Of a stretch of 64,000 nt of DNA, positions 1 to 64,000 are shown piece by piece. Location: the NCBI RefSeq assembly GCF_003590835.1, contig NZ_QYUQ01000002.1:2914001-2978000 (forward strand), written 5' to 3'. The stretch comes from Noviherbaspirillum sedimenti. GTDB lineage: Bacteria; Pseudomonadota; Gammaproteobacteria; Burkholderiales; Burkholderiaceae_D. The notes beneath the pieces are model-generated. The model made no database searches and was not told the DNA's origin. It saw only the letters and a program-made list of their open reading frames with translations. How positions within the stretch are numbered: the stretch's first letter is position 1; each line of letters opens with the position of its first letter. Both the position numbers and the translations under genes were made by a program.

Positions 1-849
1 GTAATCCATCATCATCGCAACCAGCGTCAGGACCCGCACGCCACGCCATGTCCATTTATCGATCCAGCCCTGAACGATCGGGAGATTGTCCGGATCCTGC
101 TCCAGCATGAACTTGATAAATTCAAGGCCCAGCGTCATATGACGCGCCTCATCGGACTGCGCGGAAAAGCCGAATGTCATCGCAGCCATGTCGCCGTTGT
201 GGGCTGCGCCGGAAATGAATGGAACGAACACGAGATTGGTGAGTACGTATTCGAACGAAAACCCGATGGCCGTGATGAACTCGAATGGCCCGGCGGTCAT
301 CGCATCTTCAAAGAATGACTTCGAGACCGACAAGTACCACATCTTGTCGTTCATGTTGCGCCAGTCATGGAGGCCGTTGTAGTACTTGTTGTAATTGGAG
401 AGAGAGTGAATCTGCGTCTGCGCATGGCGAATTTCATCCAGCGACTGCATCTGGCACGCCACCGCAGGTCCAACGCCGCGCATCTGTCTGCCAATATGGG
501 CAAATCCGCGATGCGAGTTGTATTCCAGTGATGGAAAAGCTGACATGATCAGCTTCAGCGCATTGAGATAGCGCGCGTCGGTGACACCAAGATGGCCGTT
601 ATTTTGAGCAAACGCATCAATAATGGCGTAAAGCTTTTTCTCTTTTTCTGCCTGATACTTCCAGTAGGAGTCCATCGTTAGCCGGAATGGATCTTCCCAT
701 TTGTCCCAATCATGAATCTTGATGCCCTCAAACTTCATGTAAGGATAAACATCATCCATGGACTCATAAGTAGTTTCCCAGCCCAGGTCGCGCGTCATCA
801 GCGAGTACTTTTCTTTCAACCCCAGCTTTTTCTTGACTTGCATATCCAT
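1..849 (-). CDS. dmpN: Phenol hydroxylase large (alpha) subunit, C-terminus cut by the window edge
   Basis: This is the catalytic di-iron subunit of a multicomponent phenol hydroxylase (bacterial multicomponent monooxygenase), which makes catechol from phenol with O2 and NADH. I translated 283 codons from the ATG at 849, which has AAGGAG a few bases upstream; the remaining ~220 residues lie outside the window. Both carboxylate-bridged di-iron motifs are visible: DEIRH near residue 138 and DEARH near residue 235, each E-x-x-H. The N-terminus (MDMQVKKKLGLKEKYSLMTR) is typical of DmpN/PhN proteins. It is the last gene seen of a leftward operon after K, L and M. The O and P components are expected beyond the edge but cannot be seen. 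Confidence 0.93.
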   Translation of the reverse strand, partial: MDMQVKKKLGLKEKYSLMTRDLGWETTYESMDDVYPYMKFEGIKIHDWDKWEDPFRLTMDSYWKYQAEKEKKLYAIIDAFAQNNGHLGVTDARYLNALKLIMSAFPSLEYNSHRGFAHIGRQMRGVGPAVACQMQSLDEIRHAQTQIHSLSNYNKYYNGLHDWRNMNDKMWYLSVSKSFFEDAMTAGPFEFITAIGFSFEYVLTNLVFVPFISGAAHNGDMAAMTFGFSAQSDEARHMTLGLEFIKFMLEQDPDNLPIVQGWIDKWTWRGVRVLTLVAMMMDY

Positions 850-882
850 GCTATATCTCCTTGTACCCTCAATTGTTTATAT

Positions 883-1149
883 TCATTTCCAGAACAGCGT
901 AAATTCTTCTGCCGTCTCATCGACATGACCGGAAATGCTGATCAGGTGCAGCTGCAGTTCTTGCAGATCAAAGTCACGTCCGATTTTTTCTTCCACGGTT
1001 TCGCGTTTGATGACCATCCGGCCGGGAACGTCCACCTTGACCATTGCCGGCTGTTCGTTGACGATTGCCGTGGGGTTGTCTTCGACAATGGCGGCGATAA
1101 TTGCGCGGCTTTCGTCGCTGGCCTGCAGAGCAATGAATACGTTATGCAT
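883..1149 (-). CDS. dmpM: Phenol hydroxylase regulatory (effector) protein
   Basis: This 88-aa protein has the length and sequence character of the cofactor-free coupling protein of phenol hydroxylases (DmpM/PhM). That protein docks on the hydroxylase and tunes di-iron reactivity. Recognisable stretches are MHNVFIALQ at the start and VEEKIGRDFDLQELQ in the middle. The ATG at 1149 follows a GAGGAG Shine-Dalgarno. It sits 9 bp after dmpL and 33 bp before dmpN, the standard L-M-N order, so it is surely co-transcribed. Nothing suggests inactivation. Confidence 0.92.
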   Translation of the reverse strand: MHNVFIALQASDESRAIIAAIVEDNPTAIVNEQPAMVKVDVPGRMVIKRETVEEKIGRDFDLQELQLHLISISGHVDETAEEFTLFWK

Positions 1150-1158
1150 GGCGGCTCC

Positions 1159-2154
1159 TCAGATTGACAGGCCGAGCCTGGCGGCACGCGCATTGAATGC
1201 ATCGACAACGACATTGAGCGTTTCATTAGCCTCCGATTTCAATGCCTTCATCACCAGCGGCACCAGTGCTTCGACAGCACGCTCACGCCAGTAAGCCGCC
1301 CACTCCGACAACAACGCCTTGTTTTCTTCCGATTCTGCCGCCGCCGTCTTGATGCACGCGTCAATCCACTTGCTGGTTTCCACGTACCAGTCGGTCATGA
1401 ATGATGTGACCATGGCGATTGGCGCGCCCCCGGAAGTCGTCATCTTCTTGTCAATGACGTTTTGATAGACGAGCGGGTAAAGCAAGCCGTCGAGCACGAA
1501 ATTTTGTGCAACGAACAGCTCGAACCAGTCCTTTTTGACCAGCAGATTTTCTGTATAGCGACGCAGCCCTTGCCATTTCGGATTGACCAGCCATGCCTGC
1601 TTTGCGGAATCGAGCGCGTTGGCATCCGCCAGAAGGAGACCGATCCTGGTCAGGTACTGTGCAATGGCAAGATGGTCCATCGCATGAAATGTGCAGGGCT
1701 GGGTGATTGCGGTGCCGTATCCATACGCGCAGATATAGGTATTGTTCAGGTTGCCGCCCCATGCAAGGTGGCGTAAAGGCAGCAGTAGTTCGAGCGCTTG
1801 CTGCGTGACTTCCTCAGACAGCTGCTCGGTCAGATTGCGTGACTCGACAAAAACAAATCCTGCCTCGACTGCCTCATGCTGGCGCGCACGCGCCATTGTG
1901 TAGGTGCCATAGTAGAACTGGCGCGGATCCTTCAGCGCATACCAGTCCTTCATCACGATTTTTGTCCGACGCGGATCGTACAGCTCGTGGTCCGGATCCC
2001 ATGTCGGGCGATAATGAAAATGCTCTGTCGGCTGAACGTCAAACGTCCCTTCCTGATATCGGGTCGCTGGCTTGTCACCGCCGATACGCTTTGCGATATG
2101 GTCAAAAGTCTGTCTTAATGGTTTGATGCTGACAGTGCGCAAATCGAGTTGCAT
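1159..2154 (-). CDS. dmpL: Phenol hydroxylase beta subunit
   Basis: This 331-aa protein corresponds to the small hydroxylase subunit (beta) of the (alpha-beta-gamma)2 phenol hydroxylase. It has the ferritin-like fold of the alpha subunit but no iron-binding motifs. The N-terminal region, with HFHYRPTWDPDHELYDPRRT and the following MKDWYALKDPRQFYYGTYT, is characteristic of DmpL/PhL. The ATG at 2154 is preceded by GAGGAG. Length matches the family (about 330 aa). It lies between dmpK (43 bp upstream) and dmpM (9 bp downstream). Confidence 0.93.
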   Translation of the reverse strand: MQLDLRTVSIKPLRQTFDHIAKRIGGDKPATRYQEGTFDVQPTEHFHYRPTWDPDHELYDPRRTKIVMKDWYALKDPRQFYYGTYTMARARQHEAVEAGFVFVESRNLTEQLSEEVTQQALELLLPLRHLAWGGNLNNTYICAYGYGTAITQPCTFHAMDHLAIAQYLTRIGLLLADANALDSAKQAWLVNPKWQGLRRYTENLLVKKDWFELFVAQNFVLDGLLYPLVYQNVIDKKMTTSGGAPIAMVTSFMTDWYVETSKWIDACIKTAAAESEENKALLSEWAAYWRERAVEALVPLVMKALKSEANETLNVVVDAFNARAARLGLSI

Positions 2155-2197
2155 GTGTTCTCCTCTATATTGTGGCGGCTGGTATTAGTTGCATTAA

Positions 2198-2485
2198 TCA
2201 ATGCCTGGACTTGAATCTTTCCGTGGTGGCGTCATGCAAATTCCATGACCATTCCTCGTCGCCCGGCGAAATCATTTTTTCGCCTACGAGAATCGTCACC
2301 TTATTGGCTAAACAGAACGCGTCGAACGCTTCATCCGCAAGGATTAACTCGACGAACAGCTCTGGCTCTCCGACGGAAAAATCAAATTCAATGAAGCCGT
2401 CACTACGCAGCTCGCGAATACGCACATACTTGTGTGCGGGATTAAACTGATTGACGGCCGTGCGATTTTTTTTATCGGATATCAT
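2198..2485 (-). CDS. dmpK: Phenol hydroxylase auxiliary/assembly protein (DmpK-like)
   Basis: I start this 95-aa protein at the ATG at 2485, which overlaps the stop of the upstream ferredoxin gene in an ATGA junction. A longer open frame extends back to 2593 but runs into the ferredoxin. DmpK-type proteins are small and aid assembly or iron loading of the hydroxylase; they are not needed for turnover in vitro. The stretches HKYVRIRELRSDGFIEFDFS and GDEEWSWNLHD fit that family. Translational coupling to the ferredoxin suggests matched synthesis. Confidence 0.85.
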   Translation of the reverse strand: MISDKKNRTAVNQFNPAHKYVRIRELRSDGFIEFDFSVGEPELFVELILADEAFDAFCLANKVTILVGEKMISPGDEEWSWNLHDATTERFKSRH

Positions 2486-2883
2486 CGCATCTGCCCCGAA
2501 TGAATCGTCTGATGGGTTGACGTCGCCAGGAGGCGCTGCCCCAGTCTGCCGATAGCGCAGACCTGCAAGTCGCTGGCCGGATAGACGCAGCACGCGAGCA
2601 GACGCCCGGATCGCTCGTCATCTTCGCTGACGTGACGACGACTCATTTGCCGGGTATGCACCTGGCCAGATAGCACTTCCACCTTACAGACACCGCAACC
2701 GCCACCACGACAGCCCACCGGGATGCCTTTTTTCCCGGTACGTGCGATTGCCGCCAACAATGTCTCGCCTGCCTTGCAAGCTACGGTCTCGCCGCTATTG
2801 GATAGCCGGACCGTGAATTGGTACGCTGCGATTTGCCCAGACGTAGTAGTTGGCGTCTGCGCAAACATCGATGAAGCTGTCAT
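2482..2883 (-). CDS. Plant-type [2Fe-2S] ferredoxin of the phenol operon (DmpQ/XylT-like)
   Basis: This 133-aa protein has the plant/chloroplast-type 2Fe-2S signature: CRGGGCGVCKVEV in the middle with a fourth cysteine near ACCVYP. Ferredoxins of this kind in phenol and meta-cleavage operons (DmpQ, XylT) re-reduce the oxidised iron of catechol 2,3-dioxygenase. Here it is the first gene of the operon, directly behind the sigma-54 promoter, and is coupled by an ATGA overlap to dmpK. In the Pseudomonas dmp operon dmpQ lies after dmpP. No catechol 2,3-dioxygenase is visible in the window, so the partner is inferred. It could instead serve an electron-transfer role. Confidence 0.85.
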   Translation of the reverse strand: MTASSMFAQTPTTTSGQIAAYQFTVRLSNSGETVACKAGETLLAAIARTGKKGIPVGCRGGGCGVCKVEVLSGQVHTRQMSRRHVSEDDERSGRLLACCVYPASDLQVCAIGRLGQRLLATSTHQTIHSGQMR

Positions 2884-2957
2884 GCCGTCTCCTAAGCTTT
2901 GTTATGCCGCGCGCAATTCACCAAGCGTTGGCGCGACTGTATTTGTATCGACTTAAT

Positions 2958-2973
2958 AGCAACGACCATGCCA
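2958..2973 (-). promoter_or_regulatory. Sigma-54 (-24/-12) promoter of the phenol hydroxylase operon
   Basis: On the minus strand the sequence is TGGCATGGTCGTTGCT. It matches the sigma-54 consensus TGGCACG-N4-TTGCW at every specified position except one (T for C at position 6). The GG and GC elements have the required spacing. It lies about 75 bp upstream of the first gene of the operon. Sigma-54 control is established for dmp-type operons and agrees with the DmpR-like activator gene nearby. Confidence 0.85.
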
Positions 2974-3039
2974 GCATTTAAGTGATTGATTTTTATAATA
3001 TTTTTATTCAATCCACGTTTAGCCATGCGGGATGGCATG

Positions 3040-3081
3040 ACGCAATGGTTCACGCCAACGCAGTGGTGTACGAATCCGTAC
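3040..3081 (-). promoter_or_regulatory. Candidate upstream activator sites for the DmpR-like protein
   Basis: The palindrome GTACGAATCCGTAC (3068-3081) is centred 103 bp upstream of the -24 GG. A weaker related site, ACGCAATGGT (3040-3049), lies 30 bp nearer the promoter. The same arrangement recurs before the Rieske operon. Two sites about three helical turns apart, 100-150 bp upstream, is how XylR/DmpR-type activators bind. Assignment to this activator is inference. Confidence 0.55.
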
Positions 3082-3339
3082 AGCGATTAAAAGACGCGCG
3101 CACCCGGCATCAGTGCTGTCGCCTCGCGGTAGCAGCGCGTGCGAGATTGGCCTTACGAGGGAGAGATGCATGCCAGTACAGAGACAGCGAATACTGCGTT
3201 ACGTCTGGCGACATGCCCGAGGCTGCAAAAGCATCTTGGCAATGCGGACTGATAGAAAAATCAGCCGATGGGAATTGCGTTGGGTCGATTGCTGGTGGTC
3301 TGCGCGACGCACCAGCAGGTGGAAAGAGCCTTGAAGCTA
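3082..3339. other. Intergenic stretch between activator sites and the IS element
   Basis: I see no gene or clear signal here. A rightward open frame crossing 2982-3350 lacks a ribosome binding site and any recognisable protein character. It also crosses the sigma-54 promoter's upstream region, so I treat it as chance. Confidence 0.5.
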
Positions 3340-3352
3340 GTGGACTGTAACA
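3337..3352 (+). repeat. Left terminal inverted repeat of the IS630 element (with TA target)
   Basis: This 16-bp sequence is perfectly inverted at 4431-4446. The TA at 3338-3339 is the presumed target duplication. Confidence 0.85.
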
Positions 3353-4443
3353 TTTAAAAACGAAGTATACTCATGCTCATGGAGGGCATGATGATACTCA
3401 CCAAAAGCGAACGCATGGAGCTCCAACAACAGGTCAGTGCGAGGAATGGACGGGCAGATACTGCACGTCGCGCCCGGCTGATTTTGCTGCTGGCCGATGG
3501 CCATACCTGGGCCGATATCCGCGCCAAGCTCGATTGCAGCGACAGCTTCATTGATCTCTGGAGCAAGCGTTTTTCCGCAGACCGGCTTGCCGGACTGTTT
3601 TCGCGCCATGCCGGGCGGGAACGCTACAAGGTCACCGACCGCATCGAGGCACGCGTCCTGGCCCGAACCACGAAACACAAACCGGCCGATGGTTCGACGC
3701 ACTGGTCGACACGCAAGCTGGCTGCCGAACTGGGCGGGGGGATTTCGCACATGGCGGTCGCGCGCATTTGGACCAAGCATGGCATCAAGCCGCATCGCCT
3801 CGAAGGCTATCTCGCCTCCAACGATCCCGACTTTGAAACCAAGGCCGCCGATGTGATTGGCCTCTACATGAATCCGCCCCAGCACGCGGCCGTGTTTTGC
3901 GTGGACGAAAAAACTGCGATCCAGGCGCTGGATCGGAAAGACCCAGTGCTGCCGTTGTCGCCCGGACGCGCCGAACGCCATGGATTCGAATACTACCGGC
4001 ACGGCACGCTGTCGTTGTATGCCGCCTTCAACACCAGGACTGGCGAGGTGCTGGGCAAGACCGCTGTGCGACACACCTCGGCTGAGTTCGTGGCCTTCCT
4101 CACAGACATCGTCGCCAACCAACCCAAGGGCAAAGAAATCCACGTCATCGCCGACAATCTCTCCGCGCACAAAACCAAGCTCGTCGCGGCATTTCTGGAG
4201 GCGCATCCCACGGTGCATATGCATTTCACTCCTACATATTCATCCTGGCTGAATCAGGTCGAACTGTGGTTTGCAAAAATCGAACGCGACGTCATTGCGC
4301 GGGGCGTTTTCACATCGCTGACTGATCTCAAGAGAAAACTCATGCGTTACATCCGTCACTACAACACCCAGCCAAAGCCAGTGAAGTGGAAGTACTTCGA
4401 TCCAAGCAAGCGAATCACTCCCGAATCAATTGTTACAGTCCAC
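3340..4443 (+). mobile_element. IS630-family insertion sequence
   Basis: The element is about 1.1 kb, with one transposase gene and terminal inverted repeats. CTAGTGGACTGTAACA at 3337-3352 is the exact reverse complement of TGTTACAGTCCACTAG at 4431-4446. IS630-family elements duplicate a TA target. TA is present on both flanks (3338-3339 and 4444-4445), so I place the element between them; the flanking C and G also happen to pair. It sits 9 bp beyond the 3' end of the dmpR-like gene and about 390 bp upstream of the phenol operon's sigma-54 promoter. It looks intact. Confidence 0.88.
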
Positions 4444-4446
4444 TAG
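3373..4446 (+). CDS. IS630-family transposase
   Basis: The protein is up to 357 aa. An N-terminal helix-turn-helix region (about residues 10-75) is followed by a DDE domain. Its candidate catalytic residues are D178 (FCVDEKTAIQ), D261 (VIADNLSAHKT) and E297 (SWLNQVELWF). These are the signature stretches of IS630/Tc1-mariner transposases. The start could be 3373, or one of the ATGs at 3388/3391, which lie right behind GGAGGG. The stop codon TAG is made of the duplicated TA target plus the first flanking base, so the reading frame ends only through its insertion site. The gene appears full length. Confidence 0.9.
   Translation: MLMEGMMILTKSERMELQQQVSARNGRADTARRARLILLLADGHTWADIRAKLDCSDSFIDLWSKRFSADRLAGLFSRHAGRERYKVTDRIEARVLARTTKHKPADGSTHWSTRKLAAELGGGISHMAVARIWTKHGIKPHRLEGYLASNDPDFETKAADVIGLYMNPPQHAAVFCVDEKTAIQALDRKDPVLPLSPGRAERHGFEYYRHGTLSLYAAFNTRTGEVLGKTAVRHTSAEFVAFLTDIVANQPKGKEIHVIADNLSAHKTKLVAAFLEAHPTVHMHFTPTYSSWLNQVELWFAKIERDVIARGVFTSLTDLKRKLMRYIRHYNTQPKPVKWKYFDPSKRITPESIVTVH
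4431..4446 (-). repeat. Right terminal inverted repeat of the IS630 element (with TA target)
   Basis: This is a perfect inverted copy of 3337-3352. It overlaps the last codons and stop of the transposase gene. Confidence 0.85.
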
Positions 4447-4454
4447 ATGTACAG

Positions 4455-6134
4455 CTATTCGCCGGCGCTCTCCGGCCGCTTGGAAAGCCTGTATGACAGT
4501 TGGCGGCGCGTGATGCCGAGAAGGCGTGCGGCATGGGTGAGGTTGCCGTTTGCCTTGTCCACAGCAAATTTCAATAGGCTATCCTCGTGGGCATTGAGAT
4601 CAAAACCATCACTCAACAGCTGCTCGTAATCGTCTGGTGTCCTGACATCCGATTTGCCGTGCAAGTGGCCGTCACTGGCGATCTCTTGGCCTTCTCTCTG
4701 CAGTTGCTCGATCTGGGCAAATAAATCGTCCACTTCAATATAGCCGCCCGCCGACACAAGCAATACGCCCCGCTCAATGACATTTTCGAGTTCGCGGATG
4801 TTTCCGGGCCACGAATATTGAGACAGCATGAGAAGCGCACGGTCAGTTATACCTCTGACCTTCTTGTGATACCGCGTGCTATGTTTTTCAATTAGCGAAT
4901 TAATCAGCAAAGGCAAGTCCGCACGCCGCTCGCGCAGCGGAGGTATGGTGATCGGATATGTGGCAAGCCGATAATATAAATCTGCCCGGAAACGTCCGGC
5001 AGCAATAGCATCCTGCAAGTTCACATTGGTCGCCGCGACAAGACGCACATCCACCTGGAAAACCCGATTGTCACCGAGCCGCTCCACTTCGCCGGTTTGC
5101 AATACCCGCAAGAGCTTGACTTGTGCTGCCAGGCTCATTTCGCCTACTTCGTCCAGAAACAGCGTGCCGCCGTTGGCACGTTCGAAGCGGCCGGGCCTCG
5201 ATTGGTCTGCCCCTGTATAGGCTCCCTTGGTTACGCCGAACAATTCTGATTCGATCAGATCATGCGGAATCGCAGCGCAGTTAATCGCCACAAACGGCTT
5301 GTCTGCGCGTGGTCCGTTATCATGCAGCCATCGCGCGAAACGCTCCTTGCCCACCCCGGTTTCGCCCAGCAGAAGTACGCTGATAGCACTTGGCGCAGCC
5401 TTGCTGACAAGGTTAAATGCCTTGCGAAAGCCGTCCGATACGCCGATAAGGCTGCCCGGCATCTTCTCACTCGATAAGGTTTCGCGTAATTGCGCGACTT
5501 CTTCCCGCAACTCCGTTAACTCTCCCTGGATGTTGTCGGGACGGAAATAGCACAGATAGTCGGGGTCATCCCAATCTTCTGCCAGCTTGCCGACGATGCG
5601 ACAATTCGCCGCCCCGCAAGCTTTGCATTCCATTTCGCGAAAAATGACGAGTTTATTGGTGAAGGCTGTTGCATAACCAGACGCATAGCCAATCTGGGTC
5701 CAACAAGCATGCTCATTGCCGATGCCGAATTGCTGAATATGCGCTTCGGCTTCGCTGGAATATTCCCAAATGAACTCACCGTGATAAGCGCCTTGCTCAA
5801 GATTGATTTTCGAGTCCACAGCACGCACTTTCACCATGCCTTCAAGCATGTGCATTTCCGCACCCAGTAGAAAAACGTCTTCCAGAGCATTGTCTCCGAC
5901 GATTCTCTTTGCTAGTTCGGCATCTTTTTTGCCTGACTCAAAGCCCATCCGCACCAGAAGCCCACGTGCCCGCTCGACGCCGAGGGAATCGAACAATTCC
6001 TTGCGCAAGGCACCGAACGCTTGCGCATGAAGTAAAAACATCCGGTTTTCATGAAGCCATATTTCGCCATTTTCCGGATCGAAGCGAAGCCGCGAGCGCA
6101 AATTCAAACGCTCAATTAGGCCTGTCAATTTCAT
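4455..6134 (-). CDS. dmpR: Sigma-54-dependent phenol-responsive activator (DmpR/MopR/XylR family)
   Basis: The 559 aa comprise an N-terminal sensor (XylR-N/V4R, ~1-200), a linker (~200-225), an AAA+ domain (~228-460) and a C-terminal Fis-type helix-turn-helix. Walker A is GETGVGKE (257-264) and Walker B GGTLFLDE (322-329). The sigma-54-contacting loop reads GAYTGA (304-309) instead of the common GAFTGA. Residues aligning with the phenol contacts of MopR (His106, Trp134) are H95 and W123. The MopR zinc ligands correspond to C144, E167, C170 and C178 with identical spacing. It therefore should sense phenol directly. It is transcribed in the same direction as the phenol operon, not divergently, and an IS630 copy separates the two. 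Confidence 0.93.
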   Translation of the reverse strand: MKLTGLIERLNLRSRLRFDPENGEIWLHENRMFLLHAQAFGALRKELFDSLGVERARGLLVRMGFESGKKDAELAKRIVGDNALEDVFLLGAEMHMLEGMVKVRAVDSKINLEQGAYHGEFIWEYSSEAEAHIQQFGIGNEHACWTQIGYASGYATAFTNKLVIFREMECKACGAANCRIVGKLAEDWDDPDYLCYFRPDNIQGELTELREEVAQLRETLSSEKMPGSLIGVSDGFRKAFNLVSKAAPSAISVLLLGETGVGKERFARWLHDNGPRADKPFVAINCAAIPHDLIESELFGVTKGAYTGADQSRPGRFERANGGTLFLDEVGEMSLAAQVKLLRVLQTGEVERLGDNRVFQVDVRLVAATNVNLQDAIAAGRFRADLYYRLATYPITIPPLRERRADLPLLINSLIEKHSTRYHKKVRGITDRALLMLSQYSWPGNIRELENVIERGVLLVSAGGYIEVDDLFAQIEQLQREGQEIASDGHLHGKSDVRTPDDYEQLLSDGFDLNAHEDSLLKFAVDKANGNLTHAARLLGITRRQLSYRLSKRPESAGE

Positions 6135-6407
6135 TTCTGTGTGTCTCCGTTATAGTTCACGGGCGAGCGCCACGCCTGATGGCAGAAGCATACGTCCGTA
6201 TCGCGAGACATGTCCCTCAGGATTAGCTGTGACGAGGGCGTCTGCGATCCATAGTCTAACCTACTGTGGTATATAGTATGCTGCCAAAAACGGGGAAATT
6301 TTTCCTCCGAAACATCCGGAAAGCGCGGCTATCCAACCACCTGCTTGTCGCCGCTTTCATCGCAGATTGAACCACTCGTTCACTTCACAGAGGAGTATTG
6401 GATAGGC
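6135..6407. promoter_or_regulatory. Divergent control region between dmpR-like and lysR-type genes
   Basis: This 273-bp region must hold promoters for both divergent genes. An AT-rich core near 6265-6290 (TATATAGTATGC) is a candidate promoter or LysR-type T-N11-A site. I see no near-consensus sigma-54 motif here. No exact promoter can be assigned. Confidence 0.4.
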
Positions 6408-7304
6408 ATGGAATTCCGCCACTTGAAATATTTCATTGCAGTCGCAGAAGAACTCCATTTTGGACGTGCGGCAGTTGCTCTGCACATTTCGCAGCCTCCG
6501 TTGACACGACAGATTCAACAACTGGAAGAGGCAATTGGCGTCCAGCTGTTCATACGCACGCCCAAGGGTGTCGAACTGACTCAGGCAGGCGAGCTGCTGC
6601 TGCAGGAAGGCAAGAATCTATACTCGCTGATAGAACAAACAGTAGAACGGACCCGGCGTGCTGGCCAGGGAAATCTTGGCCGCATCGACATCGCCATTTT
6701 CGGCTCAGGCACGCTGGATGTCATTCCCAAACTGTTACTACGCTTCCGTACCATCTATCCAGATGTGAATGTTGTGCTGCACACCATGGTAAAGAGCGAG
6801 CAGATCAATGCATTGCGGCAACGAAGAATCACTGTGGGCTTCAACCGTCTGCTGGAGCCTTATCCGGATATTCGCAGCGAGCCGGTAACAACCGAGCCAA
6901 TCGTGGTTGCTGTGAGCACGCAGCATCCGTTGGCGGAAGAAGAAGAAATTGAGTTACAGGCGCTAAAGAACGAACCAATGGTTTTGTTTCCGACTGGCGC
7001 GCGACCAAATTTCATCGACAAGGTCATGGATCTCTGCCGAGGAGAAGGCTTCCTTCCGATCGCATCACAATCGGTTGGAGATGCTGTCACCGGCATTGCG
7101 CTTGTCGCCAGTGGCTTTGGAATTTCATTGGTGCCAAAGTCTGCTACCACTTTACAGCTGCCCGGTGTTGTCTATCGCCCGTTGAAAAATGCCCCTAATG
7201 CAGTAGTCGACTTGAGCTGCATCTATCGGCATGACGACGAGTCGCCGATTCTGAAGGCATTCCTCGAAGTCGTCAGATCGTTTCACAATGAAAGCATGTT
7301 TTAA
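6408..7304 (+). CDS. LysR-type transcriptional regulator of aromatic catabolism type
   Basis: I start at the ATG at 6408 (MEFRHLKYFIAVAEELHFGR), 298 aa, because it begins the canonical winged-helix domain and follows GAGGAG. An upstream in-frame start at 6345 would add an unlikely 21 residues. The HTH (FGRAAVALHISQPPLTRQIQ) is followed by a periplasmic-binding-protein-like effector domain (~90-295). The whole resembles the CatR/BenM/CbnR branch, which usually answers to muconate or other aromatic metabolites. It is divergent from the dmpR-like gene and lies upstream of the Rieske operon. Its target is unknown and could be a downstream catechol pathway outside the window. Confidence 0.88.
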   Translation: MEFRHLKYFIAVAEELHFGRAAVALHISQPPLTRQIQQLEEAIGVQLFIRTPKGVELTQAGELLLQEGKNLYSLIEQTVERTRRAGQGNLGRIDIAIFGSGTLDVIPKLLLRFRTIYPDVNVVLHTMVKSEQINALRQRRITVGFNRLLEPYPDIRSEPVTTEPIVVAVSTQHPLAEEEEIELQALKNEPMVLFPTGARPNFIDKVMDLCRGEGFLPIASQSVGDAVTGIALVASGFGISLVPKSATTLQLPGVVYRPLKNAPNAVVDLSCIYRHDDESPILKAFLEVVRSFHNESMF

Positions 7305-7377
7305 TTGCCGCCACGCACGATGTCCGGGCACACATTGCTGTACCCGGGCATGTGCAGGTTAATGCCCCCCGCGATCA

Positions 7378-7418
7378 ACGAATTCGTCACGCAGATGCAT
7401 ACAGCGTAACGAAAACGT
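7378..7418 (+). promoter_or_regulatory. Candidate upstream activator sites of the Rieske/rubredoxin operon
   Basis: The perfect palindrome ACGAATTCGT (7378-7387) is centred 103 bp before the -24 GG. ACGAAAACGT (7409-7418) lies 31 bp closer to the promoter, about three helical turns. Motif and distance match the site upstream of the phenol operon. Binding by the DmpR-like protein is inferred. Confidence 0.6.
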
Positions 7419-7483
7419 CAAGCTCAGCCCCCATAGCTAATAGCGAACCACAAAAAAATCTTAAGAATCAATGGCTTAAGTTT

Positions 7484-7499
7484 TGGCCTGTTTATTGCT
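7484..7499 (+). promoter_or_regulatory. Sigma-54 (-24/-12) promoter of the Rieske/rubredoxin operon
   Basis: TGGCCTGTTTATTGCT fits TGGCACG-N4-TTGCW with correct GG-GC spacing; only positions 5 and 6 of the first block deviate. It lies about 100 bp upstream of a 38-codon ORF and 220 bp upstream of the first long gene. No sigma-70-like promoter is as convincing in this interval. Confidence 0.82.
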
Positions 7500-7597
7500 A
7501 GAACAATCGCTGTAGCATAAAAAAGTGCAGCAAGCTTAAGCTGTCGAAATCGATATACGTCGGTTACACATTCATCATTTATGAGGAGACAAGAACA

Positions 7598-7714
7598 ATG
7601 ATACCTAAAGGTATTTTGCATACTGGCACGCTCACAATCCATATCACGACCGGGCATCAAGCCACCATCAATAGGACGGCAGTCTTGCCACGCATGCTTC
7701 GGCAAGGAGATTGA
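7598..7714 (+). CDS. Possible small protein or leader peptide, 38 aa
   Basis: The ATG at 7598 follows a strong GAGGAG Shine-Dalgarno with 8-nt spacing. The frame runs 38 codons (begins MIPKGILHTGTLTIHI) and ends at a TGA 3 bp before the next gene's start. The reading frame spans the whole interval between leader and gene. It contains no obvious membrane segment and no amino-acid run of the kind used in attenuation. Function unknown. It is either a real small protein of the operon, a translational leader, or chance. Confidence 0.45.
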   Translation: MIPKGILHTGTLTIHITTGHQATINRTAVLPRMLRQGD

Positions 7715-7717
7715 ACG

Positions 7718-8119
7718 ATGACGACCAATCGCTTATTGCCGGAAGGCTTCGAGAACCTGGAGCCGTTCGTCGGCTATTGGGTGCGCGACACAAATAATGA
7801 ACGCTGGAAACAGCGTTCATTGGCATCCATGGAAGACATCCGCAGTTTTTATGATGCCATGCTTGCCCGGGCTGAAGACGCCATCACCCATCTCGACAAG
7901 TTCCCGCTCGATCAGATGCCCGAAGATGCTGAACGCCTCTTCAAACTACTTCTGGCCATCGCGCATGCCGCCATGGCTGTCGAAATTCATGGGCAGCCAA
8001 GAGCACGTAATGCGAAATTGCGGAACGACCTGAACGTAACGCAGGGCCCCTGGCCATTCGGCGGAGTACGCAATGGCGGCGATCATCAGAAAACTATCGG
8101 AAATAAAGAGGTGGGGTAA
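7718..8119 (+). CDS. Conserved protein of unknown function preceding a Rieske oxygenase
   Basis: This 133-aa protein starts at an ATG with AAGGAGA upstream. It is a soluble, mostly alpha-helical, acidic protein with no signal peptide and no metal-binding cysteine motif. Its last base is shared with the start of the Rieske gene (TAATG), so the two are translationally coupled. It is not a ring-hydroxylating dioxygenase beta subunit by sequence or length (those are ~160-190 aa). I do not recognise a described function. Coupling suggests a chaperone, small subunit or regulator of the oxygenase. Confidence 0.8.
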   Translation: MTTNRLLPEGFENLEPFVGYWVRDTNNERWKQRSLASMEDIRSFYDAMLARAEDAITHLDKFPLDQMPEDAERLFKLLLAIAHAAMAVEIHGQPRARNAKLRNDLNVTQGPWPFGGVRNGGDHQKTIGNKEVG

Positions 8120-9393
8120 TGAACGACATGACAATCGGGGCAGGCATTGAAGAGGCAGGTGCAAAGGAAAGCTTCACGCTCGCGGCAGGACTGTCCACCG
8201 AACCGGTTCCGGTGGATTCGTATATTTCTCCGGATTTTTTTGAACTGGAAAGAAAGCGCGTCTTCGGCAGGGCCTGGCTGTTTGTGGGACGAGTCGACCA
8301 ACTCCCCGAAGAAAACAGCTACTTTGTCAAGGAAATCGATATTTGCAAGGCATCGGTGCTGGTGACCCGTAACGAAGCAGGCAAAGTACAGGCCTTTCAT
8401 AATGTCTGTTCCCATCGCGGCAATCTGGTGGTTAACGATGACTGTGGAACAAAAAAGCGCTTTCGCTGCGAGTATCATAACTGGACCTACCAAAATGACG
8501 GTGCGCTGATCGGCGTGCCAGACCAGAAAAACTTCTTCAATCTCGACAAGAAAAAATGTGGCCTGACACCGATTGCGACCGGTGTCTGGGAGGGCTGGAT
8601 TTTCGTTAACATGCAACGCGAACCGGAAATCAGTCTCGAAGAATTTTTAGGACCCTATGGCAAAGCCTATGCCGGCGTACCATTCGGGGAAGACCATGAA
8701 ACATTGGTCATTGAAGCGCGCTTCAATGCCAACTGGAAGCTGATCATGGATGCATTTGCCGAGTCTTACCATGTCCCGGCAATTCACCCCGGCACGCTGG
8801 CACCAGGATTCGCAAATCCGGTGCACAACAAATATGCACGGCCGTTGAGCGGAAATACATTCGGCCTGCATGCCGCCTGGTCCGCTTACGGCAATCCGGA
8901 GTACGCTCCGCCACCCGACTCGGAAGTGGAACGTATCGCCTGCAAAATTGATACCGGCGGCCTGCTGGGCAGCGATGTGAACGACGAGGTTCTGCGACTG
9001 CGGGCGCACCCGGCAATCAATCCAACCAAAGAGTCCTGCTGGTCGGCAGACGTCACCTCAATCTTCCCCAATTTCAATATCGATTACTCGACCGGCGGTT
9101 ACTGGACGCACGAATTCTGGCCACTGTCCCGCGACGCGACACATTGGATTCTCACCATCCGGATACCGAAGGCAAGCTCGGTTCGTCACCGGCTGCAGCT
9201 GGAACACTATGCCGCCCGCTGGGCTGAAATCGTACTCGAAGACGTTACCAACTGCGAGCGCATCCAGAAAGGCCTGGAATCCGGCGCCAAGGACGTAATG
9301 ATTCTGCAGGACGGCGAATTCATGATCCGCCATATGCAGGAAACCCTGCGCAAATGGGTCAATGCCGAAACTGTCGCCGATGCAATGAAGTGA
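8119..9393 (+). CDS. Rieske-type aromatic ring-hydroxylating oxygenase, alpha subunit
   Basis: The 424 aa have an N-terminal Rieske [2Fe-2S] domain with C97-x-H99 (NVCSHRGN) and C117-x2-H120 (RCEYHNWTY). The C-terminal catalytic domain carries the mononuclear iron histidines H218 and H223 in ESYHVPAIH, with an acidic bridging residue (E215) where naphthalene dioxygenase has Asp205. The third ligand is probably the Asp of [11 protein letters not shown]. Ring oxygenases hydroxylate or cis-dihydroxylate aromatic or other cyclic substrates; the substrate cannot be read from the sequence. No beta subunit, Rieske ferredoxin or classical reductase lies nearby. Instead rubredoxin and a rubredoxin-type reductase follow. 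Confidence 0.92.
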
Positions 9394-9460
9394 CCGCCAG
9401 CTGGCGAGCCGGCACGGCGCCGGTCGCCAGCGCTATCGAATAACAAGGAATTGCAAAAAA

Positions 9461-9631
9461 ATGAATAGATGGGTATGCGTGATATGTGGCTGGGAATATG
9501 ACGAAAGCAAGGGCATGCCTGAACATGGCGTTCCACCCGGCACCCGCTGGGAAGATATTCCCGACGACTGGGAATGTCCAGACTGTGGCGTAGGGAAAGC
9601 AGATTTCGAAATGGCCATGGTTGCAACTTAA
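9461..9631 (+). CDS. Rubredoxin
   Basis: This 56-aa protein is complete, with the four iron-binding cysteines in the two rubredoxin knuckles: C6-V-I-C9-G and C39-P-D-C42-G. It also has the typical [14 protein letters not shown] region. A GGAA-containing ribosome site lies a little upstream of the ATG. Rubredoxins of this aerobic type carry electrons from rubredoxin reductase to oxygenases such as AlkB. Here the gene lies 67 bp after the Rieske oxygenase and 33 bp before the reductase, so its natural partner is probably that oxygenase. Confidence 0.95.
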
Positions 9632-9664
9632 TTAGCGCCACCGCGCTTCAGGGATAAACTAAAA

Positions 9665-10807
9665 ATGCAACCGATCATCATTGTCGGCAGTGGACTTGCG
9701 GGATATACCGTCGCACGGGAATTTCGCAAACTGGACGCAACCACACCATTGAAAATCGTCAGCCGTGACTGCGGCAGCTTTTATTCGAAGCCAATGCTGT
9801 CCAATGTCTTTCATCAAAAAAAAGACCCTGCCAAGATCGCCAGCTATTCCGCTGCTCAAATGGCCGAGCAGTTGCACGCCGAAGTACTTCCCTACAGCAG
9901 TGTGACGGCACTGGATCCGGCGACCCGCACCATCCAGATCAACCACCAGGACACCGGCTACCAATCGCTGGTGTTAGCACTGGGTGCCGACCAACGCCGA
10001 ATCGATCTTGCCGGCGATGCGGCAGAAGACGTACTGTCGGTCAATGACCTGGCGGACTATCTCCGCTTCCATACCTTGCTGCATGACAAGCGCCGAGTAG
10101 CGATACTAGGTGCGGGCTTGATCGGCTGCGAGTTTGCCAATGATTTGACAAGCGGCGGCATCACGGTCGATCTGATCGATCCGGCGTCTTGGCCATTGAG
10201 CCGTTTTTTACCAGAGCCCGCCGGACAGGTGATGGCGGATGCGCTGAGCGGCATCGGCGTACAGTTGTGGCCAGGCTGCACTCCGGTGGCTGTCGACCGC
10301 AGCGATGATGGCTACCGCCTGTCGCTCTCTGGCGGGAAATCACTTCAGGTCGATCTGGTGCTGTCGGCAATCGGGCTTGTACCACGAATTATGCTGGCAC
10401 AGGCCGCCGGCCTGACGACTGCGCGCGGCATCGTGACAGATGCCTGCTTGCGCACGAGCGCCGAGCATGTTTATGCAATCGGCGATTGTGCCGAGGTCGA
10501 AAACCTGCTGCTACCGTATGTGATGCCAATCATGCAGTGTGCCCGCGCATTGGCCAAAACGCTGTTCGGCACGCCTGCCAAGGTAACTTATCCTGCAATG
10601 CCCGTGGTCGTCAAAACCCCTGCAATGCCAACCGTGGTAGCACCGCCATTGCAACAAGACGGCGCCTGGGAAACTGACGGGAAAGCAGGCAGCATGCGCG
10701 CCGTATACCGCAACGCCGACAGTAGCGTGGGCGGCTTTGCACTGTTGGGAGACCGTGTAGAAGAGAAGGGCGCCTTGTTAAAGCAAATAGCGCCTTGGCG
10801 CATCTAG
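9665..10807 (+). CDS. FAD-dependent rubredoxin/ferredoxin-NAD(P)+ reductase
   Basis: The 380 aa form a two-dinucleotide-fold pyridine nucleotide-disulphide-type reductase without a redox disulphide. FAD site: IIIVGSGLAGYTVAREF (residues 4-20). NAD(P)H site: VAILGAGLIGCEFANDL (~145-161). The second FAD motif is TSAEHVYAIGDCAEV (~263-277). Size and motifs fit the rubredoxin reductases (AlkT/RubB/RdxR) better than the ~410-aa ferredoxin reductases of dioxygenases. It completes an NAD(P)H-reductase-rubredoxin-oxygenase chain within one operon. Confidence 0.88.
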   Translation: MQPIIIVGSGLAGYTVAREFRKLDATTPLKIVSRDCGSFYSKPMLSNVFHQKKDPAKIASYSAAQMAEQLHAEVLPYSSVTALDPATRTIQINHQDTGYQSLVLALGADQRRIDLAGDAAEDVLSVNDLADYLRFHTLLHDKRRVAILGAGLIGCEFANDLTSGGITVDLIDPASWPLSRFLPEPAGQVMADALSGIGVQLWPGCTPVAVDRSDDGYRLSLSGGKSLQVDLVLSAIGLVPRIMLAQAAGLTTARGIVTDACLRTSAEHVYAIGDCAEVENLLLPYVMPIMQCARALAKTLFGTPAKVTYPAMPVVVKTPAMPTVVAPPLQQDGAWETDGKAGSMRAVYRNADSSVGGFALLGDRVEEKGALLKQIAPWRI

Positions 10808-10929
10808 TACTGCAGTTATATGCCGATTGGAGCGGAGGATATTGAAAGTGGTCGACTGTCTTCTCCGGCGGCCATCATCATGCCATTCCCCATGCTTGCC
10901 GCTTCAACTGTAGGTGTGCCCAGTTATGA

Positions 10930-10943
10930 ATTACAGCTGTAAT
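10930..10943. promoter_or_regulatory. Perfect 14-bp palindrome upstream of the NIPSNAP-like gene
   Basis: ATTACAGCTGTAAT is self-complementary and lies 110 bp before the start codon. It may be an operator; the protein that binds it is unknown. Confidence 0.4.
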
Positions 10944-10967
10944 ACCAGGTACTTGCAGCTTTGCAAT

Positions 10968-11015
10968 CTGAAAGTGAATAACGTGTTCTTTCATCGGCCC
11001 ACGAAACACTTTCAG
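10968..11015. promoter_or_regulatory. Inverted repeat in the leader of the NIPSNAP-like gene
   Basis: CTGAAAGTG (10968-10976) and CACTTTCAG (11007-11015) are perfect 9-bp inverted arms around a 30-nt loop. They could form an RNA hairpin in the leader or a spaced operator. Their ending 37 nt before the start codon favours a post-transcriptional or promoter-proximal role. Confidence 0.4.
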
Positions 11016-11052
11016 TTGGACTATAAATTAATTCAATTAAAGGAGACTCACA

Positions 11053-11352
11053 ATGTCCATGAATCTTGTTGTTCTCATCAAAATTAAATATGGGCGTGTC
11101 GAAGAAGCCGTCAGTATTCTTAAAGAGATAGCGCAGTTTCTTGAGCCTCACGGCTGGAAGCTGCTCGCTTCCTACACCCCATTCATAGGAGATTTGGGCC
11201 ATCTCTATGATATTTGGGAAGTGCCGGATGCAAACGCCGTACCGAATGCTCTCACGGCTCTTGCTGGCAATAAAAAATGGGAGGAAGTCTTCGCTCGCTG
11301 GAGCGATGTCTGTGAATCAGAGCACATCTCCGTCTGCGCAAAAGTGATCTAG
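11053..11352 (+). CDS. NIPSNAP-family-like small protein
   Basis: This 99-aa protein starts at an ATG behind AAAGGAG. It has the ferredoxin-like alpha/beta arrangement of NIPSNAP/dimeric alpha-beta-barrel proteins: strand MNLVVLIKIKYG, helix, strand WKLLASYTPFIGDLGHLYDIWEV and helix AVPNALTALAGNKKWEEVFARW. Such proteins are often found in aromatic or polyketide pathways without a proven reaction. It is 245 bp from the reductase gene, with its own palindromic leader, so it may be a separate unit of the same catabolic block. Confidence 0.7.
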   Translation: MSMNLVVLIKIKYGRVEEAVSILKEIAQFLEPHGWKLLASYTPFIGDLGHLYDIWEVPDANAVPNALTALAGNKKWEEVFARWSDVCESEHISVCAKVI

Positions 11353-11480
11353 CCAGCCGGCTCTATTCTCCAGGAGCAGTACGAAAATGATATGTTGGTG
11401 ATTGCTTGAAATTAAGCCAATTTCCTCAATGCTCCTCGTTACCGTTTGCCCCCGCATTAACGCATTGACTGGCACACATC

Positions 11481-11507
11481 ACCCGGTACTTGTAACAAGT
11501 ACCGGGT
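11481..11507. terminator. Perfect 12-bp stem hairpin at the end of the catabolic block
   Basis: ACCCGGTACTTG, loop TAA, CAAGTACCGGGT. No T-run follows, so it is either a factor-independent-like terminator of weak type or a DNA-level operator. It lies between the NIPSNAP-like gene and the convergent bioB, near where base composition becomes GC-rich. The rest of 11353-11640 holds nothing I recognise. Confidence 0.5.
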
Positions 11508-11640
11508 CCGGGCCATCAAGCTGATGGTCTTATAAAAACTCCAGAATGTGGCGCCAAATCACGTCGCCCCCGGTAGAGGATGCACTGCCCCCTCCGCGCA
11601 CGGCATTGCCGTCGGCTCAACAATCTCTTAGGCGTTATGC

Positions 11641-12666
11641 TTAGCCATCAATCTCGCAGCGCGCATCCACGGCGGTGCCGCGCGCGACCATGCCCAACTT
11701 GTCCAGCAGGGCGCGGTCGGCATCGATTTCCGGATTGCCCGTGGTGAGCAGCTTTTCACCATAGAAGATCGAATTGGCGCCCGCCACGAAGCACAAGGCC
11801 TGCACCGCCTCGCCCATCTGCCGGCGCCCGGCCGACAGCCGCACGCGCGCCTTGGGCATGGTGATCCGGGCCACCGCCACGGTGCGCACGAATTCCAGCG
11901 GGTCCAGCGCCTCGGTGCCGTACAGGGGGGTGCCTTCCACCTGCACCAGGTTATTCACCGGCACCGATTCCGGGTACGGCTCCATGTTGGCCAGCTGAGC
12001 GATCAGGCCGGCGCGCTGAAGGCGCGATTCGCCCATGCCGACGATGCCGCCGCTGCAGACCTTGATGCCGGCGCCGCGCACCCGCCCCAGGGTGTCGAGC
12101 CGGTCCTGGTATTCACGGGTGGAAATGACGTCGCCATAGAATTCCGGCGCCGTATCGAGGTTGTGGTTGTAGTAATCCAGGCCGGCGGCGCGCAGGCGTT
12201 CGGCCTGGCCCTGTCCCAGCATGCCGAGGGTGACGCAGGTTTCCAGGCCCAGGGCCTTCACCTCGCGCACCATCTCTTCGACCTTCACCAGGTCGCGGTC
12301 CTTGGGCTCGCGCCAGGCCGCGCCCATGCAGAAACGGTTGGCGCCCTGCGCCTTGGCTTCACGCGCGGCCTGCAGCACGGTGTCGAGCGGCAGGATTTTT
12401 TCAGCCACCACGCCAGTGTCGTAGCGCGCCGCCTGCGGGCAATAGCCGCAATCCTCGGAGCAGCCGCCGGTCTTGATCGACAGGAGCGTGGCCAGTTCGA
12501 CTTCGCTCGGGTTGAAGTGCGCGCGATGTACCTGCTGGGCGCGGTACAGCAATTCGGTAAAGGGCAGCTCGAACAGCGCGGCGATGGCTTCCACCGGCCA
12601 CTTGTCGGCGACGATGGGCGCCACAGGCGCGGGGGTAGGTTGGAATACCAGGGGTTGCGACGACAT
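11641..12666 (-). CDS. bioB: Biotin synthase
   Basis: This radical SAM enzyme inserts sulphur into dethiobiotin in the last biotin step. The 341-aa protein has the SAM-cluster motif C69-x3-C73-x2-C76 ([16 protein letters not shown]), followed by the [12 protein letters not shown] and ETCVTLGML stretches typical of BioB. The [2Fe-2S] ligands are expected among later conserved residues, e.g. R in RVRLSAGR. I use the ATG at 12666, with GAAAAGGA upstream; a TTG one codon earlier is less likely. It is the last gene of the leftward biotin cluster. Confidence 0.97.
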
Positions 12667-12747
12667 CAAAAATCCTTTTCAGGCAATCGCTTTCAGCCGC
12701 ATGCAAGCAGGCCTGAAAGCCACAATGTTAATCAATTCCTTGCAAAT

Positions 12748-13470
12748 TCATTCACGCGAGCCGCGTTGCGCCGTTACTACCGGCCATCCGGGCAGGCTGG
12801 AAAAATCCAGGTGTGCCGCAGCGGCCGCCGGCAGTGCCGCCGGCAGGCGCGGCACGCATCCCAGGAGCGGCGCCGGCAGGCGCGCGCTGAGGGTTTCAAG
12901 GTTGGCGATGCCATGCTGCATTGACAGATCGACCACGTTGGCCGCCCAGCCGACCAGCTTCAGGCCGCGCGCAGCAATCGCCTCGGCGGTCAGCAAGGCA
13001 TGGCTGATGCATCCCAGCCGCAGGCCAACCACCATGACTACCGGCAGGCCCAGTTGCTGCGCCAGATCGGCGGTGTCAAAACGGTCGGTGAGCGGCACGC
13101 GAAAACCGCCGACACCCTCGACCACCACCGCCTGCGCCATGCCAGCCACGCGATCATAGCAGGACTGAATGTGCTGCGGGTCGATTTCGATCCCTTCCAT
13201 GGCGGCAGCGATATGCGGCGAAGCCGGTTCGCGCAGCAGGTAGGGCGTGGCCAGTTCCACCGGCAAAGGCACCGAGGCTGCCGCCGCCAGCGCATCGGCA
13301 TCGTCGTTATGCAAGGCGCCATCGCGCAGTACCGCGCCGGCGGCCACCGGCTTCATGCCGGCGGCGCGGATGCGGTTTTCCGCCAGCACATGCAGCATGG
13401 CCGAGGCGATCAGGGTCTTGCCGATATCGGTATCGGTGCCGGTGATGAAATATGCGCAAGATGCAGTCAT
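12748..13470 (-). CDS. bioD: Dethiobiotin synthetase
   Basis: This 240-aa enzyme is the ATP-dependent carboxylase that closes the ureido ring of dethiobiotin from DAPA and CO2. The P-loop is at the N-terminus, ITGTDTDIGKT (residues 9-19). Further motifs are GMKPVAAGA and VVEGVGGFRVPL. A good GGAGG lies upstream of the ATG at 13470. It is 48 bp after bioF and 81 bp before bioB in the same transcription direction. Confidence 0.96.
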   Translation of the reverse strand: MTASCAYFITGTDTDIGKTLIASAMLHVLAENRIRAAGMKPVAAGAVLRDGALHNDDADALAAAASVPLPVELATPYLLREPASPHIAAAMEGIEIDPQHIQSCYDRVAGMAQAVVVEGVGGFRVPLTDRFDTADLAQQLGLPVVMVVGLRLGCISHALLTAEAIAARGLKLVGWAANVVDLSMQHGIANLETLSARLPAPLLGCVPRLPAALPAAAAAHLDFSSLPGWPVVTAQRGSRE

Positions 13471-13518
13471 CTGGAGCCTCCTGTTTGTTGTGAGAACATG
13501 TGTTTCAGCAGCCGTGAC

Positions 13519-14703
13519 TCATGCCGTCCTGGCTTCCAGCGCATTGAGGGCGCGCGCCAGTTGTGCGACCTGTTCCACGGTATGCGACGCCGACAGTGTC
13601 ACGCGCAGGCGCGCGGTGTCCCGTGGCACGGTCGGCGGACGGATGGCCGGCACCCACAAGCCTTGCTCATGCAGGGCGGCGGCGGCATCGAGCGACTCCT
13701 GGTTGGCGCCGATCACCACCGGCTGGATCGCCGTGATCGATGGCAGGCGCTGCCAGCGTTGCAGCGTCAGCGTGGCATCCAGCTGGCCGATCAGCGCTTG
13801 CAAGTGTGCGCGGCGCGCGTGCCCTTCCGTACCGGCGATCAGGTCCAGGCTGGTCAGCAAGGCATGCGCCAGGGCCGGTGCGGCGGCGGTGGTATAAATA
13901 TAGGGGCGGGAGCGCTGCACCAGCCATTCGATCACGGTTTCGTGGGCAGCGACAAAGGCGCCGCCGACACCTGCCGCCTTGCCGAGCGTGCCCATGTAGA
14001 CCAGGTTGGGCGAACGCAGGCCGAAATGTTCGAGGGCGCCGCGGCCATGCTCGCCCAGCACGCCGAAACCGTGTGCATCGTCGATCACCAGCCAGGCGTC
14101 ATGACGCTCGCACAAGGCGAGCAGTTGCGGCAGCGGCGCGATATCGCCATCCATGCTGAAGACACTGTCGGTGACGACCAGTTTGGTGGCGGCGGTGCTG
14201 GCGATGAGCATCTTTTCCAGCGCGTCAATATCGCCATGCGGATAGACCTGCACCTGCGCGCGCGCCAGGCGGCAACCATCGATCAGCGAGGCGTGGTTCA
14301 TGCCCTCGGAAAAAATCATTGCGTCGGCGCCGCCCAGCGCGCCCAGCAGCGCCAGGTTGGCCATGTAGCCGGTGCAAAAATACAGCGCGCGGGCCTGTTC
14401 CAGATGCGGCGCCAGGAACTCCGCCAGTCTTTCTTCCAGTTGCGCATGGGCGCGGCCATGGCCGCTGACCAGGTGCGAGGCGCCACTGCCGGCGCCATAC
14501 AGACTCGCGCCCTCGCGCAAGGCTTCGACCACCTGAGGGTGCGCCGCCAGGCCGAGGTAATCGTTGCTGCAGAAGGCCAGCATGTCGCGGCCATCGACGA
14601 CGACACGCGGCGCGCAGGGCGAATCGGCAGTGCGGCGACGGCGCTGCAGGCTTTGCACCTGCAGCTGGCCCAGCTGTTGCTGAAGATCGTCGAGCAGTTT
14701 CAT
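13519..14703 (-). CDS. bioF: 8-amino-7-oxononanoate synthase
   Basis: This PLP-dependent alpha-oxoamine synthase condenses pimeloyl-thioester with alanine. Its 394 aa include the aspartate that pairs with PLP in [17 protein letters not shown] and the Schiff-base lysine in [12 protein letters not shown]. The start ATG lies within the ATGA junction with the bioA stop, so translation is coupled. Length matches the family (~385-400 aa). Confidence 0.96.
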
Positions 14704-16040
14704 CCTTTGAGTACCTTTTCAAATACGCTGTGCGTGCGCTCGGCCAGCAGGTCGATTTCCTGTTCATCGAGGATATACGGCGGCATCAGGTAGACCGTGG
14801 TGCCGATCGGACGCAGCAGCAATTCATGCTCGAGCGCGGTGGTGAAGAAACGGCGCGAGAAGCTTTGCGCCTGCTGTGCATCGTCGATCACCGCATCGAA
14901 GGCCCAGATCATGCCGCGCTGGCGGAAATGACGCACCTGTTCGTGCTGCGCCAGCGGCGCCAGCGCCTGGGTAATACGCGCGGCCTTGTCGCGGTTGCGA
15001 TTCAGGACATCGTCTTCCTCGAAGATCGCCAGGGTCGCCAGCGCAGCGCGGCACGCCAGCGGATTGCCGGTAAACGAATGCGAGTGCAAAAAGCCGCGCG
15101 CGACATCCCGATCGTAGAAGGCCTGGTAGATCGCATCGGTGCTCATCACCAGCGACAGCGGCAGGTAGCCGCCGCTGATGCCCTTGGACAGGCACAGGAA
15201 GTCCGGCCAGATGCCGGCCTGCTCGCAGGCGAAGAAAGTGCCGGTGCGGCCGTTGCCGACCGCGATCTCATCGGCGATCAGGTGCACGCCGTAACGGTCG
15301 CACAGGGCGCGCACCTCGCGCAGGTAGGCAGGGTCGTGCATGGCCATGCCTGTTGCGCACTGCACCAGCGGCTCGACGATTACTGCGGCAATGTGGTCGG
15401 CGCGCTCCTGCAGCAATCGCTCCAGATCGCCGGCGGCGCGCAAGGCGACATCCGCCGCCGATTCGCCATCGCGCGTAGCGCGGGCATCGGGGCTGGCCAC
15501 CACGTGCACCTGCTGCAGCAGGCTGCCGTAGGCTTCGCGAAACAGCGGCACATCGGTGACCGCCAGCGCGCCCAGGGTCTCGCCGTGATAACTGTTCTTG
15601 ATGCAGACGAATTCGCGCTTGCTCGCACGGCCGCCATTGCGCCAGGCGTGCACGCTCATCTTCAGGGCGATCTCGACGGCGGAAGCGCCATCGGAAGCGT
15701 AGAAGCAATGGCCGAGGGCGTGGCCGGTGCGCTGCGCCAGCTGCTCGGAAAGCTCGATCACCGGCTCGTGGGTGAAGCCGGCCAGCATGGCATGCTCGAG
15801 GCGGTCGAGCTGGTCTTTCAGCGCTGCATTGATGCGCGGATTGGCATGGCCGAACAGGTTCACCCACCAGGAACTGATGGCGTCCAGGTAGCGCCGGCCG
15901 TCGGCGTCATACAGCCAGGCGCCCTGGCCACGCGCCACCGGCACCAGCGGCACGTTTTCATGATGCTGCATTTGCGTACAGGGATGCCAGACGCTTTTCA
16001 GGCTGCGGGCGATCCAGTCGGCTTGTTTACTTTGTTCCAA
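14700..16040 (-). CDS. bioA: Adenosylmethionine-8-amino-7-oxononanoate aminotransferase
   Basis: This class-III PLP aminotransferase converts KAPA to DAPA with SAM as amino donor. The 446 aa carry HPCTQM and [13 protein letters not shown] in the N-terminal part, the PLP lysine in [15 protein letters not shown] and [15 protein letters not shown] later. The start appears to be a TTG at 16040, which has GGAG seven bases upstream; there is no ATG nearby. The 5' end overlaps the crotonase gene by 43 bp. Overlaps on both sides point to a polycistronic unit with bioF. Confidence 0.95.
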
Positions 16041-16690
16041 ATAACGTCTCCAAAAACTTTTTTCCTGTCGGCCTGCAGCAGGGCAGCGACGATGGCATCG
16101 GCGCGTTCGTCCAGCGCATCGGCCGCCACCGCTTCGTGCACCAGGCCGAATTGTTTGGCTTCAAAGGCGGAAAAACGTTCCGCCGTCAGCAGATAGCGCC
16201 GCGTCGCGCGCGCGCCCATGGCTTGCGCCACCCAGGGAATATGCGCCACAGGCGCCACGTCGGGCTGCATGTCGGGCTGCAACTCGGGCAGGCGGAAGCC
16301 GGCATGGCCGGCGGCCAGCGCGATGTCGCAGGCGGCCACCAGTCCAGTGCCGGCGCCATGACAGTCGCCCTGCACTTTCGCCACCACCGGCACGGCGCAG
16401 GCATGGATGGCCTGCAGCAGGGCCGCCAGGCGCGCCTCCGCGCCGCAGCGGTCTGCCGCATTGGCAAGCAGCTGCTGGCGCCAATCGGGATCAATGCCCA
16501 GGCAGAATTGCGGACCGCGCGCTGCCAGCACGATCGCACGCAACTGCGCAATAGCGCCGAGTTCTGCGAATACCGCAATCAGTTCATCCAGCATGCGGGA
16601 ATCGAGGACATTGTACTGCCCCGGGCGGTTCAGCCAGACTGTCGCCAGCATGCCGCCGCCATGCTCGATTTGCAGGGTGTGATAAGTCAT
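15998..16690 (-). CDS. Enoyl-CoA hydratase/isomerase (crotonase) family protein
   Basis: I start at the ATG at 16690 (MTYHTLQIEH), with GAGG upstream, giving 230 aa; an upstream frame start at 16732 is poor. The crotonase core is visible: RGPQFCLGIDPDW (oxyanion-hole segment), KVQGDCHGAGTGLVAACDIALA, then FRLPELQPD. The first catalytic glutamate of true hydratases is replaced by a small residue (GAGTGL), while the second (PEL) is kept. It may therefore be an isomerase, a hydrolase or a different CoA enzyme. It overlaps bioA by 43 bp, which hints at a link with acyl-thioester supply, but that is speculative. Confidence 0.82.
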   Translation of the reverse strand: MTYHTLQIEHGGGMLATVWLNRPGQYNVLDSRMLDELIAVFAELGAIAQLRAIVLAARGPQFCLGIDPDWRQQLLANAADRCGAEARLAALLQAIHACAVPVVAKVQGDCHGAGTGLVAACDIALAAGHAGFRLPELQPDMQPDVAPVAHIPWVAQAMGARATRRYLLTAERFSAFEAKQFGLVHEAVAADALDERADAIVAALLQADRKKVFGDVIWNKVNKPTGSPAA

Positions 16691-16697
16691 GCGGCCC

Positions 16698-17126
16698 TCA
16701 TGCGCCACCATCCGGAAAGCTGCCGTCCACATAATACCAGCGTCCCGCCTCGCGGATAAAGCGGCTCACTTCATGCATGCGCTGCGCCCGCCCGCCTACC
16801 TTGTAGCGGGCGACAAATTCAACCACGCCCTCGTCGCCGGTGCCGGCATGCCGGCGCACGTCCAGTCCCAGCCATTTCATGCCCGGCTCGGCAGAGATCA
16901 ACGGCCCCTCGGGCAAGGTACGCGGACACCAGGTGGCGCGCACATAGGCTTCGTCGCCCAGCGTATAGGCGCTATAGCGCGAACGCATCAATTCTTCGGG
17001 GGTTTGCGGGATTTTTCCTTGCGCAATGAAACGGCCGCAGCACGCCGCATAATCGCTGCCGCCGCATGGACACCTGGAGATTTCACTGGTGCGCGCCATC
17101 GACTTGGAACCGGCCTTGCTTACCAT
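16698..17126 (-). CDS. YchJ-like protein with SEC-C zinc motif (UPF0225 type)
   Basis: The 142 aa from the ATG at 17126 overlap the SDR stop; a second start at 17099 (MARTSEISRC) is equally possible. An N-terminal SEC-C-like zinc motif, CPCGGSDYAACCGRF, precedes an NTF2-like YchJ core with ELMRSRYSAYTLGDEAYVRAT. Proteins of this family are widespread and have no established reaction. It lies 7 bp before the crotonase gene in the same unit. Confidence 0.85.
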   Translation of the reverse strand: MVSKAGSKSMARTSEISRCPCGGSDYAACCGRFIAQGKIPQTPEELMRSRYSAYTLGDEAYVRATWCPRTLPEGPLISAEPGMKWLGLDVRRHAGTGDEGVVEFVARYKVGGRAQRMHEVSRFIREAGRWYYVDGSFPDGGA

Positions 17127-17788
17127 GGCAGCCGGGTGCCGTCATGGCTATAGAAACTGCCGCTATCGCCGGGCTGCAATTTGCCGATCACATCCAGCAT
17201 GTCTTCAACGCTTTGTTCCACCGGGACGGGTGCGTTCGGTCCGCCTATGCCGGTTTGCACCCAGCCCGGGTGCAATGCCACGAAAGTCGCATGGCGGTAG
17301 TCGAAGGAGGCCGACTTGACCACCATGTCGAGCGCGGCCTTGGAGACGCGGTAGACCCAGCCGATGCTGGCGGTGGCGCTGCCGATGCTGCCCATGATGC
17401 TGGAGATGAAAACGCACTTGCCGCGCGCTGCTTCCACCATCGGCGCCACGGTCGGGATCAGTTGCATGGCGCCCAGCACATTGGCGTGCATCACCTGGTC
17501 GAATGCGGCGCTGGTCGGCGCCGTTTCGGCGCCATGGCCGGGCCCATAGACGCCGGCGACAAACAGCGCCAGGTCCAGCTTTTCGCCATCGAGCTGCCAG
17601 CCGAGCGTGGCGATCGAGTCGGTTTGCGCCACATCCAGCTTCAGCGCTTGCGCTCCGGCGCTCTGCAATTCCGCCAGGCTGGCGTCGTCGCGCGCGGTCG
17701 CCCAGACCTTCCAGCCATCCCGTAATAATTGCCTGACGAATTCGCGGCCGATACCGCGCGAGGCGCCAATGACGAGAGCGGTCGGCAT
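17120..17788 (-). CDS. Short-chain dehydrogenase/reductase
   Basis: The 222 aa form a Rossmann fold with the cofactor motif VIGASRGIGREF (residues 6-17). VAGVYGP stands in place of the classical NNAG, the catalytic Ser lies in FISSIMGS and the YxxxK in YRVSKAA. It resembles the C-factor/CsgA-like SDR branch; the substrate is unknown. Its stop overlaps the YchJ-like start (CATGGTAA), so it probably leads the SDR-ychJ-crotonase-bioAFDB transcript. Confidence 0.85.
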   Translation of the reverse strand: MPTALVIGASRGIGREFVRQLLRDGWKVWATARDDASLAELQSAGAQALKLDVAQTDSIATLGWQLDGEKLDLALFVAGVYGPGHGAETAPTSAAFDQVMHANVLGAMQLIPTVAPMVEAARGKCVFISSIMGSIGSATASIGWVYRVSKAALDMVVKSASFDYRHATFVALHPGWVQTGIGGPNAPVPVEQSVEDMLDVIGKLQPGDSGSFYSHDGTRLPW

Positions 17789-17827
17789 ACTGTTCTTTCT
17801 GTTTCAGTCCTGATGCATCTGCAGGCC

Positions 17828-17854
17828 AGCCCCTCGCCGTCGCCGGGAGGGGCT
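17828..17854 (-). terminator. Hairpin downstream of the thiolase gene
   Basis: AGCCCCTC and GAGGGGCT form an 8-bp stem with an 11-nt loop, 7 bp past the thiolase stop. No T-run follows. It probably separates thiolase from the biotin unit. Confidence 0.5.
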
Positions 17855-17861
17855 TCCGGCA

Positions 17862-19058
17862 TTACATCAACTCGATGGCCATGGCGGTGCCTTCGCCGCC
17901 GCCGATGCACAGCGCAGCCACGCCGCGCTTGCCACCGGTGCGCTGCAGGGCGCCGATCAGGGTGACGATGATGCGCGCGCCGGAGGCGCCGATCGGATGA
18001 CCCAGGGCGCAGGCGCCGCCATGGACATTGACTCTTTCGTGCGGAATGTTGTGCTCCTTCATGGCCGCCATCGGCACCGCTGCGAACGCCTCGTTGATCT
18101 CGAACAGGTCGACTTCCTCGGTGCTCCAGCCGACCTTGCTGTAGAGCTTGGCGATGGCGCCGACCGGTGCGGTGGTGAACCATTCCGGCGCCTGCGAGTG
18201 GCGGGCGTGGCCGAGGATCCTGGCGATCGGTTTGCAGCCGAGTTTTTTCGCGGTCGATTCGCGCATCAGCACCAGCGCGGCGGCACCGTCGTTGATCGAG
18301 GAGGACGAGGCAGCGGTGATGGTGCCATCTTTCTTGAATGCCGGCTTCAGGCTCGGGATCTTGTCGAGCTTGGCCTTGAGCGGGCCTTCATCCTTGTCGA
18401 TGACGACATCGCCGCCACGGCCGGAGATGGTGACCGCGGCGATTTCCGGCGCAAACCAGCCGTTGGCAGTGGCTGCCTGGGCGCGCTTGACCGATTCAAT
18501 GGCGAAGGCATCCTGATCGGCGCGGGTAAAGCCATACTTGGCGGCGCAATCCTCGCCAAAGGTGCCCATCGAACGGCCGGCGCCGCTCGCATCACGCGCA
18601 TAGGCGTCTTCCAGGCCGTCATACATCATGTGGTCGAAGATCATGCCGTGGCCGATGCGGTAGCCGCCGCGCGCCTTCGGCACCAGGTAGGGCGCGTTGG
18701 TCATGGATTCCATGCCGCCGGTGACCACCACTTCGTTGGTGCCGGCAACGATGGAATCATAGCCATACATGGTGGCCTGCATGGCGGCGCCACACATCTT
18801 GGAGAGGGTCACGGCGCCGGTCGAGGTCGGCAACCCGGCCTTGATCAGGGCCTGGCGTGCGGGCGCCTGGCCCTGCCCTGCCATCAGGCAATTACCGAAA
18901 ATGACATCCTGCACTTGCTCGGGTGCCAAGCCGGCACGCTCGACGGCGGCGCGGATGGCGACCGCGCCCAGCTCATTGGCCGAAAGCGTGGAAAAGTCGC
19001 CCTGGAACGCGCCCATGGGCGTGCGGGCGGCACCGACGATAACGATGGGATCTTGCAT
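17862..19058 (-). CDS. Acetyl-CoA C-acetyltransferase (thiolase)
   Basis: This 398-aa biosynthetic-type thiolase carries all three active-site regions: nucleophilic Cys in LSKMCGAAMQ (about residue 90), His in NVHGGACALGHPIGASGARI, and the C-terminal Cys in CIGGGEGTAMA. It condenses two acetyl-CoA to acetoacetyl-CoA, or the reverse, in PHB or ketone-body/fatty-acid metabolism. No phbB or phbC is adjacent, so the exact pathway is unsure. It lies downstream of aceK, in the same direction. Confidence 0.92.
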   Translation of the reverse strand: MQDPIVIVGAARTPMGAFQGDFSTLSANELGAVAIRAAVERAGLAPEQVQDVIFGNCLMAGQGQAPARQALIKAGLPTSTGAVTLSKMCGAAMQATMYGYDSIVAGTNEVVVTGGMESMTNAPYLVPKARGGYRIGHGMIFDHMMYDGLEDAYARDASGAGRSMGTFGEDCAAKYGFTRADQDAFAIESVKRAQAATANGWFAPEIAAVTISGRGGDVVIDKDEGPLKAKLDKIPSLKPAFKKDGTITAASSSSINDGAAALVLMRESTAKKLGCKPIARILGHARHSQAPEWFTTAPVGAIAKLYSKVGWSTEEVDLFEINEAFAAVPMAAMKEHNIPHERVNVHGGACALGHPIGASGARIIVTLIGALQRTGGKRGVAALCIGGGEGTAMAIELM

Positions 19059-19099
19059 GATGGTCTCTCCAAGTAGTTAAAAATGTTAGTTAGAAAGTG

Positions 19100-19126
19100 T
19101 TGGGGACAGAGTACCGCTGCCCCCAA
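19100..19126 (-). terminator. Hairpin downstream of aceK
   Basis: TTGGGG/CCCCAA-type stem directly after the aceK stop on the minus strand, with an inner CAG/CTG pair, followed by a weakly T-rich tract. Confidence 0.5.
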
Positions 19127-19127
19127 T

Positions 19128-20927
19128 TTAGTAACTTGCTTGCGCGGATGCGCTCGCTGCATGCGGCTGGTTGCAAAAGCGCATTTCCTGAGGATAAGGG
19201 AATACATCCTCGATATACCCCTGCATTATCCGCTGTTTACGATTCTGCCAGAATTCCGGCGTGAGCAAGTCGGCATGATGCTTGAGGAAATATTTGCGCA
19301 CGCTGGGGTTACCCAGCAAGAAGGTTTCAAACTGCTCGGGGAAAACGTCGTGCTTGCCGACCGGATACCAGGGCTCGGCCGACATTTCATCCTCTTCATT
19401 GCGCGCGACCGGAATGGCGCGGAAGTTGCAATCGGTGATGTACTCGATTTCATCATAATCGTAAAACACCACGCGGCCATGCTTGGTCACGCCAAAGTTC
19501 TTGTACAGCATGTCGCCAGGAAAAATATTGGCGCCGACCAGATCCTTGATGGCATTGCCATATTCCTTGATACCGTGTTCCAGCGCATCCGCGTCGCCAC
19601 GCTCCTCGGCTTTCGTCAGCCAGATATTCAGCGGCACCATGCGGCGTTCGATATACAGGTGGCGGATGACGATCTGTTCGCTCTCTTCCTCGACCAGCGA
19701 CGGCGCCACCTCCTTCAATTCCGCCAGCAATTCCTTGGAAAAGCGCTCGCGTGGAAAAGCCACATGGGAAAATTCCAGGGTATCGGCCATGCGGCCGACG
19801 CGATCGTGGTTTTTCACCAGCAGGTATTTTTCCGCCACCAGCGCCGGCGTGGTGTCCTTGGGCGGCGGGAAATAATCCTTGATCAGCTTGAACACGTAAG
19901 GGAAGGACGGCAATTCGAACACCACCATCACCAGGCCGCGGATGCCGGGCGAGGCCTGGAAACGGTCGGAGGAATGATGCAGGTGGTGCAGGAAGTCGCG
20001 ATAGAACAATCCCTTGCCGAGCTTTTGCAAGCCCAGGATGGTATAGATCTCGCTGCGCGGCTTGTAGGGCATCATGCTGCGCAGGAAATGCACATAGGCC
20101 GATGGCACTTCCATGTCCACCATGAAATAGGCGCGAGTGAACGAAAACAGCACCGTGATCAGGGCCGGGTCGAAGATCACGGTATCGAGCAGCAGCCTGC
20201 CCTTGCGGTTCTGCAGGATCGGAATCACGAACGGATAAATGCGGTTGCCGTTGATGCCCTTGCCGACGATATAGGCGCCCTTGTTACGGTAAAACAGGCT
20301 GGCCAGCACCTGCACCTGGTAGTTGGATTCGATCTCGACATTGCCGAAGATTGCATCCATACGCTGCTCGACGTAGGCGGCATCGCGGTCGAGATCGACG
20401 AACTCGCTCTGCAACTTGAACTCGTTGACGACGTGCTTCCAGACATTGCGCATGCCTTCGCGTCCCGGGTAATACACCCGGTAGGTCGGTATGCCCTGCA
20501 CCGGCTCGATGTATTCGGTGGAGACCGCCGGACGCACGAAGATGAAATCGTTATGGAAGTAGGTACGGTGCAGGATGCTGCAACACACCGAATTGAAGAA
20601 AATTTCCGCCAGTTCCGGCTGCTTGTGGTTGATCAGCAGGCCGATATAGTGCAACTTGACCTCGCGCCAGACTTCGTCCGACAAGTCGTCCGGGGCGTAT
20701 TCATCCTCCAGAATCTGCACGCACTCCTGCACGCGCTTGTCGTAATAGGAAATCCGCTCGCGCGCGGTGCGCTGGGCGTTGGCCCAGTCGCTCTTTTCGA
20801 AAAAATCCTTGGCTTGCTGGCTGACCTGGCGGAACAGCCGGTAATGCTTGTCGAAACCATCGAGGATGGTGCGCGCGATATCGAAAGCGATCTGCGAAGA
20901 CAGCAGTTTGGGGAAGTCGGGTTGCAT
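19128..20927 (-). CDS. aceK: Isocitrate dehydrogenase kinase/phosphatase
   Basis: This 599-aa protein is the bifunctional enzyme that phosphorylates and dephosphorylates isocitrate dehydrogenase and so switches carbon between the TCA cycle and the glyoxylate shunt. Recognisable family stretches are [20 protein letters not shown], the ATP-binding segment [20 protein letters not shown] and [20 protein letters not shown] with the catalytic Asp. Length fits the family (~570-600). It stands alone here; isocitrate dehydrogenase and the glyoxylate-shunt genes are not in the window. An inverted-repeat hairpin follows the stop. Confidence 0.95.
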
Positions 20928-21095
20928 CTGACTCTTTACAAGAGGGCCGGAGCCGCTAGTTTAACCAATTGCGTTTAAAATCCCGTTGCAATGAAGCGCA
21001 TTGTAGGCGCATGCAACACAAAAGAAAATGCGCCGGAAATTGCGATAATTGCAATTCCCATGCCCACGACCCCTGGACCGCTCCTGCCGCCCCTC

Positions 21096-22184
21096 ATGAA
21101 TCCACTTGAATCCCAGCTCGACTACCCCTTCGCTGACAACCTGCCCGCGCCAGCCACCCTCATACAAGTCGCGCCCGGCGTGTACTGGCTGCGCATGGGC
21201 CTGCCCTTCGCCCTGAACCACATCAACCTGTGGCTACTGGAAGATGAAATGGCGGGCGACGCTGGCCCGGTGAAAGGCTGGACCATCGTCGATTGCGGCA
21301 TCGCCAACGATGCCACCCGTGCCGCCTGGGAATCGATATTCGCCAACCAATTGCGCGGCCTGCCGGTCTTGCGCGTGATCGCCACCCATTTCCATCCTGA
21401 CCATCTCGGCCTGGCCGACTGGCTGTGCCGGCGCTGGCAGGCGCCGCTGTGGATGAGCGCCGGCGAATACGCGTTTGCCCGCATGATGCACGCCAAGCTG
21501 CCTGGCGTCGCTGATGCCGCGATGTTCCCGCACCTGCAACGCCATGGCATGCAGGACAGCGCCATGCCGGCACTGCTCGACGCACGCAAAAATTACTATC
21601 CTTCGCTGGTGCCGGCAGTGCCGGAATCCTACATCCGCCTGCAGGACGGCCAGGTGCTGCCGATCGGCGGCCGCGACTGGCGGGTCATCACCGGCTTCGG
21701 CCATGCGCCGGAGCACGTGGCGCTGCACTGCGACAGCCTCGGCGTGCTGATTTCCGGCGATATGGTGCTGCCGCGGATTTCCACCAATGTCTCGGTGTTT
21801 CCTATCGAACCGCAAGCCAATCCGGTCCAGCTCTACCTCGACTCGCTGGGCAAGTACGACGCGCTCGCCGCCGAGACCCTGGTGCTGCCATCGCACGGCA
21901 AGCCCTTCCGTGGCCTCCATGTCCGCATCAATCAATTGCGCGAACACCATGCTGAACGTCTCGCGGAAGTGCTGGAAGCCTGTCGCGAAGCGCCACGCTC
22001 GGCGGCCGATATCGTGCCGATCATGTTTCGCCGTGCACTCGATGCGCACCAGTTGACCTTTGCCCTGGGCGAGGCGCTCGCGCACCTGCACCAGTTGTGG
22101 CTTGCGGGCCACTTGCGGCGCCTGCAAGGCGCCGACGGGGTGTTCCGCTTCACGCTTGCCGCCCCAGAGGCAGAGAATTTGTAA
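21096..22184 (+). CDS. Metallo-beta-lactamase-fold hydrolase
   Basis: I chose the ATG at 21096 (MNPLESQLDYPFAD), giving 362 aa. In-frame starts at 21060 and 20991 exist, and none has a good ribosome site. The metal-binding motif THFHPDHLG (HxHxDH) is present. A second metal region follows at FGHAPEHVALHC, then LISGDMVLP and LPSHGKP for the remaining ligands. The C-terminal ~80 residues (REHHAERLAEVLEACREAPR and beyond) form a winged-helix-like tail as in glyoxalase-II/LACTB2-type proteins. The substrate is unknown; a thioesterase or glyoxalase-like activity is plausible. Confidence 0.85.
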   Translation: MNPLESQLDYPFADNLPAPATLIQVAPGVYWLRMGLPFALNHINLWLLEDEMAGDAGPVKGWTIVDCGIANDATRAAWESIFANQLRGLPVLRVIATHFHPDHLGLADWLCRRWQAPLWMSAGEYAFARMMHAKLPGVADAAMFPHLQRHGMQDSAMPALLDARKNYYPSLVPAVPESYIRLQDGQVLPIGGRDWRVITGFGHAPEHVALHCDSLGVLISGDMVLPRISTNVSVFPIEPQANPVQLYLDSLGKYDALAAETLVLPSHGKPFRGLHVRINQLREHHAERLAEVLEACREAPRSAADIVPIMFRRALDAHQLTFALGEALAHLHQLWLAGHLRRLQGADGVFRFTLAAPEAENL

Positions 22185-22354
22185 CCAATTGCAGAAGCAA
22201 CAATGACTTTCATTGACCGGTCAGCCGTATTGACCGCCGCTGGAAAACCGCGCTGAAAACGACGCTAAGTCCTGCCAATACGGCACCCCTCAAAAAGTTG
22301 CCTAACAAACAATGCCGCTTCCACCCCTGCAAGTTCACCGGCATGGCACCGCAA

Positions 22355-22423
22355 TGTAACTGAATGTAACTGAATTTCCGGCTGACATGTCGTGTAATTT
22401 ACATTACACTTGCTGTATAGTTT
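22355..22423 (+). promoter_or_regulatory. Palindromic operator and putative promoter of the small HTH gene
   Basis: A tandem 10-bp repeat (TGTAACTGAA at 22355 and 22365) is followed by the palindrome GTGTAATTTACATTACAC (22392-22409; 7-bp arms). A TATAGT box lies at about 22416-22421, 17 nt after a weak -35 inside the palindrome. This looks like an autoregulated promoter; the binding protein may be the HTH product itself. The remainder of 22185-22602 shows no gene. Confidence 0.45.
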
Positions 22424-22602
22424 GCAATGGTTTTTGTGAACATTAATCGTCGCTTCCCTGAGATGTGCGACACCATCGCCTCACGGTCTCCTGGTCTACC
22501 AGAGCCCATTCTCAGACTGTTTTTTACGCGGATTTGCAAACAGCAATCGTTCCCGCGACCATTAGAGTCACTGCCACCCTTTGACATGGAATAGTGCGCG
22601 TC

Positions 22603-23016
22603 ATGAAAGCATCGATAGAACGAGAAGATTTCAGCGAGCGCTTGCAACAGGCATTGCGCAACGCTGACTATTCCCCAGACAGCCCGACCCAGCTGGCGCG
22701 AGAATTCAACATCCGCTTTACGGGCCGCCCGATCACGGTCCACGCCGCCCGCAAATGGCTGGTGGGTGAAGCCATCCCCACCCAGGAAAAGCTGCGCACC
22801 CTGGCGCAATGGCTGGGGGTTCAGGCGGAATGGCTGCGCTTCGGCAGCGGCCAGCAAGAGCAGCGTGCCGGCGGCGCCGGCGGCGACGTGGCGGAGCGCT
22901 TCGACTCCGCCGATGTCAAGCTGATCGCCGACCTGCAGCGCCTGGATGATCATCACCGCATGATTGCACGCGAAATGATCCGCCTGCTCGTGCGCATCAA
23001 CCGCGCCAAGGACTAG
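22603..23016 (+). CDS. Small HTH DNA-binding protein (CI/XRE-like)
   Basis: The 137 aa start at the ATG at 22603; a GTG three codons upstream is possible. The N-terminal half contains a lambda-repressor-like helix-turn-helix around VHAARKWLVGEAIPTQEKLR (~45-64), preceded by a helix that starts FSERLQQALRNADYSP. The C-terminal half is a short helical tail with no protease or ligand domain. A glycine-rich linker (~90-97) separates them. It is probably a transcription factor acting on the palindrome upstream of its own gene, by inference. Confidence 0.75.
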   Translation: MKASIEREDFSERLQQALRNADYSPDSPTQLAREFNIRFTGRPITVHAARKWLVGEAIPTQEKLRTLAQWLGVQAEWLRFGSGQQEQRAGGAGGDVAERFDSADVKLIADLQRLDDHHRMIAREMIRLLVRINRAKD

Positions 23017-23041
23017 CCGCCGGCAGCGCCAGCTTGCCAGG

Positions 23042-23824
23042 CTAGTCCGGCAAGCTGCGCGGCTTGCGCCCGGCCTTCGCGCTCAGGGCGTCGAACACCG
23101 CATTGGGCAACAGCCGCAACAGCTTTGCCACCATCCCCATCTGCCAAGGAATCACGCGATAGCTGGCGCCGGCATCGATCGCCCGTTGCGCCTGCGCGGC
23201 AAATTTTTCGGCCGTCAGCAGGAAAGGCATGCGGTAAGGATTAATGCGCGTCATCGGCGTATCGATATAACCCGGCGCAATGGTCACCACGCGGATGCCG
23301 CTGTCGCGCAGCTCTACCCTCAAGGATTCGCAATAACTGATCACCGCCGCCTTCGAGGCGCTGTAGGCGCCGGCGCCGGGAATGCCGCGAATGCCGGCGA
23401 CGCTGGCAATGCCCACCAGGCGGCAGACGCCGCCCTCGCCCGCCTGCCGCTTCATCGACGCGATGAATGGCGCAAACGTCGCCACCGTGGCGCAAAGATT
23501 GGTGGCCAGGATACGTTCGAACACCGCCAGGTCTTCGGCATATTCGGTCAGGGTTCCCGCCGAAATGCCGGCGTTGGCAACCACCACGTCGGCGCCGCCG
23601 GTGGCAGCGATGAAATCGGCGGCGGCGGCCGCCAGGGCCGCGTGATCGGTGACATCAAGCGGATAGCAACGGTGGCGCTGCGGATTCGGCAAGCCGGCGG
23701 CCAGTTGCCGCAGCGCGTCGGCGCGCCGCGCCACCAGTCCAAGGCACGCGCCCTGTTCGGCATAACGCCGCGCCAGCGCAGCACCGATGCCGCTGGAGGC
23801 GCCTGTGATGAAAACTCGTTGCAT
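23042..23824 (-). CDS. Short-chain dehydrogenase/reductase
   Basis: A 260-aa classical SDR: cofactor motif FITGASSGIGAALARRY (residues 4-20), VANAGISAGT for the NAG motif, Ser in GIASVAGIRG, and the Tyr/Lys pair in YSASKAAVISY. An extended C-terminus contains IDTPMTRINPYRMPFLLTAE. Similar proteins act on acyl or lipid ketones, but the substrate is not deducible. It converges on the HTH gene with a 25-bp gap and is 80 bp downstream of dsbA. Confidence 0.88.
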   Translation of the reverse strand: MQRVFITGASSGIGAALARRYAEQGACLGLVARRADALRQLAAGLPNPQRHRCYPLDVTDHAALAAAAADFIAATGGADVVVANAGISAGTLTEYAEDLAVFERILATNLCATVATFAPFIASMKRQAGEGGVCRLVGIASVAGIRGIPGAGAYSASKAAVISYCESLRVELRDSGIRVVTIAPGYIDTPMTRINPYRMPFLLTAEKFAAQAQRAIDAGASYRVIPWQMGMVAKLLRLLPNAVFDALSAKAGRKPRSLPD

Positions 23825-23904
23825 GTCGATTGTTCTTGAAAATAAAAAAGTCCGCCGTCTTGCGAGCGGCGGACCGATGGGCGGCGACCGTCAGGCCGCG
23901 CGCC

Positions 23905-24579
23905 TTATTTCTTCGCCGCCGGCTTGGCGGACATGGTCACCAGCTTATCCATGACTTTCAGGGTGGCGGCGTGCAAGGCCGGCTCCGGCATGCGGCCATT
24001 TCCCTCGGAGACGATCGACGGCGCGGTGAGGTAGCGGCCATCGACCGCCAGCGTCGGCACGCCCTGGATCTGGTAAGCCGACTGCAGTTGCACGGCGCGC
24101 TTGACCTTGGCATCGACCCCGAAGGAATTGTAGAGGTCGAGGAATTTCTGCTTGTCCACGCCTTCCTTGGCGATGAATTCGACGATCTGCGCCTCGGTGT
24201 CGAGCTGGCGACGTTCGACGTGGATCGCGCGGAAAATTTTCGCTTGCAGCTCGTCGGCCTTGCCCATCGCTTCCAGGGAATAATACAGGCGCTGCTGCGG
24301 CACGAAGGAATCGCGGAAAGCCACCGGCACGCGCTTGAAGGAAATCTTGTCGCCCTGCTTTTTCACCCAGTCCGCCAGCGCCGGATCCAGCGCACTGCAG
24401 TGTGGGCAGGAATACCAGAAGAATTCGGTGACTTCGACCTTGCCGGCGGATTCAGTTTGCTGTGGCTTTTCGAGGGTCAGGTAATCCTTGCCGTTTTGCG
24501 GATTGTCCGGCGTTGCGCTTGCGCTTGCCGCCAGCAGGGAAAAACCGACTGCCATGAAAAATCGAGAAAGAAGACGCAT
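23905..24579 (-). CDS. dsbA: Thiol:disulfide interchange protein DsbA
   Basis: This 224-aa periplasmic protein begins at the ATG at 24579 (MRLLSRFFMAVGFSLLAASA), a clear signal peptide cleaved near SASA. The thioredoxin-fold active site is CPHC in FFWYSCPHCSAL. The cis-proline loop is QGVPTLAVDG. It introduces disulphides in exported proteins and is reoxidised by DsbB (not in the window). It follows the SPOR-domain gene by 19 bp, probably as an operon with argS. Confidence 0.94.
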   Translation of the reverse strand: MRLLSRFFMAVGFSLLAASASATPDNPQNGKDYLTLEKPQQTESAGKVEVTEFFWYSCPHCSALDPALADWVKKQGDKISFKRVPVAFRDSFVPQQRLYYSLEAMGKADELQAKIFRAIHVERRQLDTEAQIVEFIAKEGVDKQKFLDLYNSFGVDAKVKRAVQLQSAYQIQGVPTLAVDGRYLTAPSIVSEGNGRMPEPALHAATLKVMDKLVTMSAKPAAKK

Positions 24580-24598
24580 ATCGTTCCTTATAAAAAAA

Positions 24599-25258
24599 TT
24601 ATTTCTGGATGCGCACAACCGCCACATCCACCCCATTCTCAGACAACTTTGAACGGATCCTGTTCATTGCATCGACTTGTGCGAACGGCCCCACCCTTAC
24701 ACGGTACAGTGTGCCGGTGGCGGCATCGCCGTTGCGCTCGCTGATACTGCTTTCGACGCCCAGCAAGGCCAGCTTGGCCTTGGCGTTTTCCGCATCGGCC
24801 TGTTCGCGGAACGCGCCGGCTTGCAGATAATACGACCACTTCTCGTCGCCTGCAGCGGCGTCCTTGGCCGCTGCGCCGCCATCGGCCGGCTTGGCCTTGT
24901 CGGCGGGCTTGTCTGCGGGTTTGTCAACCGCAGGCGCCTTGGCAGGCGCGACTGCGGCCTGGTTGGGCGGCGCCGCCTGGCCGGCCCCGGCGGGTTCGGC
25001 GCTGACGGCGGGTTCGGCGTCCTTCTGGAATTCCTTGGCCGCCTGCTTGGCCGGTTCACGGTTACCGTACAGCGACTTGTTCAAGTCCGGCATCTGGCCC
25101 GTGTCGGCATCCTTGGCGGGCTTGAAGCCGCGATCGACGAAAGGGATCGGAGTCTTGTTGATGGTGACCGCCACCCCGACTGCAATGCCCAGGCCGATGA
25201 TCAGCCCGATGATAATCCCGAGAAAAGTGCCGCCGGCTTGATTGTGCCTGTAATTCAT
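24599..25258 (-). CDS. SPOR-domain membrane protein
   Basis: I start at the ATG at 25258 (MNYRHNQAGG), behind AGGA with good spacing, for 219 aa. One N-terminal transmembrane segment (~12-33, IIIGLIIGLGIAVGVAV) is followed by a long Ala/Pro/Lys-rich periplasmic linker (~75-140). The C-terminal SPOR domain (~143-219, WSYYLQAGAFREQADAENAK) binds denuded peptidoglycan at the septum. It resembles FtsN-like or DedD-like proteins. The argS-SPOR-dsbA order is common in Burkholderiales. Confidence 0.88.
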   Translation of the reverse strand: MNYRHNQAGGTFLGIIIGLIIGLGIAVGVAVTINKTPIPFVDRGFKPAKDADTGQMPDLNKSLYGNREPAKQAAKEFQKDAEPAVSAEPAGAGQAAPPNQAAVAPAKAPAVDKPADKPADKAKPADGGAAAKDAAAGDEKWSYYLQAGAFREQADAENAKAKLALLGVESSISERNGDAATGTLYRVRVGPFAQVDAMNRIRSKLSENGVDVAVVRIQK

Positions 25259-25290
25259 GTAATTCCTGCCGCTTCCGAAAAGAGAGTCGC

Positions 25291-27045
25291 TCACATCCTT
25301 GACGGCGCCGATACACCGATCAGCGCCAGGCCGTTGCGCAATACCTGGCGGGTTGCCTGCAGCAAGGCCAGCCGTGCCAGTTTGGTGGATTCGTCATCGA
25401 CCAGCACCCGTTCGGCATTGTAATAACTGTGCAAATCGCCGGACAGGTCGCGCAGATAGAAAGCTACCTGATGCGGCCCCAGTTCGTCGAGCGCTTTTTG
25501 CAGCATGTCCGGGTATTCGGCCAGCCGCGCCAGCAAGGCCGCCTCGCGCGGCGAATTCAGTGGCGCAAGGTCCACACCGGCCAGGCCGGCTTCGTCGCCG
25601 CCCCACTGGTTGAACACCGAGCAGATGCGCGCATGCGCGTACTGCACGTAATACACCGGGTTTTCATCGGACTGCGCCAGCGCCAGATCGACGTCAAAGA
25701 CGAATTCGGTATCGGCCTTGCGCGAAATGAGGAAGAAGCGCACGGCGTCGCGCCCGCGCGTCAGGTCGCGCGCGCCGGCGTTGTCAGTGGCGTCAGCGGC
25801 GTCGGCGGCAGCCTCGCCGGCCGACCATTCGATCAGGTCGCGCAGGGTCACGTAAGAGCCGGCGCGCTTGGAAATCTTCACTTCCTCGCCGTTCTTCATC
25901 ACGGTCACCATCTTGTGCAGCACATAGTCGGGATAGCCCTCAGGGATGCCCACGCCGACCGCCTGCAAGCCGGCGCGCACGCGCGCGATGGTGCCGTGGT
26001 GGTCACTGCCCTGGACATTGATGACCTTGCCGAAACCGCGCTGCCACTTGGTGATGTGATAAGCCACGTCCGGCACGAAATAGGTATAGCTGCCATCGGA
26101 CTTTTTCATCACGCGGTCCTTGTCGTCGCCGTAATCGGTCGAACGCAGCCAGAGCGCGCCGTCCAGCTCGTAGGTCTTGCCGGCCTTGACCAGTGCATTG
26201 ACCGTGGCTTCGACCTTGCCATCGTGGTACAGCGAGGATTCGAGATAGTAGTTGTCAAACTTCACGCCAAAGGCTTGCAGGTCGAGGTCCTGCTCGTGGC
26301 GCAGGTAGGCGACCGCAAACAGGCGGATCGATTCGAGGTCGTTGGGGTCGCCGCTGGCGGTGACCGGCGCGCCGTCGGATGCCGACACGGTTTTCTTTGC
26401 CAGGAAATCGGCGGCGATGTCGGCGATGTAGTCGCCGTTGTAGGCCGATTCCGGCCAGTGCGGATCGCCCGGCTTGTGGCCGCGGGCGCGCGCCTGCACC
26501 GAGTACGCGAGGGTGCCGATCTGCACGCCGGCATCGTTGTAGTAAAACTCGCGGGTGACGGCGTAGCTCTGCTGCTCGAACAGCGCCGCCAGGGCGTCGC
26601 CCAGCGCGCCCTGGCGGCCGTGGCCGACGTGCAGCGGACCGGTCGGATTGGCCGAGACGAATTCAATCAGCACCGACTTGCCGGCGCCGCCCTCGCCCTT
26701 GCCGAAGCGCGCGCCCTGCTGCTGCACAGCGCTGACGACGGCCTGTTTGGCGGCTTCCGCCAGGCGCAGGTTGATGAAGCCGGGACCGGCGATGTCGGCG
26801 CTGGCGATCAGCGCCTCGCGTCCCGGGCTGGCCAGCAGGTTGGCCACCAGCGCCTGTGCCAGTTCGCGCGGGTTCTTTTTCAGCGGCTTGGCCAGCTGCA
26901 TGGCGATATTGCAGGCGACGTCGCCGTGCGCGGGGTCGCGCGGGCGCTCCAGCACAACGGCCGGGACGAGATCGCTGCCGGCGACGATAGGCGCCAGCGC
27001 GTGCTGGAACAAGTCGATGATTTCTTGTCTTTGTATTGCGAGCAT
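25291..27045 (-). CDS. argS: Arginyl-tRNA synthetase
   Basis: This 584-aa class-I synthetase has the N-terminal additional domain, the HIGH motif in [11 protein letters not shown] (~135-145) and the KMSKS-like [15 protein letters not shown]. The C-terminal DALR anticodon-binding domain ([13 protein letters not shown] onward) runs to residue 584. It is of standard length. The ATG at 27045 begins [17 protein letters not shown]. It is the first gene of the argS-SPOR-dsbA group. Confidence 0.96.
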
Positions 27046-27325
27046 GAAAATTTCAGTCTATGCGGCGCCGGGCGCCAGGATTGGAGTTCAGGCGTGATTA
27101 TACCGGCTACGCCGCCCGGCTCGTCTGCCCACCGGCAATGTGGAGCATCCTACACTGGCGCAAGGCCAGCACGTGTAACATAATGAAACAAGATCAACAT
27201 CCGGTAAGCAGCGATAGCAAGCCTTGCGGCAAACGACGGCATCTTCTGCTTTTTTTGGCAAGATGGCATCATCGCCCCATTGTCCCGTCGTTCGTTTGCC
27301 AGAAGCCTACCCCGAGGAGCGCAAC

Positions 27326-27928
27326 ATGAAACCCATCGTCCTGCTGCCGGCCGCCGCGCTGTTCGCCGCCTGCCTGGCACCGGGGGCGCTGGCACAAGCC
27401 GCCGCTGGCGCCGTCCGGGAGGCGCCAGCCCATCAGGAAGCCACCCGGATCTACCGGCAAGTGCTGCCGGACGGCCGTATCGTCTATTCCGATGAAGCCG
27501 TCGCCGGCGCCAGGCTCGACCACACCATCACGATGACACCGCCAATCAAGGGCAACCTGTGGAGCACCGAGCCCGGCCAGCGTCCGAAGGTAGCGCCGCA
27601 AACCACGCCGACCCCGCTGCAACGCGTCGACCCGCTGCGCACGCCGGCGCCCGGCAAGAGCACCATCGCGGTTCCCGATGCGGCCCTGGCCGAAGTCATG
27701 CGCGCCGAAATGCTGCTGGAGGATGCGAAAAAACGCCAGGCCGCCGGCGCCAGGGCCTTGCCGGGCGAGCAGCGCGACAACAGCGATGGCGGGCTATCGT
27801 ATAACCAGGCCTACTTCAGCCGGCAAATGCGGATGGCACGCGATGTCGAATACGCCCAGGATGCCTTGAAAAAAGCCCTCGTCACGCGTGATGGGGTACG
27901 CACTGCGGACGTACGCCCTGCGCGCTGA
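27326..27928 (+). CDS. Exported DUF4124-like protein
   Basis: The 200 aa start at the ATG at 27326, with GAGGAG upstream. A signal peptide (MKPIVLLPAAALFAACLAPG..) ends near ALAQA. The short beta-strand unit IYRQVLPDGRIVYSDE is the DUF4124 pattern. The rest is Pro/Ala-rich and probably unstructured, with a short C-terminal helix (YFSRQMRMARDVEYAQDALK). It is periplasmic by inference, with no known function. It is divergent from argS and 12 bp before the next gene, so it may share its transcript. Confidence 0.75.
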   Translation: MKPIVLLPAAALFAACLAPGALAQAAAGAVREAPAHQEATRIYRQVLPDGRIVYSDEAVAGARLDHTITMTPPIKGNLWSTEPGQRPKVAPQTTPTPLQRVDPLRTPAPGKSTIAVPDAALAEVMRAEMLLEDAKKRQAAGARALPGEQRDNSDGGLSYNQAYFSRQMRMARDVEYAQDALKKALVTRDGVRTADVRPAR

Positions 27929-27940
27929 TCCGGGCCGAAC

Positions 27941-28807
27941 ATGTTGCGTCCCCTGCTTCGTCTCGCCGCCAGCCTCGCCATCCTGCTTGCCGCCGGCGCC
28001 ACCTGGGCCGCCCCGGCGGCACCGCCTGCCACGCTGCGCGTCTACCCCACCGGGCCGATCTATGACTTCCGCTGGAAGCTGCTGGAACTGGCGCTGGCGC
28101 ATACCCAGGATGACGGCGGCGTGATGCGGCTGCAGCCGCAGGCCGAAGAGGCGACGCAAAACCGCGCCATGCTGATGTTGCAGGCAGGCACGATCGACGT
28201 CATTGCGCTGGGCACCAACGTGGAGCGCGAGGCCATGGCGCGGCCGGTCCGGATCGATATCCTGCGCGGCATTGTCGGCTACCGCGTGTTCGTGATCCGC
28301 GCCGCCGACCAGCCGCGCATCGCCCGCATGGAAGCAGGGGAACTGCGCCAGCTGACTTTCGGCCTGAACAGCCAGTGGGCCGACCTGCCGATCATGCGCG
28401 CCAACGGCTTTACGGTCGAGACCTCCACCAGCCATGAAAACCTCTATGGCATGCTGGAGGCGCACCGCTTCGACGCCTTTCCGCGCGGCCTGAACGAAGC
28501 CACGCGCGAACTGGCGCAACACCACCATCTCTACCCGCAGCTGACGCTGGAAAGCAGCAAGGCGCTGTACTTTCCCTACCCGGTGTATTTCTGGGTCAGC
28601 CGGACCAACACCGCGCTGGCCAGCCGCATCGAACGCGGCCTGCAGCTGGCGCTGGCCGACGGCTCCTTCCGCAAGCTGTTCGAACGCTATCATGCGGAAG
28701 AAATCGCCGCACTGCAAAAGGACCGGCGCCAGGTGCTGCGACTGCGCAACCCGGCCCTGCCAAAGAATAATGCCGAGCCGGACACGCGCTGGTGGTGGCG
28801 ACAATAG
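27941..28807 (+). CDS. Periplasmic solute-binding protein-like sensor partner
   Basis: This 288-aa protein has a signal peptide (MLRPLLRLAASLAILLAAGA, cleaved near TWA). Its bilobed fold resembles amino-acid-type (SBP_bac_3-like) binding proteins: DVIALGTNVEREAM, FGLNSQWADLPIMRANGF, then LALADGSFRKLFERYHAEEI at the C-terminus. No permease or ATPase is adjacent. A hybrid histidine kinase follows 52 bp downstream, so it may act as a ligand-sensing subunit; this is inference. Confidence 0.72.
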   Translation: MLRPLLRLAASLAILLAAGATWAAPAAPPATLRVYPTGPIYDFRWKLLELALAHTQDDGGVMRLQPQAEEATQNRAMLMLQAGTIDVIALGTNVEREAMARPVRIDILRGIVGYRVFVIRAADQPRIARMEAGELRQLTFGLNSQWADLPIMRANGFTVETSTSHENLYGMLEAHRFDAFPRGLNEATRELAQHHHLYPQLTLESSKALYFPYPVYFWVSRTNTALASRIERGLQLALADGSFRKLFERYHAEEIAALQKDRRQVLRLRNPALPKNNAEPDTRWWWRQ

Positions 28808-28859
28808 ATGACGACAATCGACAAGACAATCCTTCAGGATTGACAGGGGAGTAACAAGA

Positions 28860-31800
28860 ATGGCCAAGCAAAAGCTGGCGCGGCGCCTGCTGTATACGAT
28901 GTTTCCGTGGTACCTGGTACTGGCGCTGAGCGCCACCGGTGTCCAGTTGGCGATCCAATATTTCACCGTCGAACGCGCAATCGTGCGCGATCTGGCCTCG
29001 CTCGGCGCCACGGTCGGTCCAGGCGTCACCACCGCGGTATGGGAACTGGACACGCCAGCACTGGCATCGATGGCGCGCGCGCTGCGGCAAAATGCCATCG
29101 TCTCGGGCGTGCGCGTCGCCGACGCCACGGGCGGAACGCTGGCGGCCGATGGCGATCTGTCAAGCGCAGATGACGGCGATGCGGGCACGATCTTCAGCCC
29201 GCATCGCCGCCAGAGCGCGCCGTTGGTGTATGAGTCGCTGCGCGAAGGCAAGCGCCTGATCGGCTACCTGCACCTGTACTCCAGCCACCAGGTATTGTGG
29301 GAGCGCTTCAAATACGGCTTTTTCGTGGTGCTGGCCAGTTCGCTGTTCATCACCACCGGCCTGTGGCTGCTGTTTTCCTGGACCATCCGCTATCGCCTGG
29401 CCGACACCGTGACCCGGGTTGCCGAAACAGTGGCGGAGTGGCGTATTTCCGGCGACGCCGCACCAGCCGAACAAATCGCCTATCCCTACCGCGACGAACT
29501 CGGCACGCTGGTCAATGCCTTGAACGACAGCCGCGGCCGCCTGTCCGCCTCGATGCAGGAACTCAAGGCCGTCAACCAGAACCTGGAACAGAAGGTCGAG
29601 GAGCGCACGCGTGAACTGCAGCAAGCCAAGGAAGCCGCGGAAGCCGCCTCGCAGGCCAAAGGCAGCTTCCTGGCCAACATGAGTCATGAAATCCGCACGC
29701 CGATGAATGCCATCATGGGCCTGACCCACCTGGTGCTGCAAACCGAGCTGGCCGGGCGCCAGCGCGATTACCTGGAAAAGGTGCAGACCTCGTCGGCGGC
29801 GCTGCTGGGGCTGTTGAACGACATCCTCGACTATTCGAAAATCGAAGCTGGCCGGCTGCAACTGGAGCAGACCGAATTCGAACCGGAGCGCAGCCTGAAG
29901 AATGTCGCCGACCTGTTCATCGGCCGCATCGAGGAACAAGGCCTGGAACTGTTCGTCGAGATCGATCCGGCGGTGCCGCGCCGGCTGGTGGGTGACTCGC
30001 TGCGCTTTGAACAGGTGTTGAACAACCTGGTCGGCAATGCCGTCAAGTTCACCGATGCCGGCGAGGTGCACGTACGGCTGGCGCTGCAGGAAGACAGCGG
30101 CGACCAGGTCGTGCTGGAGGCGACCGTGCGCGATACCGGCATCGGCATGGCGCCGGAACAGGCAGACCGGATATTCGAGGCCTTCACCCAGGCCGACAGC
30201 TCGATCACCCGCAAGTTCGGCGGCACCGGCCTGGGGCTGGCGATCTGCCAGTACCTGGTGCAGCTGATGGGCGGCAAAATCGCCGTGGCCAGCACACCCG
30301 GCCGCGGCAGCAGCTTCAGCTTCAGCGCGCACTTCGGCAAGGCCGCCGCGCAATCCGCGGCAGAGATCGGACACCTGCAGCAGTTGCGCCCGATGAAGAC
30401 CCTGGTGGTGGATGACCAGGAGACCTCGCTGACCCTGCTCGACAAGCTGCTGGCGGCCTGGGGCTTCGAAGTGGCGACCTGCACCTCCGGCGCCGCCGCG
30501 CTGGAGCTGGTGTTTGCCGCCGAAGCCGCCGGCCAGCCATTCGACCTGTTGTTGCTGGACTGGAAAATGCCCGGCCTGAGCGGGCTGGAAGTGGCCCACG
30601 AAGTTGCACAGGCTGCGCAAAACGGCCGCATCCATTCACCGCCAATCATGGCGATGGTCACCGCGCATGACCGCGACCAGCTGCTGCGCGAAGCCGGCGC
30701 CACCCGTCTCGATTCCGTTCTGGCCAAGCCGGTGGTGCCCTCGGCCCTGTTCGACGCCATCCTCGCCATCCAGCATCCGCAGCAGGCCCAGCAGGCGCGC
30801 GCCGCGGATGCACGCCAGCACCATGCGGGTCCGCGCGCGACGCTGGCGCAGATCCGCGGCGCTCACGTACTGCTGGTGGAAGACAATCCGCTGAACCAGG
30901 AAGTGGCGCGCGAATTTTTGCTGCAAGGCGGCCTGCGCGTCACGCTGGCCGGCAACGGCCAGGAAGCGCTCGAGCAGGTACGCGGCGGCCGCTTCGATGC
31001 GGTCCTGATGGACCTGCACATGCCGGTCATGGATGGATTGGAAGCGACCAGGCGCATACGCCAGCTGGACCACGGCCGCGACTTGCCAATCCTGGCGATG
31101 ACGGCGGCGGCAATGGGCCAGGACCGCATCGCCAGCGCCGCTGCCGGCATGAACGATCACATCGCCAAGCCGGTCGATCCGCTGGAACTGGCCGAGCGCC
31201 TGGTGGCATGGATCAGGCAACCCGCCGGGACCAAGGTCACCGCCGCTGTTACGGCCGCTACGCCCACTACGGTCGCCGTGCCGGCCGACATCAATGCGTC
31301 CGGCACGGCGGCAAGGGAGACGCAAGCAGCGGCGCTGGCGCGTGACTTGCCCGGCGTCGCCGTGACACAGGCGCTGGCCCGCCTGCACGGCAATACCGCG
31401 CTGTACCAGCAATTGCTGACAAGCTTTACCGACCGCCACCGGCACGCCGCCGCCGCGTTGCGGCGCCATGCCGCGACCGGCGACAGCGATGCACTGTACC
31501 GGCTGGCGCATGAATTGAAAGGCGAGGCCGGCAACCTCGGGCTGACGGCCGTGGGCACCGCTGCCGACGCGCTGGCGATCTGCGTCAGGCAAGCGCAGCC
31601 GCACGCCGTGGAATCGGTCAAAGCGCTGGCCGAGACGCTGGCGACAGAATGCACACTGGCGCTGGCACAGCTCGATGCGCTGGCGGCGAGCGCTGCATCG
31701 ACCATCGCGGCCGTTGCCGCCGTCGCGGCCAGCCTGGGCCTGCATAATGACGAACAGGTCTTGCCCTTGCTGGAAACCCTGCACGGCGAACTCACGGCAC

Positions 31801-31967
31801 GGCAGTTCGCCGCAATCCAGACGACAGAAAGGATCGAGGCGCTACTCAAGGGCAGCGCGCTGGCGCCAGCCTTTGTTGCGGTGGTGCGGCCGGTGCGCGT
31901 ATTGAATTATGCGGTGGCGCTGGCGGCGCTGCAGCGATTCATGCTGCAGCGGGCCGGGCAGGCGTGA
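28860..31967 (+). CDS. Hybrid sensor histidine kinase with two receiver domains and HPt
   Basis: The 1035 aa contain an N-terminal TM (~17-37), a short periplasmic sensor, a second TM (~155-180) and a HAMP-like region with coiled coil (~185-265). HisKA has phospho-His in [15 protein letters not shown], and HATPase_c has the boxes [12 protein letters not shown] and [10 protein letters not shown]. Two receiver domains follow (VVDDQETS.. with [23 protein letters not shown].. with [13 protein letters not shown]) and a C-terminal HPt with [13 protein letters not shown]. It is a complete phosphorelay, RBS GGGGAG. The output partner is unknown; the EAL protein encoded convergently carries a receiver domain and is one candidate. 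Confidence 0.93.
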
Positions 31968-32024
31968 GTGAAGTAAATGCGTGAACTCAATGCCTGAAGT
32001 CAGTGAGTCAATAAAGTTCAGGGT

Positions 32025-34511
32025 TCAGGAGCCCACCAAGCTATCGGCGCGTGCCAGCAGCGCCTCGAAGTCGGCGACGACGCAAGGCTTGCCGAAGTAA
32101 AAGCCCTGGAACAGGGTGCAGCCCTGCTCGGCCAGGAAGCGCCGCTCCGCATCCGTCTCCACCCCTTCGGCAATCACCGGGATGCCCAGGCTGCTGCCCA
32201 GCGTCATGATGGAGCGGATGATGGCGGCATCGACGCTGCTCCCGGGCGCATGGCGCACGAAAGACTGGTCGATCTTCAACTGGTCGATCGGCAGCCGCTT
32301 CAGGTAAGCCAGCGATGAATAGCCGGTGCCAAAATCGTCCAGCGAAAAACTGATGCCGATTTCGCGCAGGCGCGTCATCTTGCGCACGATGCTGTCGGTA
32401 TTTTCCAGCAACAGGCTTTCGGTGATTTCCAGCTTGAGCTGGTGCGGATCGATGCCGCTGGCCTGCACCAGCAATTCGATATCCTCGACGAAGCCGGATC
32501 GCTCGAACTGGCGCGAACTGACATTGACCGCCATCGACAGGTGGGCGGTGGCCGGATTGCCCTGCCAGTGGCGCAGCTGGCGGCAGGCCGTTTCGAGAAT
32601 ATGCAGGCCGAGCGGTGCGATCAGTCCGGTATCTTCGGCCAGCGGGATGAAATGCCCCGGCGCCAGCACGCCGTCTTGCGGATGTTGCCAGCGCACCAGG
32701 GCTTCGGCGCCGACGATGTGGCCCGCGCCGTCGACCTGCGGCTGGTACAACAGGAAAAACTCGCCAAGTGCCAGGCCCTTGTACAGCGCCTGCTCGAGGG
32801 CGACCCGGGTCAGCGCGCTGGCCTGCATTTCCGGCTCGAAGAAGCGCAACGCATTGCCCGGCTTGGACTTGGCGCTGTACATGGCCAGCTCCACCTGCTG
32901 CAGCAGCGCTTCCTCGCCCTGGCGCTGGCCGGAAAACAGCACCGCGCCCAGCGAAACGGAAATGCGATACTCGCTGTCGGCCACTGCCACCGGACTATCC
33001 ACCGCCGCCATGATGCGCTCGCCGATCATGCCCGCCAGCCTGATGGCTTCGACCTCGCTGTCGCCCAGGTTTTCCAGCAGCACGAGGAACTTGTCGCCAC
33101 CCAGGCGCGCCACCATGCCGCCGCTGCGCACCGATTGCTCGATGCGGCGCGCCATCTCGACCAGCACCAGGTCGCCGACGCTGCGGCCCTGCGCCTGCTC
33201 GAGGCGGCGGAAATTGTCGAGGTCGAGAAACAACAGCGCCCCCACGCCTTTGCCATGGGCGCTGTCGGCGAGCGCCGCGCGCAGGCGGTCGCGCAGCATG
33301 CGCTGGTTGGGCAGCCGGGTCAGCTGGTCGTAGAAGGCCAGTGTGCGGATCTCTTCCTCGGCCAGCTTGCGCAGCGTAATGTCCTGCAATACCGCCAGAT
33401 AACCGGTCGGATTCGCATCGGCCCCCGCCAGCGCATTGACGGTCAGTTGCAGACAGCAACGCTGGCCGTCCAGCTCCAGGTCGAACTCTTCCTGCGCGGT
33501 GCACTGGCAGTCGGCCGCTGCGGCGATCGACTGCGCCAGCTGCCGCCCCAGTTCGCGCGGCAGCACCGCGCCATACGCATTGCCCACCACGTCCTGCGTC
33601 AGGAAGCCAAGCCGGCAATCCTTCGGCGTATGGCACATGGTGATATGGCCTGCGCGGTCCAGTACCAGCACCGCGTCCTGCAGCGAGGCGATCATGGTGG
33701 CCAGCTGCGATTCGCGGCGGCGCAGTTCGATTTCCGCATGCTTGCGGCGGCTGATATTCATGTAAGTGCCCATCAGCCTCACGGGATGCTGGTGGGCATT
33801 GAATTCGACCCCTTTGCCGTGCAGCTGCATCCAGACGTAGGCGTCGTCCTTGTGGCGCATGCGGATTTCCGGATCGAACAGCCTGGCTTCGCCGCCAGAA
33901 TAGGCGTCGCGCGCGGCAAACAGGGCCGGCCAGTCGTCGGGATGCACCAATTGCCGCCAGCTCATCACGCAGGGCGCCATCTCGCCGCGGGCGTAACCGA
34001 GCGGAATGGCCCAGTTGGCGTTGAACATGACTTCATCCTGTTCGGGACGCCACTCCCACAAGCCCTGCTCGGCGCTGACCAGGGACAGTTCGAGGTCGCG
34101 CCGGCGGCGGCTGCGTTCGAGCACGTTGCGCACCCGCGCCAGCAGGATCGGCACCACGATCGGCTTGGTGATGTAATCCTCGGCGCCCAGTTTGAAGCCG
34201 GCCAGCTCGCTGCCCAGCGAGTTATCGGCGGTGACGAAGATGACGGCGGTATCGCGCAGCAAGGGGTTGATGTGCTGGCGCAGGCGCCGATGCACCTCGT
34301 GACCGCTCATGCCGGGCATCATGACATCGAGCAGGATCAGGTCGGGCGGCGCGCGCTCGGCCAGTTCGAGCGCCTCCGCGCCGGAAGTGGCGAAGCGCAC
34401 CTCATAGGCGTCGGCCAGTGCATTGCCAAGCACGACGACATTCGCCGGAACGTCATCGACAATCAGGATTTGCGCACGATCAGCTGCCTGACCCTTCACC
34501 TCGATAGCCAC
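32025..34511 (-). CDS. Response regulator with PAS, degenerate GGDEF and EAL domains
   Basis: I start at a GTG at 34511, right behind AAGGGGAG (828 aa); an ATG at 34547 is the alternative. The REC domain is ILIVDDVPANV with phospho-Asp in LILLDVMMPGMSGHE. Two PAS-type segments (~145-385) follow. The cyclase motif reads GGDKF where active enzymes have GG(D/E)EF, so the GGDEF domain is probably inactive or a GTP sensor. The EAL domain keeps GAEALVRW, LEITESLLL, DDFGTGYSSL and EGVET, consistent with an active c-di-GMP phosphodiesterase. It is convergent with the hybrid kinase. Confidence 0.9.
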   Translation of the reverse strand: MAIEVKGQAADRAQILIVDDVPANVVVLGNALADAYEVRFATSGAEALELAERAPPDLILLDVMMPGMSGHEVHRRLRQHINPLLRDTAVIFVTADNSLGSELAGFKLGAEDYITKPIVVPILLARVRNVLERSRRRRDLELSLVSAEQGLWEWRPEQDEVMFNANWAIPLGYARGEMAPCVMSWRQLVHPDDWPALFAARDAYSGGEARLFDPEIRMRHKDDAYVWMQLHGKGVEFNAHQHPVRLMGTYMNISRRKHAEIELRRRESQLATMIASLQDAVLVLDRAGHITMCHTPKDCRLGFLTQDVVGNAYGAVLPRELGRQLAQSIAAAADCQCTAQEEFDLELDGQRCCLQLTVNALAGADANPTGYLAVLQDITLRKLAEEEIRTLAFYDQLTRLPNQRMLRDRLRAALADSAHGKGVGALLFLDLDNFRRLEQAQGRSVGDLVLVEMARRIEQSVRSGGMVARLGGDKFLVLLENLGDSEVEAIRLAGMIGERIMAAVDSPVAVADSEYRISVSLGAVLFSGQRQGEEALLQQVELAMYSAKSKPGNALRFFEPEMQASALTRVALEQALYKGLALGEFFLLYQPQVDGAGHIVGAEALVRWQHPQDGVLAPGHFIPLAEDTGLIAPLGLHILETACRQLRHWQGNPATAHLSMAVNVSSRQFERSGFVEDIELLVQASGIDPHQLKLEITESLLLENTDSIVRKMTRLREIGISFSLDDFGTGYSSLAYLKRLPIDQLKIDQSFVRHAPGSSVDAAIIRSIMTLGSSLGIPVIAEGVETDAERRFLAEQGCTLFQGFYFGKPCVVADFEALLARADSLVGS

Positions 34512-34649
34512 TCTCACTCCCCTTTGCGCCGTCTGCTGGCACGGCATACTGGCTTGATCCCGCCGCCTGACGGGAACTGTTTGCCGTTAATTGTATGCCA
34601 ATTTGGGCGGTGCGCCCAAACCCGGGAGTACGGCAGGGAAATGGCAGGG

Positions 34650-36995
34650 CTATCGCACTATGCCGAAAGCCAGGGTGCGGGCCGGGCGCCGCTCGAACAG
34701 CTTTTCGCAGTCAGCCGGCGGCACCGGCTTGCTGAAGTAAAAGCCCTGGCCAATACCGCAGCCATGCTGGGCCAGGAAAGCTTGCTGTTCGGCAGTTTCG
34801 ATGCCTTCTGCGACCACGCCGATCTGCAACTGGCGCGCCATCGCCAGGATGGCGGTCACGATGGCGGCATTGTGCGCATCGACGTTGACATCGCGCACGA
34901 AGGAACGGTCGATTTTCAGGATGTCGATCGGAAACTGCCTGAGGTAGGACAGTGAAGAATAGCCCGTGCCAAAATCGTCGATCGAGATCGACACGCCGAG
35001 GTCGCGAATCTTCTTCAGGCGCGCGGCGCTGTTTGCCGGGTCTTCCATCACGATGCTCTCGGTCAGCTCCAGCTCCAGCAAATGCGGATCGAGTCCGGTG
35101 CTTTCCAGGCATTGGGCAATCTTGGTGATCAGCTCGGGATCCTTGAACTGACGCGCGGAAACATTCACCGCCACGCCGATCGGCTCGGCGCCGCGCATTT
35201 GCCAGTCCTGCGCCTGGCGGCAGGCTTCCTGCATTACCCATTCGCCGATCGGCACGATCAGGCCGGACATTTCCGCCACCGGGATGAATTTCAGCGGCGC
35301 GATCATGCCCTGGCCGGGCCGGTTCCAGCGGATCAGCGCCTCGACGCCGACGATGGCATTGCTCTGCAAGTCATGCTGGGGCTGGTAGTGCAGATGGAAT
35401 TCGCGGTTTTCGATGGCTTGCCGCAACTGGTTTTCCAGGGCCAGGTGCTCGCGCGCCAGCGCGCTCATCTCGGCGGCATAGAAGGCGAAGCCGTTGCCGC
35501 CGGCCTTCTTGGCCTGATACATCGCGGTTTCGGCGCGCAGGACCAGCTGCTCGGGCGTGTCGCCGTCATCCGGGAAGGTGCCGATGCCGATGCTGGGGGT
35601 CAGATACAAGTCCTGGCGTTCGATCACAAACGGCATCTCGAAGCAGCGCTGCAGCTTCAGCGCCGCCCGCGCCAGGTCTTGCGAATCGTTCACATAAGGC
35701 AGGACGATCAGGAATTCATCGCTGCCCGGACGGGCGATCAGGTCCTCGGCGCGCAAGTTCTGCTTCAGGCGCTCGGCCACCGCGCAGATCAGGTCGTCGC
35801 CGGCGGCGTGCCCCAGGCTGTCGTTAATAGCCTTGAAGCGGTCGAGGTCAAACATCAGCAAGCCCAGCTTGAACTGCTGGCGGCGCGCCAGCGACAGCGA
35901 CTGGCGCAAGCTTTCCAGCAGATGACTGCGGTTGGGCAAGCCGGTCAGGCCGTCGTGCTGCGCCAGGTAGCGCACCCGCTCCTCGGCGGCGCGCTGGTCG
36001 CTGACATCGCGCAGCGCCGCCAGACGCACGCGCCGGCCTTCGTAATCGAAATCGCGCGACTGCACCACCAGCGGCACTTCGCGGCCGGCGGCATCGGCCA
36101 GCGTGATTTCATAAGTCTCGTCGCGGTGCGAGCGCAGCTTTTCCTTGAGCCTGGCGCGATGCGCAGGAATCGCAAATTCCAGCGGCGAACGGCCGACCAG
36201 GGAATCGGGAGAAGTGCCCAGCATGCGGGCGAACGCCTGGTTGGCGTTGATGATGATGCCGCCCTCGTGGAATACCAGGCCTTCGCTGGCGACCGCGGCC
36301 AGCTGTTCGAAACGCGCCTGGCTGGCGCGCGCGGTGGTGGTTGATTGCAGTGCGGCCTGCTCGGCCGCCTGGCGGGTTGCCACCTCGTCCTGCAGCGAAG
36401 TCACCAACGCGTCGTTGTTGAACTGCGCGCGCAGCGCCTCCCGCAAGGTATGCGCCAGCCGATTCGAGGTCAGCAGCATCAGCAGCAGGAACACTGCCGC
36501 CATCACGGTCAGTTCGCGGCTGGCGGTGGCACCGGCCAGCATGCCCCACACCAGCAGCGGCGCCACCGCAGATAGCGCAAACACACGGTAAACCCGCGGC
36601 ACCGCCGAAAACATCGGCAAGGCAGCGGCGCTCACACCCAGCACCAGTACCGCCAGCAAAAGTTGATATTCGAAGCCGACATGGGCGGAAAACAGGATGG
36701 GGCACAGGCTCCAGCACACCCCGGCCAAGGCCGCGCAGCCGGCGAAACGATTGGCCCACAGGGAGGCATTCTGCTCGGCGTCGCTGGCGCGCCGACGCCT
36801 GCCGTGAATGACCACCAGCAGCCCGGCGGCAACGACGACTGCCGCCAGCCAGCCCAACAACAAAACCTCCGGCACCGCTGGCGCCACCGTAGCGGCCACC
36901 AGCAGCGCAGTCACCACGGAAGCCAGCGCCGTACCCTTGGCTTGCTGATACAACAAATCCACCTGCCTGGGAAACAGGCGATTTTCGGTCGGCAC
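34650..36995 (-). CDS. Membrane PAS-GGDEF(degenerate)-EAL protein
   Basis: The 781 aa start MPTENRLFPRQVDLL. Six to seven hydrophobic segments (~20-190) make a membrane sensor, then come a PAS domain (~225-330), GGDEF and EAL. The cyclase signature reads RPGSDEF, with Ser for the second Gly, so synthesis is doubtful. The EAL domain is intact: VEALIRW, ELTESIVMED, IDDFGTGYSSL, AEGIET and IGQGFYFSKP. The expected net role is c-di-GMP hydrolysis, with input from the membrane or PAS domain. It is 102 bp upstream of the REC-PAS-EAL gene, same strand. Confidence 0.9.
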   Translation of the reverse strand: MPTENRLFPRQVDLLYQQAKGTALASVVTALLVAATVAPAVPEVLLLGWLAAVVVAAGLLVVIHGRRRRASDAEQNASLWANRFAGCAALAGVCWSLCPILFSAHVGFEYQLLLAVLVLGVSAAALPMFSAVPRVYRVFALSAVAPLLVWGMLAGATASRELTVMAAVFLLLMLLTSNRLAHTLREALRAQFNNDALVTSLQDEVATRQAAEQAALQSTTTARASQARFEQLAAVASEGLVFHEGGIIINANQAFARMLGTSPDSLVGRSPLEFAIPAHRARLKEKLRSHRDETYEITLADAAGREVPLVVQSRDFDYEGRRVRLAALRDVSDQRAAEERVRYLAQHDGLTGLPNRSHLLESLRQSLSLARRQQFKLGLLMFDLDRFKAINDSLGHAAGDDLICAVAERLKQNLRAEDLIARPGSDEFLIVLPYVNDSQDLARAALKLQRCFEMPFVIERQDLYLTPSIGIGTFPDDGDTPEQLVLRAETAMYQAKKAGGNGFAFYAAEMSALAREHLALENQLRQAIENREFHLHYQPQHDLQSNAIVGVEALIRWNRPGQGMIAPLKFIPVAEMSGLIVPIGEWVMQEACRQAQDWQMRGAEPIGVAVNVSARQFKDPELITKIAQCLESTGLDPHLLELELTESIVMEDPANSAARLKKIRDLGVSISIDDFGTGYSSLSYLRQFPIDILKIDRSFVRDVNVDAHNAAIVTAILAMARQLQIGVVAEGIETAEQQAFLAQHGCGIGQGFYFSKPVPPADCEKLFERRPARTLAFGIVR

Positions 36996-37267
36996 GGCAG
37001 TCTCCTGATACTAATTTTCAAAAAGTATATTTCCTATTGGAAATAACTACGACGGGCCGAACGGCCAGTCGGCTGCCCGCATATTGCGGCGCAACATTTT
37101 CATCTATCCCGTCGGCATTGCCCTGATATGTGCACCGGCACGCGTACTGCCGCCGATGGGCAGGCAACTTTGCAACCACCGGGTGGTCTATTGCAGGTCG
37201 ATTTTCGGCCTGTGCAAGCTTGACGCGCCGCGCATCGAGTCTCCCCTTCCCGGATAAGGTGCCTGCC

Positions 37268-37612
37268 ATGAAATATCATCGGCGCAGCACGGCGGCAACC
37301 CTAGGCGTGGCACGGCCGCGCCTGCGGTTCCGGCAATCCACCGTCACCCGCAGGCGACCTGCGCCCGATGTCCTGTATGGCGATGCCGCCGAACGCGGCA
37401 AGCACCAGCGTTGCATCCAGGCCCTCGCCGAAAGCACCGCATGGCCGCTGCTGGTAATCGTTCCGGTCTATGAAATGGTGCTGGCCGAAATGCGCCCCCT
37501 CGCCCGGATCACGGAATACCTGCCCATCTTCGTCAGCCGCCGCGTGCGGCACCTGCTGCGACCGGACGGGGCAGCGGTCCCGCTTCAGGCAAGTTCCAGC
37601 AGCAGCGGCTGA
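37268..37612 (+). CDS. Hypothetical protein, DUF3562-like
   Basis: Up to 114 aa from the ATG at 37268. The C-terminal half (VPVYEMVLAEMRPLARITEY, then LPIFVSRRVRHLLR) has the pattern of the small DUF3562 proteins of Burkholderiales. The first ~50 residues are Arg-rich and may not be translated; an earlier frame start at 37130 looks spurious. The 3' end overlaps the convergent nuclease-family gene by 28 bp. No function is known. Confidence 0.5.
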   Translation: MKYHRRSTAATLGVARPRLRFRQSTVTRRRPAPDVLYGDAAERGKHQRCIQALAESTAWPLLVIVPVYEMVLAEMRPLARITEYLPIFVSRRVRHLLRPDGAAVPLQASSSSSG

Positions 37613-38451
37613 TGGTCGGAGGCGTCGCTCGCCGTATCGACTGCAATCGTGCGCAGCCGCGGCAGCAAGTCTTCGCTGACAAAAAAGTAGTCGAAGGTAA
37701 AGGGCGTGCCCGGCCATTGCTGCTTGTCGTACAGGCCGACGGTGGGGGCGTGGAGAGTGCCGGGATGCAGCAGAGTCCAGGCATCCAGATAAGGCGGCGT
37801 GACAGCATCGATCGGTTGCAGGAGCTGGATGCGGCTGGCCGAATCCGGAATGAAGTTGCAATCGCCGCAAAGGATCGCCGGCGCTGCCCGCAGCGCCCCG
37901 GAAAACGGTCCGTCGGCCACGCTGCCCGGGCCGGGCTGGCGCGCGTGCGCCACCGCCTCGGCATGCAGCGCGCGCAGGCGCTGGATTTGCGCCGTCCGTT
38001 GCAGCATCGAATAGTATTCAAGGTGGGTAGTCGTGACGCGCAACAAGCCCTGCGGCGTCGCGAGGTTGGCTTCCAGCGCCACCCGCTGCATGCTCGGCGC
38101 GAGCGGATCGCAGGGCCAGGGCAACAGGTGCCGAAACACTTGCAGCACCGGATGGCGCGACAGGAGCATGTTGCCGAAGCGCTTGCGCCTGCCACCCACG
38201 CCATCTCCAGGATCGGCATCCATGGCGAACGCGGCGGTGGCCACATAGTCTGGAAACAATTGTTCGAGAACAGCGAACTGGTCTGCGCCGTCATTGTCTT
38301 CCAGCTCGGGATAGGCACACGAGACTTCCTGCAGGCAAATCACATCGCATTCGCCCAAGCGGCGCACATGCGCCGCAATCCGCGCCAAATCGACGCGGCC
38401 ATCCGCGCCGCGCCCCCATTGTATATTCCACGTCAACAGTTTCATGTTCAT
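37585..38451 (-). CDS. Endonuclease/exonuclease/phosphatase-family protein
   Basis: The 288 aa start MNMKLLTWNIQWGRG (the third residue is an alternative start). DNase-I-like fold markers: the N-terminal WNIQ, catalytic CLQEVS, TTHLEYYS, GDCNF and the terminal DASDHQPLLLEL. All metal and phosphate-binding positions expected for the superfamily appear present. There is no signal peptide, so it acts in the cytoplasm. Whether it acts on DNA, phosphoinositides or other phosphodiesters cannot be told. Confidence 0.87.
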   Translation of the reverse strand: MNMKLLTWNIQWGRGADGRVDLARIAAHVRRLGECDVICLQEVSCAYPELEDNDGADQFAVLEQLFPDYVATAAFAMDADPGDGVGGRRKRFGNMLLSRHPVLQVFRHLLPWPCDPLAPSMQRVALEANLATPQGLLRVTTTHLEYYSMLQRTAQIQRLRALHAEAVAHARQPGPGSVADGPFSGALRAAPAILCGDCNFIPDSASRIQLLQPIDAVTPPYLDAWTLLHPGTLHAPTVGLYDKQQWPGTPFTFDYFFVSEDLLPRLRTIAVDTASDASDHQPLLLELA

Positions 38452-38555
38452 GCGTCCAGCTACGGGAAAGCTTCATATAATCTAGACCATTTACGCCGCT
38501 TGCGCGACGCTTGCATTAGCTTGCATCAAACGCACATCGCTTCGCGAAACACGCC

Positions 38556-40106
38556 ATGGAAATCGAACTGAAGCTGCTGATTGCGCCGCATGACGTCAAG
38601 GCCCTGCGCCAGTCGCCGCTATTGCAGCAATACGCCAGCGCGCCGCCGCGCACGCTGCCGATGCACGACATTTATTTCGACACGCCGGACTTAGCCATCC
38701 GCAACAGCCATGCCGGCTTGCGCGTGCGCGAAGCCGACGGCGCCTGGATCCAGACCCTGAAAGGCGGCGGCGGCGTGGCCAGCGGCTTGCACAGCCGCTA
38801 CGAATGGGAAACCCCGGTGCCGGGTCCGCAACCGGATCTGGCCACCCTGGGCCAGCGCCTGGATGCCCACAGCGGCTGGGCCAAGTTGCTGCGCCAGCCG
38901 GAACTGGCCGCCAGCCTGGAGCCGGCTTTCACCACCAGCATCCGCCGCACCCTCTGGGATTTGCGCTTGCCGCAGGGCGATCTGGTCGAATTCGTGCTGG
39001 ATGAAGGCGACATCGCATGCCGGGGCAAAAAATCGGCCGTCAGTGAAATCGAAATCGAGCTCAAGGCAGGCATCCCCGAACACCTGTTCGATTTTGCGCT
39101 GGCACTCATCGACGGCGGTATTCCGCTGCGCCTGTCCAACAGCAGCAAGGCCGAACGCGGCTATGCGCTGTACCAGCCGCAAGCCCCCGCCATTGTCCAT
39201 GCCAGCGCCGTGCGGCTGGCGCGCGAGCTGACCGTCGAGGAAGGATTCCGGGTCATCATGGCCAATTGCCTGTCGCAAATCCAGGGCAACGAAGCCGCCG
39301 TGGTCGAGGGAATCGATCCCGAAGGCATCCACCAGATGCGGGTCGGCTTGCGTCGCCTGCGCTCGGCGCTCAAGCTGTTCAAGGACCTGGCGCCCTGCCC
39401 GGCGCAATTGCTGGCCGAACTGGCATGGCTGGGCGAGGCCCTGGGCCAGGCGCGCGACTGGGAGGTATTGCTGGACGCGACCCTGCCGCGCATCGCCGCC
39501 GCCGTGCCCGACCAGAGCGGCATGGCGCTGCTGAGAGAGGCGATCGAAAAAAACGTCCAGGAACAACACCGGCAAGCCGCCGCCGCGGTTGCCTCGGCGC
39601 GCTTCGCACGGCTGGCGCTCGGTTTCGGCGCCTGGCTGGCCGGTGCCCGCTGGCGCGACGGCCTGCGCGGGCAGCGGCAGAGAAAACTGGCGGCGCCGCT
39701 GCCAAAATTTTCCCGTCAAGTGCTGGCGCGCGACCAGGCCGCGCTGCTGCGCCGTGGCCGGCGGCTGGCGCACGCCGACCAGGCAGCGCGGCACCGCCTG
39801 CGCATCGCCGCCAAGAAAACCCGCTACGCCACCGAATTCTTCCAGTCACTGCACCCGCCCAAACGCGTCAAAGCTTACGTGGCGGCGCTCGCCGACCTGC
39901 AGGATGCACTGGGCTGGCTCAACGATGCGGCGGTGGCCGACGGCTTGCTGGGCAAGCTGCAAGAGCCCGACACCGCCACAGCCACGCTGGCCGGCGCGGC
40001 CGGTTACGTGCGCGGCTACCTGAGCGCGGCGGCCGGGCTGGAACAGCCGCAACTGCGCAAACTGTGGAAGCGTTTTGCCAGCACCCGGCCGCCGTGCCGC
40101 AAGTGA
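38556..40106 (+). CDS. CYTH-CHAD protein (inorganic triphosphatase-like)
   Basis: The 516 aa start MEIELKLLI, the ExExK signature of the CYTH triphosphate tunnel domain (~1-200), which also has HDIYFDTPDLAIRN and VSEIEIELKAG. A C-terminal CHAD domain (~220-505) holds HQMRVGLRRLRSALKLF and RLRIAAKKTRYATEFF, the conserved His/Arg/Lys helices that bind polyphosphate. It is related to E. coli YgiF, an inorganic triphosphatase. It is divergent from the nuclease-family gene. Confidence 0.93.
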   Translation: MEIELKLLIAPHDVKALRQSPLLQQYASAPPRTLPMHDIYFDTPDLAIRNSHAGLRVREADGAWIQTLKGGGGVASGLHSRYEWETPVPGPQPDLATLGQRLDAHSGWAKLLRQPELAASLEPAFTTSIRRTLWDLRLPQGDLVEFVLDEGDIACRGKKSAVSEIEIELKAGIPEHLFDFALALIDGGIPLRLSNSSKAERGYALYQPQAPAIVHASAVRLARELTVEEGFRVIMANCLSQIQGNEAAVVEGIDPEGIHQMRVGLRRLRSALKLFKDLAPCPAQLLAELAWLGEALGQARDWEVLLDATLPRIAAAVPDQSGMALLREAIEKNVQEQHRQAAAAVASARFARLALGFGAWLAGARWRDGLRGQRQRKLAAPLPKFSRQVLARDQAALLRRGRRLAHADQAARHRLRIAAKKTRYATEFFQSLHPPKRVKAYVAALADLQDALGWLNDAAVADGLLGKLQEPDTATATLAGAAGYVRGYLSAAAGLEQPQLRKLWKRFASTRPPCRK

Positions 40107-40137
40107 AACGCAAATGAAAGTGGCATGAGCAACGCGG

Positions 40138-40893
40138 CTATGCCTGGCTGTGATAAACCTTGAGCGTGATGTGCGGATCTGCCACCAGGCGGGCGAACGG
40201 GCCGGCGTCGTCCAGCACGGCGGCATCGATCAGGCCATCGGCCACCGCCGCCGCCAGCGCCTGTGCGCGCATGATCACATCCAGCTTGGCAGCACCACCC
40301 GACCAGACATGGCAAACGCGCTGCGCCGCCAGCGCCCGTAGCGACAGCGACACGCGCGCATGCGGCGCCTGCCCCGGCTGCAGTGCCACATAGCGGCGGC
40401 TGGTGCTGGCTGCCTCCGGCCATTGCGGCGCGTCAGGAAATAACGAAGCGGTATGGCCGTCGGCGCCAAGACCGAGCACGATGGCCGCCGGCCGCGCCAG
40501 CGCCGGATTGGCATTGGCGAGTTGCGCCGAACGCCGCGCCCACAGCCACGGATCGGTCGCCTTGGCCACCACCGCCATTAGCGGCAACAGCCGCGCCGCT
40601 GCTGCGGCGCCAGTCAGCAAGTGCTTACCAACCAGAGTGGCATTGGAATCCGGATCGCCGGACGATACGCTGCGCTCGTCCACCAGCGAGACATCGATGT
40701 GCTCCCAAGGCAGAGGCTGCTGCGCCAGCGCTGCGAAAAACGGCAAGGGGCTGCGCCCGCCGGACACCAGCAGCAAGGCACGGCCGCCAGCCGGCCCTGA
40801 TGCCAAGGCCATTCGCAAGTCCTCACTCACTTGCAAGGCCAGTGCCAGCGCCGCCTCCTCGGCGATTTTGAAAGTCGTCAATTGCAAGGCCAT
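40138..40893 (-). CDS. pgl: 6-phosphogluconolactonase
   Basis: The 251 aa start at the ATG at 40893, with GGAGAG upstream. DevB-type lactonase of the SIS/NagB-like fold: LLLVSGGRSPLPFF, HIDVSLVDERSV, and GLGADGHTASLFPDAP, the family signature. It hydrolyses 6-phosphogluconolactone in the oxidative pentose phosphate or Entner-Doudoroff pathway. zwf and edd, its usual neighbours, are not present, so it stands alone. Confidence 0.9.
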   Translation of the reverse strand: MALQLTTFKIAEEAALALALQVSEDLRMALASGPAGGRALLLVSGGRSPLPFFAALAQQPLPWEHIDVSLVDERSVSSGDPDSNATLVGKHLLTGAAAAARLLPLMAVVAKATDPWLWARRSAQLANANPALARPAAIVLGLGADGHTASLFPDAPQWPEAASTSRRYVALQPGQAPHARVSLSLRALAAQRVCHVWSGGAAKLDVIMRAQALAAAVADGLIDAAVLDDAGPFARLVADPHITLKVYHSQA

Positions 40894-40957
40894 AGCCGCT
40901 CTCCGGGGCGCGCAAAACGCGCGAACCCGCATCATATACGATGATGCCGGAGTGGCA

Positions 40958-41974
40958 TTAAAACTGCTGCACGTAGCGCAGCGCCAGCAGTTTTTCGGAT
41001 GGTGCGGCCGCCACATTATCGGGATGGCGCCGCAGCGACACGGCCCAGCCGGCATAGGCGGCCTGCCCCAGCGGGGCGACATAATTCATTTCCGCCAGCA
41101 GCTCGCGCCCGTTCGCCACCACCGCAGGCGCGCCCATTGCGACGCCTGTCGCCTCCCGTTCCCGGAGCCCATGGTAGGTGCGGATCGGCTGCGACAGCGT
41201 CAGCGAAAAGCGGTCGCCGGTGCGGTAGCGGTCGGAGGCCACCAGCCCGACCGAAAAAGCATTGCTGCGCACGGTGTCGCCAGCCAGGCCGCTGCCGCCC
41301 GGGCTGCGACCATAAGATGCCTGCGCCGCCAGGGCGATTTTCGGGGCCAGCAGCCAGACCCCGGTCAACTGCGCCGAGCTGGTCGGCGCCCCCAGGCTAA
41401 AGGCCGACACGGTGCGCCGGCTGCCGGGCCAGGGATTGCGCTCCTTGCTGCGCATGAGGGAAAACGACAGCGCCGCACGATCAAAGGCATAGGAAAATTC
41501 CAGCACGCGCGCATTGATGCGTGGCTGTACCGTCATCAGTGCCGGCGACAGCGCATCCGGGTCGAAGGCGCGAAGTGCCATGCTGTGGGCAAGGCCGCTG
41601 CCCAGGATGCCGAACTTGATGCGGACGCCGCCCAGTTCGCGCGAGATACCGACATGCGCGGAATTCGGCGCCAGGACGAAATACGGATTGACCAGGGCCG
41701 GCGGGGCAGCAATATCGGCGGCGACTGCGGCCCTGTCAAGCCTGACCCCGAGGCCGCCAACGCCAAAGTAATCAGCCGCCAGCCCGGACCCGCCGCGGTC
41801 GATCTGGCCGAACACCTGCTCGAACGACATCGATGCCGGCCGGATGAAACCGCGTCCCAGGTCGGCTGCCACCGCGATCCGTGCCGGCGCGGCCAGCACC
41901 GCCGCCAGTCCGGCTAGTCCGAACAGTCCGAACAGTCCGATTACGCAGGACTTGAGGTGAATGTACGTTGCCAT
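40958..41974 (-). CDS. Putative outer-membrane beta-barrel protein
   Basis: The 338 aa start at the ATG at 41974 behind GGGAGG. A signal peptide with a Gly/Leu/Phe-rich core (GLFGLFGLAGLAAVLA), encoded by a short tandem 9-bp repeat (TCCGAACAG type), ends near ARIAVAA. The rest is alternating hydrophobic strands with Gly and Ser turns and ends in the aromatic QF, typical of an outer-membrane barrel. It resembles the barrel part of autotransporters but without a passenger. No ligand can be inferred. Confidence 0.65.
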   Translation of the reverse strand: MATYIHLKSCVIGLFGLFGLAGLAAVLAAPARIAVAADLGRGFIRPASMSFEQVFGQIDRGGSGLAADYFGVGGLGVRLDRAAVAADIAAPPALVNPYFVLAPNSAHVGISRELGGVRIKFGILGSGLAHSMALRAFDPDALSPALMTVQPRINARVLEFSYAFDRAALSFSLMRSKERNPWPGSRRTVSAFSLGAPTSSAQLTGVWLLAPKIALAAQASYGRSPGGSGLAGDTVRSNAFSVGLVASDRYRTGDRFSLTLSQPIRTYHGLREREATGVAMGAPAVVANGRELLAEMNYVAPLGQAAYAGWAVSLRRHPDNVAAAPSEKLLALRYVQQF

Positions 41975-42161
41975 ACGCCCTCCCTTTCCCGCTCTGCCGC
42001 CACGGCACAAGGGCTGCGGGTTGGCCCCTGGTTTCATTTTGTACCAGAATTTCCAATTTGCAAGAAATTCCCAAGAAATCCCATATTTATGGGATACCCA
42101 TGCGGAACCTTTTAGCGTGTAATTGCTCCATTACAACAATACAGCCATCCGGAGCATAAAT

Positions 42162-42497
42162 ATGCAAGCGCTCGACGACTTTACTGAACATTGGCGCGAC
42201 CAGCCCAGTTTCCTGGTCGATTATTCTGGCAATTCCACGTTCCTGGCCAAGGTGGAATACCATTCCGAGCAAATTCACCACCGCCATTCGACGGTGGTGC
42301 GCATCCGCAAGCAGGGCAAAGACCTGGGCCAGATATCGCTGCAAAAGGCCCCGGCACTCTTGCCGGGCTTTCCGCAATTGCTGTTCTCGCCGCCGCTGCA
42401 TGCCTACGATTACGACCGCGCCAACCATGCGCTGCTGGTGCAGGGCCACTCCAACCTGCTCGGCGGCGACTATCAGGTGGTGATCACACCGGCCTAA
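42162..42497 (+). CDS. Hypothetical cytoplasmic protein, 111 aa
   Basis: I use the ATG at 42162 (MQALDDFTEHWRDQPSFLVD), behind GGAG. It is a mixed alpha/beta protein with two His-rich segments (EYHSEQIHHRHSTVVRIR and LLVQGHSNLLGGDYQ). No signal peptide or known motif. It is divergent from the barrel gene and ends 106 bp before the tRNA-Ser. Confidence 0.6.
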   Translation: MQALDDFTEHWRDQPSFLVDYSGNSTFLAKVEYHSEQIHHRHSTVVRIRKQGKDLGQISLQKAPALLPGFPQLLFSPPLHAYDYDRANHALLVQGHSNLLGGDYQVVITPA

Positions 42498-42565
42498 GGC
42501 AGGACAGATTCGCGCTGTTTCGGTGTCAGGACTGCAATATCCCGATTAGTGGCGGAATTATTTGC

Positions 42566-42571
42566 TATAAT
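42566..42571 (+). promoter_or_regulatory. -10 box of the tRNA-Ser promoter
   Basis: A perfect TATAAT, 32 bp before the tRNA 5' end. The -35 region is not close to consensus. A GC-rich discriminator (CTGCGGC) follows, as in stringently controlled stable-RNA promoters. Confidence 0.6.
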
Positions 42572-42603
42572 CTGCGGCTTCGCGCATTGCGAACCTGAAT
42601 CCA

Positions 42604-42694
42604 GGAGAGATGGATGAGTGGTTTAAGTCGCACGCCTGGAAAGCGTGTGTAGGTTCATAGCCTACCGGGGGTTCGAATCCCCCTCTCTCCGCCA
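42604..42694 (+). tRNA. tRNA-Ser (anticodon GGA)
   Basis: A full class-II tRNA with long variable arm and encoded CCA. Acceptor stem GGAGAGA (42604-42610) pairs with TCTCTCC (42684-42690). The anticodon loop is CTGGAAA within stem CACGC/GCGTG. The T-arm is GGGGGTTCGAATCCCCC. The 3' end is the likely integration site of the element to the right. Confidence 0.96.
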
Positions 42695-42805
42695 GTATGT
42701 TGTTTTAAGAAGTCCAAAGAAGTCCAGAAACCCGCGTCAAGCCCAGTGCTGATGCGGGTTTTTTTGTTTGTAGAGTGTTTTTACCGTCCATTGCAATCCA
42801 GAATC

Positions 42806-42860
42806 TTTGACGGTATGTTTAACGGTATTAACTGATACCGCCAAAACGGATACCGTCAAA
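42806..42860. promoter_or_regulatory. Repeat cluster at the integrase promoter (arm-type sites/operator)
   Basis: TTTGACGGTAT (42806-42816) and TTTAACGGTAT (42818-42828) are direct repeats 12 bp apart. GATACCGCC and ATACCGTCAAA (42850-42860) are inverted copies ending just before the integrase ATG. The cluster could bind integrase arm domains, autoregulate int, or both. Confidence 0.55.
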
Positions 42861-44123
42861 ATGCCAAAACTAGCCCACCCACTGACTGACGTGCAGCCAC
42901 GCACGGCCAAACCCAAAGACAAGCCCTACAAATTAACGGACGGCGGGGGTTTATATTTGCTTATCAACGCTGACGGCGCGAAATATTGGCGCATGGACTA
43001 CCGGCACGGCAGCGCACGCCGGACACTAGCATTCGGCAAATATCCCGAAGTATCGCTTGCGGACGCCCGAGCGAAGCGCATGGCGGCGCGCAAGCTACTA
43101 GATCAAGGTATCGATCCCGGCCAAGATAAAAAGGATCGAGAGCGCCTCAAAAGCGAGGCAGCGGCCAATACCTTTGAAAAGCTCGCCCGTGAATGGCACA
43201 CAAACAAGTTGGCCTCATGGCGGGAATCCACTGCTAAAGACACAATGCGGCGCTTGGAAATCGATATATTTCCTGAAATTGGATCAATGCCGATTGCTAC
43301 CATTACGCCCCAACAGATGATTGCAGCATTGCGTAAGATCGAAAGTCGGGGCGCGCAAGAGGTTGCGCACCGCATCAAAGCGACCTGTGCGCGTGTTTTT
43401 AGCTATGCGATACAGTCCGGTATCGCCGACCGCAACCCGGCTGCGGATCTGAAGGATGTATTGAAGCCGGCCAAAGCCGGACACTTTGCCGCGATCACGG
43501 CCGATGAATTGCCGGCCTTTCTGGCGGCAATGGACAAGAACGATGCACGCCTGTTCAAGCCCACGCGGATTGCTCTGCGCTTGATGATGCTGCTCTTCGT
43601 CCGCACCAGTGAATTGATCGAAACCCCATGGGCCGAAATCGACCTTGCAAATGGCGAATGGATCATTCCTTGGCAGCGAATGAAGCGCGGCAAGCTGACC
43701 GTAAACCCAGATGAGACTAATCATCATGTTTGCCTATCAAAACAAGCGCTAGCGCTGCTAAACGAGTTGCACACACTGACCGGCGGTGGAAAATATCTCT
43801 TCCCCAATCAGCGCGATCACAAAAAGCCAATGAGCAACGGCGCGATCCTGATGGCATTGAAACGTATGGGCTACCAGAACAGAATGACTGGCCACGGCTT
43901 CCGAGCACTGGCAATGAGCACGATTAAAGAGCGTTTAGGGTATCGGCATGAGGTCGTAGATCGTCAGTTAGCGCACGCCCACAAAGACAAAGTGGAAAGC
44001 GCCTATGACCGGGCGAAATTCCTAGCAGAACGCAAAGTAATGATGCAGGATTGGGCAAATTTCATTGACGGCATAGCGAGCGGTAACGTGGTGGCGGGTA
44101 ACTTCGGGCGGAAGGCAGCATGA
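42861..44123 (+). CDS. int: P4-type tyrosine recombinase (integrase)
   Basis: The 420 aa start at the ATG at 42861; a TTG at 42807 would add 18 residues encoded by the repeat cluster. An N-terminal DUF4102 arm-binding domain (~10-95, KPYKLTDGGGLYLLINADG) is followed by a SAM-like core-binding domain (~105-195). The catalytic domain has Arg in LFVRTSELIETPW, HGFRALAMS (H-x-x-R), the following His in RQLAHAHKD, and Tyr in VESAYDRA. Family members integrate into tRNA 3' ends, which agrees with the adjacent tRNA-Ser. It appears complete. Confidence 0.94.
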   Translation: MPKLAHPLTDVQPRTAKPKDKPYKLTDGGGLYLLINADGAKYWRMDYRHGSARRTLAFGKYPEVSLADARAKRMAARKLLDQGIDPGQDKKDRERLKSEAAANTFEKLAREWHTNKLASWRESTAKDTMRRLEIDIFPEIGSMPIATITPQQMIAALRKIESRGAQEVAHRIKATCARVFSYAIQSGIADRNPAADLKDVLKPAKAGHFAAITADELPAFLAAMDKNDARLFKPTRIALRLMMLLFVRTSELIETPWAEIDLANGEWIIPWQRMKRGKLTVNPDETNHHVCLSKQALALLNELHTLTGGGKYLFPNQRDHKKPMSNGAILMALKRMGYQNRMTGHGFRALAMSTIKERLGYRHEVVDRQLAHAHKDKVESAYDRAKFLAERKVMMQDWANFIDGIASGNVVAGNFGRKAA

Positions 44124-44348
44124 ACGAAAAGGAATCAAAGATCAATTTTAAGGCGTTGGCTCATTGCTAGCGCAAACAAAGCGGCGGCTCCGAGCCGATG
44201 GCTTAGCTCCACATTTGCAACTATTTGTCACTTCATCGTTACTTATGGTGCTTGGGTGTTGCATGCAAATGAAGTAACTTTGGTCTTAACTATAATCAGT
44301 CTGGATAGCATCCCGCTGAATCCATTAGACCTCTAGGAGCTTTACCGC
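44124..44348. other. Short intergenic stretch of the island
   Basis: AT-rich, with a possible promoter around CTTAACTATAATCAG (about 44285-44299) that would serve the AlpA-like gene and the coupled genes after it. Confidence 0.4.
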
Positions 44349-44558
44349 ATGAACCAATTTGCACCCGCGCCAAAATTTCCCGAAACGGGCTATTTGCGCC
44401 TGCCGGACGTTCTCTACTTCTTTCCTATCTCGAAATCGGCATGGTGGGCCGGTATCAAAGCCGGCATCTATCCTGCTGGTTATAAGCTGTCGGCCAGGGT
44501 AACGGCATGGCGAGCGGAAGACATCCGCAGCCTCCTTCAACGTGGGGTGCCAGTATGA
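44349..44558 (+). CDS. AlpA/excisionase-like DNA-binding protein
   Basis: This 69-aa protein has the pattern of AlpA-family phage/island regulators: LRLPDVLYFFPISKSAWWAG forms the winged-helix (MerR-like), and the tail ends TAWRAEDIRSLLQRG. Such proteins activate integrase transcription or act as directionality factors. The stop overlaps the next start (ATGA), making it the first gene of a coupled set. AGGAG lies upstream of the ATG. Confidence 0.85.
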   Translation: MNQFAPAPKFPETGYLRLPDVLYFFPISKSAWWAGIKAGIYPAGYKLSARVTAWRAEDIRSLLQRGVPV

Positions 44559-44833
44559 GCGCCCCTTTCGACCCCACCCCTGAAGAAATGCAAGAGCGCG
44601 GCGACCACCTTGCCGCAATGGAGCGCAATCACTTCATGCGCAATTCCGGCATGCTGGATGATGCACAGCTTGATGAATTTCTTGCCTCGTCCTGCATCAC
44701 TGGCGCGTCACACGAAAGCAAATTTATCGGTTTTCAGGTTGTTTTCGGATTCGACACTACCGGGCGCGACTTCGTTGCAATCAAAGACCTTGCAGGGCAA
44801 GGCGCGCACATTGTTTTCGTGGCCGATCAATGA
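44555..44833 (+). CDS. Island protein of unknown function, 92 aa
   Basis: Starts in an ATGA overlap with the AlpA-like gene and ends at 44833, next to the following start. An acidic N-terminus (MSAPFDPTPEEMQERGDHLA) is followed by a small alpha/beta body with FIGFQVVFGFDTTGRDFVAI. No family recognised. Confidence 0.7.
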   Translation: MSAPFDPTPEEMQERGDHLAAMERNHFMRNSGMLDDAQLDEFLASSCITGASHESKFIGFQVVFGFDTTGRDFVAIKDLAGQGAHIVFVADQ

Positions 44834-44844
44834 AAGGAACCGAC

Positions 44845-45180
44845 ATGAAAAAGCTGAAATTCTCTGAACTTGATCCAAACCAAAAGCGAGCGGTTTCTTG
44901 GCTTGCCGACGAAGCCGGCACCCTTACGCCGACAATCCTGGCAGCGACGGCACACGTTGGCGAACTTTGGGAAGCGAAAGCATTCCTGAAGCACTTCCAG
45001 CGTGGCAGCACACAGCATGAGCAACTTGCAGACCGGCTCCGAATGGGGGGCGCTGGCGCTGAAAGCATCCTGGATTGCATCCATCATGCAGCGCCAGCAT
45101 ACGAGACGCTAGGGGATCGTTTCGCGCTGGAGCTTACCGACCTATTGCCGGAACTGGAAAACGGCATAGCGGGTCTGTAA
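44845..45180 (+). CDS. Island protein of unknown function, 111 aa
   Basis: I start at the ATG at 44845 (MKKLKFSELDPNQKRAVSWL), because AAAGGA lies 6 bases upstream; an ATG at 44830 overlaps the previous stop. All-helical by appearance, with no motif I recognise. Its stop shares a base with the next start (TAATG). Confidence 0.7.
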   Translation: MKKLKFSELDPNQKRAVSWLADEAGTLTPTILAATAHVGELWEAKAFLKHFQRGSTQHEQLADRLRMGGAGAESILDCIHHAAPAYETLGDRFALELTDLLPELENGIAGL

Positions 45181-45992
45181 TGCGGCCAAATGTTCAAGCT
45201 ACGGATGCAGCATCCGGCGCGGCATTCCAACCGCTTGCACCGTTGCTGCAATCCACTCCAACTGACAAGGTTGACGCTTTCCGGCAAAGGCTTGTCAACC
45301 TTGACAGGGATAAACTGATTGATCTGTTCGGGCGAGCCATTGCAAGCGGAAAGCGGGTTGCTGCATTCTTGATCGCCGACGAACTGACCGCACGAGGCAT
45401 CCCGCCAGCCTTCCGGCATTTGCACGCGGCAGAAACAAGTTACAGCCTGGATCAGCGGTTTGATCTGTTACTGGCCGATTTGCGCTGGCTGCGACGATGG
45501 TATCCAGAACACGTTAAAAGCATCCGATACATGCGCTACCGTGAATTGTTTGCGTTTTCCGAATCCGCCTTTCATCGGGCGGCGGAATATGTGTTCTATG
45601 AAGGCCGCCGGCCGGCATGGAAGATTGTCGCGTCAATGAGTTTGACCGAGCGCCAGCAATGGGATTGCGCCTGGCTTCGTTCCGCGCCGATCAAGAAGCA
45701 CGACGCGACAACGCAAGCGGCGCATGAGCAAGTATTTTCTGCTTTGCGGGATGATCTGCACTCCGTCCGGCGCACCAAGAAATTTACAGAAGAGGCCGCC
45801 CACACGACCCTAGTGCGCCGCCATGCTCTATGGCTCTGCTCGCGGATGGCGGGTGGCAGTCCGGCTGAAACGGCGATCCGTTACACGCAATTGACAGGTA
45901 TCGAAATCACGCGGGACATAGCCGCAAGGCAGCTTCAAAAAGTGAATGAGACCCTGATCGAAAAACGACTCACAATGAGCAAGAAAAAGTGA
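45180..45992 (+). CDS. Island protein of unknown function, 270 aa (possible replication or partition protein)
   Basis: Starts ATG at 45180 in a TAATG junction. It is mostly helical and rich in Arg, Trp and Tyr (DLRWLRRWYPEHVKSIRYMR, then YRELFAFSESAFHRAAEYVF). A C-terminal segment (GGSPAETAIRYTQLTGIEIT, then RDIAARQLQKVNETL) could be a helix-turn-helix. It ends in a Lys-rich tail. It has no recognised catalytic motif. It precedes an iteron-like repeat cluster, which would fit a DNA-binding initiator, but that is only positional inference. Confidence 0.65.
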   Translation: MRPNVQATDAASGAAFQPLAPLLQSTPTDKVDAFRQRLVNLDRDKLIDLFGRAIASGKRVAAFLIADELTARGIPPAFRHLHAAETSYSLDQRFDLLLADLRWLRRWYPEHVKSIRYMRYRELFAFSESAFHRAAEYVFYEGRRPAWKIVASMSLTERQQWDCAWLRSAPIKKHDATTQAAHEQVFSALRDDLHSVRRTKKFTEEAAHTTLVRRHALWLCSRMAGGSPAETAIRYTQLTGIEITRDIAARQLQKVNETLIEKRLTMSKKK

Positions 45993-46020
45993 GCAAGAAC
46001 ATATGATGTATCCCCCTTTT

Positions 46021-46035
46021 CGGAGCAAAGCTCCG
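46021..46035 (+). terminator. Short hairpin after the 270-aa gene
   Basis: CGGAGC-AAA-GCTCCG, a 6-bp stem 29 bp past the stop and preceded by TTTT. Possibly a weak terminator. Confidence 0.4.
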
Positions 46036-46077
46036 ATTGGTTCTCAGACATGCCGCCAGCCTTACGCAGCAACGTTC

Positions 46078-46165
46078 TTGACGTGTCTGAAAGAGAGCAA
46101 CAAACACGTTCAATTTTCCGAAACTGACCAGACACGTCAACCTTATACACCATCAGACACGTCAA
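46078..46165. repeat. Iteron-like cluster of a TCAGACACGTCAA motif
   Basis: Four related copies: TTGACGTGTCTGA (46078-46090, inverted), AACACGTTCAA-type (46101-46113, imperfect), CCAGACACGTCAA (46128-46140) and TCAGACACGTCAA (46153-46165). Start-to-start spacing is 23, 27 and 25 bp, two to two and a half helical turns. Candidate origin iterons or an operator array in the 289-bp gap between island genes. Confidence 0.55.
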
Positions 46166-46281
46166 CTGCCTATTATTTAAGCAAAATAACGCGTAAGCAA
46201 CGCTTAACGATTTCATGCAAATTAACACAAAACCCGTCACGGCCCCGGTATTAAAAGGGCCGAACTTTGAAAGGAAATACA

Positions 46282-46443
46282 ATGCAACACGTCACACTTG
46301 AAACTCTATGCGATCACCTGGAAGTCATGACCATTGAGCGCTCCGAGGATCGCGGCTTCGCAATTGCCCACTTCGGGCACATCGAAGGACACCCGACTAT
46401 CGCCATTTCACACATTAACGGAACCGGCGTAATCATCCAGTAA
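46282..46443 (+). CDS. Small island protein, 53 aa
   Basis: ATG at 46282 behind AAAGGA. The frame encodes MQHVTLETLCDHLEVMTIER, then an alternating-strand sequence ending in GTGVIIQ, with a TAA stop. Compact alpha-beta appearance; function unknown. A hairpin terminator directly follows. Confidence 0.6.
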   Translation: MQHVTLETLCDHLEVMTIERSEDRGFAIAHFGHIEGHPTIAISHINGTGVIIQ

Positions 46444-46449
46444 TCAGGA

Positions 46450-46481
46450 CGGCAAGGAAAGGCATTCACTTTTCCTTGCCG
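46450..46481. terminator. Hairpin after the 53-aa gene
   Basis: CGGCAAGGAAA (46450-46460) pairs with TTTCCTTGCCG (46471-46481), an 11-bp perfect stem with a 10-nt loop. It could terminate transcripts from both sides. Confidence 0.7.
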
Positions 46482-46538
46482 CCTTGATAGGTAAGTCACC
46501 ACTGACTGACTCCAGTAATCGAGCGCGGAATCTTTTGA

Positions 46539-46844
46539 TTATCGCTTTGCGGCCTGTTCATCAATATAGTCGAAGCAATAAGCCATCCCCAATTGGAACG
46601 CGCCCTGCTTGTCGGACACAATCCCTTTTTGCATGGCATCAATTGCCCTATCGTTGACGGGATGCAGACCACGCGCACGTCCGACTGCACCCGGTGACTC
46701 TTTATACAGTTCATAGGTTGCAGCCGCCATCTCGCCGGACTTGCGGCAGGCATTAATTTTTTCCGCAACGAATCCGTTGTTTCCCTGCGCATTGGCATCA
46801 AATGCAAGCAGCATCGCTACGGCGGCAAAAATAGTATTCTTCAT
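46539..46844 (-). CDS. Small exported protein
   Basis: This 101-aa protein starts MKNTIFAAVAMLLAFDANAQ, a signal peptide with an AxA-type cleavage site. The mature part has two cysteines (NACRKSGEM and AYCFDYID) likely to form a disulphide. Function unknown. It is the only leftward gene of the island. Confidence 0.65.
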   Translation of the reverse strand: MKNTIFAAVAMLLAFDANAQGNNGFVAEKINACRKSGEMAAATYELYKESPGAVGRARGLHPVNDRAIDAMQKGIVSDKQGAFQLGMAYCFDYIDEQAAKR

Positions 46845-47122
46845 GGACTTGCTTAATCGACAAAATACTGATCATAACTCTTAAGTTGTCAATGGGCAAC
46901 TATCTGGAGCGACACTGCTTTTCTCACAGACAAATGGCAGCATATGCGCAACCTGAAGTCCTAGAAACATCGCATTATGCTGTAGGTGCACCCTTCATCA
47001 ACTTTGCCTATTTTTAAAAAAAACCTTATAGATTGTTGCAATCACCCCACAGACAGAAAAAACATCGCATCTTGAACTAGCGGCTTGATCATGAAAACCT
47101 GCGAAGGCTAGATGAAAAATAT
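46845..47122. other. AT-rich non-coding end of the island
   Basis: I see no gene. AACATCGCAT occurs twice as a direct repeat (near 46969 and 47064). An A-tract lies near 47016-47024, suggestive of bent DNA near an attachment region. Confidence 0.4.
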
Positions 47123-47145
47123 TTTGACAGTATCAGTGACGGTAT
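47123..47145. repeat. Right-end candidate integrase arm sites
   Basis: TTTGACAGTAT (47123-47133) and AGTGACGGTAT (47135-47145), direct repeats 12 bp apart. The same motif, orientation and spacing as the pair at 42806-42828. Confidence 0.55.
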
Positions 47146-47222
47146 ATCGCAACTGAAAAAACCGAAAACCCTTTATTCATGCGGCTTTCAAGGCATGATT
47201 AGGCTTCCCCTCTCCAAAACAC

Positions 47223-47248
47223 AAAAGCCCCGCACTCGCGGGGCTTTT
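47223..47248. terminator. Strong bidirectional terminator, probably the displaced tRNA-Ser terminator
   Basis: AAAAGCCCCGC-ACTC-GCGGGGCTTTT, an 11-bp perfect stem with A/T flanks. Outer bases (CTCTCC..AAAAC and GTTTT..GGAGAG) extend the symmetry. Its position just past the element's inferred right end fits a terminator once adjacent to the tRNA. Confidence 0.75.
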
Positions 47249-47253
47249 CGTTT

Positions 47254-47293
47254 TGGCGGAGAGAAGCGCGCATGTGCGCGTGGGGGATTCGAA
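47254..47293 (-). repeat. tRNA-3'-end-like remnant, inverted
   Basis: Read on the minus strand: TTCGAATCCCCC, then a 16-bp GC palindrome-like insert (ACGCGCACATGCGCGC), then TTCTCTCCGCCA. The two parts match the T-loop and acceptor/CCA end of the tRNA-Ser but are split and lack the 5' T-stem. It is not a functional tRNA and is in the wrong orientation to be a plain attR. Confidence 0.5.
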
Positions 47294-47317
47294 GCTTTGC
47301 GCCTGCAGGCGCAAAGC
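47294..47317. repeat. Perfect 24-bp palindrome
   Basis: Two 12-bp arms, GCTTTGCGCCTG and CAGGCGCAAAGC, with no loop. Directly abuts the tRNA-like remnant. Part of a palindrome-rich intergenic block. Confidence 0.6.
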
Positions 47318-47340
47318 CGGGAGAATCTGCGGGGCGGTGT

Positions 47341-47368
47341 GGCGCGCAGCGACGCGCCGGGCCGCAGG
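47341..47368. repeat. 28-bp dispersed repeat with hairpin, copy 1
   Basis: Begins GGCGCGCAGCGACGCGCC, a 6-bp stem with a 6-nt loop, and continues GGGCCGCAGG. It is identical to 61141-61168, 13.8 kb away. A REP-like intergenic element. Confidence 0.7.
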
Positions 47369-47404
47369 GCGCCTTATGTCGCCAGCCACTTTATTCATGG
47401 TGAC

Positions 47405-48874
47405 TCATACCTCCAACTTCGACCGAATTCGCGAGAACCGCCGCCATCCGAGTATGACGCCGGTCGCGCTGATGCCGATCCCGAAGAAAAGGAACACGGT
47501 GATGAGAATTTTGCGCAGTCCGGGACGATCGCGCAAAACTGGAAAATCCATGCTGTGCAAACCCTGATACAGCCAGCGCTGAGAGCGATTGGCTGCAGCA
47601 AGGCGCTTGACGATGCGTCCATTCGCCGGGTCGATGTAATACCATTCGCCGTCCGCAAACGTCGCACGCGCCACCGGCAGCGGCCGCTCGCCGGTCTCCG
47701 GCGCGGTGCTGTAATAGTAGTCGTCGTATTCTGTCAGTAGCGCAAAAGACTCCAGCGCCACGTCCGGTCTAGCGTGGCGCAACGCCGTCTCCAGCGCCAT
47801 CGCATCCCATCCGCTGCTGACTGTTCCTTGCCGGGGCAGCAGCAGGTCCGCGGGCAGCAGCGACTTACGCAGCTGCAAAGCCGTCACGCCGCGCAGCCGA
47901 TGCCATTCGACTTCCCTGATACCCTGCCCTGCCAGCCCGCGCAGCAGGCCTGCCTCGACGCTGTCGCGGCGGCTCAACGGGCCGCCGTGCCAGGCGGCCA
48001 ATAGTTGCGGGTCGGGCTTTGACGATGGAAAAAGGCTGAAAGGGTTCATCGACATCAGGCCGCTGAAGATCCAGCCCAGCGCCAGCAGCGCGCCGGACAG
48101 GCCGAGCACATGGTGCCAGCGAAACACCGGCTCGCGGAAAGGAATGCGGCGGCCCGCGTCGCCCTTGCCGAAGCGCACTCGCACGAGTCCCACAAACAGT
48201 CCCGTCATCGTCACCAGTACGCCCGGCAGCGCCAGCCAGACGACGACATGATGCCAAATGTCGCCATGACGGCGCAACTGCACCGGGTAAATCCAGTGCG
48301 GAATGGCGCCGATCCAGTTCCAGAAACGTTCCATCCTGCGCGTGTCGCGCACCACTTCCGCGCTGGCCAGCGACACGTAAAGATGCGTCCCATCCGCGTC
48401 CTGCATGTCGACTTCAGCCAAGGGGCGGTAAGGATGCAGGTTTGCCGACACCGTCCATTGGTCGAGTTCGAAACTGTCCACCTGGCGTGCCGTGCCGCCG
48501 CCCTGGAAGCCTGCCGCGACCGCTTGCGCATCCACCGTCGTCACGCGTTCGCCGGTGTCGGCAAACACGGCCTGCCAGCGCGCCGATTTCCCCGTTGCCA
48601 GGATGCGATAAACCGGCCGGCCGTCCAGCATGCCCAAGCGCACTGCTTCGGCCTGATCCAGCGCCAAGGCATCCAGCGCTTGCGACAGCGTCACCGCGCA
48701 GCGTTCCAGCGCAAGCGGCGGCAAAGCCGCAATGCGTTCGGCCGGCGTCAGGCGCGGAAACGGTACATACAGCAGCACCAGGCCGCTGGCGAACCACATC
48801 AGGAAAAACAGGGCCAGCGACATGCCGAAATAGCGGTGCAGGAAGACCACGGCTCTTTTAATTGCGCTCCCCAT
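47405..48874 (-). CDS. PepSY-associated TM domain protein
   Basis: I start at the ATG at 48874 (MGSAIKRAVVFLHRYFGMSL), giving 489 aa, because it lies 8 bp after the TonB receptor stop. Four or more membrane segments: ~12-37, ~190-215, ~245-270 and ~445-470. PepSY-type periplasmic loops lie between them. Such proteins sit beside TonB receptors and are thought to act in reduction or uptake of metal complexes in the inner membrane. HRYFG and the following FLMWFASGLVLLY match the family start. Transcribed with the receptor behind a cobalamin riboswitch. Confidence 0.88.
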   Translation of the reverse strand: MGSAIKRAVVFLHRYFGMSLALFFLMWFASGLVLLYVPFPRLTPAERIAALPPLALERCAVTLSQALDALALDQAEAVRLGMLDGRPVYRILATGKSARWQAVFADTGERVTTVDAQAVAAGFQGGGTARQVDSFELDQWTVSANLHPYRPLAEVDMQDADGTHLYVSLASAEVVRDTRRMERFWNWIGAIPHWIYPVQLRRHGDIWHHVVVWLALPGVLVTMTGLFVGLVRVRFGKGDAGRRIPFREPVFRWHHVLGLSGALLALGWIFSGLMSMNPFSLFPSSKPDPQLLAAWHGGPLSRRDSVEAGLLRGLAGQGIREVEWHRLRGVTALQLRKSLLPADLLLPRQGTVSSGWDAMALETALRHARPDVALESFALLTEYDDYYYSTAPETGERPLPVARATFADGEWYYIDPANGRIVKRLAAANRSQRWLYQGLHSMDFPVLRDRPGLRKILITVFLFFGIGISATGVILGWRRFSRIRSKLEV

Positions 48875-48882
48875 CGCGCCGG

Positions 48883-51042
48883 TCAAAAGCTTGCGCGCAC
48901 CGAAGCCTCGTAAGTGCGTGGCTCGGCGATCATGACCTGCTGCGGACGGTAGGCCCAATGCGCATACAGCGCATCGGTGGCGTTGCGCACGCGCATGCCG
49001 ATTTCCAGCCGCTTGCTGACTTTATAGGTCGCGCCGAGATCAAGGGTCGTATAAGCGGGCAACCTGACGGTGTTGGCGTTGTCGGTATGCACTGTCGACA
49101 CGCGCCGAACCCAGGTACCGAATTCCCATTGGGCATCCGGCGCATAGCGCACGCCCAGGTTGGCGACAGCTTCGGGTACGAACGTCGGCGTGTTGCCATT
49201 GCGCGATACGGGCGGCGAGCCTTCGCTGAAATCGTCAAAGCGCGCATTCACCAGCGCCAGGTTGGCGTCCAGCGTCCACTGCCGGGTAGGGCGCAGGCTG
49301 ACGCTGACTTCCGCGCCGGTCGACGACTGTCGGCCAACAGGCAGACGGTTGGCTGGATTGACGGGGTCGGGCACGAAAACATTGGTTTTGACGATATCGT
49401 AGATGGCCAGCGTCCATTCGCCCTTGCCGGCCCAGAAGCCTTGCTTTAAGCCCGCTTCCCACTGCTTGGCTCGCGACAGGGCGAGCTGGCTCTGGTTGCG
49501 GTTAAGCAGCAGCAGCGTGCCGCCTGGTTCGACCGCCGTGGCGTAGGATGCATACAGCGTCAGGTTCGGCAGCACATCGTAGACGAGGCCAGCGCGGTAG
49601 GAATTGGCCGAGTACGTTTTCGATTCGCTTGGCGCGCCGGCGAGATCGAAATAAGTCCAGTTCACGTCGAAGCGGTCATGGCGCAGGCCGCCGACCAGTT
49701 TCAGCGCCGACGTCAGGGACAGTTGATCTTCGGCGAAGATCGACCACTGGTCGATGCCGACCCTGCGCGCGGGCGAGCGGTTGATCGGCGTGGCTGCGGC
49801 GAAAGAGCCCGGTGCCGGATTGAAGGCGTCGACAGTCTGCGGCGCGGCGGGAAAACCGTTGCGGGCCGTGGCAAAGCGCGTGGCGTTCACATCCATGCCG
49901 ATCGCCAGCCGGTTTTCCAGCGCCCCAAGGGATCCCTTGTGCAGGGCTTCGGTCCGGTTGCCGGTCACCTGGTGATCATGATCGAGATCACCCCAGGAAA
50001 AGCGTGTGACCGTTGGCGCCGCGCCGGCATTATAGGTGAGGTTTTCGACGTTGCGCCAATCGCGGTAAGAGTCGTAGTGATACAACTGATTGCGCACTTC
50101 CCACTGGGCGTTCGGGGTCCAGGATAGATTGGCGCGCAGCCAGGTGGTATCGGCGGCGAAGCGGTCATCGTTCAGATTGTTGTAATTAACGCGGCGCAAT
50201 GCCGGATCGATGCGGCCATTGACCAGCGGCGTGCCCCAATAGGCGTTCTTTTGGCGATCGCGCATCTTGTCGAATTCCAGCGTCAAGTCGAGTGAGGGCG
50301 CGAGGGTGAACAGCAGCGAACCGGTCAGTCGCTCCAAACGGCTGCGGTTGTCTTCGACATGGCTGCCGTAGTCGTTGAGGCTGGCATCGATCCGGTAATA
50401 CGCCGCGCCTTCCTTGACCGGCCCGCCGGTGCCGGCATGCAAGCGATGGGAGTTAAAGCTGCTAAATGCGTAGCTTGCCTCGAACGGCGCCTGTTTTCGG
50501 CTGGGCGTCCTGGAAATGAAGTTGACCGCCGCGCCGATCGCGCCTTCGCCGTACAGCACCGAGGCCGGCCCCCGCAGTACTTCGATGCGGTCGAAGTTGG
50601 CAACATCCATGTTGCGGCTCGACATGCCCGTTCCTCCCGGGATGCGCACGCCGTTATGGAGGAAAGCCACGCCATTATTAGTGAAACCGCGCACCGAAAA
50701 CGTGCCGGGCGTACCGCCTGTAAAACCGCCGCTGAAACCGGCGGCTTTCTCGACCGCCTCCACCATGGTGCGGCTGCCTTGCGCACGCATGGCTTCCTGC
50801 GTCAGAATCTCCACGCTGGCTGGCACATCCTTGACTGAGACGCCGAGCCGCGTGGCGGTGCCTGCTTCGGCGTCCAGCGCCACCCCGCTGGTTACGCGGC
50901 TCCCCTGCACGGTAACGGTCGGCAATTCTTGTTGCTCGGCATACGCCGACGGTGCCCAAATGCCCAGCACGACGGCCGCCATTGCCAATGCGAATGGTTT
51001 TACAGCCAGGCTGGTAGGGCCCGCAAAAACAGAAGATTTCAT
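48883..51042 (-). CDS. TonB-dependent outer-membrane receptor (siderophore-receptor type, B12-riboswitch controlled)
   Basis: 719 aa from the ATG at 51042 (MKSSVFAGPTSLAVKP), which precedes a signal peptide ending at SAYAEQ; an upstream ATG at 51141 is possible. No good ribosome site is visible. The TonB-box region is LPTVTVQGSR; the plug domain follows (~45-160, DVPASVEILTQEAMRAQGSR), then the barrel, ending in a terminal Phe (YEASVRASF). The sequence type is that of FhuE/FpvA-like siderophore receptors. The upstream cobalamin riboswitch suggests the cargo is a corrinoid, or a metal linked to B12. Confidence 0.9.
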   Translation of the reverse strand: MKSSVFAGPTSLAVKPFALAMAAVVLGIWAPSAYAEQQELPTVTVQGSRVTSGVALDAEAGTATRLGVSVKDVPASVEILTQEAMRAQGSRTMVEAVEKAAGFSGGFTGGTPGTFSVRGFTNNGVAFLHNGVRIPGGTGMSSRNMDVANFDRIEVLRGPASVLYGEGAIGAAVNFISRTPSRKQAPFEASYAFSSFNSHRLHAGTGGPVKEGAAYYRIDASLNDYGSHVEDNRSRLERLTGSLLFTLAPSLDLTLEFDKMRDRQKNAYWGTPLVNGRIDPALRRVNYNNLNDDRFAADTTWLRANLSWTPNAQWEVRNQLYHYDSYRDWRNVENLTYNAGAAPTVTRFSWGDLDHDHQVTGNRTEALHKGSLGALENRLAIGMDVNATRFATARNGFPAAPQTVDAFNPAPGSFAAATPINRSPARRVGIDQWSIFAEDQLSLTSALKLVGGLRHDRFDVNWTYFDLAGAPSESKTYSANSYRAGLVYDVLPNLTLYASYATAVEPGGTLLLLNRNQSQLALSRAKQWEAGLKQGFWAGKGEWTLAIYDIVKTNVFVPDPVNPANRLPVGRQSSTGAEVSVSLRPTRQWTLDANLALVNARFDDFSEGSPPVSRNGNTPTFVPEAVANLGVRYAPDAQWEFGTWVRRVSTVHTDNANTVRLPAYTTLDLGATYKVSKRLEIGMRVRNATDALYAHWAYRPQQVMIAEPRTYEASVRASF

Positions 51043-51199
51043 TGTTGAGTTTTGTGCGATAAGCAACCGGCCCGCTTCCCCGCAGGTCGAATTGAACAGA
51101 AGCGCACAAACTGAATAAGCGAGCGAAATAGCGTGCGGCATGCCGAAACATGCGCTGCCAGTATCGCGAACATCCCCGTTCGCACACTTCCACTTGTTT

Positions 51200-51383
51200 G
51201 GCCGGTATCCGGGCTAGCAAGTCAACCGTCTTGCCTTCCCATGCAAATGCACAGTGGCGTTGAGAGACGACTTGTCACGACAGGAATCGTGACGCTTGCT
51301 TTCCGTTGCGGGGGCAGCACACCTTAGTGCAGAGCACTGGTGTTTCCCGTTTAACTGCGGACAGAGACGTGTCCGCGGGCACC
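51200..51383 (-). ncRNA. Cobalamin (B12) riboswitch
   Basis: The minus-strand leader holds the family's conserved blocks in order: a GGTGCC start (51383), AAACGGGAAACACCAGTG, CTGCCCCCGCAACGG, GCCACTGTGC, TGGGAAGGC and the B12 box AGCCCGGATACCGGCC (51200-51215). It ends about 160 nt before the TonB receptor start. That gap can hold an expression platform; hairpins such as GCGAACGGGGATGTTCGC follow. Binding of adenosylcobalamin or another cobalamin would repress the receptor and PepSY genes. Confidence 0.93.
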
Positions 51384-51716
51384 AAAAACAGCATTGTACG
51401 GCTCGCACCATTTCATGACAACTGAAACACGCTGTTTCAGCTGAAGCGGATCATATCGGAGCGTGTGCCAGCGGTTTCCAGTTGTGGGGTGGTGAGCATT
51501 TTGACACCGGGCCAGCGCCCGCACCGGAGGTTTTTACACAAGCATCCGGTGCGCGAGGCACTGCCCCGCGCCTGCGGAACGTCGTCGGCTTGCAAGACGA
51601 CGCTCCGTTTCTTAGGGTGGGGATGGGTTTAAAACTGCACTGTGTCGGCCACTGACACCCATCCCTGCCTTCTCCTTCTCCTTGAAGAGGAAGGAGTGCG
51701 ATGTGCGACCGTCGTC
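51384..51716. other. Intergenic region between the riboswitch and the PAS-GGDEF-EAL gene
   Basis: No gene is supported. Hairpins: CTGAAAC..GTTTCAG (51422-51440), CGTCGTC..GACGACG (51580-51602), and CTCCTT..AAGGAG-type symmetry near 51670-51700, the last perhaps terminating the leftward gene. The promoter for the riboswitch transcript must lie around 51390-51450. Confidence 0.45.
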
Positions 51717-53603
51717 TTAATTCCCGACTGCTGCGTAAGTGAACGGCATTAGGGTTCGAAGGACAGGCTTCCCGCTGGTCGGAAGCGGCAGGCAGCCCAT
51801 CTGCAACAATCTTGCGCACTGCTCGGCGGGCACCGGCTTGCTGAAATAATAGCCTTGCGCCTGATCGCAGGCTCGGGCGATAAGCAGCATGATCTGCGCA
51901 TCGGTTTCGGTCATCTCCGCAACGACTTTCAGGCCCAAGTGGTGCGACATGGCGATAATGGCGTCGGCGATCGCCAGGCTGCGCGGATCGGTCGTGATCT
52001 CCCGGACAAAAGAACCGTCCAATTTCAGCTTGTCGATGGGGAAGTTTTTTAGATACTTCATATTCGAATATCCGGTACCAAAATCGTCGATCGACAGGCT
52101 CACCCCCAGTTTTTTCAGCTGGTGCATCAGGGGGATGATCGTATTGGGGTCGTCCATGGATGCGCTCTCGGTAAATTCCAGTTCGAGGCAAGCTGGATCG
52201 AGCGCGGTGGCGGACAGGCAGCCAGCGACAAAGTCGACCAGTCCAGGATGGTTCAATTGCTTCGGCGACAGGTTCACGGCCACCCGTATCAGCGGGAAGC
52301 CCGCTTGTTGCCACGCCTTGTTTTGTTTGCAGGCTTCCTGGATCACCCATGCGCCGATGGGCATGATGAGTCCCATTTCTTCCGCCAGCGGAATGAACTC
52401 GGCCGGCGCGATTTCGCCAAGCTCGGGATGCCGCCAGCGCAACAACGCTTCCAGCCCCACGATGCGGCCGCTCTGGAGATCGACCTGTGGCTGATAATGC
52501 AGCATGAGTTCATCCCGTTCGATTGCTTGCTGCAGATCGGTTTCCAGTCGGACTTTCCTGTCGATTTGCGCCCGCAAATCCGGGTCGAAAAGCCTTATCT
52601 TGTTGCGCCCCATCTCCTTTGCCTTGTACATCGCGGCATCGGCGCACTGGAGCAGCGCCTCAGCGCTTTGTCCGTCATCCGGGTAGCTGCTGCAGCCCAG
52701 ACTGCAGGTGATCGTTACTTCATGACCGTTCAGCGTCATGGGGGTGGAAACGGCCTCCACGACGCGATCGACGACATGCATGTGTTCGTACGGATTATCC
52801 TTATCCGCATGCCGCAGGAAGAGCACGAACTCGTCCCCGCCGATGCGCGCCACCGCATCCTCTTTGCGGAGACAGCCAGACATTCTGCGGGACACGGTTT
52901 TGAGTAAGGTGTCCCCTGCTTCATGACCCAGACTGTCGTTGATCCATTTGAAGCGATCCAGGTCGATGAAAGACACCATGAATTGCCTGTTGTGATGCCT
53001 GGCATACGCAATTTCCTGTTGCAGACGGTCGGTCAGGAGGTTGCGATTGGGCAGTCCGGTCAGCGCATCATGCGTCGCCAGATGGTTAAGCTGCTTTTCG
53101 AGACGCTTGCGCTCGGAAATATCGCGCGCCACGATCTGAACCGCCGTCTTGTTGCGATAGATAAACGCGATGCGGGTCATGGCGATATCCATGATCGTGC
53201 CGTCGAGTCGAAACGCCTGTTCTTCGACGGTGGGACAAACCTTATTCTGTTCCAGATCGAGCATCGCCGCCGCCACATTCGCCCGGCAAGCCGGGGCGGC
53301 AAGGTTCAGCATCGTGTAGCCAAGCAGATCGGCCGGCTCCTGAGCGCCGAACAGACGCGCGGCGGCGGCATTGGCATAGGTAATCCGCCCTTCTGCCGCA
53401 ATCAGAATCGCATCGGGTGACAATTCCACAAGCAGTTGATAACGCTGCTCGCTTTCCCGCAGGGCGGTCTCCGCCAGTTTCTGCTCCTGCAGCTTTCTTT
53501 CAAAGAGTTCCTGGCTCTTCTGTTCGAGCAGCGCCTCGGCCTGCTTGCGGGCGGCGGCCTCCCGATTCAGACGGCGTTCGTACAATTCAATGCGGCTGTC
53601 CAT
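51717..53603 (-). CDS. PAS-GGDEF-EAL protein paired with H-NOX
   Basis: The 628 aa have an N-terminal coiled coil (~1-50), PAS (~52-172), GGDEF (~180-345) and EAL (~355-605). The cyclase motif ARIGGDEFVLF is intact, so synthesis is possible. The EAL domain has LEALLRWRHP, LEFTES and IDDFGTGYSN, but the EGVET motif reads AEMTET. No membrane segment, so cytoplasmic. Its start overlaps the H-NOX gene by 17 bp, so the two proteins are made together, and the H-NOX protein probably regulates it in response to NO. Confidence 0.92.
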   Translation of the reverse strand: MDSRIELYERRLNREAAARKQAEALLEQKSQELFERKLQEQKLAETALRESEQRYQLLVELSPDAILIAAEGRITYANAAAARLFGAQEPADLLGYTMLNLAAPACRANVAAAMLDLEQNKVCPTVEEQAFRLDGTIMDIAMTRIAFIYRNKTAVQIVARDISERKRLEKQLNHLATHDALTGLPNRNLLTDRLQQEIAYARHHNRQFMVSFIDLDRFKWINDSLGHEAGDTLLKTVSRRMSGCLRKEDAVARIGGDEFVLFLRHADKDNPYEHMHVVDRVVEAVSTPMTLNGHEVTITCSLGCSSYPDDGQSAEALLQCADAAMYKAKEMGRNKIRLFDPDLRAQIDRKVRLETDLQQAIERDELMLHYQPQVDLQSGRIVGLEALLRWRHPELGEIAPAEFIPLAEEMGLIMPIGAWVIQEACKQNKAWQQAGFPLIRVAVNLSPKQLNHPGLVDFVAGCLSATALDPACLELEFTESASMDDPNTIIPLMHQLKKLGVSLSIDDFGTGYSNMKYLKNFPIDKLKLDGSFVREITTDPRSLAIADAIIAMSHHLGLKVVAEMTETDAQIMLLIARACDQAQGYYFSKPVPAEQCARLLQMGCLPLPTSGKPVLRTLMPFTYAAVGN

Positions 53604-54147
53604 GGAACTGCCTCGTCAGCGTGAACCGGACACGTGTGCCGTCCGCGCATAACAAATCCTCGCGCGCCAGCGCGATGGTTTCGCGGAAGTGGTCGATGCA
53701 GCCGCCGATCAGCCCTTCAGCCAGATCGGCGAAAGGGCGTCTTGAATTGTAGACGAGGATCATGCGATCCGGCTCCGGGAAATCGTGCTGAAATGAAGGC
53801 AGTTCGGCATCGGGGTAAAGCTTCTTCACTTCTATATGAATCTTGCTGTCAAGAATGCGAAGAAAATCGAAGGTGGAATGCAGTGCCGCGAAGTGCGAAG
53901 GATAGAGTTCGGAAAAGCGTTTGAACAGGCGTGCGCCAAATGCGCGCAGCAGCTCGGGTGGTTGGAGGCCGGTCGTTTTGCTCAAGTGGCCGACGAGTTC
54001 AATGATTTCCCGATGATCGTAGGTGCCTACCGTGGTGTACGCGCCCGCCGTCGACAGATTGGACGAAGAAATGATCTTGTCAGCGGTTTCCGGAGAAAAA
54101 TGCTCTTCGACCATTTCGATGAATTCGCGAAACACAATTCCCTTCAT
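53587..54147 (-). CDS. H-NOX heme nitric-oxide-binding sensor
   Basis: A 186-aa haem-NO/O2-binding protein. The proximal haem ligand is H104 in SKIHIEVKKLYPDAELPSF. The haem-propionate motif Y133-x-S135-x-R137 is present (LVYNSRRPF). No distal-pocket Tyr typical of O2-binding members is obvious, so NO is the likely ligand. H-NOX proteins of proteobacteria control adjacent GGDEF/EAL or histidine kinase proteins; here the partner gene overlaps by 17 bp. The ATG at 54147 has AAGGAG upstream. Confidence 0.94.
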   Translation of the reverse strand: MKGIVFREFIEMVEEHFSPETADKIISSSNLSTAGAYTTVGTYDHREIIELVGHLSKTTGLQPPELLRAFGARLFKRFSELYPSHFAALHSTFDFLRILDSKIHIEVKKLYPDAELPSFQHDFPEPDRMILVYNSRRPFADLAEGLIGGCIDHFRETIALAREDLLCADGTRVRFTLTRQFHGQPH

Positions 54148-54603
54148 AAATTCTCCTTATCCTTACATAGAGCGGATGGTGTGCCGGTGTGTGGGGGGCA
54201 CGCAATCTGCTTCAGATTTTCTGGTAAGCAGAAGGGAAAGGAAATCGCCCCAGCTGCCTTAATTTTTCCACGTGGAAATTCTTATTCTGTAGGAAAGTTT
54301 TCAGCGTTATATTGATTTTCGACAACAATCTTGAATAGATCGCTGTTTTTATAAGACGCAATGCGGCGACATAGCAATTCGTTTCTTATAGTTAAGACGG
54401 CGTCGGGCCATATCCGGAAAGCACATTCAAGCTCTTACGCCTCAATACGGATGATCGTTTGATCTCGCTCAAAATTCGCCTGAAGGCTCTGACGAATATT
54501 CTGTAAGGGAGCGAGTTAAGCCACTAGCAAGTGAAAACAATACGTCCCTAGCTGCTTCTCTCAGGCGACAGGGCCCGTGGCATTTTGCAAATGGAGCTTT
54601 ATT
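54148..54603. promoter_or_regulatory. Divergent control region between H-NOX and cupin genes, with a 14-bp palindrome
   Basis: 456 bp without a gene. TTTCCACGTGGAAA (54265-54278) is a perfect palindrome about 120 bp upstream of H-NOX, flanked by A/T tracts. No clear NorR-, NsrR- or FNR-type site is recognised. AT-rich stretches at 54330-54400 probably hold promoters. Confidence 0.45.
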
Positions 54604-55077
54604 ATGCGAAAGAATCTGGCTGTTCTCTTCGTCGCGGCATCCTGCGCAGGAGCGTTCAGCATTTCGGCAAGCGCGGCTGAATCGGGAGAACACATTATGG
54701 TGACTCCTGAGCAGATGAAGTGGAGCGACATTCCATCCCTGCCGCCAGGAGCAAAGATGGCCCTCATTCAAGGACCACTCGATCAAGCAAATCCCTTCAC
54801 GTTCCGCTTGAAATTCCCTGCGAACTATAAAATCCCGCCCCACTGGCATCCGGCTATTGAGCATGTCACCGTCATCTCGGGGACATTTCATCTCGGCATG
54901 GGAGACAAGTTCGACGAGTCGAAGATGAAAGCCCTGTCTCGTGGAAGTGTCGCGATCATGCAGCCAAAAACGACCCACTTTGCCATGACAAAAGAGGCGA
55001 CCGAAGTTCAGCTTCACGGTGTCGGCCCTTGGGCAATCACTTATGTAAATCCAGGCGATGACCCTCGCAAGAAATAG
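54604..55077 (+). CDS. Exported cupin-fold protein
   Basis: This 157-aa protein starts at the ATG at 54604 (MRKNLAVLFVAASCAGAFSI), behind GGAG. A signal peptide is cleaved near ASAAE. The cupin core has PPHWHPAIEHVTVISGTFHL (metal-binding His-x-His..Glu/His) and MQPKTTHFA for the second motif. It resembles small periplasmic cupins (DUF4437-like) of unknown substrate. It is divergent from H-NOX, and no partner lies downstream. Confidence 0.82.
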   Translation: MRKNLAVLFVAASCAGAFSISASAAESGEHIMVTPEQMKWSDIPSLPPGAKMALIQGPLDQANPFTFRLKFPANYKIPPHWHPAIEHVTVISGTFHLGMGDKFDESKMKALSRGSVAIMQPKTTHFAMTKEATEVQLHGVGPWAITYVNPGDDPRKK

Positions 55078-55140
55078 GCTGAGTGCGAAGTAGGCTGAGT
55101 GAGGAATAGGCTTGCGGGCTCTGGAAGGCAAAACCCTCTC

Positions 55141-58077
55141 TCATCGCCTCTTCCGCGCTTCAATTTCCTTCCGCAGGCGTTCATGCGCGGCGCGCACTTC
55201 GGCCTCGCGCTGTTCCCGCTCGCGCTCTGCTGCTTGCCAGCGTGCAATGGCGCGCTCGCCGGCGATCGGCGTGCCGCGTTTCGGCAAGTCCGCCATCGCC
55301 AGATAGGCATCGACGCGCTCCCAGACGAAATCCCAGGCGAACTCGCCGATGAACGCCAGGTTCAGCGCCTGGTGGACCGGCACCCAGGCCTCGCCATCCT
55401 GCGTGCTGCGGCGCACCGACAGGTGCGGGTTGAACTGGTACCAGCCTTGCGCGATGCGCACGAACAGCGCCCGGTTATAGGCATAGTCGCGTTCCACTTC
55501 GTTGCGCGACAGGACGGCGGAAAGGTGCTGGCGCTTGTTGCGCTCCGGCTTGACGACATTCGCCGGCAGATGCTGCCACGCTTCCAGAACCGCGTGCGTC
55601 TCGAACGCGCCATACGGGCGCCGCTGCTTTTCCGTGAAGCGCGACTTGAACAATGCCCACAGCGTCTGGAACAGGAAATACTCTGACAGATGGCGGTCGA
55701 TGCGCACCAGGCGTTCGCCGGTGTTGACGTCGATGCTGGCCGGCGCCAGCAACTCATAGAGCGCGGCGAACGGACCCCGCGCGAACTTCGCGTCGCGGAA
55801 GGCTTCGCGCATGGCCCAGTGCAGCGCGTTGCTGCCGAAGTGGTCGACCGCCTCGCGGTCGGCGCCGCGCTCCAGCAGCGCTTCGACCAGCGCCACATTG
55901 CCGGCGGCGGCGGCGGCCATCAGCGGCGTCTGGTTCATCGGCAGGCGGTGCTCGACGCCATGCCGGTCGCACTGCTGCAGGATGTCCTTGAAGTGGTTGG
56001 CAAAGTACGGCGTGTAGCTCTTGCGGCCCAGCGTCGCGCGCTGCTGCGGGAAGCTCCTCGCCACCTCGAATTTGGCTTCCTGAACCAGCCACGCGGCCAG
56101 TGCCGGCTCATCATGGCAGGCGGCGATTTCATACAGTTGCTGGCGCTGCTTGCTGCCGGGCGCCTGCTCGCGAAACACCTTGGCCAGCAACTCGGTGGTC
56201 TTTGCCTCGTCAAACACCGGCCACGGCGCCGGCGTCTGCCTGAGAATGTTGCGGCGAATCGCGTCGGCCTGTTCCTGCTTGCCCTGCAGGTCCAGCTTGC
56301 GCGCTTCCTTCTGCCAGTCTTCCAGAGTCGATTGTCCGGCGTCCACCTTCATCTGTCCGCCCGCGGCCAGATCGAGCAGCTCAAACAGCGGATGCGCAGT
56401 GTCGGATTCGACCAAGTACAGATTCTGGATGGCGCGCGTAAGTGCGACATAGAGCGCGTTGACGAAAAACTTGTAGACCTCCATCGACTTGTCGCTCTTG
56501 TCCTTGGCGCGGCGGTAGTCGAGCATGTCGGTCGCGAGATCCTGTTTGTCGACGCCGTCGACGATCTCGGTAAATTGCGCGCGGTGGTCGGACACGAAAC
56601 GGTACAGCACGATGTTGTCGTATTCCAGCCCCTTGGCTTCATGGATGGAGAACAAAAGCGGCGTGCCGAAGTGCTTGCGCGCCTCCGCCTTGTCCTCGTC
56701 GCGCATGACCAGGACGGCGAAACGGGTCGACTGGCGAATCTTCTGGTCGAGTTCCTTCTTGACGCTGTCCTTGTCCGGCACCAGCGCCACCTGGCCGGCG
56801 CTGCCGCCGACTGCCTGCACCAGGAAGTTGCTTTCGCGGTCGATGGAGCCGAAGCGGCGCTGCTTGATCTTCAGCAGCTGGTTGGCGGCGCGGGTCGCTT
56901 CCGGGCCATTGCGGAAGTTGGCGGTGAGTACGCGCAGTTCCTGCCGCTGCGCCAGTTGCGGATCGCGCCAGAACAAGCTCTTGACGTGTCCCCATGAGAA
57001 AAAATTCGGATGCACGATCTGGTTGGAATCTCCGCACAGCAGGAAGTTGCCGGGCTTTTTCAGCGTTTTGAGCACCAGCGCCAGCTGGATGCTCGTGAGA
57101 TCCTGCACTTCGTCGATGACCACGAAGTCGTAGCGAGGTGCGGCCAGCGCCTGCCACTCGTGTGCAACCAGGTTGAGGTCGAACAGTGTCGATTCGGCGA
57201 GCCAGGCGCGATATTTTTCAAACAGGTCGTAGAGCAGTTCGCGCTCATCGCCGAAATAGATCGACTGCCGCACACCGAGCGCCCGATAGGCGTCGCGCGA
57301 CAGCACCCCGGCGGCGTCGGCGGTGATGACGCCGCGGATTTCCTCGAACGCCTGGTGGCCGTCGATGCCCTTGAACGCCTGCCGCATCCGGGCGAACCAG
57401 CCGGTGAAATCGCGCCAGAGCGCTTCCCGTCCGGTGGGGACGCGGATCGACTCGACGAACTCGCGGTAGGACAGGAACACGGCGTCCTGCCCTGCGTGTT
57501 CAAAGCCGTTCGCATAGTAGAGGTCGCGGGCATTCCGGGCCAGGTAGGCGGACTGGGTGACGTACAGCACCTCGCCTTCGGCATGTTTGAGCTTTTCCAG
57601 TGTCAACGCGGTCTTGCCGCTGCCGGCGCTGCCGACCACGATCAGCGGCGGCGGCTGGCGATAGATCGCTTCCTGCGCATCGTCGAACGAAATCGGTTTG
57701 TCGAGCAGGTGGACGGCACAACGCTCGGGATGCAGGTAGCGCATCGGCTGCGCCTCCCGCATTGCCTCGGCGGCACCGCAGTCGGGAATTTTCGATTCGT
57801 CGATGGCCGCGCCACGCAAGAAACGCGACTTGTCATAATTATGGTGCTCGATGACTTCCAGCATCAGCGCGCAAACCTCATCGCCATGGCGCACCAGCGA
57901 GAATAGCAGGCGGTCGGCGCCATCGAGTCTGGCGCGGTAGAACTTGCCGTGGGTCAGGTTGGCGAGTTTCTTGACCTGCGCGGCGCGAAAGTCTTCGCGA
58001 GCAATGGCTTCGGTCACCTTGTGGTAGGCGGCCTTGACGCGCGACGTGTCGAGACCGGCATATTCGAGGATTTTCAT
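55141..58077 (-). CDS. RelE/ParE-like domain fused to a UvrD-type helicase with ankyrin repeats
   Basis: 978 aa from the ATG at 58077 (MKILEYAGLDTSRVKAAYHK); a start at 58140 is less likely. Residues ~1-88 resemble a RelE/ParE toxin fold (KKLANLTHGKFYRARLDGAD, then RLLFSL..EVIEHHNYDKSRFL). An SF1 helicase follows: Walker A GSAGSGKT (149-156), DEVQD (322-326), GDSNQ (349-353), SIHEAKGLEYDN (477-488) and VALTRA (544-549). Two ankyrin-like repeats lie at ~713-760, and a charged coiled coil at the C-terminus. The helicase motor looks intact. An inverted repeat (GGACAAT..ATTGTCC, 58112-58137) precedes the start. The role is unknown; repair or defence is plausible. Confidence 0.85.
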   Translation of the reverse strand: MKILEYAGLDTSRVKAAYHKVTEAIAREDFRAAQVKKLANLTHGKFYRARLDGADRLLFSLVRHGDEVCALMLEVIEHHNYDKSRFLRGAAIDESKIPDCGAAEAMREAQPMRYLHPERCAVHLLDKPISFDDAQEAIYRQPPPLIVVGSAGSGKTALTLEKLKHAEGEVLYVTQSAYLARNARDLYYANGFEHAGQDAVFLSYREFVESIRVPTGREALWRDFTGWFARMRQAFKGIDGHQAFEEIRGVITADAAGVLSRDAYRALGVRQSIYFGDERELLYDLFEKYRAWLAESTLFDLNLVAHEWQALAAPRYDFVVIDEVQDLTSIQLALVLKTLKKPGNFLLCGDSNQIVHPNFFSWGHVKSLFWRDPQLAQRQELRVLTANFRNGPEATRAANQLLKIKQRRFGSIDRESNFLVQAVGGSAGQVALVPDKDSVKKELDQKIRQSTRFAVLVMRDEDKAEARKHFGTPLLFSIHEAKGLEYDNIVLYRFVSDHRAQFTEIVDGVDKQDLATDMLDYRRAKDKSDKSMEVYKFFVNALYVALTRAIQNLYLVESDTAHPLFELLDLAAGGQMKVDAGQSTLEDWQKEARKLDLQGKQEQADAIRRNILRQTPAPWPVFDEAKTTELLAKVFREQAPGSKQRQQLYEIAACHDEPALAAWLVQEAKFEVARSFPQQRATLGRKSYTPYFANHFKDILQQCDRHGVEHRLPMNQTPLMAAAAAGNVALVEALLERGADREAVDHFGSNALHWAMREAFRDAKFARGPFAALYELLAPASIDVNTGERLVRIDRHLSEYFLFQTLWALFKSRFTEKQRRPYGAFETHAVLEAWQHLPANVVKPERNKRQHLSAVLSRNEVERDYAYNRALFVRIAQGWYQFNPHLSVRRSTQDGEAWVPVHQALNLAFIGEFAWDFVWERVDAYLAMADLPKRGTPIAGERAIARWQAAEREREQREAEVRAAHERLRKEIEARKRR

Positions 58078-58111
58078 GAAAGAAAGAGGAAAAAGCGGGG
58101 CGGGTTGAATT

Positions 58112-58137
58112 GGACAATGCGTGTCTGCCAATTGTCC
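58112..58137 (-). promoter_or_regulatory. Inverted repeat upstream of the helicase start
   Basis: 7-bp arms GGACAAT and ATTGTCC around a 12-bp spacer, just upstream of the chosen ATG. A candidate operator, possibly for autoregulation. Confidence 0.4.
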
Positions 58138-58149
58138 CATACCGGGACG

Positions 58150-60930
58150 CTAACGCATCTTGCCCGCCCCGGGGATATAAGCTGCGATATCGTCGGCCGC
58201 CATCGGCATGGCCACCTGCGCGCCTTGCACCACGTCGCATTGCAGGCTGCGCAGCAGGTGCAGGATGTGTTCGCTTTCGACGCCTTCGGCAATCGTCGTC
58301 AGATTCAGGCTGCGTGCCATCTGGATGATGGCACGCACGATCGCCGACTCTTCCATGTCGCTGCCGAGGTCGCGGATGAACGACTGGTCGATCTTCAGCT
58401 TGTCGACTGAAAAACGCTTGAGATAGGCGAGACTGGAATAGCCGGTGCCGAAATCGTCGATGGCGAGCTTTAGTCCCAGCGCCTTTAACCGCCGCACCGT
58501 CGCCAGCACCTGGTCGGAATCGTGGATCAGCACCGATTCAGTGAGCTCCAGCTCCAGCAGCGCCGGGTCCAGGCCCGATGCGGCAAGCGCCGCGCCGACG
58601 CTTTTTTCGAGTTCGCCGCGCTTGAACTGCACGGCCGACAGATTGACGGCAACCAGGAATTGCGGCAGGCCCGCGCGCTGCCAGGCGACTGCCTGCCGAC
58701 ACGCCTCGTGCAATACCCATTCGCCGATCGGGATGATCAGGCCGCAATCCTCGGCCGTCGGGATGAAGCTGCCGGCCGGCAGCATGCCCAGTTCCGGATG
58801 ATTCCAGCGGATCAGCGCCTCGACACCGACCACCCGGCCGCTGGCCAGGCTGATCTGCGGCTGGTAATGCAGCACGAACTCGCCACGCTCCAGCGCCAGG
58901 CGCAAGCCATTGCGCATGTTCAGGTGCTCGCTGGCTTCGGCATTCATCTGCTCGGCGTAAAACCGGTAGGTATCGCGGCCGGCTTCCTTGGCGTGGTACA
59001 TCGCTGTATCCGCTTTTTTCAGCAGCGTATTGAAGTCGCGGCCGTCGTCCGGATAAACGGCCACGCCCATCGACAGCGTGGCGAACAATTCCAGGCCATC
59101 GATATTGAACACCCGCGCCATGTTTTCCAACACCTTCTCCGCCACTTTGGCAATCGCCTCGTTGTCCGGCATGTCCGACAGCACAATCAGGAATTCGTCG
59201 CCACCCTGGCGGCTGATGGTTTCCGTTTCGCGCACGCTTTCGCGCAGGCGCGTCGCCACTGCCTTGAGCAGGGCGTCGCCGATCAGGTGGCCGAGCGAGT
59301 CATTGACCGATTTGAAACTGTCGAGATCGATGAACAGCAATGCCGCCTTGGCATGCGAACGGTCGCTGTACGCCATCGCCAGTTCCAGCCGATCCTTGGC
59401 CAGCAGGCGATTGGGCAGCTTGGTCAATGCATCGTGATAGGCCAGGAATTCGATATACGCCTCGGACACCTTGCTGTCGGTAATGTCCTGCGCGGTGCCG
59501 ATCGCCATCAGGGCACGCCCTGCATCGTCGAACGTCATCTCCGCCCGCTGATGCGCCCAGCGCATGCCCTCGGCGGTTTCAAAACGGTGTTCGACGTCAA
59601 ACGGCGCGCCGCGCAAGGCGGTCTGCCATGCATTGCTCACCAGTTCCCGGTCGTCCGGCAGCACGCAGTTGAGAACAAATTCCCGAGACAATGGCGTGCC
59701 GGCCGGGATGCCGAAAATCTTGTACGTCTGTGAGGACCAGGTCACCTTTGCGTCGGCGATATTGAGGGTCCAGCTGCCGATGTTTGCCACCGACTGCGCT
59801 TTTTTCAGCGTGCTTTCGCTTTCCTGCAGCGCTGCATGAAGCCGGTTGCGCTCAACCACCAGCCGGTTGAAGCTGTTGACCAGCCGCCCGGTTTCGTCAT
59901 CTTGCGCCACCGGCAGCGGCGTCAAGGCATTGCCGTGTTCGGCCATGTGCCCGATCGCCTTTGCCGCGTCTTCCAGCGGGCGCAGATGGCGCGTGAAGAT
60001 AAGGTGCAACAGCGCGGCAATGGCGACTGTCATCAGTAGCGCCGTCAGGTAGATTTCGCGCTGCAGCGTCTTGATCGGCGCAAACGCCGTCTTGGTCGCC
60101 ACGCCGGTGATTACCATCCAGTCGGTCGTCTTCATGAAGCGGTTCACATTCAGTGCCTCGACGCCGTTGGAAACCACGGCAATGCCCGGCACCTCGATCC
60201 GCTCGCCCAGCCGGCGGTCCAGCAAAGGATTGAGGCCCTTCGCAGGCAGCTTCTGCATGATCCGTTTCTGGTTGTCGGCGAAGACGATCATGTTTGCCTT
60301 GGCCGACATCACCACGACCCGCACGATCATGCCGAGATTGAGGTTCTCGCGGAACTTGAACAGATTCGGGTCTAACGGCGAGATGCCCCCGGTCAGCACG
60401 CCGGCTGCAGCACCGGAAGCATCCCGCAACTGCATTGCGAACGGCACGACTGGCTGATTGGAAAAGCGGCCGATCACGGGCGTGCCGACATACGGCTTGT
60501 TTGTCGTCATGCTGGCGCGGAAATGCTCGCGGTCGCCGATGTAAGTGCCTACACGCCCCGGGCGTGGCGGATAATCGGCAATGATGGCGCCGTTTTTATC
60601 GGCCACCAGCAAGCCGTTCGGGAACAGCTCGCGCGACAGGCTGCGCTGTTCAAACAGGCGCTGGATTTTCGCCGGATCGGCCAGCATGGCCGGCGTGATT
60701 GCGGCTGCCGCCTGGCTGAGCAAATCCATGCGCAGCTGCAGCTCGCTGTCGAGGTCGGCGGTGACAAAGTCGGCCGTTGCCGACATTTGCGCGATCAATA
60801 TTTTTTCAAGATCCGCCTGCAACACGGCAGACATGCGTACCGCGAAGCCCCAGATGGCAGCGACAATCACGATCAGCACCGCCACGAGCATGCGCATCTT
60901 CAGGCTTTTAGGGCCGAACGGCTTGGTCAT
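58150..60930 (-). CDS. Membrane sensor PAS-GGDEF-EAL protein
   Basis: 926 aa from the ATG at 60930 (MTKPFGPKSLKMRMLVAVLI); upstream starts exist, and none has a good ribosome site. TM1 (~12-31), a double-Cache-like periplasmic domain (~35-290), TM2 (~300-320), HAMP, PAS (~375-490), GGDEF with intact RQGGDEFLIVL, and EAL with VEALIRWNHP, LELTES, IDDFGTGYSSL and AEGVES. The last EAL motif, normally QGYLFSKP, is VQGAQVAMPM. It should sense an external ligand and alter c-di-GMP. Ends 73 bp upstream of the helicase start, same strand. Confidence 0.91.
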   Translation of the reverse strand: MTKPFGPKSLKMRMLVAVLIVIVAAIWGFAVRMSAVLQADLEKILIAQMSATADFVTADLDSELQLRMDLLSQAAAAITPAMLADPAKIQRLFEQRSLSRELFPNGLLVADKNGAIIADYPPRPGRVGTYIGDREHFRASMTTNKPYVGTPVIGRFSNQPVVPFAMQLRDASGAAAGVLTGGISPLDPNLFKFRENLNLGMIVRVVVMSAKANMIVFADNQKRIMQKLPAKGLNPLLDRRLGERIEVPGIAVVSNGVEALNVNRFMKTTDWMVITGVATKTAFAPIKTLQREIYLTALLMTVAIAALLHLIFTRHLRPLEDAAKAIGHMAEHGNALTPLPVAQDDETGRLVNSFNRLVVERNRLHAALQESESTLKKAQSVANIGSWTLNIADAKVTWSSQTYKIFGIPAGTPLSREFVLNCVLPDDRELVSNAWQTALRGAPFDVEHRFETAEGMRWAHQRAEMTFDDAGRALMAIGTAQDITDSKVSEAYIEFLAYHDALTKLPNRLLAKDRLELAMAYSDRSHAKAALLFIDLDSFKSVNDSLGHLIGDALLKAVATRLRESVRETETISRQGGDEFLIVLSDMPDNEAIAKVAEKVLENMARVFNIDGLELFATLSMGVAVYPDDGRDFNTLLKKADTAMYHAKEAGRDTYRFYAEQMNAEASEHLNMRNGLRLALERGEFVLHYQPQISLASGRVVGVEALIRWNHPELGMLPAGSFIPTAEDCGLIIPIGEWVLHEACRQAVAWQRAGLPQFLVAVNLSAVQFKRGELEKSVGAALAASGLDPALLELELTESVLIHDSDQVLATVRRLKALGLKLAIDDFGTGYSSLAYLKRFSVDKLKIDQSFIRDLGSDMEESAIVRAIIQMARSLNLTTIAEGVESEHILHLLRSLQCDVVQGAQVAMPMAADDIAAYIPGAGKMR

Positions 60931-61140
60931 TAAGCAATGTATTTTGTGCAAGACAGACGGCAATCTTAACATTCGATCCCGGTGTTCACGCACTTGAGAT
61001 GAATGCTGACGATATTTAAGCAAATAGTGTCGCCTGTGCGGCCGGTTTCGCCGGCTGCTGGTGCGATAGGAGAAACGGGCGGATACCTATCTGACGATGC
61101 TGCACTTCGCGTGCGGCATCATTTCATAAGTTGTTAGAAA

Positions 61141-61168
61141 GGCGCGCAGCGACGCGCCGGGCCGCAGG
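61141..61168. repeat. 28-bp dispersed repeat with hairpin, copy 2
   Basis: Identical to 47341-47368, same orientation. Lies in the 189-bp gap 61024-61212, which otherwise shows no gene. Confidence 0.7.
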
Positions 61169-61212
61169 CGTCCCCCTGTCATCGTCAAGAAAGAGAGCCT
61201 GATCAGCCAATT

Positions 61213-61710
61213 TCACCGCGGAATGTCGCCACAGAATATCTCATGATTTCCATCTGCCGGCGCCAGCCGTACACTGATGGCAAATGGGGTGGACCGCAGC
61301 CGGTCAAAGGACACGGGGACGCGTTGGCTAATCCGAACTGGCCCCTGGAATGCGCCGATGGCCTCCGGATCATTCACCGACTGAGCCAGGACGTTTTTGG
61401 TCAGAGCGTACTTCATTCCTGACTCCCCACCCTCGCAAGAACCTTCAAACAGATAGGAATAGAGATGGATTGGCCGCGACGTCTCCGACGGCACGCCGCT
61501 GATGGTCAACGTAATCCCTGTTTGGTCGCGGACCGGAACCAGGATGGCGCTGCCGATCTTTCCAGGGTTGTAGCGCGTGGCATCGAGCCGGGCGGTGATG
61601 GAATTCCTGACGCCATCTCTACTATCCCCTGCCGCCGCAGCGAGCGCACTGCAACAAAGCAGCCCCACCCCGACTCCCATGACCGCTGCAAAACCTGACT
61701 TGAACATCAT
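61213..61710 (-). CDS. Exported protein of unknown function
   Basis: 165 aa from the ATG at 61710, behind AAGGAG with 6-nt spacing. Signal peptide (MMFKSGFAAVMGVGVGLLCC) ending near ALAAAAG. The mature part is beta-rich with two cysteines (EGSCEGGES and EIFCGDIPR) likely disulphide-bonded. No motif recognised; it has the look of a small secreted beta-sandwich. Confidence 0.65.
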   Translation of the reverse strand: MMFKSGFAAVMGVGVGLLCCSALAAAAGDSRDGVRNSITARLDATRYNPGKIGSAILVPVRDQTGITLTISGVPSETSRPIHLYSYLFEGSCEGGESGMKYALTKNVLAQSVNDPEAIGAFQGPVRISQRVPVSFDRLRSTPFAISVRLAPADGNHEIFCGDIPR

Positions 61711-61850
61711 GATGAACTCCTTCGGAATTCGGACGCCAGATGTCTTCCAGAGACTTTGCAAAAGTCTAAAAGTTGCGCGTGAAATTGGTACCCATGAAGA
61801 CGCACATTGCGGGTGGTCAAACTACACGATTTCCAGCTAGCCGCTTGAGG

Positions 61851-62408
61851 CTATGCAGCCTCAGCCTGCCCGCCCCACAAAGCCCCTCCCGCCAGATCGA
61901 TATGGGTCAAATACAAGCGCAGATCAAATTCGAACTGATGGTAATCCGGCTCCATGTGCTGGCAGAGCTTGTAAAACGCCTTGTCGTGCTCCTTCTCTTT
62001 CAAATGTGCCAGTTCATGCACGACGATCATCCGCAGGAACTCGATCGGCACGTTCCTGAATACGGAAGCGACGCGGATTTCATGCTTGGCCTTGAGCTTG
62101 CCGCCCTGCACCCTGGAGATGAAAGTGTGCGTTCCCAGCGCATGCTTGAGCACATGAATCTTGTTATCAAAACCCACCTTGCTGATCGGCTCCGCATTGC
62201 GCAGGAATGCGTTTTTCAGATCCTGCACGTATTGATACAGCGCCTTGTCGGTCCGAACTTCATGCGCCACCGCATATTTTTTTAGCAGCAGGCTCGCCAG
62301 TTTGTTTTCCGCGATGAGCCCCTGAACCTGTTTCTTCAAATCTTCGGGGTAAGCCGCCAGATATTTCATTTCTTGCTTCAAAATGTCATCGAACTGCTTG
62401 CGTCGCAT
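61851..62408 (-). CDS. YgjP-like (M48/DUF45) zinc metallopeptidase
   Basis: 185 aa from the ATG at 62408 (MRRKQFDDILKQEMKYLAAY), which lies inside the last codons of the upstream OYE gene (23-bp overlap). A longer frame to 62609 is a shadow of that gene. Zinc motif VVHELAHLKEKEH (HExxH plus a third His) followed by FYKLCQHMEPDY, the YgjP/WSS-like signature. The substrate is unknown; related proteins process or cap proteins linked to DNA or to RNA metabolism. Translationally coupled to the reductase. Confidence 0.85.
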   Translation of the reverse strand: MRRKQFDDILKQEMKYLAAYPEDLKKQVQGLIAENKLASLLLKKYAVAHEVRTDKALYQYVQDLKNAFLRNAEPISKVGFDNKIHVLKHALGTHTFISRVQGGKLKAKHEIRVASVFRNVPIEFLRMIVVHELAHLKEKEHDKAFYKLCQHMEPDYHQFEFDLRLYLTHIDLAGGALWGGQAEAA

Positions 62409-63501
62409 CCAGTGCCGGATAATCAATATACCCCTCCGCCCCGCCGCCGTAGTAAGTCTGCGGATTGGGCGTATTGAGCTGCGCACCGCGCCTGAACCGT
62501 TCCACCAGGTCGGGGTTGGCCAGGAACAGCTGGCCGAATGCCGCGAGATCCGCCTGTCCCGCCTGCAGCACGGCGTTGGCCCGCGCCAGCGTATAGCCGC
62601 CCGCGACAATCAGCGTGCCCGGATAAAGCGGTCGGAAAAATCTGGCGGAAAGATCGGGCATCGCATGTTCGCCCTGGGGCTGGACAGGCTCGATCAGATG
62701 CAGGTAGGCCAGCTTGCGACTGGCAAGCGCACGCACGACATGGCTGAAGGTCTCTTGCGGGCGATTGTCGCACATGTCGTTGAAGCTGCCGCCCGGCGAG
62801 AGCCGCACGCCGACCCGCTCGCTGCCCCATACCTGCGCCACCGCGTCGACGACTTCGAGCAGCAGCCGCGCGCGGTTCTCCACGCTGCCGCCATACTGGT
62901 CGGTGCGCTGGTTGGTGCCGTCTTCCAGGAACTGGTCCAGCAGATAGCCGTTCGCGCCATGCACTTCGACGCCATCGAAGCCGGCCGCCCGGGCGTTCTT
63001 CGCGCCTTCCCGAAACCCTTCGACAATGGCCGGGATCTCGGCCGTTTCCAGGGCGCGCGGCACGGGAATGTCCTGCAAGCCCTGCGCGGTGTAGGTCTGC
63101 ACGCCGCGCGGCGCGATGGCCGATGGCGCTATCGGTGATTCTCCGCCGCGAAAGTCGGGATGGGAAATGCGCCCCACATGCCACATCTGCAGAAAGATCA
63201 GCCCGCCTTTCTGGTGGACGGCATCCGTGACTTTTTGCCATTCTGCCACCTGGGCCTCGCTGTGAATGCCCGGCGTCGCAATGTAGCCTTGCCCGCCGGG
63301 ACTCGACTGCGTTGCTTCGGTGATGATCAGGCCCGCCCCCGCACGCTGGCTATAGTAGGTGGCAGCCATGCTGGAAGGAATGTTGCCCTGCCCGGCCCGG
63401 CTCCGGGTCATGGGCGCCATCACCACGCGGTTCTTGAGCTGCAGCGGGCCCAGCTCGTAGGGCGAAAAAACATCGATGGCCTGGGCGGATTCTGGATTCA
63501 T
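62386..63501 (-). CDS. Old Yellow Enzyme family flavin oxidoreductase (NemA-like)
   Basis: A 371-aa FMN TIM-barrel ene-reductase. Markers: LKNRVVMAPMTRSRA (FMN phosphate region), LQMWHVGRISHP, the active-site HGANGYLLDQFL, RTDQYGGSVENRARLLLEVV and IVAGGYTLARAN. The H-x-x-N pair that binds the substrate carbonyl is present in HGAN. Such enzymes reduce activated C=C bonds, N-ethylmaleimide or nitrate esters. A paralogue begins 349 bp upstream on the same strand. Confidence 0.93.
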   Translation of the reverse strand: MNPESAQAIDVFSPYELGPLQLKNRVVMAPMTRSRAGQGNIPSSMAATYYSQRAGAGLIITEATQSSPGGQGYIATPGIHSEAQVAEWQKVTDAVHQKGGLIFLQMWHVGRISHPDFRGGESPIAPSAIAPRGVQTYTAQGLQDIPVPRALETAEIPAIVEGFREGAKNARAAGFDGVEVHGANGYLLDQFLEDGTNQRTDQYGGSVENRARLLLEVVDAVAQVWGSERVGVRLSPGGSFNDMCDNRPQETFSHVVRALASRKLAYLHLIEPVQPQGEHAMPDLSARFFRPLYPGTLIVAGGYTLARANAVLQAGQADLAAFGQLFLANPDLVERFRRGAQLNTPNPQTYYGGGAEGYIDYPALDATQAVR

Positions 63502-63697
63502 ATGGCGCGGCTCCTGGTAGATGGCATGGGTCCGACATTGCGCAGAGTCACGCTGGCAATGAAAAGGAAAATATGAAAGTCTGATAAAGCGATCGCCGTT
63601 TGGTTCATTTGCTGCGGCCCATGTAAAAGCACCGAACGTGAATGATACACGTCCGGTGTCAGTCAGGTGATCAGACGCAGCCGCGCCGACTGAGGAC

Positions 63698-63832
63698 TTA
63701 AGGCAGGGTGAAGTTCACACCCGACTTGCCGCCAGTGTTAAGGTCAACCGACGCGACCGATTTCGGCGTGAAGCCGAAGGCGGATGCTTCCACCGCATAC
63801 TTGCCGGTGCCCGGCGTGGTGTTGGTTTGCCC
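63698..63832 (-). pseudogene. C-terminal fragment of a beta-domain protein
   Basis: Minus-strand frame without a start reads TTPGTGKYAVEASAFGFTPK and continues SVASVDLNTGG..NFTLP to a stop at 63698. It resembles the last strands of a carboxypeptidase-regulatory-like beta-sandwich. The 5' part is missing, and the upstream sequence is the 3' end of the second OYE gene. Probably a gene remnant; it could also be chance. Confidence 0.35.
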
Positions 63833-63849
63833 AGCCCGCAGGCCGGGTT

Positions 63850-64000
63850 TCAGGCCGCTTCTGCCAGAGCCGGATAGTCGATGTAACCCGCCGGCCCGGG
63901 CACGTAGAAGGTTTGCGGATTGGGCGCATTGAGCGCCGCATTGGCCTTGAAGCGCTGCACCAGGTCCGGGTTGGCAATGTACATGCGGCCAAAGGCAACC
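63850..64000 (-). CDS. Second Old Yellow Enzyme paralogue, only the C-terminus in the window
   Basis: The last 49 codons are visible: AFGRMYIANPDLVQRFKANA, then ALNAPNPQTFYVPGPAGYID and YPAL, to a TGA at 63850. It is closely similar to the end of the adjacent complete OYE (ANPDLVERFRRGAQ..YIDYPAL). The start lies beyond the right edge. Tandem duplication or tandem acquisition is likely. Confidence 0.88.
   Translation of the reverse strand, partial: VAFGRMYIANPDLVQRFKANAALNAPNPQTFYVPGPAGYIDYPALAEAA

Follow-up and report, generated by a model that had tools for sequence, protein, structure and literature searches.

In the 64 kb window (the whole stretch of DNA analysed, from Noviherbaspirillum sedimenti), a dmpR-like gene lies between a phenol hydroxylase operon and an operon for a Rieske oxygenase with rubredoxin. 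This arrangement raises the question of whether one phenol-responsive regulator serves both operons, and which DNA sites it would read.

The dmpR-like gene (4455..6134, minus strand) encodes a 559-aa protein with XylR_N (PF06505, 2e-37) and V4R (PF02830, 2.7e-9) sensor domains, a sigma-54 AAA+ domain (PF00158, 4.9e-68), and a Fis-type HTH (PF02954, 1.6e-8). The whole genome contains a single XylR_N match. The AAA+ loop reads GAYTGA, versus GAFTGA in DmpR. A His and a Trp align with those of DmpR 6iy8 (EMHMLEG/QLHSLKG and EFIWEYS/EMEWIDS), and on our reading, guided by the accessible part of PMC10715001, they may be the residues that hold the phenol hydroxyl. The recognition helix, GITRRQLSYRL, assigns the protein to a group with a TRRQL helix, hereafter the R-class.

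On the minus strand, the phenol hydroxylase operon begins with a 2Fe-2S ferredoxin gene (2482..2883; Pfam Fer2), which we take to be DmpQ-like. Phenol hydroxylase K, L, and M occupy 883..2593 (minus; K and L by Pfam Phenol_hyd_sub and Phenol_Hydrox, M by reading). The N gene, identified by reading, crosses the window start, and more pathway genes follow the phenol hydroxylase genes beyond the window edge, in the continuation seen in L160. The sigma-54 promoter of this operon (2958..2973, minus; TGGCATGGTCGTTGCT, running from 2973 down to 2958) matches our own scoring consensus in full (14.9/14.9 on our -24/-12 scale). Upstream, we predict a distal enhancer dyad (3066..3083, minus; CTGTACGGATTCGTACAC, with the core decamer ACGAATCCGT at 3070-3079) centred 103 bp from the -24 GG and a weak proximal dyad (3036..3053, minus; GTGAACCATTGCGTCATG) centred at 73 bp, which score 12.8 and 7.8 bits with an out-of-family matrix. 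An IS630-family insertion (about 3337..4446, plus; transposase 3373-4446), overlooked in the first reading, separates the stop codon of dmpR from the enhancer of the phenol hydroxylase operon.

On the plus strand, a LysR-type regulator gene (6408..7304; Pfam HTH_1, LysR_substrate) is divergent from dmpR. The Rieske operon has a sigma-54 promoter at 7484..7499 (plus; TGGCCTGTTTATTGCT; 13.9/14.9 on the same scale), so that the -24/-12 promoters named in the preliminary description are present ahead of both operons. The predicted distal dyad (7374..7391, plus; ATCAACGAATTCGTCACG, with the core decamer ACGAATTCGT at 7378-7387; 12.3 bits) is centred 103 bp from the GG, and the proximal one (7405..7422, plus; CGTAACGAAAACGTCAAG, with the core decamer ACGAAAACGT at 7409-7418; 13.7 bits) at 72 bp, both scored with the out-of-family matrix. 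Our measurements bear out the distance of 103 bp claimed for both promoters, as well as second copies 30 and 31 bp closer. Both promoters further carry a perfect WATCAANNNNTTR element, missed at first, whose centre lies 14 bp from the -24 GG (2979..2991, minus, AATCAATCACTTA; 7466..7478, plus, AATCAATGGCTTA); these elements resemble the IHF consensus and are candidate IHF sites. Downstream on the plus strand are an open reading frame for a 133-aa protein without a match in Pfam or NCBIfam (7718..8119), the adjoining gene for the Rieske non-heme iron oxygenase alpha subunit (8119..9393; Pfam Rieske, Ring_hydroxyl_A), rubredoxin (9461-9631; recognized from its own sequence), and rubredoxin reductase (9665-10807; Pfam Rbx_binding).

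The number of bare ACGAATTCGT decamers was not accepted as evidence. With at most one mismatch, it occurs 10 times in the 64 kb window against 1.62 expected, at least one match being intragenic (at 15607), so the decamer alone proves nothing. We scored pairs with a matrix learned from 17 promoters only, all outside the window genome and its relative G112. At both window promoters the pair outscored all 1000 shuffles; 12 and 7 of 1000 shuffles, respectively, attained the score of the best single site. A scan of the 64 kb for a pair plus a sigma-54 promoter, using a matrix that includes the window sites, returned only these two promoters. The whole-genome pattern scan gave 21 matches versus 8 for a backward control; among the 20 that were scored, with a matrix that had seen the window sites, the best beyond the two in the window had a first site of 6.4 bits and a second of -9.0.

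Both promoters of the orthologous operons in G112 (probably Glaciimonas) keep the palindrome and its spacing, with pairs at 103/72 and 102/71 bp, despite a distance of ~25 kb between the Rieske operon and dmpR. The preliminary description had named the absence of such conservation as grounds for refutation, and G112 goes against that outcome. With the matrix blind to both genomes, the pair at each G112 promoter beat 1000 of 1000 shuffles. The distal site of the G112 phenol hydroxylase promoter is weak (7.9 bits), and the matrix of the P-class, which has proline in the helix, gives a 12.2-bit site there at 80 bp. That the matched geometry is a coincidence, as the excess of bare decamers might suggest, is barely credible given the shuffle results at all four promoters, the two isolated matches in the 64 kb scan, and the conservation in G112.

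The preliminary description also held identical geometry to be improbable by chance. The pairs do beat shuffles, but the spacing is standard for the family rather than peculiar to these two operons: the dyads lie at 102-108/71-78 bp in 14 of 15 R-class promoters and at 105-109/74-78 bp in several P-class promoters. If the GG is placed at -25/-24, the proximal dyads fall ~97 bp from the start site, near the lower bound of the 100-200 bp family range. Likewise, the motif had been described as unlike DmpR/XylR sites. The half-site is indeed changed, but it shares the frame of TTGATCAA with inner base pairs altered and is not unrelated. Judged from sequence, the paired layout is the standard XylR/DmpR enhancer arrangement with a changed half-site, TTGAC-N6-GTCAA versus TTGAT-N6-ATCAA. 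The window sites score at most 5.7 bits with the P matrix and 7.8-13.7 bits with the out-of-family R matrix. The sensor domains, the AAA+ domain with a GAFTGA-type loop, the Fis-type HTH, the His/Trp pair, and the promoter-plus-pair layout are those of the XylR/DmpR subfamily; the half-site is TTGAC-type instead of TTGATCA-type, which makes the window system a variant, not a plain member, regarding its site.

The palindromes could instead be sites of the neighbouring LysR regulator, activating or repressing both operons, a reading that we regard as distinctly improbable. Immediately ahead of the Rieske operon, and adjoining dmpR, is the lysR gene, and a lysR homologue shares the fetched stretch with an R-class dmpR in L103, L076, L151, L155, and L156. 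However, LysR sites are usually promoter-proximal, the motif and spacing also occur at R-class promoters whose fetched stretch lacks such a lysR (e.g. L140, L144, L147), and the motif follows the DmpR clade. LysR sites are moreover T-N11-A palindromes, according to the portion of PMC6449761 consulted, unlike pairs 30 bp apart ~100 bp upstream of -24.

It is also unlikely, though somewhat less so, that the phenol hydroxylase site alone is functional and the Rieske pair is a relic or a site for another signal, with no joint regulon. The Rieske operon is rare: among 399 sampled genomes of the order, a search at E 1e-110 recovered the window's own oxygenase and none in the other 398, and G112 was the only other R-class genome found to have the operon. 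Among the matches listed for 294 genomes of the family, the G112 oxygenase (5.7e-260) is followed by one at 1.6e-76 (35% identity), and some partial matches reach 39% identity. Orthologous Rieske genes lie inside phenol or catechol clusters in three other lineages (L032, L033, L035); ahead of those in L033 and L035, which have a P-type DmpR, we found no clear pair. Against the relic stand the retention of the Rieske pair in G112, far from dmpR, and its strength in the window, where it outscores the phenol hydroxylase pair and accompanies a good sigma-54 promoter. As a prediction, the joint regulon of the two operons has good support.

A tree that leaves out the HTH places the 23 R-class sequences in one clade (support 100/97), and all 23 R labels agree with the helix readings; L085 reads TRPQL. 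In one family, 18 genomes with an R-class protein were read, and 14 of them, including L078, have a second homologue at 1e-180, in every case of P or A type. Dyad position 4 differed between the classes: all 60 half-sites in 15 R-class promoters had G there, and it was A in 75, G in 19, C in 5, and T in 5 of the 104 half-sites of 26 P/A-class (TRPQL/TRAQL) promoters. For these counts, pairs were picked with positions 3 and 4 unscored, and a cut of 12 kept 15 of 21 R-class and 26 of 43 P/A-class promoters; the candidates under the cut (6 and 17, respectively) may be chance sigma-54 matches. The promoter set omits L148 and L149, which nearly duplicate L077, as well as L126, whose gene is that of L157, and two promoters of G-class proteins stand outside the counts.

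Eight genomes hold both regulators. There, position 4 was G in 32/32 R half-sites versus A in 28/32 and G in 4/32 P/A half-sites, the R sites being chosen by a matrix in which position 4 counts and the P sites by the class-neutral choice. The latter gave the same R sites in five of the eight genomes, L077 among them, and L145 comes from the matrix only; L148 and L149, the near copies of L077, are included here as further genomes, and also in the cross-scan. The cross-scan, whose matrices drew on sites from many of the loci scanned, found no pair in the fetched stretch of six R-class dmpR loci (L076, L142, L143, L154, L156, L158). Started from three seeds, the wrong one for each class among them, motif discovery arrived at different half-sites for the two classes, and the window motif agrees with that of its regulator's own clade. 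The switch is strong without being absolute, since G also occurs at position 4 in some P-class half-sites and the high-ranking P/A half-words include GGTGA and GGTCA.

The arginine after TR in the recognition helix may cause the G preference at position 4. A competing account, less probable but still to be taken seriously, is that the dyads are bound and the preference is set by other HTH residues, or by site drift within the lineage. Because the R clade arose once, residue and site are linked through one evolutionary event, and the cause could lie in other changes to the HTH. Further positions do vary: the residue after TRRQL is S in the window, G112, and L154-L156, A in most others, and D in L153, and the helix starts are THAAR-like versus SAAAR-like between the classes. 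On the other side, where A replaces P in the helix, position 4 is mostly A (L091 4/4, L093 3/4, L186 3/4, L189 4/4). Base composition is not the cause, since TTGATCAA-like sites persist with the P or A paralogues of these very genomes.

Sequence comparison documents the promoters, the dyad pairs with their spacing, the retention of these in a relative, and the way in which site and clade vary together; binding by the DmpR-like protein and a phenol response of both operons are predicted. We propose that this protein is a phenol-responsive XylR/DmpR enhancer-binding protein of a clade reading TTGAC-N6-GTCAA, not TTGAT-N6-ATCAA. Upstream of both operons, a dimer would dock on each of the two dyads, which lie ~three helical turns from each other; upon phenol binding, the regulator would assemble and drive sigma-54 polymerase at both promoters, so that the Rieske/rubredoxin oxygenase would be produced along with phenol hydroxylase and the meta pathway. 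We assign this overall reading, an R-class protein with recoded dyads and phenol-driven joint control, a probability of about 0.74. The evolutionary extension is evenly balanced: a Pro-to-Arg change would have recoded the enhancers (A.T to G.C at position 4) and insulated the clade from TTGATCAA-reading paralogues serving a second phenol hydroxylase in the same cell, and the recoded regulon would have taken in the Rieske/rubredoxin oxygenase for phenol catabolism.

XylR/DmpR regulators are widely used parts of phenol and toluene biosensors, and the open-access papers searched yielded no residue-level code for the DNA that they read. Here, nature offers matched sets: two regulators and two enhancer alphabets, often in the same genome, with one helix residue separating the classes. 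Such sets open enhancer specificity, paralogue insulation, and orthogonal phenol sensors to direct testing. A further prediction of the proposal is that phenol catabolism includes a little-known Rieske oxygenase linked to rubredoxin. Rubredoxin beside a Rieske oxygenase was rejected as a novelty in itself, since precedents exist: Rhodococcus dioxygenases with rubredoxin are known (PMC5209329, in the part available) and share this combination with the window operon, in another host lineage.

Among known systems, DmpR, MopR, MphR, PoxR, and AphR resemble the window regulator in domain plan, sigma-54 promoter, paired palindromes, and phenol hydroxylase control; according to the accessible parts of PMC6449761, PMC3063778, and PMC7264223, their sigma-54 phenol hydroxylase promoters have two palindromes ~three turns apart, 100-200 bp upstream. 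Their published sites are TTGATCA-type (e.g. GCTTGATCATTTGATCATGC, a putative AphR motif in the consulted sections of PMC6449761), whereas the window has TTGAC-N6-GTCAA with TRRQL. The same sections report that some AphR/TbuT homologues of Betaproteobacteria yielded no binding motif; these are possible members of motif-shifted groups. XylR of pWW0 shares the family and the paired enhancer sites (PMC6449761, same sections) but has the P-type helix TRPAMAYRL and serves the toluene/xylene pathway. HbpR of Pseudomonas azelaica, as described in the available portion of PMC3040749, binds little to XylR sites; it differs from the window regulator in its 37% identity to XylR, its sensing of 2-hydroxybiphenyl, and its divergence from its target, yet, as predicted here, one XylR/DmpR regulator serves two promoters (PC and PD).

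The two sigma-54 promoters, the strong dyad centred 103 bp from the -24 GG of each, and the weaker inner copies were all found as in the preliminary description, which had predicted a joint phenol hydroxylase/Rieske regulon. To keep the chance test free of circularity, the dyad matrix was trained on 17 promoters of the regulator's clade, from other genomes only. The window's Rieske promoter scored 12.3 bits at 103 bp and 13.7 bits at 72 bp (dyad centre to -24 GG), and its phenol hydroxylase promoter 12.8 bits at 103 and 7.8 bits at 73. Of the orthologous promoters in a related genome, probably Glaciimonas (G112), that of phenol hydroxylase scored 7.9 bits at 103 and 18.0 at 72, and that of the Rieske operon 16.9 at 102 and 14.2 at 71. 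The pair score of each of these four promoters was matched by none of 1000 shuffles of its region, and the best single site by 3 to 12 of 1000. A TTGATCAA-type matrix reached at most 5.7 bits on the window sites; at the phenol hydroxylase promoter of G112 it picked out a site of 12.2 bits at 80 bp.

Additionally, all four promoters matched WATCAANNNNTTR perfectly, 14 bp from the GG; such a match also turned up in 13 to 21 of every 1000 shuffled versions of a promoter. The element lies near the edge of the polymerase and is possibly a site for IHF or an upstream element. A AATCAATnnnTTA/G element that fits the IHF consensus perfectly was present in 6 of the 34 promoters examined (window 2979-2991 and 7466-7478, and the loci L103, L075, L155 and L081 of other genomes), 14-16 bp from the -24 GG on its upstream side; several other promoters have degenerate forms, or forms with one mismatch, at a similar position.

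On its minus strand, the window holds the start of the phenol hydroxylase operon (ferredoxin, K, L, M and part of N), which runs on beyond it into putative meta-cleavage genes (catechol 2,3-dioxygenase, DmpP, C, E, H, F and G homologues, named by reading translations rather than by family search). The plus-strand operon encodes a 133-aa protein (7718-8119), a Rieske oxygenase, rubredoxin and rubredoxin reductase. Between the two operons sit a dmpR-like gene (minus), whose product has a His and a Trp in the sensor domain that align with DmpR, and a lysR gene (plus); XylR_N has a single match in this genome. An IS630-family element (about 3337-4446) with 16-bp inverted ends stops 8 bp past the dmpR stop codon; G112 has these genes too but lacks the element at the corresponding place. 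It parts dmpR from the phenol hydroxylase enhancer and harms neither; the dyads and promoter are intact despite its position between them and dmpR.

The 133-aa protein had no Pfam or NCBIfam match. A homologue adjoins a Rieske gene, on one side or the other, in 18 loci, and none of the 64 proteins listed for it (itself included) has a functional name. A short reading frame preceded by a GAGGAGAC ribosome-binding-like site lies between the Rieske promoter and the 133-aa gene (window about 7598-7714; L075 about 10294-10125) and was seen in both genomes; it is perhaps a leader peptide. A small NIPSNAP-family protein is encoded downstream of the rubredoxin reductase gene (11053-11352).

DmpR homologues were searched for in the order (399 genomes, 19 with a match at 1e-100), the class (369 genomes, 3 at 1e-180), the genus of G112 (5 genomes, 1 at 1e-140) and two further families (199 genomes, 57 at 1e-180; 74 genomes, 4 at 1e-180), the window genome being counted in both the 399 and the 369; neighbourhoods were fetched and read for part of the genomes with homologues. 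Sorted by which residue follows [S/T]R in the recognition helix, the regulators read formed two classes, plus two G cases: members of the R class (TRRQL or SRRQL) share 56-100% identity with the window protein, those of the P or A class at most 56%. In a tree of 64 proteins built with the HTH left out, the 23 R sequences formed one clade (support 100/97, one change), whose nearest neighbours were P type; XylR of pWW0 is P-type. Near lysR and an R-class dmpR, loci L155 and L156 also encode a further DmpR-like protein, whose recognition helix contains LGLGRGQFEYRR (G-class).

The sites differed with the helix in 21 R-class and 43 P/A-class candidate promoters. Over all 1024 half-words, the top R words were TGTAA, GGTAA, TGTCA and CGTAA, followed by AGCAC and AGCAG, then AGTCA and CGTCA; the top P/A words were GATGA, GGTGA, GGTCA and GATCA. 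Symmetric motif discovery from three seeds converged on [T/A]T[C/T]GTCAA for the R class and on [T/A]TGATCAA for P/A; position 4, numbering from the dyad axis outward, was G at 0.98 in the former and A at 0.70 in the latter. With the best pair per promoter chosen without scoring positions 3 and 4 (cut 12), position 4 was G in 60/60 half-sites of 15 R promoters; in the half-sites of 26 P/A promoters it was A 75 times, G 19 times, and C and T 5 times each. Two R-class promoters outside the training set (L145 and L155) had pairs at 106/75 and 106/76 bp. In a cross-scan at 20 bits, R matches occurred in 18 and P matches in 2 of 26 R-class stretches, which include the near copies L077, L148 and L149 and three stretches lacking dmpR (L075, among the 18; L104; and L160, the continuation of the window operon); P-class stretches gave 21/35 P and 2/35 R matches.

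Base composition does not explain this split, because both site types were found within the same genomes. A second homologue at 1e-180 was present in 14 of the 18 genomes of one family with an R-class protein read, and all 14, together with G112's second copy, were P or A type. Promoters with a pair, found for 10 of these 15 paralogues, had A in 35/40 and G in 5/40 half-sites, with pairs at 115-117/85-88 bp; most R pairs lay at about 105/75. In eight genomes with both phenol hydroxylase promoters readable, R sites had G in 32/32, chosen by a matrix scoring position 4, with which a class-neutral choice agreed in five (L148 and L149 are near copies of L077, and L145 was placed by matrix alone); P/A sites, from the class-neutral choice, had A in 28/32 and G in 4/32. 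The simplest reading of the altered site is that the recognition-helix arginine would contact the guanine of the position-4 G.C pair.

Both R-class genomes in which the Rieske operon was found have a dyad pair upstream of it. Where a lineage has another regulator, its Rieske genes are linked to phenol catabolism differently (genes labelled by their similarity to those of the window genome). The L032 contig, 8.9 kb long and starting 138 bp upstream of Rieske, has Rieske then catechol 2,3-dioxygenase, and also carries phenol hydroxylase. L033 contains phenol hydroxylase, the 133-aa gene and Rieske, after which come DmpC, E, H, F, G and catechol 2,3-dioxygenase. In L035, catechol 2,3-dioxygenase, the 133-aa gene and Rieske lie divergent from dmpR. 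Neither L033 nor L035 showed a clear pair upstream of Rieske. L034 (4.8 kb) holds the Rieske gene only.

Established XylR/DmpR behaviour (PMC7264223, PMC6449761) suggests how this regulator is likely to work: phenol would bind the sensor domain, regulator dimers would occupy both dyads, and the AAA+ assembly would remodel the sigma-54 polymerase sitting at -24/-12.

Paired enhancers and sigma-54 control are already known. In the open-access literature searched, we found no report of the TTGAC-N6-GTCAA site class or of its link to the recognition-helix arginine; a prior description of either is possible. For HbpR, PMC3040749 describes one regulator serving two promoters, with little HbpR/XylR cross-binding. 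The closest solved relatives of the Rieske enzyme are naphthalene, phthalate and carnitine oxygenases, at low similarity. Rubredoxin and rubredoxin reductase genes (window 9461-10807) follow the Rieske oxygenase gene in both the window and G112, which suggests that the oxygenase receives its electrons from rubredoxin, as has been reported in Rhodococcus (PMC5209329).
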